Assembly (NCBI GenBank): GCA_018671895.1
Contig: JABHGV010000020.1
Span: 1-38,234, forward strand
From: Rhodospirillaceae bacterium
GTDB taxonomy: Bacteria; Pseudomonadota; Alphaproteobacteria; Rhodospirillales; JABHCV01
Length of the DNA: 38,234 nucleotides
Reading direction: 5' to 3'
This document shows positions 1-38,234 of the stretch, piece after piece. The translations under genes and the position numbers were made by a program. The first letter of the stretch is position 1; each line of letters starts with the position of its first letter. The notes beneath the pieces were generated by a model. The model did no database searches, was not told the origin of the DNA, and saw only the letters and a list, made by a program, of their open reading frames with translations.

Positions 1-1599
1 GTCGTCCGCCTGCTCGATTCATTATACCAGCGCGATGACATTGGCCCGGTCCGGGAATCCATTTCCACCCTGAGCGAGGCACTGGCCCAGTATTCGGAAA
101 CAATGAACAAGCCCGCCGAGGCAACGGTCGTCGAGCCACCAGACCTGACCGGGCTTGAGGTCGCATTGCGAACAGCCGCGCGCAACATCGAACGCCGCGT
201 CGCCAAGACCCAGATGTTCGGCCTGAATGAAACCATCACCGCCATGCGCACCGCAGAACTGGCCTTCATCGAAGACGGTCTGTCTGAACCGCTGGCCCGT
301 ATCGAGACCCTGTGGCAGGAATTCCGTCAATTGCTCTCGACGATGCCGCTCGAAGAAGATGAAAAAATTTCCATGCGGGGGCTGATAGATGTCTATCAAA
401 CCAGCCTGACGGCATACGCCAAGGCCCGACTGATACGGGAGACTCCGGCCGAGCGGGGCAGTGAAATCCTGTCCTATATGACTCCCAGTCTTGAAGGCAT
501 TCATGACTTCACCGATCAGCATCTGAACCAGGCGATCGCCACCGAAACCCGCCTGCTGGACACCCATCGGACCCTGATCGCCACCGGCACGGCGGCCCTG
601 TTGTTGATCCTGATGCTGTCGGGAATGATGATTATCCGATCAATCACCGTCCCGGTTATGTCGGCTGCCAGCGCCGGTCGACGATTGATCGCCGGAAGAA
701 CGGATTTCTCCATCGCCGGACTTGGCAATCAGGATGAAACCGGCGACATCGCGCGCGCCTTCTCTGGGCTGAAACAAATCCTGAGCGAAACCAACCGACT
801 GAAGGAAAGTCTGGAAAAAGCCCGCACGGAAGTCGAGCGCGGCGAGGCCGCCACAGCCGAAGCCGCATGGCTGCGCCGCGATCTGGAATCCATGAAGCTG
901 GAACTGGACAAGGGGCAGGCCGCCGTCGACGAGGTCGAACTGTTACGCGCCGTCATCGAAGCGACCAAGAACGATATCGGCAGTTCTCATACCGTTCAGC
1001 AGGATATGCCGCCAGCCTATGTCACGCACGAGCCCATACTGCAATCGGAACCGGATCCCGCGCCCGTACCGATGCCGCTGGAAAGCATCTCATTGGTTAG
1101 CCAGCGGGTCGCGCAGTCTTCAGAAAACGTCACTCAGGCGGCGCTGGATGCGGAACGAACCGGCATCCTGATCCGCAATCTGGGCGATGCCATTTCCGGC
1201 ATTGACGATATTGAAGCCCTGATCGCCAGCATCGGCGAACAGGCCGGCATGCTGGTCGTCGACATGCCTAACCAGATGTCCGATCTGATGGTATTGCAAG
1301 GGGGCGACGACCGGTCTGCTGCCAGCGACGCTATCATTCGCCGCTTCGACATTATTCGCACAGCGGCCGGAAAGGCGACATGGACGATCCGCGATATCGC
1401 CACGGTTATTCTGGAGGCCCGCAAAGCGGCACTGGATATCGCCCGTTCATCGTCAGTCGAGGCGCTGACGGTCACCACCGAACTGCTTGAACAGTCGGAA
1501 AACCTGCGCGGCATGCTTGATCAACTGGTGTTGCGTATGGATGGTCAATTGTCCCCGGATGAAGCGCCGACCCGTAAAGACGAGCCGGACGCTTCTTAA
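1..1599 (+). CDS. HAMP-domain chemoreceptor-like protein, 5' truncated, degenerate signalling tip
   Basis: The frame is open from base 1, so the ATG at 103 is probably internal and the gene starts outside the window. Numbered from that ATG, residues 10-155 form a long helical periplasmic bundle like the helical sensor domains of MCPs. Residues about 158-178 are one membrane helix, followed by a HAMP region (about 179-231) and a coiled coil (about 224-292), then a Pro-rich linker (301-325). The C-terminal helices resemble an MCP signalling domain, but the tip at 371-388 reads IASIGEQAGMLVVDM where MCPs have the near-invariant EQTNLLALNA hairpin, and the EAARAGE.G.GFAVVA stretch is missing. It may therefore not couple normally to CheA/CheW. 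The next gene, pgk, is convergent 18 nt away. The HAMP/MCP-like assignment is fairly secure; the ligand and output are unknown. Confidence 0.75.
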   Translation, partial: VVRLLDSLYQRDDIGPVRESISTLSEALAQYSETMNKPAEATVVEPPDLTGLEVALRTAARNIERRVAKTQMFGLNETITAMRTAELAFIEDGLSEPLARIETLWQEFRQLLSTMPLEEDEKISMRGLIDVYQTSLTAYAKARLIRETPAERGSEILSYMTPSLEGIHDFTDQHLNQAIATETRLLDTHRTLIATGTAALLLILMLSGMMIIRSITVPVMSAASAGRRLIAGRTDFSIAGLGNQDETGDIARAFSGLKQILSETNRLKESLEKARTEVERGEAATAEAAWLRRDLESMKLELDKGQAAVDEVELLRAVIEATKNDIGSSHTVQQDMPPAYVTHEPILQSEPDPAPVPMPLESISLVSQRVAQSSENVTQAALDAERTGILIRNLGDAISGIDDIEALIASIGEQAGMLVVDMPNQMSDLMVLQGGDDRSAASDAIIRRFDIIRTAAGKATWTIRDIATVILEARKAALDIARSSSVEALTVTTELLEQSENLRGMLDQLVLRMDGQLSPDEAPTRKDEPDAS

Positions 1600-1617
1600 A
1601 GGGTACGGGTCTGTCTG

Positions 1618-2811
1618 TTACTTACGCAGAACTTCAACGCCAGGAAGCTGCTTGCCTTCCATCCATTCCAGGAAAGCACCACCAGCCGTCGAAATGTACG
1701 AGAAGTCATCGCTGACACCCGCATGGGCCAAGGCCGCAACAGTATCACCGCCACCGGCAACACTTGTCATTTTGCCTTCCTTTGTCAGCTTGGCGGCAGC
1801 CTGAGCGGCAGCGTTGGTGCCTTTGTCGAAGGGCGGAATTTCGAACGCGCCGAACGGGCCGTTCCAGACAACGGTCTTGCAGGTCTCCAATTTCGCCGTG
1901 ACCTCGTCGATTGATTTCGGACCGATGTCGAGCATCATGGCGTCGGACGGAATGGCATCAAGGGCAACGGTTTCACACTCGGCACCTTCCTTGAATTCAC
2001 GCGCCACTACGCCATCGACGGGCAAGACCACGTCGCAGCCAGCCTTCTCGGCGGTTTCCAGAATGCCGCGGGCCTGATCGGCCATGTCCTGTTCGCACAG
2101 CGAATTACCAACATCAATGCCTTGCGCAAACAAGAATGTGTTGGCCATGCCGCCGCCAATAATCAGCACATCGACCTTCGAGGCCAGATTGCCGAGCACT
2201 TCCATCTTGGTCGACACCTTGGCACCACCAACAACGGCAGCGACCGGCGGAGTCGGGATTTCCAGCGCAGCCGCCAGGGATTCGACTTCGACCTGCATCA
2301 ACCGACCCGCAGCGGCCGGCATCAGATGCGCAAGCCCTTCGGTCGAGGCATGGGCCCGATGCGAACATGAGAACGCGTCACTTACATAGGCATCGCCCAG
2401 CGTCGCCAGCTCGGCGGTGAAATCCTTGTCGTTTGCTTCCTCGCCCGGATTGAAACGCAGGTTTTCCAGCATCACGATGTCGCCGTCATTCATCTCGCTG
2501 ATAAGCTGACGGGCGCTGTCGCCGACAGTATCAGTGGCGAAGCCGACCGGCTTGCCACAGGCTTTGGACAACGCCTCGGCCACCGGGGCCAAGCTCATTT
2601 CCGCAACCACCTGTCCCTTGGGGCGACCAAAATGGGTCATGACAACGACGCGTGCGCCCTTACCGGTCAATTCGGTCAAGGTCGGAACAGTGCGGTCGAT
2701 ACGGGTGCTGTCCGTCACCTTGCCGTCCTTCATGGGGACATTCAAATCGGCACGCACAAGCACGCGCTTACCGGCGACATCAAGATCATCAATGGTTTTA
2801 AACTGTGACAT
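1618..2811 (-). CDS. pgk: Phosphoglycerate kinase
   Basis: Reversible transfer of phosphate from 1,3-bisphosphoglycerate to ADP in glycolysis and gluconeogenesis; cytosolic. The 397-residue length is standard for bacterial Pgk. The N-terminal domain has the substrate-binding RADLNVP and DSTRI motifs and the THFGRPKG segment. The C-terminal nucleotide domain has WNGPFGAFE and the GGGDTVAAL glycine-rich loop near the end. The ATG at 2811 gives the canonical short N-terminus. It lies 132 nt downstream of ccmI on the same strand, so it may have its own promoter in that AT-richer gap or be read through from the ccm operon; I could not fix a convincing -35/-10 pair. Family call is very secure. Confidence 0.97.
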
Positions 2812-2943
2812 GAGTAAAAAAACTCTCTGTGTTGGGGTTGCGATGCGGCTCTGCGCCCGTTTGTTATTTATGTTTAGCTAATATACAGAGGAAAGGGCAA
2901 CACCCATCAGGGTAGGGCCGCGGCGCGTGCCGCCCAACGAGGA

Positions 2944-4119
2944 TCAGGGAAGCTTTGCCGCCCGGGCTGCCGCATCGTCGGCTTTAGCCGCATCACCCAG
3001 CACCCGATAGGCCCTCTCCAACCGCAGCCAGCCTTGCTTGTCGTCGGGATTTTTCCGAAGACGTTCGGCCAGTCCATCGACCATGGACTGAATCATCTGC
3101 TGGCGCTGTTCATCAGTCATCTGGGCCGCAGCGTCCATATCGGCACGACTCGGACCCGACTGCATCGACGGTTGCGGTCTGGATTGCGGGAAAGGCCGCT
3201 GGAAAGTCGGTGCCGATTGGGTGGGCATGAAATCGGCCGGATTGAGGCCGAATTTTTCCGCTGCCCGTTCGATCTGCTGATTGACCAGCCCCATCCATGG
3301 ATCGTCAGCACCCGACGTCACCGCCAGATTGACCCAGTCGCGCATGGCACCTTCGCCATCGCCTTTCTGAGCCTTGGCCAGCGCCATGTAATATCGCGCC
3401 TTTGGGTCATTCGGATCGCGCAGCAACACCGCGCCCAAGACTTCGACTGCTTTCTGCGGAATCATCGTGCGGGCATCGAAGGCCATAGCTTCGGCGTAAC
3501 TGACGCCGATTTTCGGGTCACCGTCGCTCAGTTCATAAGCCTTACCGTAAGCCCCGGCGGATTTTCCATATTGTTCCATTGACGCATGGCTACGCCCCAG
3601 CAGGGTCCAGCCCCGAACGTCGCCCGGGTTTTCCTTCAGCTTTTCCACCAGCGATGCCACCGCATTGGCAAGGCTTGTCCGGCGCTTTGTCTCTTCCTGA
3701 CTCATGGCCGGAGCAGACGCCGTGCGTTCCGCCAATGGCTGGTCCGGCGCGTTGGGACTGCCAAGGTCCAGATACATCAGCACCGCACCGACAGGAACGA
3801 AAACGGCCAGCGCCACAATCAGCACCATGCCGGATTTTGCCTCCGGTGTTTTTACCTTTTTCGACACGGCAGCATCAGCGGCCAACAGGCGACGTTTGAT
3901 TTCCATACGCGCGGCCTCTGCCGCATCGTCACCCAACAAGCCGCGCTCAAGGTCGCGCTCAACTTCTTTCAGTTGGTCCTTGTAAACGTTGATATCATAG
4001 GCCTCGCGCGCCGCATTCGCGCCGCCGCGTGGTCGGATCAACGGCATCAGGATGTAAAGCAGCACCGCGATGCTTAAAGCCGCCATGACCAGCCATAATT
4101 GCAGGGTATCGGGCATCAT
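2944..4119 (-). CDS. ccmI: Cytochrome c maturation protein CcmI (CycH), TPR apocytochrome chaperone
   Basis: Last gene of the ccm operon. CcmI captures the C-terminus of unfolded apocytochrome c and presents it to the CcmF/CcmH haem ligation complex. Two membrane helices are visible (about residues 8-27 and 96-117) with a cytoplasmic segment between them that contains the typical YDINVYKDQLKEVERDLERG stretch. The periplasmic region carries TPR-like helices (about 150-260), for example around GWTLLGRSHASMEQYGKSAGAY, a Pro/Gln-rich linker and one more TPR-like unit at the C-terminus. 391 residues fits alphaproteobacterial CcmI. The first ATG (4119) overlaps the ccmH stop as ATGA, indicating translational coupling; a second ATG follows directly. 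Confidence 0.9.
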   Translation of the reverse strand: MMPDTLQLWLVMAALSIAVLLYILMPLIRPRGGANAAREAYDINVYKDQLKEVERDLERGLLGDDAAEAARMEIKRRLLAADAAVSKKVKTPEAKSGMVLIVALAVFVPVGAVLMYLDLGSPNAPDQPLAERTASAPAMSQEETKRRTSLANAVASLVEKLKENPGDVRGWTLLGRSHASMEQYGKSAGAYGKAYELSDGDPKIGVSYAEAMAFDARTMIPQKAVEVLGAVLLRDPNDPKARYYMALAKAQKGDGEGAMRDWVNLAVTSGADDPWMGLVNQQIERAAEKFGLNPADFMPTQSAPTFQRPFPQSRPQPSMQSGPSRADMDAAAQMTDEQRQQMIQSMVDGLAERLRKNPDDKQGWLRLERAYRVLGDAAKADDAAARAAKLP

Positions 4120-4583
4120 GCCTCGTCATCCTCGAGCAATTTCTGCAGCCGTTTCTCTTCCGCCGCGCTCAGCTTGGCGACCTTCGTTTGCAGTGCTTCT
4201 TCGGGGCGGCGGCGATAAAAGACGACGGCAACCAGAATGCCGATGCCGACGATCAATGGCGCGCCGAACCACAACACATAGGTCGTCGTCTTGAACGGCG
4301 GGTCGAGCAGGACATAATCGCCATAACGCGAGACCATATAGTCGATGACGTCGGCGTTGCTGTCCCCGGCCAAAATCCGTTCCCGCACCAGCACGCGCAT
4401 ATCGCGTGCCAGCTCGGCATTGGATTCATCAATCGACTGGTTTTGGCAAACCACACAGCGCAGGTTCTTGCTGGCCTCACGCGCACGGGCCTCAAGCGCC
4501 GGATCTTTCAGCATCTCACTCGGCTCGACGGCGTGCGCTGGCAGCGCCAGCATCATCGCCAACAGCAACAAAATCATTCTCAT
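4116..4583 (-). CDS. ccmH: Cytochrome c maturation thiol oxidoreductase CcmH (CycL)
   Basis: Membrane-anchored periplasmic thiol-disulfide protein that works with CcmG to keep the apocytochrome CXXCH cysteines reduced for haem attachment. The family motif LRCVVCQNQ is present with Cys43 and Cys46. A signal peptide (residues 1-18, ending AHA) precedes it, and a C-terminal membrane helix lies at about 105-127, followed by a short charged cytoplasmic tail. I chose the ATG at 4583 because it overlaps the ccmG stop as ATGA and starts directly with the signal peptide; an upstream in-frame start would put ten polar residues before it. About 155 aa. This is the short CcmH form; the TPR part is the separate ccmI gene. 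Confidence 0.93.
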   Translation of the reverse strand: MRMILLLLAMMLALPAHAVEPSEMLKDPALEARAREASKNLRCVVCQNQSIDESNAELARDMRVLVRERILAGDSNADVIDYMVSRYGDYVLLDPPFKTTTYVLWFGAPLIVGIGILVAVVFYRRRPEEALQTKVAKLSAAEEKRLQKLLEDDEA

Positions 4584-5116
4584 TGTTTGCGAAGCTCCTG
4601 GATCAACGGCCACAGCGTCGCCGACCAGTTATCTGCATCGATGACGCCTGTGTGCTTGTAACGAATGAAGCCACGACGATCGACGATAAAGCTTTCCGGT
4701 GCGCCATAGACGCCAAAGGCGATGGCCGCCTTGCTGTCCGGGTCGTCACCGACCAGCGTATAAGGATCACCATGCCGGGCCAGCCATTTCGGTCCGGCAT
4801 CAGGGTCTTTTTCACGCCAGTCGATGCCGAAAACCGGCACCAGGTTCAGCTTGGCGATTTCCATCAGTGTCGGATGTTCGGCGACACAGGCCACGCACCA
4901 CGAGCCAAACACATTGACCAGCGTCACATGGCCCTTCAAATCCTCGCTGGAAAAGCCGCGCGCCTTGCCCTTGATCGGTTTAAGATCAAAGGCCGGAACC
5001 GGTTGATCAATCAGCACCGACGGCAGATCCCTGGGGTTCAGCTTCAAGCCAACCGCGAAGTATCCTGCGAGCACCAGAAACACCGCCAGCGGCACCATGT
5101 AGGCCAGCCGCTTCAT
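4580..5116 (-). CDS. ccmG: Thiol:disulfide interchange protein CcmG (DsbE)
   Basis: Periplasmic, membrane-anchored thioredoxin-fold reductant for cytochrome c maturation. An N-terminal anchor helix (residues 5-22) is followed by a thioredoxin-like domain. The active site is GSWCVACVAEHP, with Cys74 and Cys77. The residue between the cysteines is Ala where most CcmG proteins carry Pro (WCVPC or WCxPC), a mild departure. FGVYGAPESFIVD carries the cis-Pro region near residue 140. 178 aa is the usual size. The start overlaps the ccmF stop (ATGA) and the end overlaps the ccmH start, so it is embedded in the coupled operon. Confidence 0.95.
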   Translation of the reverse strand: MKRLAYMVPLAVFLVLAGYFAVGLKLNPRDLPSVLIDQPVPAFDLKPIKGKARGFSSEDLKGHVTLVNVFGSWCVACVAEHPTLMEIAKLNLVPVFGIDWREKDPDAGPKWLARHGDPYTLVGDDPDSKAAIAFGVYGAPESFIVDRRGFIRYKHTGVIDADNWSATLWPLIQELRKQ

Positions 5117-7104
5117 GCGCTAGCCGCCTCAGCCGACTTACCCGATTTGGACTGCCGGGCCGTTGGTGCGCCGATGCGATAACGCCGGTCCGAAACGCTG
5201 ATTGTGCCGCCAACAACCATGAACAGCGAGCCGATCCACATCCAGACGACCAGCGGATTGAAGTAAATACGAGTGACGAAACCGCCTTCGTTGCCCTCGG
5301 AATCGCCGATAACGGCGTACAGATCGCCTGTCATTAAGGTATGAATGGCGGCTTCCGTCGTCGGCATCTGGCGCACAGGATAGTTGCGTTTTTCCGCATG
5401 CAGCATGGCGACGGGCTCACCGTCACGAGTCACCTGAAAATCACCTTGAATAATAGTGTAGTTGGGCCCGCGTCCGCTTTTCGCGCCTTCGAAGGTAAAG
5501 TCATAGCCAGAGACGGTAACTGTCTCGCCCGGCTTCATCACCTGAATACTTTCCGCTTTCCAGCCCCCGGCCCCGGCCATCCCGGCAATCGCCATGGCCA
5601 TGCCCAGGTGCGCCAGCGTCATTCCCCATGTCGCGCGTGGCTGATGCATCAGGCGTGCGAACGCCTTGCCCGGCGCCTTGAAGAGCCGAATGCGCTCGGC
5701 CATTTCGACCAGAACCGATACCCCCATCCAGACGGCGATAGCCATGCCGATAATACCGAAGAACGGGCCGCCGTCGGCGATTGCGACTGTCGCAGCGGCG
5801 GCAATGCCCGTTGCGATAAAAGCCACAATCAGTCGCTTCGAAGCGCCTGCCAGATCGCCGCGTTTCCATGACAGCATCGGACCGTATCCCATGGCGAACA
5901 GCATCGGTAGCATTAGCGGAATAAAGACGGCGTTGAAGAACGGCGGGCCGATCGATACCTTGCCGCCGCCAACTGCATCCAGAAACAATGGATACAACGT
6001 GCCCAACAGAACCACGGCGCAACCGGTGCTCATCACCAAATTGTTCAGCAGCAATCCACCTTCCCGCGAGATCGGCTTGAACATGCCGGTGCTTTTCAAC
6101 GCCGGTGCGCGTAGCGCAAACAAGGCCAGCGAGCCACCGATGACGATCATCAATAACAGCAGGATAAAGACGCCCCGTTCCGGGTCGGTGGCGAATGCAT
6201 GTACCGAAGTCAGAACGCCGGAACGAACCAGGAAGGTTCCCAACAGGCTCATGGAAAAAGCGAGGATGGCGAGGAAAATCGTCCACGACTTCATGGTGTC
6301 ACGTTTTTCAACGACGATGGCCGAATGCAGCAAAGCAGTTCCGGCCAGCCATGGCATGAACGAGGCGTTTTCAACCGGGTCCCAAAACCACCAACCGCCC
6401 CAGCCCAGTTCGTAATAGGCCCACCATGATCCAAGCGCGATGCCGATCGTAAGGAACGACCACGCGGCCAGCGTCCACGGACGCACCCAACGCGCCCATG
6501 CGGCATCGACACGGCCTTCGATCAGGGCGGCGATGGCAAAGGAAAAGGCCATCGAAAAACCGACATAGCCCAGATAAAGAAACGGCGGATGGAACGCCAG
6601 ACCGGGGTCCTGCAAAAGCGGGTTCATATCCTGTCCGTCCAGTGCGGCTGGGAACATGCGCTCGAACGGATTCGAGGTCAGCAGCATGAACAGGTAAAAG
6701 CCAACCGACACCATCGCCTGCACGCCAAGCACCCGGGCCTTCAGGCTGGGCGGCAAATTGCCGCCGAACATGGCGACGGCGGAACCGAACCCGGTCAGGA
6801 TCAAAACCCACAAAAGCAGCGAGCCTTCATGATTGCCCCAGACGCCCGATACCTTGTAGAGCATCGGTTTTAAAGAGTGCGAATTCTGATAGACGTTAAC
6901 GACTGAAAAATCAGACACCACATGGGAATAGGTCAGCGCACCGAAGGAAAAGATAATCAGGGCGAACTGCGACATGGCGGCAGGTTTCGCCATCGCCATC
7001 CAGATCGTATTGTCGCGATGCGCACCAACCATCGGCACCGTTGACTGAACGATGCCGACGAACAACGCCAGTACCAACGCAAAATGTCCGGCTTCGGCTA
7101 TCAT
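5113..7104 (-). CDS. ccmF: Cytochrome c haem lyase subunit CcmF
   Basis: Large polytopic inner-membrane protein of the haem-handling family. It takes haem from holo-CcmE and ligates it to apocytochrome together with CcmH and CcmI. About 663 aa with many hydrophobic helices. The Trp-rich WWD signature is visible as WGGWWFWDPVENAS, and conserved His-bearing loops precede it (VWGNHEGSLLLWV). A periplasmic C-terminal region carries the late FEGAKSGRGPNYT segment before the last membrane helix. The longer open frame begins 20 residues upstream, but the ATG at 7104 forms a TAATG overlap with the ccmE stop and yields the standard start MIAEAGHFAL, so I use that. The gene is intact. Confidence 0.96.
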   Translation of the reverse strand: MIAEAGHFALVLALFVGIVQSTVPMVGAHRDNTIWMAMAKPAAMSQFALIIFSFGALTYSHVVSDFSVVNVYQNSHSLKPMLYKVSGVWGNHEGSLLLWVLILTGFGSAVAMFGGNLPPSLKARVLGVQAMVSVGFYLFMLLTSNPFERMFPAALDGQDMNPLLQDPGLAFHPPFLYLGYVGFSMAFSFAIAALIEGRVDAAWARWVRPWTLAAWSFLTIGIALGSWWAYYELGWGGWWFWDPVENASFMPWLAGTALLHSAIVVEKRDTMKSWTIFLAILAFSMSLLGTFLVRSGVLTSVHAFATDPERGVFILLLLMIVIGGSLALFALRAPALKSTGMFKPISREGGLLLNNLVMSTGCAVVLLGTLYPLFLDAVGGGKVSIGPPFFNAVFIPLMLPMLFAMGYGPMLSWKRGDLAGASKRLIVAFIATGIAAAATVAIADGGPFFGIIGMAIAVWMGVSVLVEMAERIRLFKAPGKAFARLMHQPRATWGMTLAHLGMAMAIAGMAGAGGWKAESIQVMKPGETVTVSGYDFTFEGAKSGRGPNYTIIQGDFQVTRDGEPVAMLHAEKRNYPVRQMPTTEAAIHTLMTGDLYAVIGDSEGNEGGFVTRIYFNPLVVWMWIGSLFMVVGGTISVSDRRYRIGAPTARQSKSGKSAEAASA

Positions 7105-7580
7105 TATTTCGAGTCTTTCGGAGTATGACCCTGACGTTTCATTTCTTCGCCCATGGCGTCCCACTTGCCAGATTTCTTCAGCGCGTCGGCGACTTCCGGC
7201 GGCATATAGGTCTCGTCATGCTTGGCCAGCACCTCGTCAGCCTGGAAAACGCCATCCTTGAAGATGCCCTCGGCGACGACGCCTTGGCCCTCGCGAAACA
7301 GGTCGGGCAGGATGCCACGATAGCGCACGCTGACTGAATTGCTCAAGTCGGTAACATTAAACACAACCACGGCGTCGGCCTTTTTCTGGACGCTGTCTTC
7401 TTCGACAAGGCCACCCAGACGCAACCGGCGATCCGATGAGACTTTCTTTTCAATGATATCGGTCGGGCTGTGGAAGAAAACAATGCTTTCTTCATATGCG
7501 TTCAGCACCAATGCTGCTGCTGCTGCAATCAGCAACAATGCCAGACCGACGAACGACAGTCTCTTATGCTTGCGTTTCAC
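7104..7580 (-). CDS. ccmE: Haem chaperone CcmE
   Basis: Periplasmic haem shuttle, anchored by an N-terminal helix (about residues 9-27), that binds haem covalently and delivers it to CcmF. The OB-fold core is followed by the haem-binding motif AKHDETYMPPE, with His121 as the covalent ligand and Tyr125 as the axial tyrosine, matching the HxxxY type. The start codon is GTG (7580) and overlaps the ccmD stop as GTGA; no in-frame ATG gives a better N-terminus. 158 aa is usual. Confidence 0.96.
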   Translation of the reverse strand: MKRKHKRLSFVGLALLLIAAAAALVLNAYEESIVFFHSPTDIIEKKVSSDRRLRLGGLVEEDSVQKKADAVVVFNVTDLSNSVSVRYRGILPDLFREGQGVVAEGIFKDGVFQADEVLAKHDETYMPPEVADALKKSGKWDAMGEEMKRQGHTPKDSK

Positions 7581-7744
7581 TTGGCCGCACCCTCATGTTT
7601 TTCTTCCAGCGCCGCCAGGGACGCCTCGACAGATTTTTGTTTTCTAATGCTGAGAAACAACAAGCCGATCATGACCGCGGCGGTGACGGCATAACAGGGC
7701 CAGACGAACGCCCCATAGCCGCCCATGTCGAAAAAATCCTGCAT
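7577..7744 (-). CDS. ccmD: Haem exporter accessory protein CcmD
   Basis: A 55-residue protein read directly from the minus strand. It begins MQDFFDMGGYGAFVWP, followed by one membrane helix (about residues 13-32) and a charged, helical cytoplasmic tail ending EEKHEGAAK. This is the classic CcmD layout: short acidic/aromatic N-terminus, GGYGxFVWP-type motif and single helix. CcmD helps release holo-CcmE from the CcmABC complex. The ATG overlaps the ccmC stop (ATGA) and the TGA overlaps the ccmE GTG start. It is easily missed by gene callers because of size, but position and motif make it secure. Confidence 0.93.
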   Translation of the reverse strand: MQDFFDMGGYGAFVWPCYAVTAAVMIGLLFLSIRKQKSVEASLAALEEKHEGAAK

Positions 7745-8478
7745 CAGTCTTCTCCCTGTCCGCGGGCCTGGCGGAATCGCAAGTTGCGAATACGGTTAGC
7801 TGCGACTTCGGCGCGCACCCGTATCAACATCACCCACAGGTAATAGGTGGTGAACGCCAGCGCCATCAGCAATAGCGGCCACAACATTGAGGCATCAATG
7901 GAGGGGCCGCTCATTTTCAAAACACTGGACGGCTGGTGCAGGGTGTTCCACCAGTCGACGGAAAACTTGATGATCGGCACGTTGACGACGCCAACCAGCA
8001 CCAGGATCGACGACGCCCGGGTGCCACGGGTCGGATCATCGAAGGCTTCGATCAGCGCCATATATCCCAGATACAAAAACAGCAGCACCAGCATTGATGT
8101 CAGCCGCGCATCCCAGACCCAATAGGTGCCCCACATGGGCTTGCCCCACAACGACCCGGTCAACAGCGACAGAAAGGCAAACGACGCCCCGATGGGGGCG
8201 GTCGACTTGGCGATCAGGTCGGCAAGTGGGTGTTTCCAGATCAAACCGACGGCGGCTGAAATCGCCATGCCTGTATAACAAAACAGCGCCATCCACGAGG
8301 ACGGAACATGCACATACATAATGCGTACGCTTTCGCCCTGCTGATAATCGGCAGGTGCGACGACGAGGCCCATATACAGGCCAGCCCCCATCAACAGCAC
8401 GGTAGCCCAGGCCATCCACGGCTGGATGATATCGGCGAGACGGAGGAAACGGGTCGGATTGGCGAATCGGTGTAACAT
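7744..8478 (-). CDS. ccmC: Haem exporter/transfer protein CcmC
   Basis: Polytopic membrane protein that loads haem onto CcmE. Six hydrophobic helices are visible over 244 residues. The Trp-rich haem-handling motif appears as WGTYWVWDARLTS (about residues 125-137). Conserved His residues occur in the periplasmic loop YVHVPSSW (His57) and later in WWNTLHQ, matching the two external haem ligands of the family. The ATG at 8478 starts with an amphipathic segment typical of the family. A 72-nt spacer separates it from ccmB, the largest gap within the ccm genes; I see no terminator there, so co-transcription is likely. Confidence 0.96.
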   Translation of the reverse strand: MLHRFANPTRFLRLADIIQPWMAWATVLLMGAGLYMGLVVAPADYQQGESVRIMYVHVPSSWMALFCYTGMAISAAVGLIWKHPLADLIAKSTAPIGASFAFLSLLTGSLWGKPMWGTYWVWDARLTSMLVLLFLYLGYMALIEAFDDPTRGTRASSILVLVGVVNVPIIKFSVDWWNTLHQPSSVLKMSGPSIDASMLWPLLLMALAFTTYYLWVMLIRVRAEVAANRIRNLRFRQARGQGED

Positions 8479-8550
8479 TTTCTTTAAATCATGGCTCCCA
8501 GGAAGAAATGGTTTTAACGCCTGCAGGAGAGGTTGTCACGTAGTCCGGCA

Positions 8551-9216
8551 TCATTCGACAGCCTGTCGCACTGCTGCTGCTGCAGCCCATGGGCAGAGCG
8601 CCAGCGAACCGAGCATTAATCCACCCAATATCAGCATGTGGGCGCGGGCCTCGAAACCGCCGATGACCGCATCAACCGCCCCGACCCCGAAGATCAATAC
8701 CGGGATGAAAAGCGGCAGGATCAACAGCGACAACAGCACCCCACCACGGCGCGACCCCAGCACCAATGCCGCCCCGACGGCACCGATCAGGCTTAAGCTT
8801 GGCGTCCCCAGCGCCAATGCCGCGATCAACATCAAAAACCCGTCGGTGTTCATATTCAGCAACACCGCCAGCAAGGGGGCAGCCAAAATCAACGGCAGCC
8901 CGGTGGTCAGCCAGTGGGCGATGACCTTGGCGAGCACAATCCATTCCAGTGCCATCGGCGACAGCACCAGCAGTTCCAGCGATCCGTCCTCGTAATCAGT
9001 CTGAAACAGGCGTTCGAGGGACAACATCGACGCCAACAGGGCGGCGACCCAGATAATGCCGGCGGCGATACGGGCCAGAATATTCGGCTCCGGGCCGACG
9101 CCGAACGGGAACAACACGACGGCGATGATGAAGAACATCACCACCATGACCCAGTCCATGCCCTGATGCAGGGCCAAAAGCAGGTCGCGACGTATGATAT
9201 TGATAAAATCGCACAT
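8551..9216 (-). CDS. ccmB: Haem exporter permease CcmB
   Basis: Inner-membrane permease of the CcmAB ABC complex that uses ATP to release holo-CcmE from CcmCD. About 221 aa with six predicted membrane helices. The N-terminus MCDFINIIRRDLLLALHQG and the internal FQTDYEDGSLELL segment are typical of CcmB. The open frame extends 53 residues upstream across the ccmA 3' end; I choose the ATG at 9216 because it gives the family length and leaves only 4 nt after the ccmA stop. Confidence 0.95.
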   Translation of the reverse strand: MCDFINIIRRDLLLALHQGMDWVMVVMFFIIAVVLFPFGVGPEPNILARIAAGIIWVAALLASMLSLERLFQTDYEDGSLELLVLSPMALEWIVLAKVIAHWLTTGLPLILAAPLLAVLLNMNTDGFLMLIAALALGTPSLSLIGAVGAALVLGSRRGGVLLSLLILPLFIPVLIFGVGAVDAVIGGFEARAHMLILGGLMLGSLALCPWAAAAAVRQAVE

Positions 9217-9220
9217 GATT

Positions 9221-9832
9221 TTAAGAAAAATCCCCAAGGTCAAGCATCTGAAAGGCGTCCAGCCCCATGTCGGAGTGGGTCGATATAACGACCATACCGC
9301 CGCCATCGCGATGTCGGGCGATGGTTCCTTCGAGCCTCTTAATGGTTGCCTTATCGAGCGCCGTCGTCGGCTCATCTAGCAGCCATAGGGGGGCTGGCCT
9401 GACGACGATACGGGCCAGCGACACCCGACGCTTTTGACCGGCTGACAGGAACCGCCCCGGCACATCGGCCAAATGACTGATACCGAACGCTTCCAGCGCC
9501 GCCATCACCGCACCGCCACTGCGAAGCCCGGCCCAGAAGGCGAGGTTTTCGGCAACATCAAGCACCGGTTTGACGGCATCCAGATGGCCAACGTAATGCA
9601 ACCGACCGCCATGGCTTTCCGGGTCTTCGGTCGTATCTTCGCCATTCCAGGTAATGGTTCCCTCTGCCGGGGGCAGCAATCCGGCCATCAATCTAAGCAG
9701 ACTCGACTTGCCGCTGCCGTTGGCGCCGACCAGAACCAGCGCTCCGCCGGACTCTAGTTTGAAGTCGAGTCCCTGAAACACGGTTCTTTCGCCGCGTACA
9801 CATACCAAATTCTTACCGCTGAAATCGTTCAT
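9221..9832 (-). CDS. ccmA: Haem exporter ATP-binding protein CcmA
   Basis: ATPase of the CcmAB complex, first gene of the operon. The Walker A motif is GANGSGKSS (about residues 36-44), the ABC signature is LSAGQKRR (about 129-136), Walker B is LWLLDEP (about 149-155), and the H-loop is in VISTHSD. 203 aa is standard. A good ribosome binding sequence (GAGGG) lies just before the ATG. The gene is divergent from acnA, an arrangement also seen in other Alphaproteobacteria. Transcription must start in the 383-nt divergent gap, which also holds a minus-strand intrinsic terminator upstream of this gene. Confidence 0.96.
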   Translation of the reverse strand: MNDFSGKNLVCVRGERTVFQGLDFKLESGGALVLVGANGSGKSSLLRLMAGLLPPAEGTITWNGEDTTEDPESHGGRLHYVGHLDAVKPVLDVAENLAFWAGLRSGGAVMAALEAFGISHLADVPGRFLSAGQKRRVSLARIVVRPAPLWLLDEPTTALDKATIKRLEGTIARHRDGGGMVVISTHSDMGLDAFQMLDLGDFS

Positions 9833-9885
9833 AGACCCTCATCCATTCCCGGAAACGTACCTTAGTGCAGCCAACAGCCAAACCT

Positions 9886-9924
9886 AAAAAAAATCGGCCG
9901 GACCGCGAAAGCGAATCCGGCCGA
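9886..9924 (-). terminator. Intrinsic terminator upstream of ccmA
   Basis: A perfect 9-bp stem (9894-9902 with 9916-9924), extended inside the loop by CGC/GCG around a GAAA-type tetraloop, is followed on the minus strand by eight T (9893 to 9886). The direction is unambiguous because the plus-strand flank has no T run. It lies 54 nt before the ccmA start, so it ends a transcript that begins between ccmA and acnA: either a separate small RNA or an attenuated ccm mRNA. Confidence 0.8.
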
Positions 9925-10010
9925 CAAGTTGAGGCAATCTTCACACCGCCAGTGAGGGGGACCCTCTGGCGATATGATTCTCAAGGGGACCAGAGAAGGG
10001 GATCTCTGGA
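9886..10010 (-). ncRNA. Candidate structured small RNA or ccm leader RNA
   Basis: Read on the minus strand, this part of the ccmA-acnA gap folds into three successive hairpins. The first has arms 10003-10009 and 9990-9996 (7 bp) with a C-rich loop. The second has arms 9962-9971 and 9947-9958 (10 bp with a 2-nt bulge). The third is a terminator (9894-9924) followed by eight T. The C-rich motifs TCCCCTT, GTCCCCTT and GTCCCCCT recur, as in alphaproteobacterial sRNAs whose C-rich loops pair with ribosome binding sites. No strong promoter is visible; a weak extended -10 (TGCCATACT, about 10047-10055) is one option. The gap (9833-10215) holds no convincing protein gene. It could instead be an attenuating leader of ccmA. 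Confidence 0.45.
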
Positions 10011-10215
10011 TACGCGAATCGGGAAATCCGCATGAGGTGAATTAAACGGGGTGAGTATGGCAAGAATAGGGCAATCGTGACCGAATGCCGAAAAAAGCCG
10101 CTATCGGCACTTGAGTCGACAGAAACAAACGGGATTTCCCATTCACGAGGGGACGATAAAACCCTATATACTGCATTCAATACCTATTAATACTCGCCAG
10201 CCAGGAGACAATCCC

Positions 10216-12900
<2,685 letters not shown>

Positions 12901-12956
12901 ATTCAGCACGACAATGTGATTGGCCTGTGAGTGGTGCATTCGGGTATGTGTTGTGT

Positions 12957-13676
12957 ATGAAATGCGCTCGCACATTGCTTGCCGTCGCCATGATGCTGTT
13001 CGCGTCTGGCCCGGCTTTCAGCGTTGATGCCCCCCTGACCGTTGTCGAACTGTTTACCTCGCAAGGCTGTTCGTCGTGCCCGCCAGCCGATAAATATCTT
13101 TCGGAATTGGCCGCCACCAGAGAAAGTAACGGCGTGCTGGCGCTGTCCTTCCATGTCGATTACTGGGATTATCTGGGCTGGAAAGACCCTTATTCATCCT
13201 CACGCAACACCCAACGCCAACGCGATTACGCCCGCAAAATGGATCTGCGATACGTCTATACGCCGCAAATGGTTATTCAGGGCGCGCATCAAACGACCGG
13301 TTCGAACCGTGTTGCGGTCGCCAGTCAAATCGCAAAAGCGCGACGCATGATCCGCGTACCAATTGAATTAAAGCGGTCTGGGCAAACTCTTTCGATAACC
13401 CTGCCAGACGCCACCGGAACACCCGAGGCAGACATCTTCATAGTCGTTTATGACAACACCCACACCACGGCGGTGAAGCGCGGCGAAAATCGGGGCGAGA
13501 CCATTACCAACCGCAATGTTGTTCGCAGCATCACCAACATCGGCCAATGGCGAGGTGAAAGCAGCACCCTGACAGCCAGCGTCCCCGATAAAAATGACGG
13601 TGATGCCTGTGCCGTGATTATTCAGACGAAAAATCGGGGTGCCATTCTGGGTGCCGCGACAATGGCGCTCAATTAA
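12957..13676 (+). CDS. Secreted DUF1223 thioredoxin-fold protein
   Basis: 239 aa from the ATG at 12957, giving a clean signal peptide (about residues 1-22, ending near PAFSVDA). A GTG 30 nt upstream is possible but would add residues before the signal peptide. The mature protein starts with VVELFTSQGCSSCPPAD, the conserved CxxC-bearing thioredoxin-like motif of DUF1223, and continues with the family-typical HVDYWDYLGWKDPYSS and TPQMVIQG. The biochemical role is not established; a periplasmic redox function is plausible from the fold. It follows acnA by 56 nt, a linkage common in Alphaproteobacteria, so the two may be co-transcribed. Confidence 0.88.
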   Translation: MKCARTLLAVAMMLFASGPAFSVDAPLTVVELFTSQGCSSCPPADKYLSELAATRESNGVLALSFHVDYWDYLGWKDPYSSSRNTQRQRDYARKMDLRYVYTPQMVIQGAHQTTGSNRVAVASQIAKARRMIRVPIELKRSGQTLSITLPDATGTPEADIFIVVYDNTHTTAVKRGENRGETITNRNVVRSITNIGQWRGESSTLTASVPDKNDGDACAVIIQTKNRGAILGAATMALN

Positions 13677-13790
13677 CAACAGCCACAGATTGTGATTGCC
13701 GAGACCTGAGCCACTGACAACACCGCTGGCACGGGCCCGGTGTGTGTGAAAGGATACCCTCAAATTTATAAACAATAGAGAGCAAGCCCG

Positions 13791-14693
13791 ATGAACAGCC
13801 TGGTAATGGGACCGCGTGAATGGGCGATGCTGGTGTTGCTGTCCGTCATCTGGGGTGGGTCGTTTTTTTTCAACGAAGTTGCGCTGACCGCTTTCGGTCC
13901 TTTTAGTGTCGTTTTCGGGCGCGTCTCGCTGGCCGCCGTGGCGTTGCTCGTCTACATCCGTATTCGTGGTTATTCCCTGCCGACTGGAAGGCGGGCCTGG
14001 GGTATATTTATTATTATAGGCGCCATCAGCAATGCCATCCCGTTCAGCCTGATCGTTTGGGGGCAGACTCATATCACCGGCGGGTTGGCGTCTATCCTGA
14101 ACGCCACAACGCCCCTGTTCACTGTCGTCCTTGCGCATTTCCTGACCACAGACGAGCGCATGACCCCAGCGAAGATTGCCGGCATCGCTCTTGGAATCTG
14201 CGGCGTCGCCGTGCTGATCGGACCGGGGGCGTTGGAAAATATCGGCGGACAGGTATTGGGCAAGCTGGCCATATTGGGGGCCACCATCAGCTATGGGCTG
14301 GCGATTATCTTCGGGCGCCGCATGAACGAATATCCAGCATCCGTTTCAGCAACGGGGATGCTGATTGCCGCTAGCGTGATGATGCTGCCGGTGATGTTGA
14401 TTTTCGAGTCGCCAATGCAGGCGACCCCGGAACCGGTCGCCATTGGCGCCATCATCGGCATTGCCGTCGTCTGCACCGCGGCGGCCTATTTGCTGTATTT
14501 CGACATTCTGGCAAAAGCAGGCGCGACCAACCTGTCGCTGGTAACGATCCTGGTTCCCTTCAGCGCGCTGATACTCGGCGTCACCATTCTGGACGAGCCA
14601 TTTACCACTGGTGCAATGGCCGGGCTGGCGCTGATTCTGGCCGGGCTGGCATGCGTCGACGGCCGTATATTCAAGCTGGGTCGCAAGGGCTAG
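13791..14693 (+). CDS. EamA-family (DMT superfamily) membrane transporter
   Basis: 300 aa with about ten hydrophobic helices in two repeated EamA halves: the first begins at WGGSFFFNEVAL (about residues 20-31), the second near GQVLGKLAILGATISYGLAIIFGRR (about 150). The last helices carry the typical LVPFSALILGVTILDEP motif. Such proteins are drug/metabolite exporters or importers; the substrate cannot be told from sequence. A moderate ribosome binding site (AGAGAGCAAG) precedes the ATG. Its TAG shares the palindrome CTAG (14690-14693) with the htpG stop on the other strand. Confidence 0.85.
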   Translation: MNSLVMGPREWAMLVLLSVIWGGSFFFNEVALTAFGPFSVVFGRVSLAAVALLVYIRIRGYSLPTGRRAWGIFIIIGAISNAIPFSLIVWGQTHITGGLASILNATTPLFTVVLAHFLTTDERMTPAKIAGIALGICGVAVLIGPGALENIGGQVLGKLAILGATISYGLAIIFGRRMNEYPASVSATGMLIAASVMMLPVMLIFESPMQATPEPVAIGAIIGIAVVCTAAAYLLYFDILAKAGATNLSLVTILVPFSALILGVTILDEPFTTGAMAGLALILAGLACVDGRIFKLGRKG

Positions 14694-16564
14694 ACTAGGC
14701 CGCGCTCCATCACCGTGCTCATGCGTTTGGCAAAAGCCGCCGGGTCAGACACCGCTTCACCTTCGAGGATACGGGCCTGGTCAAGCAGCAGGAATGCCGC
14801 GTCGGTCATGATGTCGTCGGTGCCCTTGCCGTCACTGGCCGCAACCGCCAACTTGGCGATCAACGGATGGTCCGGGTTGATTTCCAGAATCCGCGCCGAG
14901 CCTGCGTCCAGTTGCTTGTGCTGGCGCAGCATCCGTTCAAGATGGATATCCATATCGCCATCGCCGGAAATCAGACAAACGGGGCTGTCGGTCAGGCGGT
15001 CTGACACCTGCACATCCTTGACCGCATCGCCCAGCGCCACCTTGCAGGCGACGATCAGGTCGTCCATGTCGGCCCGGTCCTTGTTCTTGGGCTTATCAGT
15101 CTTGTCCTTGGCGTCTCCGTCATCTGCGACATTGTCGAGATCGACATCGCCCCGGGTGACGGACTTGAACGGAATGTCCTGATAGCTGCCAACACCGGGC
15201 AGCCAGAATTCATCGATGGGATCGCACATCAGCAGCACTTCGATGCCGCGCGATTTAAAGCCTTCCAGTTGTGGGCTCTGACGCACCTGTTCAGGGTTTT
15301 CACCGGTAATGTAGTAAATGGCGTCCTGGCCTTCTTTTTTGTCGGCGACAACATCGGCCAGCGACCGCAGGCCTTCGTCCTTGGTGCTTTCAAACCGCAC
15401 CAGCTCAATCAGCTTTTCACGGTTGGTCTGGTCTTCGTACAGGCCTTCTTTCAGCACCGCGCCGAAATTATCCCAGAACGGGGCGTATTCTTCGGGCTTC
15501 TTTTCCGCCTTTTTCTTCAATTCGGACAACACGCGTTTGGTCAGGCCGGTTTTGATTTTTGCCAGACGCGGATCGTGCTGGAACATTTCACGGCTGATAT
15601 TCAGTGGCAGGTCCTGGCTGTCAACGATACCGCGCAGGAACCTGAGGTACGGCGGCAACAGGCCTTCGCAATCATCTGTGATAAAGACCCGATTGACGTA
15701 CAGCTTGACGTGGCCCTTGCGTTCCGGCGTAAACAGGTCGAACGGCGGGGCCGAGGGAATAAACAACAGGTTTGTGTAGCTGATAACGCCCTCAATTGCG
15801 TTATGCATGGTCAACCAGGGTTCATCGAAGGCATGGCCGACGTGATTATAAAATTCCTTGTACTGCTCGTCGGTGATGTCCTTCTTCGGCAAGGTCCACA
15901 ATGCCGAGGCCGAGTTCAGGGTCTTCTCTCCGTCCTCGCCAGCCATGACAATGGGAATACCGATGTGATCGGAATGAGATTTGATCACGTGCTCAAGGCG
16001 CGTTTCGTCCAGGTATTCCTTATCATCCTTGTTCAGGTGCAAAGTCACCGTCGTGCCGCGCCCATCACGCTCGGCATCTTCGATGGTGAACTCACCATGA
16101 CCGTCGGAACTCCACATAAAGGCCTTGTCTTCGCCAGCCTTTCTGCTCACCACGTCAACCTGGGAAGCGACCATGAAGCTGGAATAAAAGCCGACACCGA
16201 ACTGGCCGATCAGGTCGACCGTGTTGTCATCATCACCAGAGGCCTGCTCCAGAAACGCTTCGGTACCGGACTTGGCGATGGTGCCCAGGGTTTCTGCCAG
16301 TTCATCCCTGCTCATGCCGATGCCGTTGTCGATGACGCTTAATGTCTTGGCTTTTTTGTCGACCTTGATTTCAATTTTGAAATCCCCGTCGCCATCAATC
16401 AGCGCCGGGTCGGTCAACGCTGCATATCGCAGCTTGTCACAGGCGTCAGAAGCGTTGGATGCCAGTTCGCGCAAGAAAATTTCTTTCTGGCTGTACAGCG
16501 AGCGGGCGACAATATCGAGAAGCTTGCCGACTTCCGCCTGAAATGTGAATTTTTCCTTGGTCAT
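14690..16564 (-). CDS. htpG: Molecular chaperone HtpG (bacterial Hsp90)
   Basis: ATP-dependent dimeric chaperone of the cytosol. The N-terminal GHKL ATPase domain has ELASNASDACDKLRY (about residues 30-44), DNGIGM (about 78-83) and GQFGVGFYSSF. The middle domain carries the catalytic-loop region SREMFQHD, and the C-terminal dimerisation domain ends with LLLDQARILEGEAVSDPAAFAKR. 624 residues is the usual length. The upstream gap has a candidate RpoH-type promoter. The gene is convergent with the EamA gene and divergent from the ribosome-hibernation homologue. Confidence 0.97.
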   Translation of the reverse strand: MTKEKFTFQAEVGKLLDIVARSLYSQKEIFLRELASNASDACDKLRYAALTDPALIDGDGDFKIEIKVDKKAKTLSVIDNGIGMSRDELAETLGTIAKSGTEAFLEQASGDDDNTVDLIGQFGVGFYSSFMVASQVDVVSRKAGEDKAFMWSSDGHGEFTIEDAERDGRGTTVTLHLNKDDKEYLDETRLEHVIKSHSDHIGIPIVMAGEDGEKTLNSASALWTLPKKDITDEQYKEFYNHVGHAFDEPWLTMHNAIEGVISYTNLLFIPSAPPFDLFTPERKGHVKLYVNRVFITDDCEGLLPPYLRFLRGIVDSQDLPLNISREMFQHDPRLAKIKTGLTKRVLSELKKKAEKKPEEYAPFWDNFGAVLKEGLYEDQTNREKLIELVRFESTKDEGLRSLADVVADKKEGQDAIYYITGENPEQVRQSPQLEGFKSRGIEVLLMCDPIDEFWLPGVGSYQDIPFKSVTRGDVDLDNVADDGDAKDKTDKPKNKDRADMDDLIVACKVALGDAVKDVQVSDRLTDSPVCLISGDGDMDIHLERMLRQHKQLDAGSARILEINPDHPLIAKLAVAASDGKGTDDIMTDAAFLLLDQARILEGEAVSDPAAFAKRMSTVMERGLV

Positions 16565-16610
16565 GCCTGATGTAACTTTCTTTCTTCAATGGGTTTGTTG
16601 AGCAGCAAGT

Positions 16611-16640
16611 GATATGTGCGAATGTGAGACCATACGCAAG
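16611..16640 (-). promoter_or_regulatory. Candidate heat-shock (RpoH-type) promoter of htpG
   Basis: On the minus strand CTTGCG (16635-16640) is followed after 16 nt by CACATATC (16611-16618), close to the CTTG-spacer-C.TAT pattern of alphaproteobacterial sigma-32 promoters. It sits about 47 nt before the htpG start. The placement and the gene's usual heat-shock control support it, but the -10 match is partial. An AT-rich palindrome (16644-16658) lies just upstream. Confidence 0.4.
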
Positions 16641-16727
16641 GGTAAAAATCTGATTTTTGCACCTCGCGACAACCCCAATTGGCTCCTATATTATTAAGAG
16701 ATACCGACTTTTCCATAGGAGGCCCCC

Positions 16728-17057
16728 ATGACATCTTCGTTGCGGATTGTCTTTCATGGCATGGATCATTCCGATGCCGTCCACGACCGTATCGTCTCTG
16801 AAATTCAAAAACTGGAAAAATTCAATGCCCGCATTACATCAGGCAGAGTCACCGTCGAAGCCCCCCACCATCACAAACGCAAAGGCAGCCTGTATGGCAT
16901 TGCCATCGTCCTTGATCTTCCCGGAAGCGAACTGGTCGTCAATTCCAGCCGCGCCAACAACCCGGACCACAAGGACATCTACATCGCCATCCGTGATGCA
17001 TTTGCGACATTGACCCGGCGCGTTACGGAGCTGTCGGATCGTCAACACGCCCACTAG
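16728..17057 (+). CDS. Short HPF/RaiA-family ribosome-associated protein
   Basis: 109 aa, matching the single-domain ribosomal subunit interface fold: an N-terminal beta-strand (LRIVFHGMDHSDAVHD), a helix with KLEKFNARI, a middle basic stretch PHHHKRKGSLYGIAIVLDLPG, and a C-terminal helix DIYIAIRDAFATLTRRV. Family members bind between 30S and 50S and inactivate ribosomes under stress. It lacks the C-terminal dimerisation domain of long HPF and is a divergent short form, so exact function is inferred. A strong ribosome binding site (AGGAGG) precedes the ATG. It is divergent from htpG and followed within 10 nt by pcm. Confidence 0.75.
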   Translation: MTSSLRIVFHGMDHSDAVHDRIVSEIQKLEKFNARITSGRVTVEAPHHHKRKGSLYGIAIVLDLPGSELVVNSSRANNPDHKDIYIAIRDAFATLTRRVTELSDRQHAH

Positions 17058-17066
17058 GGAATGATC

Positions 17067-17735
17067 ATGGTCGATGATCGCATCGACAAACAGCGCCGCC
17101 GATTGCTTGATGAGATCGAGTCCGAGGTTCGGGCCACGGAAGGCTATACCGGTCGCAATAAACTGTCCGATCAAGTGATGGCGGCAATGGCCAAGGTACC
17201 CCGGCACCGGTTTGTGCCACCCGATGTCGCCTATGCGGCCTATGCCAACCGACCGCAACCCATCGGCTTCGGCCAAACCATTTCGCAGCCCTATATGGTG
17301 GCCATCATGACCGACTTGCTCGACCTTGGGCCCAACAGCCGGGTGCTTGAAATTGGGTGCGGGTGTGGCTATCAGGCCGCCGTTTTGGCAGAGGTCGCAG
17401 GTGCGGTTTATTCGGTAGAGAAGATCGACGGGCTGGCTAAAAGCGCCCGAAAAAGATTAACGGAACTTGGCTATCAGACAGTCCATATAAAAAACGGGGA
17501 TGGTTACAAGGGATGGTCTGAGGAGGCACCCTTTGATGCGGTCATAGTCACTGCCGCAGCTGCCTGTGTCCCACCTGCACTGGTCAAACAGTTAAAACCG
17601 GGCGGACGCATGGTGATTCCAATTGGCATGCCCGCCGCGCCGCAGGTTCTGAAAGTCGGCGAAAAAAATATGGATGGCAAAATTAGTTTCGCTTCCACAC
17701 TGCATGTCGCATTTGTGCCGCTTGTTAAGAACTAG
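17067..17735 (+). CDS. pcm: Protein-L-isoaspartate O-methyltransferase
   Basis: SAM-dependent repair enzyme that methylates isoaspartyl residues in damaged proteins. Family motifs are present: MAKVPRHRFVPPDVAYAAYA, then PIGFGQTISQPYMVAIMTDLL, and the SAM-binding loop VLEIGCGCGYQAAVLAE; a later FDAVIVTAAAACVPPALVKQL covers the active-site side. The SAM loop reads GCGCGYQ where GTGSGYQ is the common form. I prefer the ATG at 17067 because an AGGGA sequence sits 6 nt before it; the ATG at 17061 would abut that site. The stop shares CTAG (17732-17735) with the opposing MarR gene. Likely co-transcribed with the HPF-like gene as a stress pair. Confidence 0.9.
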   Translation: MVDDRIDKQRRRLLDEIESEVRATEGYTGRNKLSDQVMAAMAKVPRHRFVPPDVAYAAYANRPQPIGFGQTISQPYMVAIMTDLLDLGPNSRVLEIGCGCGYQAAVLAEVAGAVYSVEKIDGLAKSARKRLTELGYQTVHIKNGDGYKGWSEEAPFDAVIVTAAAACVPPALVKQLKPGGRMVIPIGMPAAPQVLKVGEKNMDGKISFASTLHVAFVPLVKN

Positions 17736-18325
17736 GACATCATTTTTACGGGAATATTCGAATGTTTTATATCCCCCGTCAGCAACGGCTCGAAATCCCG
17801 GCACAACTGGACCGCTTCTTCGGCCGGAATGTCCATTTCCTTGGGACGACAAATTCCGCCTAGGTCTTTGATGACATATTGCGAACAATTACGACAATCA
17901 CCAAAACTATTGGTTCCGTTTTGCGCAACCAGCGTGGTGACGATCCCTTTCAGACTTTCCAGCAAGCCGGGGGCCTCTCCAAGTTCGGAAACGGCTATGG
18001 TAAACTTCTCCATGGGGTCGCGTGTCAGCATTTCATGCGCCGCCGGAGTTAGCTCCAGGCGTTTGGCGCGACCGTCAGAACCACAATTCAGCCGTTTGAT
18101 CAGGCCCTTTTTTTCGAGCGCAATCAGTGTCTGAGAGACTGTGCCGCGAGTCGATGAGAGAAAATCGGCCAGCGCCCCGGGATTGCGGGATTGTTTTCGT
18201 GCCCGGCTAAGGTAGCGCAATACTTCCCACTGAACAGGCTTCATACCTTCTTCGTGCTGGGCGGCCCGGGCCAAGCGCCCCAGGCGCTCAATCTGGGCAA
18301 CAATTTCTTCCGCGTTATCGGTCAT
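17732..18325 (-). CDS. MarR-family transcriptional regulator with cysteine-rich C-terminal extension
   Basis: 197 aa from the ATG at 18325, chosen because GGGGGAG lies about 5 nt upstream; a GTG 21 nt earlier is less likely. Residues 25-105 form a winged helix-turn-helix of MarR type (QWEVLRYLSRAR, STRGTVSQTLIALEKKGLI, then the wing with DGRAKRLELTP). Beyond the DNA-binding part, the C-terminus contains Cys144, Cys147, Cys159 and Cys175 (C-x2-C-x11-C-x15-C), absent from classical MarR proteins. This could bind a metal or Fe-S cluster or act as a thiol switch; that is inference. It is divergent from the terC gene and the intervening gap holds a palindromic operator-like site, so it might regulate terC or itself. 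Confidence 0.78.
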   Translation of the reverse strand: MTDNAEEIVAQIERLGRLARAAQHEEGMKPVQWEVLRYLSRARKQSRNPGALADFLSSTRGTVSQTLIALEKKGLIKRLNCGSDGRAKRLELTPAAHEMLTRDPMEKFTIAVSELGEAPGLLESLKGIVTTLVAQNGTNSFGDCRNCSQYVIKDLGGICRPKEMDIPAEEAVQLCRDFEPLLTGDIKHSNIPVKMMS

Positions 18326-18436
18326 GGTACTCCCCCATAGAGACACAACAAATTTACAGCCAGCCCCCTCATGATGCCGAAAACATCAAGGCCCGCTCAT
18401 TTCGATTACAAAATGACATGCCGACCTAAAGGCGAA

Positions 18437-18452
18437 TGTGATACTCATCACA
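18437..18452. promoter_or_regulatory. CRP-type binding site (perfect TGTGA-N6-TCACA)
   Basis: The 16-bp palindrome TGTGATACTCATCACA matches the CRP/FNR-family consensus half-sites exactly, including the extra T/A pair. It lies 91 nt before the terC start and 112 nt from the MarR-family start, in the divergent gap (18326-18542). A CRP-type activator is the natural reader, but the neighbouring MarR protein also binds palindromes and cannot be excluded. Confidence 0.6.
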
Positions 18453-18542
18453 CTTGTAAAAATAATTGCAAAAGCCAGTTATCCCGGCTTTCTTGTCGAC
18501 ACCTGTTAAAAACGCTGCCGCCCGTTATCGAAGGAACTGACG

Positions 18543-19262
18543 ATGGAAATCTTCTCCGACCCGCAAATCTGGATCAGCCTGTTAACCCTGACGGTGCTGG
18601 AAATCGTCCTTGGCATCGATAATCTGATTTTCATTGCCGTCCTTGTTGACCGTCTGGAGCCATCTCAACGCGAACGTGGCCGCCGTCTTGGCATAGGGAT
18701 GGCGTTGATTACGCGGCTTTTGCTGCTGTCAGCCATTTCCTGGATTGTCGGCCTGACTGAGCCCCTGTTTCACGCTTTCGGCGAGGAAATATCCTGGCGC
18801 GACTTGATCTTGATCGGCGGTGGGCTGTTCTTGTTGACCAAGGCAACGCGGGAAATTCATGAGGGCATCGAAGGCGAAGAAGAGGCCGGGCCGAAAAAAG
18901 GCCTGCATGCCGGGTTCACAGCGGTGATTATTCAAATTGCGGCGCTGGACGTTATTTTCTCGCTGGATTCCGTGATTACTGCCGTCGGCATGGTCAACGA
19001 GCTGACAATTATGGTGATCGCGGTGGTTCTGGCGATGATCGTCATGCTGGCTGCGGCCGGAACGGTATCGGATTTCATCAGCCGTCATCCGACGATCAAG
19101 ATGCTGGCCTTCAGTTTCCTGTTGCTGATCGGCATGGCGTTGGTCGCCGACGGGGCCGGCTTCTATATACCGAAGGGATACCTGTATGCGGCGATGGGTT
19201 TCTCGGTATTCGTCGAGATGCTCAACACGATGGCGCGCAGACCCCGGAAACGAAACGCTTAA
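18543..19262 (+). CDS. TerC-family integral membrane protein
   Basis: 239 aa with about seven membrane helices. The family signature is visible at the start, LTVLEIVLGIDNLIFIAVL (about residues 17-35), and repeated in the second half as IIQIAALDVIFSLDSVITAVG; acidic residues inside these helices (Asp26 and the DVIFSLDS pair) suggest metal ions. Related proteins are linked to tellurite resistance and, in other bacteria, manganese export to the cell surface. A GAAGGAA ribosome binding site is 9 nt before the ATG. A perfect CRP-type palindrome lies upstream. The stop shares TTAA (19259-19262) with the opposing DUF938 gene. Confidence 0.88.
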   Translation: MEIFSDPQIWISLLTLTVLEIVLGIDNLIFIAVLVDRLEPSQRERGRRLGIGMALITRLLLLSAISWIVGLTEPLFHAFGEEISWRDLILIGGGLFLLTKATREIHEGIEGEEEAGPKKGLHAGFTAVIIQIAALDVIFSLDSVITAVGMVNELTIMVIAVVLAMIVMLAAAGTVSDFISRHPTIKMLAFSFLLLIGMALVADGAGFYIPKGYLYAAMGFSVFVEMLNTMARRPRKRNA

Positions 19263-19873
19263 GAAACCTGGCGGCGAAAAACGACGGAAAGATTGTTGCT
19301 CGGCATGGCATGGGTGCCTTCCAGCACCAGCCCATGCATGGCGGCCTCTTTCGCAACCGCTTCCAGGGTGCGCAGTCCCCATTCGGGATTGCGCCGTCGC
19401 AAATCTTCATCAAACGCCAGATTGCCTGCGGCCGTCGGCGTTCCTTCGACCAGATACGGGCCGTACAGGTATAAAACTCCGCCGGTATCCAAGATCCTTG
19501 CTGCCCCGGCCAGCAATCCTTTAGTCGTCTGCCACGGAGAGATATGAACCATATTGATGCACACGATGGCATCGGCCGCGGCAATCGGCCACTCCGTCTG
19601 TTCGACATCAAGCTGAATGGCCGGGCGCATTCGCCCTGTCGCCGCCCAATTGGCCCAGGCGTTGATTGAATCCGCCGCGCCGTCCGCCAATGTGACTTCG
19701 CTGGGCTGCCAGTCGACCCCGCCTAAGTGCTTCACGCACCAGGCCGCATGTCCGCCACTTCCCGACGCTATTTCCAGCACCAGCCCGGAAGACGGCAGCA
19801 CCTGCTTCAGGACCCGAAGAATGGGTTCGCGGTTGCGCATCATGGCGGGTGGCTGTCGGCGAGCGTCGGTCAT
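19259..19873 (-). CDS. DUF938 (UPF0585) SAM-dependent methyltransferase
   Basis: 204 aa from the ATG at 19873; the open frame extends further upstream but the family begins near the N-terminal RQPPAMMRNREPILRVL segment. A class I methyltransferase fold is evident: VLEIASGSGGHAAWCVKHL (motif I), then VDWQPSE, a DVEQTEWP strand and IVCINMVHISPW, followed by LYGPYLVEGTPTAAGNLAFDEDLR, which is characteristic of DUF938. The substrate is unknown. It is convergent with terC and divergent from the TerB-like gene. Confidence 0.85.
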   Translation of the reverse strand: MTDARRQPPAMMRNREPILRVLKQVLPSSGLVLEIASGSGGHAAWCVKHLGGVDWQPSEVTLADGAADSINAWANWAATGRMRPAIQLDVEQTEWPIAAADAIVCINMVHISPWQTTKGLLAGAARILDTGGVLYLYGPYLVEGTPTAAGNLAFDEDLRRRNPEWGLRTLEAVAKEAAMHGLVLEGTHAMPSNNLSVVFRRQVS

Positions 19874-19958
19874 ACCAAGTGAGTTAATACCCGACGCAGG
19901 TGCAAGCAAGGAAAATGCCTGTTTATGACCTGTTGCCAACTGTGTTAGTCAGAACGTC

Positions 19959-20432
19959 ATGATGAAACGATTGAAAGCGCTGCTTGCCGGCGGAGCCGCC
20001 GCCAGCAATGAAACCGACGCCGCCGAGAAGCTGCGTCTCGCCACTGCCGCCCTGTTGATGGAGGCCGCCTGCATGGACGGTCACATTGACGATGCCGAGA
20101 CCGGGACGGTCATCGCCCTGCTGACAAATCATTTCGAGCTGTCGGTCGAGGAAGCAACAGAGCTTGCCGAAGCCGGACGCCAAACCGTATCGGAGTCAAA
20201 CGAGCTCTACGGATTCACCCGCACCATCAAGGATAACTTCGACCACAACCAACGGATTCAGATGATTGAGATGCTATGGCGGGTGGTTTATGCCGACGGC
20301 CAACTGCATGATTATGAAGCTAATCTTCTACGTCGCGTTACCGGCCTGATTTACGTGTCCGACCGTGACAGCGGCTCTGCCCGAAAAAGGGTGCTCGAAC
20401 AACTTGACTTGAGCCCGTCGAACGTTCCATAA
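19959..20432 (+). CDS. TerB-like tellurite-resistance-family protein
   Basis: 157 aa, all-helical. The core [29 protein letters not shown] and the second repeat [23 protein letters not shown] show the acidic DG.ID..E pattern of TerB/COG4103 proteins, in which conserved acidic residues can bind divalent metal. Role uncertain; family members are associated with membrane metal or stress complexes. Two adjacent ATGs (19959, 19962) are possible starts and no strong ribosome binding site is visible. It lies 697 nt downstream of terC with an opposing gene between, so they are not one operon although the families are functionally linked elsewhere. Confidence 0.8.
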
Positions 20433-20476
20433 ACCCTCTTTCCAATGCTCTTAAGCGTACATACGCGGAGATATTT

Positions 20477-20812
20477 ATGACTTACCTTGTCATCGAAAAC
20501 TGTATCAAGTGCAAATATCAGGATTGCGTCGAGGTGTGCCCCGTCGACTGTTTTTATGAGGGTGAAAACATGCTCGTCATTCATCCCGATGAATGCATCG
20601 ACTGTGGTGTCTGTGAACCGGAATGCCCGGCCGAGGCCATTATCCCCGATACCGAGCCCGATACCGACAAATGGCTGAGCCTGAATACCGAGTATGCGGC
20701 CAAATGGCCGAACATCACGCGCAAGAAAGACAGCCCGGCCGACGCCAAGGATTGGGATGGCAAGCCCAATAAATTGGAGCAACTGAGCCCGAATCCCGGT
20801 CAAGGCGACTAA
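20477..20812 (+). CDS. fdxA: Seven-iron ferredoxin FdxA
   Basis: Small electron carrier with one [3Fe-4S] and one [4Fe-4S] cluster. Cysteines are at 9, 12, 17, 21, 25, 40, 43, 46 and 50; the C-x7-C-x3-C set (9, 17, 21) with Cys50 and the [12 protein letters not shown] set with Cys25 give the seven-iron pattern. The C-terminal extension ([19 protein letters not shown]) is typical of the alphaproteobacterial ferredoxin II type. 111 aa. A GGAG-like ribosome binding site precedes the ATG. It is followed by a clear terminator and then by carD, a conserved linkage in this class. Confidence 0.95.
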
Positions 20813-20823
20813 ACAGTGCCTTG

Positions 20824-20846
20824 AACACCCCCAAAGGGGTGTTTTT
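20824..20846 (+). terminator. Intrinsic terminator of fdxA
   Basis: An 8-bp stem (20824-20831 with 20836-20843) with a CAAA loop is followed by TTTTT (20842-20846). It begins 12 nt after the fdxA stop. Confidence 0.85.
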
Positions 20847-20859
20847 ACCCTTAAAAATG

Positions 20860-20868
20860 TGATATACT
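20860..20868 (+). promoter_or_regulatory. Candidate extended -10 promoter of carD
   Basis: TGATATACT provides an extended -10 (TGn plus TATACT). No good -35 is visible because the fdxA terminator occupies that position, which fits an extended -10 promoter. Predicted start is near 20875, giving a leader of about 80 nt before carD. Confidence 0.5.
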
Positions 20869-20876
20869 CCCGTATC

Positions 20877-20933
20877 CGGCCAAGGAAACGAGGTCGGTTT
20901 TTGTTGTCCGGGCACTAAAGTCCGGCTTTTTTT
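20877..20933 (+). terminator. Tandem terminator-like hairpins in the carD leader
   Basis: Two hairpins lie between the likely carD promoter and the carD start. The first pairs 20877-20882 with 20893-20898 (6 bp, one G-U) and is followed by TTTTTGTTG. The second pairs 20908-20913 with 20920-20925 (6 bp, one G-U) and is followed by T7 (20927-20933). They may attenuate carD or end a very short RNA; the stems are short, so read-through is likely. Confidence 0.4.
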
Positions 20934-20953
20934 ACGAAATAAGTGGAAGAAAC

Positions 20954-21703
20954 ATGGCTAAAGCGAAGAAAGATTTAATGTGCGGCCCGGGCGATTTCGT
21001 CGTCTATCCGACCCATGGTGTCGGCAAGGTCGTCGATATCGAAACCCGGGAAATTGCCGGACAAAAATTGCGCCTGTTTGTCGTTTCTTTCGACCACGAA
21101 CGGATGACGCTGCGCGTCCCGACCGCCAAGGCCGAAGTTGCCGGTCTGCGCCGGCTTTCCAGCCGCAAGGTCATGGAAACGGCACTGACGACCCTGAAGG
21201 GCCGGGCCCGGGTCAAACGCACCATGTGGAGCCGTCGCGCCCAGGAATATGAAGCCAAAATCAATTCCGGCGACCCGGTTCTGATTTCAGAAGTCGTGCG
21301 CGACCTGCACCGCAACACCGGCCAGCCCGACCAGTCGTTCAGTGAACGCCAGATTTACGAAAAAGCCATTGATCGCTTGGCCTGCGAAGTCGCCGCCGTC
21401 GACAAGTCCGACAAGGAAAAGGCGATGGTCAAACTGGAGACCTTGCTGAGCGCCGAAAAACCTGAAAAACCCGAGAAGACAGAACAATCTGAAGAGGTCG
21501 CCAAGCCTGAAGAAAAAGCGAAAGCCGAACCGAAGGTAATAGAAGAGAATAAGCCTGCGCAAAAGGCCACGAGCAAGGCTGCAAAGCCGAAAACGGCTGC
21601 GAAAAAGCCCGCGGCGAAAGCCAAGCCAGCCGCCAAACCTGCGAAAAAGGCTGTAAAAAAGCCGGCGACGGCAGCTAAGGCAAAGCCAAAAGCCAAGAAA
21701 TAA
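20954..21703 (+). CDS. CarD/CdnL-family RNA polymerase-binding regulator with long AKP-rich tail
   Basis: Residues 8-65 form the CarD N-terminal Tudor-like RNA polymerase interaction domain (GDFVVYPTHGVGKVVDIE, then LRLFVVSFDHERMTLRVP). Residues 66-165 are the helical DNA-binding part, including a conserved Trp in TMWSRRAQEYEAKINSGDP. CdnL proteins stabilise the open complex at many promoters, including rRNA promoters. Beyond about residue 166 comes an 83-residue low-complexity tail: first Glu/Lys/Pro-rich (167-200), then histone H1-like Ala-Lys-Pro (201-249). Core CdnL proteins are only about 165-170 aa, so the tail is an addition. Linked to fdxA as in many Alphaproteobacteria. Confidence 0.9.
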   Translation: MAKAKKDLMCGPGDFVVYPTHGVGKVVDIETREIAGQKLRLFVVSFDHERMTLRVPTAKAEVAGLRRLSSRKVMETALTTLKGRARVKRTMWSRRAQEYEAKINSGDPVLISEVVRDLHRNTGQPDQSFSERQIYEKAIDRLACEVAAVDKSDKEKAMVKLETLLSAEKPEKPEKTEQSEEVAKPEEKAKAEPKVIEENKPAQKATSKAAKPKTAAKKPAAKAKPAAKPAKKAVKKPATAAKAKPKAKK

Positions 21704-21709
21704 AGCCGA

Positions 21710-23206
21710 CTATTCGGCGACGATGCGAACTACGTCTCCTGGGTTGAGGGGAGTCGAGCGGCTTTTGCCGTTCAGCAACTCGAACCATTCCACGGCGAAT
21801 GTTTCTATCGGCATGCGGGCGCTGATGCTTTCCACCGTATCGCCCGGCTTTACCGTCCTTAAGCGAATTCGAAGCGGCTTGATTGCTTCCCTCTCGGCGC
21901 GTGTCATCTTACGAAAGCTATAGGTCGTGCGCCGCAAGTCCGTCGACATAGAAGCGGCCATTTTCGGCGGCGTCAGGAACAGCAACTGATAGGCGCGTTC
22001 GTTATCTTCGCGGATAACGACCAACCTGGCATCCCGGGACTGGCCGTTTTTTGTGACCCGGGTATTGCCAGTCGCCGCATCCATCCCGTTTACATCCAAA
22101 GTTTCGATGCCGCTGAACCGTGTCCCGTCAATGCGAATGGCGGCGAGGTATTTCGACACGTCCCCGGCCTTCAGGAAGGTGTCTGCATTGGCCATGGTGA
22201 AAATGATTTCCACACCATCGTTATTGCGCGCAAGAAGCTGGGTTGAACTGTTGAGCATGGTGAAACCGGACGGCACTTCAAACCGAATACCCAGGTCAGG
22301 GTGCTCGAACACCCGGCCCTTGCGGATGCCTTGCTTCGGGTCATCGCCGAACAGCAGACCATCGATCATGTCGTCATAGGCCCGCGCGCCCTGCTTGTTA
22401 CCACTGGCCTGAACCATAGCGACCTGTTGTTTGGCGGCAGTGATGCGTTCGGACGTCAATGGGTGGGTCGACATGATGCTGTGCTGTTCGCCCCCGTCGC
22501 GGCCTTCCATTGTCGCCATCAGGCGGGTATGGGCCTGAAGCTTATGAAAGAACCCGGTCATGGCATTGGTGTCGTAACCGGCACGCGCCAGATAGCGCAC
22601 CCCCAGCATGTCGGATTCCAGTTCCTGTTCACGGGAATAACTTTGCAGCGCCGCCTGCGCCCCGAAAGATGCCAGCGTCCCCGTTCCCGTTGGCGCACCG
22701 AGCGCGCTGCCGATAACGCCCAGCACCTGCAAGCCGATGTTAGTAGCCATGGTGGCGCTGTATCGCTGGGCCGTGTGGCGGGCCGTGACATGACCGATTT
22801 CATGGGCCAGGACACCCGCCATTTCGGCCTCGCTGGCAACCAGGGCCAACAGACCGCGCGTGATATACACATAACCGCCAGGCAGGGCGAAGGCGTTGAC
22901 TTTTTCGTCGTTTAGAACAGTGAAGGTGTAACTCAGGTCCGGCAGTTCGGCATATCGTGACAGCTTTGCCCCGACAATGGCGACGTACGCGCCCAGTTCG
23001 TCTTCGTCGTACACACCACCGAACTGCTTGACGATTTTGACATGCTCAAGCCGCCCGACTTCCTTTTCCTTCTCCGGCGACATAAACGCGGTGAAGCTCT
23101 GTTTTCCAGTCGCGGGATTGACCGTACACGCCCCCAGCACCCCCGGCAGGGAAAGCAGCACCATTGCAACAAGACAGCGTTTCAGGTTCGCTCGAAGACC
23201 CGTCAT
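21710..23206 (-). CDS. M48-family metalloprotease lipoprotein with LysM-like C-terminus
   Basis: 498 aa from the ATG at 23206, which overlaps the upstream nuclease stop (TGATG); a TTG directly before it is less likely. A lipoprotein signal peptide ends at the lipobox LPGVLGAC (Cys27). The zinc protease core has HEIGH (135-139) and the distal glutamate in the ELESD segment (Glu195), the M48 arrangement. GGYVYITRGLL before the HExxH is also typical. The C-terminal 55 residues (TVKPGDTVESISARM...LNPGDVVRIV) look like a LysM fold that could bind peptidoglycan. Likely a periplasmic, outer-membrane-anchored quality-control protease. Last gene of an OsmC-nuclease-protease operon. Confidence 0.9.
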   Translation of the reverse strand: MTGLRANLKRCLVAMVLLSLPGVLGACTVNPATGKQSFTAFMSPEKEKEVGRLEHVKIVKQFGGVYDEDELGAYVAIVGAKLSRYAELPDLSYTFTVLNDEKVNAFALPGGYVYITRGLLALVASEAEMAGVLAHEIGHVTARHTAQRYSATMATNIGLQVLGVIGSALGAPTGTGTLASFGAQAALQSYSREQELESDMLGVRYLARAGYDTNAMTGFFHKLQAHTRLMATMEGRDGGEQHSIMSTHPLTSERITAAKQQVAMVQASGNKQGARAYDDMIDGLLFGDDPKQGIRKGRVFEHPDLGIRFEVPSGFTMLNSSTQLLARNNDGVEIIFTMANADTFLKAGDVSKYLAAIRIDGTRFSGIETLDVNGMDAATGNTRVTKNGQSRDARLVVIREDNERAYQLLFLTPPKMAASMSTDLRRTTYSFRKMTRAEREAIKPLRIRLRTVKPGDTVESISARMPIETFAVEWFELLNGKSRSTPLNPGDVVRIVAE

Positions 23207-23997
23207 CAATCCAACACCTCTATCTGTTCCGGATGGCTGGCTTCAATCATAGGGCCGTTAAATTTTTTCAGCCAGCCACGAACGCGTATTCTCTTGTTTT
23301 TCAGAGCCAAAAGATCGAACCCCGATTTTTTAAACAGTTTCATCGCCCGCTTGTCGATGGAAACGGTGAAGTCTTCACGCCAGTCGGCACCGAAGTTCAG
23401 ATACGTGCGCCCCTTCACCGTCGCCGCATCAAGCACCACCCCCTCGACTAGGTAAAACCCGCCAATCAGGCCAGGAGTCTCGACAACGGGGCGAATCGCA
23501 TACGCCGTAAGTGCCCACATGCCCCGCCGGGCGGCCCGTGCGGCAGCCTCGGCTTTCAGCATTTCAGGGGCTAATGAACGATTGTCCGGAAAGCTGTAAA
23601 CCCGGGCCATGCCGTCATTCAACATTGTGCCCTGCACCCAGGTTTCACCATCCACATACAGGTGTGCCAAAAGTCTGCCGTAACGGTCCATGCGCCTGCC
23701 GCCGAAGCGCAGCTCGACCACATGGCCCAGTGTCAGTCTTTCCAGCGCCGCCTTTGCTTCGTCAGCAAGGGGCCATTTTTTAAAGCCGTCACGACCCAGC
23801 GGCAGCTTTGGTGCCTGGATGCCGACAAGACGCACCTGATTGGCGCCGAACACAGGCGTTCCCAGCATCACCGTGTCGCCATCGACAACCTGTACGACCC
23901 GCGCCACGCCGCCCACATCAAGCGCTGACGCGCCTGAGACAAGCGTCAGAAACAGAACGGCTGTGAGGAAACTAGACTTCAATGATTTCAAAATCAT
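23206..23997 (-). CDS. Secreted staphylococcal-nuclease-like (TNase) protein, altered active site
   Basis: 263 aa with a signal peptide (about 1-25, ending SALD). The SNase fold is recognised from VVQVVDGDTVML (Asp39, Asp41), VRLVGIQAPKLP (Arg56) and DRYGRLLAHLYVDG (Arg108). In staphylococcal nuclease the equivalent of QAPK is DTPE; here Gln61 replaces the calcium-ligand Asp40 and Lys64 replaces the catalytic Glu43, while both active-site arginines remain. It may thus be an inactive binding protein or use a different chemistry. A second, less conserved beta-rich region (residues 175-260, RIRVRGWLKKFNGPMIEASHPEQIE) looks OB-like. The start overlaps the end of the OsmC gene by 26 nt, indicating co-translation. 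Confidence 0.85.
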   Translation of the reverse strand: MILKSLKSSFLTAVLFLTLVSGASALDVGGVARVVQVVDGDTVMLGTPVFGANQVRLVGIQAPKLPLGRDGFKKWPLADEAKAALERLTLGHVVELRFGGRRMDRYGRLLAHLYVDGETWVQGTMLNDGMARVYSFPDNRSLAPEMLKAEAAARAARRGMWALTAYAIRPVVETPGLIGGFYLVEGVVLDAATVKGRTYLNFGADWREDFTVSIDKRAMKLFKKSGFDLLALKNKRIRVRGWLKKFNGPMIEASHPEQIEVLD

Positions 23998-24388
23998 GGG
24001 TGATATCGGCCGTCTTGCCGATCATGACCGAGGCTGAACAATATTTTCCCACCGACAATTCAATGGCGCGCTCGACCGCAGTCGGTTTCAGGCCGCCGCC
24101 CTTGACGATGTAATGGACATGAAGCTTGGTCATCACCTTCGGGGTCTCGTCTGCCCGCTGGGCCGTCAACTCGACAGTGCAATCAACGACATCGGCGCGA
24201 CCCTTTTTCAGAATATCGATGACATCGATGGAGCTGCATCCTCCCATTCCCAGCAACAACATTTCCATCGGGCGGATGCCCAGGTCTTTTCCGCCCACAG
24301 CAAGAGAGCCATCCATGACGACACTGTGGCCGCTGCCCGAACTGCCGACGAACATCATACCGTCGACCCACTTGACCGTTGCTTCCAT
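23972..24388 (-). CDS. OsmC/Ohr-family protein
   Basis: 138 aa from the ATG at 24388, chosen because GGGAG lies about 6 nt upstream; the open frame extends 20 residues further without family similarity. The OsmC fold is indicated by PMEMLLLGMGGCSSIDVIDILKKGR, with the reactive Cys in GGCSSID, and the second Cys in VGKYCSASVM. Such proteins reduce organic hydroperoxides by a two-cysteine mechanism; this one resembles the YhfA-like branch, whose substrate is less clear. First gene of the operon with the nuclease-like and M48 genes; divergent from the proline iminopeptidase. Confidence 0.88.
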   Translation of the reverse strand: MEATVKWVDGMMFVGSSGSGHSVVMDGSLAVGGKDLGIRPMEMLLLGMGGCSSIDVIDILKKGRADVVDCTVELTAQRADETPKVMTKLHVHYIVKGGGLKPTAVERAIELSVGKYCSASVMIGKTADITHDFEIIEV

Positions 24389-24464
24389 GTCTGTGCTCCC
24401 AAGAATATCGTGACTGTAATTTTTACCACCGAGGGCGGGCCCATGCACTTATAATGTCAGGGTT

Positions 24465-25430
24465 ATGGACGCCACACACACGCCTTCGGACCTGTACCCT
24501 GCCAGCAACTCCTTTGCCAGCGGCATGCTGGATGTCGGTGACGGCCACAAAATTTACTGGGAACAGTCCGGCAACCCCGAAGGTCCGGCAGTCGTGTTCC
24601 TGCACGGTGGGCCGGGGGCAGGGTGTTGGTCTCATCACCGACGCTATTTCGACCCTGAGCACTATCACGCCATCCTGTTCGATCAACGTGGCTGTGGCAA
24701 CAGTACGCCGCACGGCAGAATCGAAAACAACACCACCGATCATCTAATCGCAGATATGGAACAACTGCGGGAGCATCTGGGCGTCGATGAATGGTTTTTA
24801 TTTGGCGGGTCCTGGGGTTCGACGTTGGCGTTAGCTTACGGCGTTCATCATCCAGACCGCTGCTTAGGATTCGTTCTGCGCGGTATTTTTCTGGGGACGC
24901 CTGATGAACTGGACTGGTTTATGTTTGGTATCGCCACCGTGTTTCCCGAAGCCCACCGCACATTCACCGGTTTCCTGCCCGAAGACGAGCGCGACGACCT
25001 GTTTAATGCCTACTATCGCCGACTGATGGACCCGGATGAAGCTGTTCACCTGCCCGCCGCAGGTGCATGGACCCGTTACGAGACGTCGTGTTCGGTTTTC
25101 AAGCCCGACCCGCCCGCCCCGCCCGGAAAAGGCACCCCTCATTCCATGGCCATGGCCCGGCTGGAGGCTCATTATTTCAAGCACGACATGTTCCTGGGCA
25201 ACACCGACATTATCGGCAACCTGCATCGGTTGGCCGACAAGCCGACGGTGGTCGTTCAAGGGCGCTACGACATGATTTGTCCCATTCGCACTGCCGACAG
25301 GCTGGTCCGCGCCTGGCCCAGTGAGGCCGACATCCGCTACTACATCATCGATGACGCCGGTCATGCGGCCAACGAACCAGGGATTCAGGCCATGCTTGTA
25401 AATGCCATGAACGATTTCAGAAGCCTTTAA
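24465..25430 (+). CDS. pip: Proline iminopeptidase
   Basis: Alpha/beta-hydrolase (S33) that removes N-terminal proline from peptides; cytosolic. 321 aa. The oxyanion motif HGGPGAGC (47-54), the nucleophile elbow GGSWGS with Ser116, Asp269 in VVQGRYDMICP and His300 in DDAGHAANEP form the catalytic set, and FDQRGCGNSTPH is family-specific. The start ATG (24465) begins 76 nt from the divergent OsmC start. Intact and typical. Confidence 0.95.
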   Translation: MDATHTPSDLYPASNSFASGMLDVGDGHKIYWEQSGNPEGPAVVFLHGGPGAGCWSHHRRYFDPEHYHAILFDQRGCGNSTPHGRIENNTTDHLIADMEQLREHLGVDEWFLFGGSWGSTLALAYGVHHPDRCLGFVLRGIFLGTPDELDWFMFGIATVFPEAHRTFTGFLPEDERDDLFNAYYRRLMDPDEAVHLPAAGAWTRYETSCSVFKPDPPAPPGKGTPHSMAMARLEAHYFKHDMFLGNTDIIGNLHRLADKPTVVVQGRYDMICPIRTADRLVRAWPSEADIRYYIIDDAGHAANEPGIQAMLVNAMNDFRSL

Positions 25431-25499
25431 ATTTTTGAAGGCTTGCCCTAGAATGCCGCCAACACCAAACACCATATAACGATACCAGGGAACACGCCG

Positions 25500-26021
25500 T
25501 TGTCGATGATCACCAGAACATTACTCGCTGTCAGCATTTTCGCCGTAACGGCGTTTGTCGCTATTGATGATGCGCGGGCCGATGATCCGTCATTCATTGC
25601 CGTCGGTGCTGGCGCATATGACTGGAACCGGCAAAAGGAAGAAGGCGCGGAATTCAGGCTGGAATATCGCTCAGGTGATAAATACTGGGAGCTAAAGCCG
25701 ATGCTCGCGCTGGCCGGAACATCCACCGGTCAAGGTTTTATCGGGGCCGGTGTGTTGATGGATATTTATTTCGGTCGTCGCTTTGTCGTTACCCCCAGTT
25801 TTGCGCCGCACTTGTATTTCGGCGGCAACGACGATCTGGACCTGGATTATCCGCTGGAATTCCGGTCACAACTGGAAGCCGCCTATCGCTTCGATGATCG
25901 CTCTCGCATAGGCATCGCTGTGTCGCATTATTCCAACGCCAGCCTGGGCGACACCAATCCGGGCACCGAATCGGCGATGCTGTATTACGCCGTTCCCATC
26001 GACAAAATTTTCGGCAACTGA
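25500..26021 (+). CDS. PagL-like lipid A 3-O-deacylase (acyloxyacyl hydrolase family)
   Basis: 173 aa (TTG start at 25500 with AGGGA 8 nt upstream; ATG at 25506 is the alternative and gives the same signal peptide, cleaved near ARADD). Alternating hydrophobic/polar strands fit an eight-stranded outer-membrane barrel. The last strand has HYSNASLGDTNPGTES: His143, Ser145 and Glu157 reproduce the His-x-Ser and Ser-x11-Glu spacing of the PagL triad, followed by an aromatic-ended strand. PagL removes an acyl chain from lipid A and so remodels the outer leaflet. Stop lies 14 nt before the tRNA. Confidence 0.85.
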   Translation: MSMITRTLLAVSIFAVTAFVAIDDARADDPSFIAVGAGAYDWNRQKEEGAEFRLEYRSGDKYWELKPMLALAGTSTGQGFIGAGVLMDIYFGRRFVVTPSFAPHLYFGGNDDLDLDYPLEFRSQLEAAYRFDDRSRIGIAVSHYSNASLGDTNPGTESAMLYYAVPIDKIFGN

Positions 26022-26035
26022 TACCTAGCTCCTAG

Positions 26036-26112
26036 GCGCCCGTAGCTCAGTCGGATAGAGCACCAGATTCCTAATCTGGGGGTCACAGGTTCGAATCCTG
26101 TCGGGCGCACCA
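26036..26112 (+). tRNA. tRNA-Arg (anticodon CCT)
   Basis: 77 nt including an encoded CCA end (26110-26112). The acceptor stem GCGCCCG (26036-26042) pairs perfectly with CGGGCGC (26102-26108). The D-arm has GCTCAG...TCGGATAGAGC, the anticodon loop TTCCTAA gives CCT at 26070-26072 (reads AGG), and the T-arm has GGTTCGAATCC. Tail-to-tail with pgi. No flanking direct repeat or integrase is seen. Confidence 0.97.
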
Positions 26113-26126
26113 TTTCATTAGGCGAT

Positions 26127-27773
26127 TCAGGGTTTTCTGAACTCTTTCAACCGGTTGATCAGGCCGTTGGTCGATGGATCGTGGTTATCGACAGGCACAT
26201 CACCGTCAAGATCGGCGAGCATCTCGCCAGCCAGTTTTTTGCCCAGTTCAACCCCCCATTGATCGAAGGAGTTAATGTTCCAGATGATGCCTTGAACGAA
26301 TGCCTTGTGTTCGTAAAGCGCGACCAGCGCCCCCATGGTGAACGGATCAAGACGGCGGAACAGCAGTGTATTGGTCGGCCGGTTCCCGGGTAACACCCTG
26401 TGCGGCAATAGCGCCTCAATTTCATCGGCATCAATACCCCGGTCCTGCAATCCGGTCCTGATGTCGTTTTCCGTGTTGCCCATCATCAGCGCTTCCGTCT
26501 GGGCCAAAAAATTTGCCAGCAAGACGTTGTGATGATCGCCCATTGGTGTGTGAGGATCGGCGGCGGCCATAAAATCGGCAGGGACAAAATCCAGCCCCTG
26601 ATGCAATTTTTGCAGAAGGGAATGCTGACAGTTGGTGCCGGGCTTGCCCCAGATCACCGGCGCCGTATCATAATCAACCGTATTGCCATCCCGGTCGACC
26701 GCCTTGCCATGGCTTTCCATATCGATTTGCTGAAGGTAGGCCGGCAGCCGGTTCAGGCGATGGTCATAGGGAAACACCGCATGCGCCTTGATACCGAAGA
26801 AATTGATGTACCAGATACCCAGCATGGCCAGGATGACCGGCATGTTCTGGTTTAAGGGTGCCGACTGAAAATGATCGTCCATGGAGCGTGCGCCGGCCAG
26901 CAATTCTTCGAACCGGTCCATGCCGACAGCCAGCGTGATCGGCAATCCAACGGACGACCATAAGGAAAACCGCCCCCCGACCCAGTCCCACATCTCGAAA
27001 ATATTTTCCCGCGGGATACCAAATTCGATGGCCCGGTCGACATCGGCCGTGGTTGCAACGAAGTGCTTTTCAATCATTTCGGCACCACCACTTTGCTGCA
27101 TCATCCAGTCGCGCGCCGTGCTGGCATTCAGGCTGGTCTCCCCGGTCGTAAATGTTTTTGATGAAACAATGAACAAGGTGCTTTGCCAAGGCACCTTGGC
27201 CAGGGCATCGCCAATCATCCCGCCATCTGCGGTCGAAACATAATGAAGCTTTAAAGAGCTATCGGCATAAGGGCCAAGCGCCTTGGTCACCATGCGCGGC
27301 CCCAGGCTTGAACCTCCAATTCCGATGCAAACGATATCGGTGATCCGCTTGCCCGTTACACCGGTCCACGAGCCATTGCGAACCGCATCGGAGAAATCAC
27401 GCATGTGCGTCTTTACCGAGTCAATCCCGGCCATCACGTCGGTGTCATCGATGATCAGCGATTTGTCGGTTTCCCGCCTGAGCGCGGTGTGAAGGGCGCG
27501 GCGGTTTTCGGTCACATTGACCACGTCGCCGGCAAACATACGCTCGCGCCATGCCTCGACATCCGTCTCGGTGGCAAGATCGAGCAGTCGATTGATGGTT
27601 TCTTCATCAATAAGATTTTTTGAATAATCAAGGAAAACGCCGCAGGCTTCGGTTGAGAACCGCTCGAAGCGGTCGGTGTCGGCGGCGAACAGATCACGTA
27701 TCCGCCATTGGGCGGCACCACGTTGATGCTTTTGAAGGTTCTTCCAGGCCGGTAATTCTGTCAGCGTTGACAA
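26127..27773 (-). CDS. pgi: Glucose-6-phosphate isomerase
   Basis: Interconverts glucose-6-phosphate and fructose-6-phosphate. Family signatures are present: VCIGIGGSSLGPRMVTKAL, FIVSSKTFTTGET, WDWVGGRFSLWSSVGLP and, near the C-terminus, FDQWGVELGKKLA. I place the start at TTG 27773 because AAGGA lies 8 nt upstream and the resulting N-terminus (STLTELPAWKNLQKHQ) lines up with the AWQALQKH region of the E. coli enzyme, giving 548 residues; the longer frame to 27830 begins with GTG and adds an unusual 19 residues. Convergent with the tRNA. Intact. Confidence 0.95.
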   Translation of the reverse strand: MSTLTELPAWKNLQKHQRGAAQWRIRDLFAADTDRFERFSTEACGVFLDYSKNLIDEETINRLLDLATETDVEAWRERMFAGDVVNVTENRRALHTALRRETDKSLIIDDTDVMAGIDSVKTHMRDFSDAVRNGSWTGVTGKRITDIVCIGIGGSSLGPRMVTKALGPYADSSLKLHYVSTADGGMIGDALAKVPWQSTLFIVSSKTFTTGETSLNASTARDWMMQQSGGAEMIEKHFVATTADVDRAIEFGIPRENIFEMWDWVGGRFSLWSSVGLPITLAVGMDRFEELLAGARSMDDHFQSAPLNQNMPVILAMLGIWYINFFGIKAHAVFPYDHRLNRLPAYLQQIDMESHGKAVDRDGNTVDYDTAPVIWGKPGTNCQHSLLQKLHQGLDFVPADFMAAADPHTPMGDHHNVLLANFLAQTEALMMGNTENDIRTGLQDRGIDADEIEALLPHRVLPGNRPTNTLLFRRLDPFTMGALVALYEHKAFVQGIIWNINSFDQWGVELGKKLAGEMLADLDGDVPVDNHDPSTNGLINRLKEFRKP

Positions 27774-28011
27774 GCCGTATTTCCTTATTGTTTTCAAGCC
27801 TTCACACTCGATTAGCACAAACCGGAGCACCCTGTCTTGGGCGATCTGGAGAGATTACTGAAACAACGTTTAATCGTTATTTATTAATGATCTGCAAATT
27901 TTCCCGCCGAATCCTGTTTGAATATATTCTGTGCCTATATTTGATCTCGATTCCTGACATCAGTCGTGACACAATCCGCGCTGCCTCAGGGATATTTCAA
28001 GGACTTCCACA

Positions 28012-28923
28012 ATGAATACATCACATATCTTCCGCACTTTCGCTGCCGCTAGCGCTTTGCTTGTCGGCGCAACATTTTCCGCCACCGCCGAGGATGTCAC
28101 CCTGTCCCACAAAGGACTGACCCTGAGTGCCAACCTTGATCTAGCCGACGGAAAAGCGCTGGGCGATGGTATTGTTCTGATCACCCATGGCACCCTGGCT
28201 CACAACAAGATGGAAATCATTGTTGCCCTGCAGGAACTGCTCAAGGAGCGTGAACTTAGCTCCCTGGCCATTCAGCTCAGCTTTTCCCAGGATAATCGTC
28301 GGGGCAACTTTGACTGCAAGACCGACATTCGTCACAAGCACACCGATGCGGTCGATGAAATCGCCCTCTGGGTCGATTGGCTGAAAAGCAAGGGTGTCGG
28401 TGACATCGTGCTCAGCGGCCATTCCCGTGGCGGCAATCAGACGGCCTGGTTTATGGCCGAGCGCGATGACGACAAAATCAAGGGGGCGGCGCTGATCGCG
28501 CCATCCGTCTGGTCATACGACGAATCGAAGACAGCCTATAAATCCCGATACAAAGTCGATCTGGAACCCCTGCTTGGAAAGATGCAAGGGCTGATCAAGG
28601 CCGGAAAGGGCGACAGCATCGTCAAGGGCGTCAATGTTATCTATTGCGCCGATGCATCTGTTACGCCCGATAGCTTCATCAGCTACTATGACAACAATCC
28701 GCTGCGCAATTCGCCCACAGCACTAAAGAAGGTTAAAAAGCCAGTGCTGGTCATATCCGGGTCCGAAGACACCGTCGTCAAAGGTCTACCCAAGGCAATC
28801 GGCAAAATGGGGGCCGATAATATCAGCGTCGCCGACGTCGATGGCGCCGATCACTTTTTCCAGGATCTGTATGGTGAGGATGTCGCCGACTTGATCGCCG
28901 AGTTTATTGAGACGCTGAAGTAA
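28012..28923 (+). CDS. Secreted alpha/beta hydrolase
   Basis: 303 aa with a signal peptide (about 1-26, ending SATAED). The hydrolase fold shows LITHGTLAHNKMEI, then the nucleophile elbow SGHSRGG with Ser138, Asp253 in ISGSEDTVVKG and His281 in VDGADHFF, a full catalytic triad. The substrate is unknown; the closest generic description is a periplasmic serine hydrolase or esterase. It stands alone with a good upstream gap (27774-28011) and ends one base before the opposing polylysine-protein gene. Confidence 0.8.
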   Translation: MNTSHIFRTFAAASALLVGATFSATAEDVTLSHKGLTLSANLDLADGKALGDGIVLITHGTLAHNKMEIIVALQELLKERELSSLAIQLSFSQDNRRGNFDCKTDIRHKHTDAVDEIALWVDWLKSKGVGDIVLSGHSRGGNQTAWFMAERDDDKIKGAALIAPSVWSYDESKTAYKSRYKVDLEPLLGKMQGLIKAGKGDSIVKGVNVIYCADASVTPDSFISYYDNNPLRNSPTALKKVKKPVLVISGSEDTVVKGLPKAIGKMGADNISVADVDGADHFFQDLYGEDVADLIAEFIETLK

Positions 28924-28924
28924 C

Positions 28925-29320
28925 CTAGCCGAACTTCGCGATCATCACGCCGAGCAGGGCCAACAGCCCAAGCCCGACACCGCCGACGCTGAGCAGCAAC
29001 AGCAACATGCTGCGCTTTTTCTTCTTCTTTTTCTTCTTTTTCTTTCCGGCGGCTTTCTTGCCCGATTTCTTGGCCGGGGCCTTTTTCTTTACCGCTTCTT
29101 CTTCGCCCTTTTTTTCCTTGTAGATAATTTTTGAGGCCGACTGGTCCGAATCCGGATCGTATCTTTCTTCAATGACACGTACCGCCATGTGGTGCGGACT
29201 GGCGATCAGCATGCGGCCTTGATGGATCGCCATATTCTTGTCGTCATGGACAGAATCCAGCATCCAGTTCCCGTTCTTGAACGAATAAATCTCGAATGAA
29301 ATGTCAGAAGCCACGCGCAT
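28925..29320 (-). CDS. Unrecognised tail-anchored protein with polylysine linker
   Basis: 131 aa from the ATG at 29320, which has GAGGGGG just upstream; the open frame continues 11 codons further. Three parts can be seen. Residues 1-68 form a small mixed alpha/beta domain (FEIYSFKNGNWMLDSVHDD, HQGRMLIASPHHMAVRVIEERYD). Residues 69-102 are a highly basic Lys/Ala linker including ten consecutive lysines (93-102). Residues 104-128 are one C-terminal membrane helix. No signal peptide is present, so the N-terminal domain should face the cytoplasm with the lysine stretch next to the membrane. I do not recognise the family. It lies downstream of the PAS_5 gene on the same strand (72 nt) and might be co-transcribed. 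Confidence 0.7.
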   Translation of the reverse strand: MRVASDISFEIYSFKNGNWMLDSVHDDKNMAIHQGRMLIASPHHMAVRVIEERYDPDSDQSASKIIYKEKKGEEEAVKKKAPAKKSGKKAAGKKKKKKKKKKRSMLLLLLSVGGVGLGLLALLGVMIAKFG

Positions 29321-29392
29321 GCCCCCTCGTGTTGCCCGTCTTCGGACAGGCAACCCAGAGGCCGCGAAGGCCTGTTACTGACAATTCTAAAA

Positions 29393-29845
29393 TCATGCGT
29401 CTTTAACTTTGTAGTTCGCGGCACCCAGCAGGAACCTGTCAGCGCCATCATCGGCAAGACAAGGCATGATGACGCTACGATATAAAATGGTCTCGCCAGC
29501 GGCATTGACGAATTCGCTGCCAAGGGTAATCGGTATCCGTTTCATCTGGACGCGTTCATAATAGTGCACAGCCTGTCCAAGCAATGTGTTTTCAGGGACG
29601 TTAGAAACCGACTGACCGACAAGATCACACGAACCTTCGGCGCTGTAATCGGTACCAATACGTTCGAAAATCGGCTCTTGGCCATTGTTCATATCCAGCA
29701 CCCAGATTGCCGTTTCAATATCGCCTACGTCCTGGATCAGAACCGAGCTGAGCGTCGGCACCGGATCGCTTTTCTGGGCTGCACGCCAGAGCATCAGAAA
29801 GCGATGCGCCATGCGTCGTTCCATTCCCTGCGGTTGGTCTTGCAT
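29393..29845 (-). CDS. PAS_5-type single-domain protein
   Basis: 150 aa without a signal peptide or membrane segment. The layout FLMLWRAAQKSDPVPTLSSVLIQDVGDIETAIWVLDM followed by FERIGTDYS...GCDL-like VGQSVSNVPEN matches the PAS_5 proteins abundant in Alphaproteobacteria, which consist of an unusual PAS fold without an output domain. Ligand and partner are unknown. Its position between the MCP and the polylysine protein suggests membrane or taxis-related signalling, but that is only context. The AAGGA before the ATG is 12 nt away, so translation may be modest. Confidence 0.65.
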   Translation of the reverse strand: MQDQPQGMERRMAHRFLMLWRAAQKSDPVPTLSSVLIQDVGDIETAIWVLDMNNGQEPIFERIGTDYSAEGSCDLVGQSVSNVPENTLLGQAVHYYERVQMKRIPITLGSEFVNAAGETILYRSVIMPCLADDGADRFLLGAANYKVKDA

Positions 29846-29946
29846 CGGCTTTACATTCCTTTGTTTATGTCGTCATCGATAATGGTGAGTCGATTTTACG
29901 CCATAATGAAATATCGATAACACCAAAATATTTAGAGTGTCCTAAC

Positions 29947-29980
29947 GAAAAACACCCGCCAAGGCTAGCCCGACGGGTGT
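29947..29980 (-). terminator. Intrinsic terminator of the PAS-MCP operon
   Basis: ACACCCG (29974-29980, read on the minus strand) pairs with CGGGTGT (29952-29958), with a GC-rich inner palindrome GGCTAGCC, and is followed on the minus strand by TTTTTCG. It begins 37 nt after the MCP stop. Confidence 0.82.
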
Positions 29981-30016
29981 AATTCATGCCGTTTTAGTGC
30001 GGCGACTGTCTCTGGA

Positions 30017-31174
30017 TTAAATCACCTTGCGCAATTCGACAACGAAGTTGTCCATTTCATTGCCCAGGACTTCACCCTGTTGCGACAGTTCACCGGCCGC
30101 AGACAGAACTTCACCAGCGGCCTGACCGGTTTCACCGGCTGCCGTTGTTACCTGGGTTATATTGGTGGTCACTTCGGACGTACCGGCCGATGCCTGTTCC
30201 ACGTTACGGGCGATTTCCTGTGTCGCAGAGCCCTGCTCTTCGACCGCAGCCGCGATGGCGGTGGAAATCTCGTTAATCTCGCCAATGGTGCTGGTGATGC
30301 CCTGAATGGCGTCAACCGCATCCTTGGTTGCGGTCTGAATACCGCCGATCTGGGTGCCGATTTCCTCGGTCGCCTTGGCGGTCTGGTTGGCCAGGTTTTT
30401 AACTTCCGAAGCAACAACCGCGAAGCCCTTACCGGCATCACCGGCACGGGCCGCCTCAATGGTTGCGTTCAAAGCCAGCAGGTTGGTCTGCTCGGCAATA
30501 TCGGAAATCAGTTCAACAACCTCGCCGATTTTTTGTGCTGCTACGGCCAGACCCTGGACCTGCTCGTTACTGCGTTCGGCTTCTGTCGCTGCGTTGGATG
30601 CGATTTGGTTGGACTGGTTAACCTGACGGTTGATCTCGCTAATCGACGAAGACAGCTCTTCAGCGGCTGATGCAACCGTCTGCACATTGGTCGAGGCTTC
30701 TTCGGCCGCAGCCGCCACAGACGTTGCCTGTTCCGACGTTGCACCCGCAGTGCTTTCCATGGACTGAGCCGTCGATTGCAATTCCGTCGCCGCAGAGGCC
30801 ACAGTTTCAACGACAGTCTTCATGTTCCTTTCGAAGTCATCGGCAACCTTGGTGAAATCGACAACCTTGTCCGACATAACCTGGGTGGCTGCGTTAATGG
30901 TGCGACTGGCGTTTAGGAAACTGCCGGTCATGCCTTTTTCGGCGATGCGACGGTAGTATTTGTTGTCTCGCACATATTCCAGACACGCCGCCGATTCCCG
31001 AACATACGCATCGGAACGGTCAATCAACCGGTTGATGGCATGAAGCAATTCTCCGGCGGTACCGCTTTCGGTGATGTTGAGAACGCGCGATTCGAAATCT
31101 CCATTGGCGACTGCTTCACAAACAACCAGCGCCTTTTGAATGGCCGCGTCATTGTTACTACCACTTCCGAACAT
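30017..31174 (-). CDS. Soluble methyl-accepting chemotaxis protein
   Basis: 385 aa with no membrane helix. The N-terminal 95 residues resemble a HAMP-like module (VCEAVANGDFESRVLNI, AINRLIDRSDAYVRES). The rest is a full MCP signalling coiled coil with the conserved hairpin ISDIAEQTNLLALNATIEAA followed by GKGFAVVASEVKNLA, and paired Gln/Glu-rich methylation regions on either side. It can therefore bind CheA/CheW in the cytoplasm but has no sensor domain of its own. The gene directly upstream on the same strand (67 nt away) encodes a free Aer-type PAS protein, so the two probably make one energy- or redox-taxis receptor. Confidence 0.93.
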   Translation of the reverse strand: MFGSGSNNDAAIQKALVVCEAVANGDFESRVLNITESGTAGELLHAINRLIDRSDAYVRESAACLEYVRDNKYYRRIAEKGMTGSFLNASRTINAATQVMSDKVVDFTKVADDFERNMKTVVETVASAATELQSTAQSMESTAGATSEQATSVAAAAEEASTNVQTVASAAEELSSSISEINRQVNQSNQIASNAATEAERSNEQVQGLAVAAQKIGEVVELISDIAEQTNLLALNATIEAARAGDAGKGFAVVASEVKNLANQTAKATEEIGTQIGGIQTATKDAVDAIQGITSTIGEINEISTAIAAAVEEQGSATQEIARNVEQASAGTSEVTTNITQVTTAAGETGQAAGEVLSAAGELSQQGEVLGNEMDNFVVELRKVI

Positions 31175-31240
31175 ATCTTGTTTTCCTTTTCCCCTGAGGC
31201 CCCGATAGAGCCTGAAATTATTACGTTTCGGCTCGACCGC

Positions 31241-31768
31241 TTACATCAGGCCAGCGATGAACTCGTCGTATTCCATGTTGTTTTCAGCCAATAGGTCGAC
31301 AACCATCTTGAAACCGGCCTCCATGCCATCCTTGGCGTTAGCGTGTTTTTGTTCTTCGGCCAGCAGATTTTTGTACAGCGGGATAATGGTATTATCCAAA
31401 ATCTGGCGGTCAGGAACCCGGCGATTGGAATGGTACCCAACGACATTGCCGCTGGCATCGCGGCTTGGCGTCACATGCGCCAGCACCCAGTAATGATCGC
31501 CGTTGGCCGAACGGTTAACCACATAGGCAAAAATCTCTTTACCGTCTTCAATGGTGTCCCACAGCAACTTGAAGATGCAGCGTGGCATATCGGGGTTGCG
31601 AATTTTGGAATGGGGCTCACCCAGACATTCAGATTCCGTGTAATCCGCCAGCTTAAGAAAAACGTCGTTAACGTAGGTCATGCGACCTTTTAAATCCGTT
31701 TTCGAAACGATGATTTCATCATTCTCGAAAGTTCTCTCTACACCTGTCAGGCTCTTGTCTTGTGCCAT
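31241..31768 (-). CDS. Aer-type PAS sensor protein
   Basis: 175 aa from the ATG at 31768, chosen because AAGGGGAGAG lies just upstream; the frame extends 22 codons further. Residues 15-120 form a PAS domain of the Aer class: IIVSKTDLKGRMTYVNDVFLKLADY, then EPHSKIRNPDMPRCIFKLLW and NGDHYWVLAHVTPSRD, closely following the FAD-binding PAS of E. coli Aer. The C-terminal 55 residues are helical (LYKNLLAEEQKHANAKDG...NMEYDEFIAGLM) and probably contact the MCP encoded downstream. No HAMP or signalling domain is fused, hence the name 'split Aer'. Bound cofactor (FAD or haem) is inference. Confidence 0.85.
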   Translation of the reverse strand: MAQDKSLTGVERTFENDEIIVSKTDLKGRMTYVNDVFLKLADYTESECLGEPHSKIRNPDMPRCIFKLLWDTIEDGKEIFAYVVNRSANGDHYWVLAHVTPSRDASGNVVGYHSNRRVPDRQILDNTIIPLYKNLLAEEQKHANAKDGMEAGFKMVVDLLAENNMEYDEFIAGLM

Positions 31769-31882
31769 GGGTCTCTCCCCTTCATAGTTTGTTTCATTCG
31801 CACGAGCTTTACTCGCGTCCATACTCCGCAGCACGCACTTTAATGTAGAGCTTGCCGCTATAACTGATCAATTTGGTGGGAC

Positions 31883-31911
31883 AATCTAACCGATTGAATT
31901 CACAAGGTCAA
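31883..31911 (-). promoter_or_regulatory. Sigma-70-type promoter of the PAS-MCP operon
   Basis: On the minus strand TTGACC (31906-31911) and TAGATT (31883-31888) are separated by exactly 17 nt. The predicted start is near 31876, leaving a leader of about 108 nt before the PAS gene. This is the clearest vegetative promoter in the window. Confidence 0.7.
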
Positions 31912-31955
31912 TCCGTTGTGTTGTCGAAATAAGGTCTTAAATTCTCCTGGCTTTT

Positions 31956-34361
31956 TCACGAACGAAGTGTGCCGCCAGTGGCTTTTTCGACAGCAGCAAC
32001 AATGTTTGATGATACCGCTTCGATTTCTGCATCGGTCAAAGTCTGATCCGTCGGCTGCAGGGTGACACTAACGGCCAGAGATTTTTTGCCATCGCCTAGA
32101 TTTCCGCCTGCGAATACATCAAAGACATTAACGTCCCTGATCAGTGTCTTGTCAGCAGACATGGCGGCGGCGATCACGGCGCTGGCGCTAATAGCTTCAT
32201 CAACGACAAAGGCGAAATCGCGGCCAACCGGATGGAACGCTGGCAATTCAACCAGTTTTCGGGTCGACCCCTTTTTGGCCTTCGGTTTCGGCAGATTATC
32301 CAGATAGACCTCGAAAGCGGCAACCGGTCCGTCGACGTCCATCTTGGCCAACACACCGGGATGAACTTCACCGAATCGGGCGAGTAGATTCTTCGGCCCC
32401 AATTGCAGGCAACCTGACCGTCCCGGGTGATACCAGGGTGCAGATTCTGCCACCACCTGCAGCTTTTCAACCGGCACCCCTGCCGCCGAAAGCGCGGCCA
32501 GGGCATCGGCCTTGGCATCGAAAACATCGACAGGTCGCGGCGGCATCGACCAATTGCGCCGACCGCTTTTACCGGATCGAATACCGCAGGCCGCCATCAT
32601 CTGGCCAGCAGGCGTGTCGTCGGAAAACTGCGGTCCGATTTCGAACAACGGCGACGAATCCATTCCCTTGTCGGCATTGCGTCCGGCCGCAGCAATCAAA
32701 TTAGGCAGGGCCGACGGGCGCATGGAGTCCAGATCGGAACTGATCGGGTTAACCAGCTTTAGCTCATCAGCGCCACCGCCGAACAAGACCGCCTGATCGC
32801 TGGGCAGGAATGACAAGGTCACCGCTTCGGTCAAGCCTCGCCCGGCCAGCGCACGCCTGACGTCGGAACGGCGCCGTTGTTCTGGCGACAGCGCCGGTTC
32901 CGGCAAGTCACTGAGGCGCGGCATCGGCGTCATCGGCAGTTTGTCGTAGCCGTGAACGCGAACTACTTCTTCGACCAGACAGGCCTCGCCGACAATGTCA
33001 TTACGCCATGTCGGCACAGAAACGGTCATTTGGGTATCGGTGCCGTCCTGGGTGAAGCCGAGGACATCGAGAATGCGTTTCATTTCAGCCAGTTCGACCT
33101 CGACCCCGGCCAGCTCTTTGACCCGGGCGGGACGAAAATCAACGGTTTGGGAATCTGGCGACGGGCTTTCGGCAACAACGATGTCGGAGGCCTCGCCACC
33201 ACAGATATCGAGAATCAATCGGGTGGCTATTTCCATGCCTGGCTCAAGGAATGCGGAATCAATGCCGCGTTCAAACCGGAAGCGAGCGTCTGATTGCAGG
33301 TTCAGCTTGCGCCCGGTCGCCGCCGTGCGGATCGGATCGAACAGGGCCGATTCAACAAACACGTTGACGGTGTCTTCGGTACAACCCGATGCCTCGCCGC
33401 CCATCACCCCGGCCATGGCTTCGGCGACCGTATCGTCGGCGATAACGGTCATTTCGCTGTCCAGTTCGTATTCCTTGCCGTCCAGGGCCAGCAATTTTTC
33501 GCCGTCCTTGGCCATACGGGCGCGAATGTCGCCGTTGACTTTGTCGGCATCGAAAACATGCAGCGGGCGGCAATGTTCGATGGTCATCAGGTTGGTAATA
33601 TCGACGAGCGCCGAGATCGGGCGCAGGCCAATGGCCAGCAATTTGTCGGCCAGCCATTTCGGACTTTCGACATTGTTGACGCCACGAATGGTGCGCCCGA
33701 CGAAGGCTGTGCAGGCGTCTATGTGATCGGCATCGAAATCCAGATGCACCTTGATCGGACTTTCGAAGCTACCCTTCACAGGGGTCGCATCCAACGGCTT
33801 TAAGGTGCCAATCCCACTGGCCGCCAGATCGCGCGCGATGCCGCGCACCCCGAGGCAATCGCCCCGGTTCGGCGTGATGGCGATGTCGATCACCGGGTCG
33901 TCCAACCCTAAGACCTCGACAGCCGGCGCACCAAGGGGTGCATCATCAGATAATTCGATAATGCCGTCGTGTTCGTCCGACAAGCCCATTTCGCGTTCCG
34001 ACAGCAACATACCGTTGCTTTCGACGCCTCTGATTTTGGCTTTCTTCAGCTTGATACCGGTACCGGGAATAGACGAGCCGCTGGCGGCGAATACGCCCTT
34101 CATACCGGCACGCGCGTTCGGTGCACCGCAGACAACCTCGACTGTTTCGCTTCCGGTATCGACGGTGCAGACCTGTAACTTGTCGGCATCGGGGTGTTTT
34201 TCGGCGCCGAGCACCGAAGCAACGACAAAGCCTTCCAGGCCTTTCGAGCGTTCGATGACTTCTTCGATCTCGAGACCCAGCATGGTCATGCGTTCGCACA
34301 GTGCATCCAGCGTCGCGTCGGTATCGAGATGTTCTTTCAGCCAACCCAACGTGATTTTCAT
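31956..34361 (-). CDS. pheT: Phenylalanyl-tRNA synthetase beta subunit
   Basis: Beta chain of the (alpha-beta)2 enzyme that charges tRNA-Phe. 801 aa with the expected domain order: EMAP-like tRNA-binding OB fold (about 40-150, [20 protein letters not shown]), B3/B4 editing domain (about 210-380, with GVMGGEASG), B5 (about 400-475), the catalytic-like core, and the C-terminal anticodon-binding FDX-ACB domain (about 708-801, [14 protein letters not shown]). The ATG overlaps the pheS stop (ATGA). No terminator is obvious after the stop in the 187-nt gap before the PAS gene. Confidence 0.97.
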
Positions 34362-35434
34362 CGGCTTAGCCCCCCGACCATGCCCGGGACTTCCAGCGAC
34401 TTGAACCCGTAATGGCGCAGCCAGCGCAGGTCAGACTCAAAAAATGTTCTCAAATCCGGGATGCCGTATTTCAGCATGGCGATGCGTTCGACCCCCATAC
34501 CGAAGGCGAAGCCCTGATACTTGGTTGAATCAATGCCGCAATTTTCCAGCACCCGCGGATTGACCATGCCGGAACCCAGAATTTCCAGCCAGTCATCACC
34601 GGCACCAATGCGCAACTCGCCATCTTTTTTGGTGCAGCCAATATCAACTTCAGCCGACGGTTCGGTAAACGGGAAATAGCTGGGACGGAAGCGGACCGGC
34701 AGGTCGTCCATATCGAACATGGTCCGACAGAAATCAATTAGGCAGCCCTTCAGGTGGCCCATGTTGATGGTCTCGTCAACGACCAGACCTTCGATTTGGT
34801 GAAACATCGGCGAATGGGTGGCGTCGTAGTCACACCGATAGGTACGGCCCGGAACGATAATGCGGATCGGCGGCTTGGTGTCCTGCATGGTGTGGATTTG
34901 CACCGGCGAGGTGTGAGTGCGCAACAGCTTGCGGTGGCCATCCGTCTCGCCGGGCAGATAAAAGGTGTCGTGTTCCTGTCGGGCCGGATGTTCGGGCGGA
35001 ATATTCAGCGCGGTGAAGTTATACCAGTCTTCTTCGATATCGGGGCCTTCGGCAACGGTGAACCCCATTTCGCAGAAGATCGCGGTCATTTCGTCGATGA
35101 CCTGACTGATCGGATGAATGGAGCCTTCGGTTTCCGGGCGAGCTGGTAGGCTGACATCGACTTTCTCGGCCATCAGCCGGGCATCCAGCTCAGCCGTGCT
35201 CAGGTCCGCCTTGCGGGCCTCGATGGCATCAGAAATTTCCGACTTCAGGGCATTAATGGTCTGTCCGGCTTCGCGGCGGTCCTCGGGGTCCATGGCACCC
35301 AGACCCTTCATTGCCTGAGTAATGGCACCCTTTTTACCCAGCGCCGATACGCGCACGCCATCCAGCGCATCCAGCGTGTCGGCTGCGGCGATGGCCTGGG
35401 TCAGGTCGCCTCGAAGTTTGTCGATATCGTCCAT
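34358..35434 (-). CDS. pheS: Phenylalanyl-tRNA synthetase alpha subunit
   Basis: Catalytic subunit, 358 aa from the ATG at 35434 (the open frame extends 13 codons upstream into the terminator region). The N-terminal coiled coil (1-90, [18 protein letters not shown]) is followed by class II synthetase motifs: [47 protein letters not shown], and motif 3 in [21 protein letters not shown]. An intrinsic terminator lies between rplT and this gene. Confidence 0.97.
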
Positions 35435-35472
35435 GTTTGGTCCGTCAAATAATCTGTGAACTGAATTAAGCA

Positions 35473-35506
35473 CGAAAAAGGGAGCAAAGCTAACAGCCTT
35501 GCTCCC
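35473..35506 (-). terminator. Intrinsic terminator between rplT and pheS
   Basis: On the minus strand GGGAGCAA (35499-35506) pairs with TTGCTCCC (35480-35487), extended inside by two more pairs past one mismatch, and is followed by TTTTTCG. It lies 39 nt before the pheS start, so it either ends the rpmI-rplT transcript or attenuates pheST. Confidence 0.8.
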
Positions 35507-35538
35507 CGTATTCTTTAATTCCCGAAAACTTCAGGTAT

Positions 35539-35901
35539 TCAGGACTTGGCGAGCGCCGTTGTGGCTTCGTCGGCCAGGGCCTTAAAGGCCTCGGGCTCGC
35601 TAATCGCCAGTTCGGACAAAACCTTACGGTCCAGTTCGATGCCGGCCTTACCGAGCCCGTTCATAAAGCGGGAATAGGTCAGGCCGTGCTGGCGCGCACC
35701 GGCGTTGATGCGCTGAATCCACAGGCTGCGAAAATTCCGCTTTTTGGCGCGGCGATCGCGATAGGCGTATTGCAGGCCCTTCTCGACGCGTTCAATCGCG
35801 ACGCGGAAACTGCTCTTGGAACGACCGCGGTAACCGCTGGCCATATCCAAAACTTTTTTGTGACGTGCGTGCGACGAAGCGCCGCCTTTAACTCGTGCCA
35901 T
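35539..35901 (-). CDS. rplT: 50S ribosomal protein L20
   Basis: 120 aa, basic, with the family's N-terminal [21 protein letters not shown] and central [25 protein letters not shown]20 binds 23S rRNA early in 50S assembly and in other bacteria represses its own operon. Follows rpmI by 15 nt. Confidence 0.97.
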
Positions 35902-35916
35902 TGTTCCGGTCCTCTA

Positions 35917-36117
35917 CTACTTGGCGTTCGGCATATAGGATTTGACGATGCGGGCGTCAGAAGCACACAGGATCATGGTGCCACGCGCTTTACGCTTCAT
36001 CTTTTGGGGACGTTTGCTCATGCCGTGTTGCTTCAAGGCAACGTTCGCCCGTACTTTGCCGGTGCCGGTCAGGCGAAAGCGCTTTTTGGCGCTGGACTTG
36101 GTCTTCAACTTGGGCAT
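35917..36117 (-). CDS. rpmI: 50S ribosomal protein L35
   Basis: 66 aa from the ATG at 36117: [20 protein letters not shown] is the standard L35 start, and AAGGAATG gives its ribosome binding site. The longer open frame into the upstream gap is not coding. First gene of the rpmI-rplT unit; separated from infC by a 488-nt gap with a terminator, a dispersed repeat and a hairpin cluster. Confidence 0.96.
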
Positions 36118-36264
36118 TTTACATTCCTTACATGATCGAAAATGTATTTTGAGCAGCTGGGCATGCCCTGCCGGACCGCTCGCGAAGCGCGGGTTATAGC
36201 GCTCAAACAGGGCTATTGCAAGCATTAGCCCTGTTTATTTATTAATGCCCCTCAATCGCCGGGC

Positions 36265-36319
36265 GGGGCTCCTCGCCCCTTGGCTTTCGCCGAACAATCG
36301 GCGGCCCGCAGTCGCGGGC
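36265..36319 (-). other. Hairpin cluster upstream of rpmI (possible L20-type leader)
   Basis: Three short perfect hairpins follow one another: 36265-36269 with 36275-36279, 36289-36293 with 36298-36302, and 36304-36309 with 36314-36319. They lie 148-202 nt before the rpmI start. L20 represses rpmI-rplT translation through a structured leader in enterobacteria, so a leader role is possible, but no L20-binding fold could be verified by eye. Confidence 0.3.
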
Positions 36320-36376
36320 TTGGAAGAATATGATTCTTGTAGAAATTTAAGCGTCGGAAGGAGCTTCATTCTCATC

Positions 36377-36448
36377 CGTCATTCCCGCAGGCTGAGAATC
36401 CAGCTCTTCGTCAAGCATCTCTAGACCCCCGCCTACGCGGGGGTGACG
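36377..36448. repeat. REP-like dispersed intergenic palindrome
   Basis: The outer arms CGTCATTCCCGC (36377-36388) and GCGGGGGTGACG (36437-36448) are imperfect inverted repeats (10 of 12 pairs). The inner hairpin ACCCCCGC/GCGGGGGT (36425-36444) has a 4-nt loop. The layout 'CGTCATTCCCGC...GAATCCAG...CCCCCGC...GCGGGGGTGACG' is that of widely dispersed proteobacterial intergenic repeats. This is the only copy in the window. The 78-aa open frame over it on the minus strand is repeat-derived, not a gene. Confidence 0.65.
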
Positions 36449-36546
36449 GGGATAAATATGGCTCCTGATGACTTTTATGGTCTGGCTTCCAGAATCCGCG
36501 CCACGCAGTGCGCTAAACATGCTCCCGCCCACCAAGATGAGGGGCA

Positions 36547-36577
36547 AAAACAAAGCCCGCAAATGCGGGCTTTGTTT
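36547..36577 (-). terminator. Intrinsic terminator of thrS-infC
   Basis: A perfect 10-bp stem (36551-36560 with 36565-36574), extended by three A-T pairs, has a 4-nt loop and is followed on the minus strand by TTTTTG. It starts 29 nt past the infC stop, so rpmI-rplT probably has a separate promoter. Confidence 0.88.
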
Positions 36578-36605
36578 AAACAAGAACGAAGTAAGTGCTT
36601 CGTGC

Positions 36606-37142
36606 TTACTTCGGCGCCACGATCATGATCATCAGGCGGCCTTCCATACGCGGGAATTGCTCGACCTTGACCCGGTCTTCCAGTTCCGCACGGATACGGT
36701 TCAGCACGTCCATGCCGAGCTCCTGATGGGCCATTTCACGGCCGCGGAAGCGAATGGTGAATTTGACCTTGTCTTCGTGGTCCAGGAAGCGCCGGGCGTT
36801 GCGCATCTTGACTTCATAGTCGTGCACATCAATGCCGGGGCGCATCTTGATCTCTTTGACCTCGATGACTTTTTGTTTCTTGCGGGCCTCGTTGCGCTTT
36901 TTCTGTTCCTCGTACTTGTACTTGCCGTAATCGAGGACTTTGCACACGGGCGGTTCGGCATTGGGCGACACCTCGACCAGATCAAGGCCGGCCTCGAATG
37001 CCAGTTCAATACCTTCTGCAACGGAAATTACGCCGACCATTTCTCCGTCGGCTCCGACGACGCGCACACTTTCGGCGTCGATCATATCGTTAACACGCGG
37101 ACCCTTGCGGACCGGCGGCTGGTTCATCGGACGTCTCGCTAT
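36606..37142 (-). CDS. infC: Translation initiation factor IF-3 (non-AUG start)
   Basis: IF-3 binds 30S, monitors the initiator codon and keeps subunits apart. The N-terminal domain ([20 protein letters not shown]) and C-terminal domain ([36 protein letters not shown]) are complete. The ribosome binding site AGGAG (37151-37155) lies 8 nt before an in-frame ATA (37142-37140), 2 nt before an ATT, and 23 nt before the first ATG (37127). I therefore place the start at ATA, giving 178 aa beginning with [10 protein letters not shown]; the ATG would give 173 aa with only a weak GAGA. Non-AUG starts are characteristic of infC and allow IF-3 to repress itself. The start lies 19 nt after thrS. Confidence 0.92.
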
Positions 37143-37161
37143 TGTAATAGCTCCTCTATGG

Positions 37162-38234
37162 TTACGGGCCCGGCTTCTGGTGTGGTCCGGACGCTTCGTC
37201 GGCAAGTCTAGCGACTGCGTCACCGAGCGCAAGAATTTCCTGATCCTTGCCGCCAAGGCGACGCATGGCCACCGTGCTTTCTTCGGCCTCGCGGCCACCA
37301 ACAACAAGGATCACCGGTACGTGAGCATGGGAGTGTTCGCGAACCTTGTAATTGATCTTTTCATTGCGCAGATCAAGCGCTGCGGTCAATCCGGCGGCAT
37401 CCAGGGCTTGCTTGACCTGGGCTGCGTATTCATCGGCCGCTTCGGTAATGGTGGCGACGACGACCTGTACAGGGGCCAGCCACAGCGGGAAGCGCCCGGC
37501 GTAATGTTCGATCAAAATACCGATAAAGCGCTCGAACGAGCCCAGAATGGCCCGGTGCAACATCACCGGGCGGTGTTTTGCGCCATCTTCGGCGATATAA
37601 CTGGCGTCCAGTCTTTCGGGCAGAACGAAATCGACCTGTAAGGTGCCGCATTGCCATTCGCGGCCGATGGTGTCGCGCAGCACGAATTCCAGTTTCGGAC
37701 CATAGAACGCGCCCTCGCCGGGGTTCAGCGTCCACTCCAGACCTGTTTCTTCAAGTGCCTCTTTAAGGGCGTCTTCGGATTTGTCCCAGACGTCATCGGC
37801 CCCGGCGCGCACATCCGGGCGGTCCGAGAACTTGACGACCACATCGGTGAAGCCGAAGTCCTTGTACACAGACAGCAGCAATTCACAGAACTGTTCGGTT
37901 TCCGCCGTGATCTGGTCTTCGGTACAGAAAATATGGGCGTCATCTTGCGTGAAGGCGCGGACCCGCATCAGGCCGTGCAGTGCGCCCGAAGGCTCGTTGC
38001 GATGGCACGAGCCGAATTCGGCCATGCGGATCGGCAGGTCGCGATAACTGGTCGTGCCCTGCTTGAAAATCTGCACATGGCATGGGCAGTTCATCGGCTT
38101 GATCGCCAGAATCTTGTCCTCAGACTCCGAGATGAACATATTCTCGCGGAATTTTTCCCAGTGCCCTGAATCTTCCCACAGCTGACGATCGACCAGTTCC
38201 GGGGTGTTGACCTCTACATATCCGCCGCCGTCCA
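37162..38234 (-). CDS. thrS: Threonyl-tRNA synthetase, 5' part beyond window
   Basis: C-terminal 356 or so residues of ThrS; the frame is open to the window edge, so the ATG at 38139 is internal. Present are the class II catalytic core with the zinc-site Cys in [13 protein letters not shown], then [29 protein letters not shown], the motif 3 stretch [21 protein letters not shown], and the anticodon-binding domain ([21 protein letters not shown]). The TGS and editing domains are upstream of the window. Operon partner of infC. Confidence 0.96.

Follow-up and report, generated by a model that had tools for sequence, protein, structure and literature searches.

The window, i.e. the whole stretch of DNA that was analysed (38,234 nt), carries two genes in divergent orientation around the locus described here: ccmA starts at 9832 and is read from the minus strand, acnA starts at 10216 and is read from the plus strand. 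Both were identified with NCBIfam models (TIGR01189, 226.7 bits, for CcmA; TIGR01341, 1380.5 bits, for AcnA). The gap between them, read on both strands, holds what is almost certainly a real structured small RNA (sRNA), whose features are collected in Table 1. A structured minus-strand RNA had been proposed for this gap in an initial annotation, and both the coordinates and the fold confirm it: the 169-nt stretch from 10050 to 9882 folds at -72.5 kcal/mol, against a mean of -47.1 kcal/mol for shuffled sequences (z -6.57; 0 out of 200 shuffles are as low). The 5' end of the RNA would lie near 10034 (give or take a few nucleotides), as placed from the -10-like hexamer and hairpin 1.

Table 1. 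Features of the predicted sRNA and its upstream region in the ccmA-acnA gap (window coordinates)
Feature	Position	Strand	Basis
Conserved upstream promoter/activator-like element, window form CTATTCTTGCCATACT	10054..10069	-	consensus of 90 copies CATAATnTCGCCACATT
-10-like hexamer TTTAAT	10041..10046	-	consensus CTTnAAT in alignment A4; last T in 87 of 90 copies
Predicted small RNA, ~149 nt	9886..10034	-	fold, -69.5 kcal/mol
Hairpin 1, 9-bp stem, loop UCCC in the window	10012..10033	-	sequence and fold
Hairpin 2, stem CCAGAGA/UCUCUGG, loop UCCCCU	9990..10009	-	sequence and fold
C-rich GUCCCCUU (the GTCCCCTT site), directly 3' of hairpin 2	9983..9990	-	sequence; its G closes hairpin 2
Hairpin 3, apex GUCCCCCU	9947..9971	-	window folds
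Intrinsic terminator, 9-bp perfect stem and T8	9886..9924	-	sequence

The three C-rich words that the initial annotation had reported within about 60 nt are exact, and actually span 48 nt of the minus strand: TCCCCTT (10002-9996), GTCCCCTT (9990-9983) and GTCCCCCT (9962-9955). The minus strand of the window has 11 occurrences of TCCCC and the plus strand 18, and nowhere else do three of them share one strand within 80 nt. The same annotation described two hairpins followed by a strong oriented terminator (a 9-bp stem plus T8); the sequence bears out the terminator, and the number of hairpins has to be corrected to three, hairpin 1 being kept in relatives as well. At the position of hairpin 3, many of the other copies show, by eye, a small hairpin of the form UCGGC..GCCGA.

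A consensus terminator scan reported nothing at the locus on either strand because it allows loops of 3 to 8 nt, and the 9-bp arms of this terminator are 13 nt apart. Among the relatives described below, 84 out of 89 testable copies have an intrinsic terminator on the same strand. On the reverse strand the count is 7 of 89 and in the upstream sequence 6 of 89, and 72 of 445 shuffled sequences contain one. The low count on the reverse strand is also the reason why an RNA on the plus strand (e.g. a CsrA decoy) was rejected. Between the terminator and ccmA (9833-9885), a second T-rich block with a TAnGGT-like word can be seen by eye in several relatives, and this block is perhaps the ccm promoter itself.

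To follow the RNA beyond the window we used DNA similarity, the neighbourhoods of ccmA relatives and three covariance models. DNA similarity to the element (E up to 1) was found in five out of six genomes of the same family, the window's own included. Among the best 80 of 515 ccmA relatives, many have a recurrent layout upstream of ccmA when inspected by eye: the CATAAnnTCGCCACA element, a TTTAAT-like hexamer and then the RNA, with a hairpin bearing a C-rich loop, a CCAGAGA-C-rich-UCUCUGG hairpin, a C run and a terminator. Model R1, built from 13 copies including that of the window and used with an E-value cut-off of 0.001, gave 92 matches in 91 of 317 genomes of the order (a single match in 90 genomes and two in one), at most 13 of which are building sequences. 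Across the class, the window's own genome was the only one of 385 to match R1, in a sample that includes a few other members of the same order. Within the 80 ccmA loci R1 matched 49 times (E up to 1), each time on the strand of ccmA.

Model R2 was built from 90 of the 92 R1 matches, so these building sequences match it by construction; it finds the RNA in 106 out of 317 genomes of the order, representing 55 of 115 genera. At the cut-off used 211 of the 317 genomes have no R2 match, and in these the RNA is absent or too diverged. Of the 80 ccmA loci, 47 have R2 matches (48 in total, E up to 0.1), and these too share the strand of ccmA. A cultured relative, Magnetovibrio blakemorei MV-1 (L019), matches R2 with E 5e-4. 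The window copy scores 81.4 bits with R1 and 66.0 bits with R2, being among the building sequences of both models. Model R3 describes the RNA alone: it was built from 18 copies, none of them from the window's family, and leaves the upstream element out. It finds the window RNA with 38.9 bits (E 8.5e-6), as the sole match in its own genome and across the 385 genomes.

The one genome with two copies (G293) has them on two contigs (L186 and L187), with identical promoter element, hairpin 1 and hairpin 2; this pair may be a real duplication or an assembly artefact. In a metagenome-assembled genome (L032, 2454-2990), the terminator hairpin seems by eye to be repeated in tandem after the sRNA, and a second, weak R2 match (17.9 bits) lies at 2454-2519; perhaps this is a local duplication of the sRNA gene.

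Structural conservation was assessed on 90 of the 92 R1 matches (88 distinct sequences). Out of all cells at paired positions 92.6% can pair, and 14 of the 15 pairs are changed on both sides in some copies, in an alignment that was fitted to the model and is hence biased towards its structure. Cells changed on both sides number 119 (counting sequences, not events); shuffling gives 20.9 +/- 4.0 such cells, and sliding the partners by one to three columns no more than 19. In helix 2, six of seven pairs show changes on both sides, the remaining pair never varies, and 99.0% of the cells are paired. Helix 1 is the weaker of the two: all eight pairs show changes on both sides, 85.1% of the cells are paired, and 57 copies lack its two outer pairs. 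In the same fitted alignment, 62 of 90 copies form at least four of the five central pairs of hairpin 1, and 12 of 90 have a left arm that is shortened or missing. RNAalifold applied to the raw MAFFT alignment recovers four pairs only, with hairpin 1 misaligned. The 115 nt starting at hairpin 1 have a median fold z of -6.70 (81 of 89 copies below -2), and the next 115 nt have a median of 0.12 (12 of 88 below -2). Conservation and compensatory change among relatives had been named beforehand as the comparison on which the proposal could fail; it was carried out and the finding survived, with 14 of 15 pairs covarying. On this comparative evidence, the structure of the ccmA-gap RNA is under selection.

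The region upstream of the RNA is conserved in its own right. In an alignment of 90 copies (A4), element columns C5, G14, C16, A19 and T21 are invariant, and the remaining positions of CATA and GCCACA are kept in 77 to 89 of the 90 copies. A simple consensus scan found no sigma-70 promoter at the locus on either strand; because of this absence, the sRNA promoter is inferred to be read by an activator or an unusual sigma factor. The element alone was searched for as a 17-base pattern in 80 genomes of the order, with the reversed pattern as a control. There is one match in each of 13 genomes and none in the other 67, and the reversed control gives none. Out of the 13 matches 11 are at the sRNA locus, and 10 of these are R1 sites; the eleventh (L191 in G009) is a strongly diverged copy that had not been found by R1; it has C7 and C8 runs and a hairpin resembling a terminator, and ccmA lies downstream of it. 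The window's own copy of the element is too diverged for the pattern and was not matched by it.

The other two pattern matches (2001-2017 in both L192 and L193, from two genomes of one genus) carry the exact element (CATAATTTCGCCACATT) outside the sRNA locus, and were rejected as sRNA copies. In L192 the element adjoins a gene for a B12-dependent ribonucleotide reductase, and L193 looks alike by eye; these elements may be chance occurrences or mark another target of the same regulator. In two further genomes of one genus, a gene for a LysR-type regulator (L120, 2280-3086, assigned by Pfam; L151, 2917-3855, assigned by eye) starts about 450-700 nt downstream of the sRNA. LsrB, the protein that activates the sRNA NfeR1 of rhizobia, is itself a LysR protein, which makes the LysR protein of L120 and L151 a candidate regulator. 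The near-invariant upstream element should be usable directly as bait for its regulator.

Since the RNA is on the ccm strand, its relation to the ccm genes has to be considered. The initial annotation offered, besides a free sRNA, an attenuated ccm leader that senses something such as haem or iron status; in such a leader the terminator would end ccm transcription early unless a signal prevents it. Indeed, 62 of 90 copies have the start of ccmA within 400 nt downstream, on their own strand. Altogether, 77 of the 90 fetched segments have a same-strand ccmA after the RNA, at 400-800 nt in four of them and beyond 800 nt in 11; the other 13 segments have no ccmA, although two of these have less than 150 nt of downstream sequence. 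A place directly upstream of same-strand ccm genes is thus not a property of all copies, and in 15 of the 90 ccmA is more than 400 nt away. Seven of these 15 were inspected, and in five (L138, L151, L155, L159 and L177) an open frame clearly lies between the RNA and ccmA, the other two (L107 and L165) being ambiguous in this respect. Gene contexts were listed for 19 of the 90 copies and for open frames of at least 90 aa, so a 71-aa protein would be missed. Six neighbour proteins were assigned by Pfam: a LysR regulator (L120), an Asp/Glu (glutamate) racemase-like protein (L128), an MFS transporter (L159), an AFG1-like ATPase (L185), an aminotransferase (L138) and an FMN reductase (L177), the last two encoded on the opposite strand. 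Other genes come first in some copies, and the RNA is therefore better explained as a free sRNA than as a ccm leader. We consider the leader very unlikely, and the proposed sensing of haem or iron status found no support either.

The flanking genes suggest another reading, in which the gap holds a plain terminator and regulatory DNA of acnA and ccmA and no functional RNA. The upstream element is strongly conserved DNA, and two genes flank the window copy, as this reading would have it; but both hairpins show compensatory changes, the conservation extends to copies without acnA or without an adjacent ccmA (a divergent acnA is seen in 32 of the 90 segments, whose fetched length is short), and R3, in which the upstream element is left out, still finds the RNA. 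This makes purely regulatory DNA highly improbable. What is conserved is the combination expected of an intrinsically terminated sRNA: an oriented terminator and a conserved structure that are independent of the downstream gene.

The C-rich character of the unpaired parts is shared by most copies. CCTCC occurs in hairpin 1 of 58 of the 90 copies (the window RNA is among those without it), CCCC in the loop of hairpin 2 of 77, and 78 have CCC no more than 9 nt downstream of hairpin 2; CCCC is also found in the terminator loop of 35 of the 84 copies having a terminator, and CCTCCTC is present in 43 of 90. In hairpin 1 the stems vary while the loops remain C-rich. CCUCC is the core of the anti-Shine-Dalgarno (anti-SD) sequence of 16S rRNA. 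Duplex energies computed against eight translation starts in the window gave no discrimination among them. A coding function was rejected, as a closed ATG or GTG frame of at least 15 aa inside the first 125 nt exists in only 9 of the 90 copies.

No Rfam family reaches its cut-off at the window locus or in 11 homologue loci, and a comparison of L108 with Rfam gave chance-level matches only; the window's only Rfam match at gathering score is a tRNA gene at 26036-26109. Between 9600 and 10400, the sole Rfam match at E up to 5 is RF00519 (alpha-r8, mmgR/SisA), which covers hairpin 3 and the terminator with 20.4 bits (E 0.12). As is probable for the present RNA, MmgR and SisA-D (the latter described in PMC12559287) are trans-acting sRNAs of alphaproteobacteria, and the weak match could mean that the RNA is a diverged alpha-r8 sRNA. 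The score, however, is well under the 41-bit cut-off, none of the 11 homologue loci has any family at gathering score, and G013 and G014, both of them genomes with the present RNA, have RF00519 over the cut-off at other loci (49.4 and 57.2 bits). Membership in alpha-r8 was rejected, and we give it the lowest probability of all the explanations considered, a value that the matches in G013 and G014 lowered slightly. The window genome itself has sub-cut-off RF00519 matches at G000:C31:14725-14806 (29.7 bits) and C85:6477-6546 (28.1 bits); these are possibly diverged alpha-r8 sRNAs, or chance, and weak RF00519 matches are partly chance, since a Thermus control also gives them.

In layout, and in layout only, the RNA is like NfeR1/alpha-r14 of Sinorhizobium and its relatives. 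According to PMC10746234 and PMC7143759, NfeR1, whose coordinates give a length of 122 nt, folds into three hairpins that have variable stems and C-rich anti-SD loops. Its promoter is its own and is accompanied by a conserved upstream motif, and its silenced targets are ntrBC and transport mRNAs; SmelA075/A099 are described in PMC3927594 as resembling NfeR1/alpha-r14. The present RNA likewise has three hairpins (window folds), variable stems (pair counts for hairpins 1 and 2), C-rich loops and a conserved upstream element. The Rfam library probably includes an alpha-r14 model. The hairpin loops of alpha-r14 each carry the 9-mer CCUCCUCCC, whereas this sequence (searched as CCTCCTCCC in the first 125 nt) is present in 0 of 90 copies here. 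The upstream motif published for alpha-r14, CTTAGAC-N17-CTATAT, is different from the element found here. The families from which alpha-r14 is described are Rhizobiaceae, Brucellaceae and Phyllobacteriaceae, and S. meliloti has six copies of it, against one per genome in 90 of 91 genomes here. The alpha-r14 loop sequence is absent from the present RNA, which is best filed as a separate family.

Two other groups share single traits with it. The CcsR (cuckoo) RNAs of Rhodobacter and other alphaproteobacteria reportedly expose anti-SD sequences in hairpin loops, and in this they are similar to the present RNA; GsrN of Caulobacter is said to be an alphaproteobacterial sRNA with a C-rich loop as well, a likeness that we draw by description only. 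The organization of CcsR is different: as stated in PMC10253847, the four CcsR RNAs share a transcript with the DUF1127 gene ccaF1, which is made from an RpoHI/RpoHII promoter and from which RNase E releases them, whereas the present locus has a single RNA with an upstream element and a terminator of its own. We found no description of the present RNA in Rfam or in the open-licence literature, which is not proof of novelty; in a paper on Azospirillum sRNAs (PMC7685610), neither ccmA nor 'aconit' occurs.

Taken as a whole, the locus probably encodes an independent sRNA of about 100-150 nt, widespread in the order, that acts in trans by seed pairing with SD regions, and it most likely works like NfeR1/alpha-r14 and CcsR. 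Transcription would start just 5' of hairpin 1, from a promoter marked by the dedicated conserved element, and would end at the intrinsic terminator near 9886. The stems would then present the C-rich seeds, i.e. the CCUCC that most relatives have in hairpin 1, the CCCC of hairpin 2, the C run after it and, in some copies, a further C run in the terminator loop. These seeds may pair in trans with the G-rich Shine-Dalgarno regions of several mRNAs, and the pairing would block ribosome binding or speed decay, leading to lower translation. The initial annotation had already suggested a free sRNA that pairs with G-rich ribosome binding sites: its first half is supported by the covariation, the C-rich loops, the oriented terminator and the upstream element, and its second half, the pairing with mRNAs, would be the probable mechanism. 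The repeated C-rich hairpins could instead titrate an RNA-binding protein as a decoy, which would fit the presence of several similar C-rich loops per RNA and their retention while the stems of hairpin 1 change; but the sequence most common in hairpin 1 is CCUCC, which suits RNA pairing, and we regard the decoy as unlikely.

Going further with the pairing sRNA, we may tentatively predict, as a rather doubtful but specific extension, a mostly single-copy global regulator that uses anti-SD-like hairpins and a dedicated, otherwise nearly unused promoter element with an activator or sigma factor, and that switches translation of many respiration-linked genes, with ccmA and aconitase as frequent neighbours. 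An sRNA that is found in about half of the searched genera and has no Rfam match would give the order a post-transcriptional regulator to study. It would also suggest that sRNAs with anti-SD loops are a recurring alphaproteobacterial design that extends beyond rhizobia and Rhodobacter. The order includes Magnetovibrio. For Magnetospirillum gryphiswaldense, the transcriptome paper PMC9549626 reports one Rfam sRNA, BjrC80.
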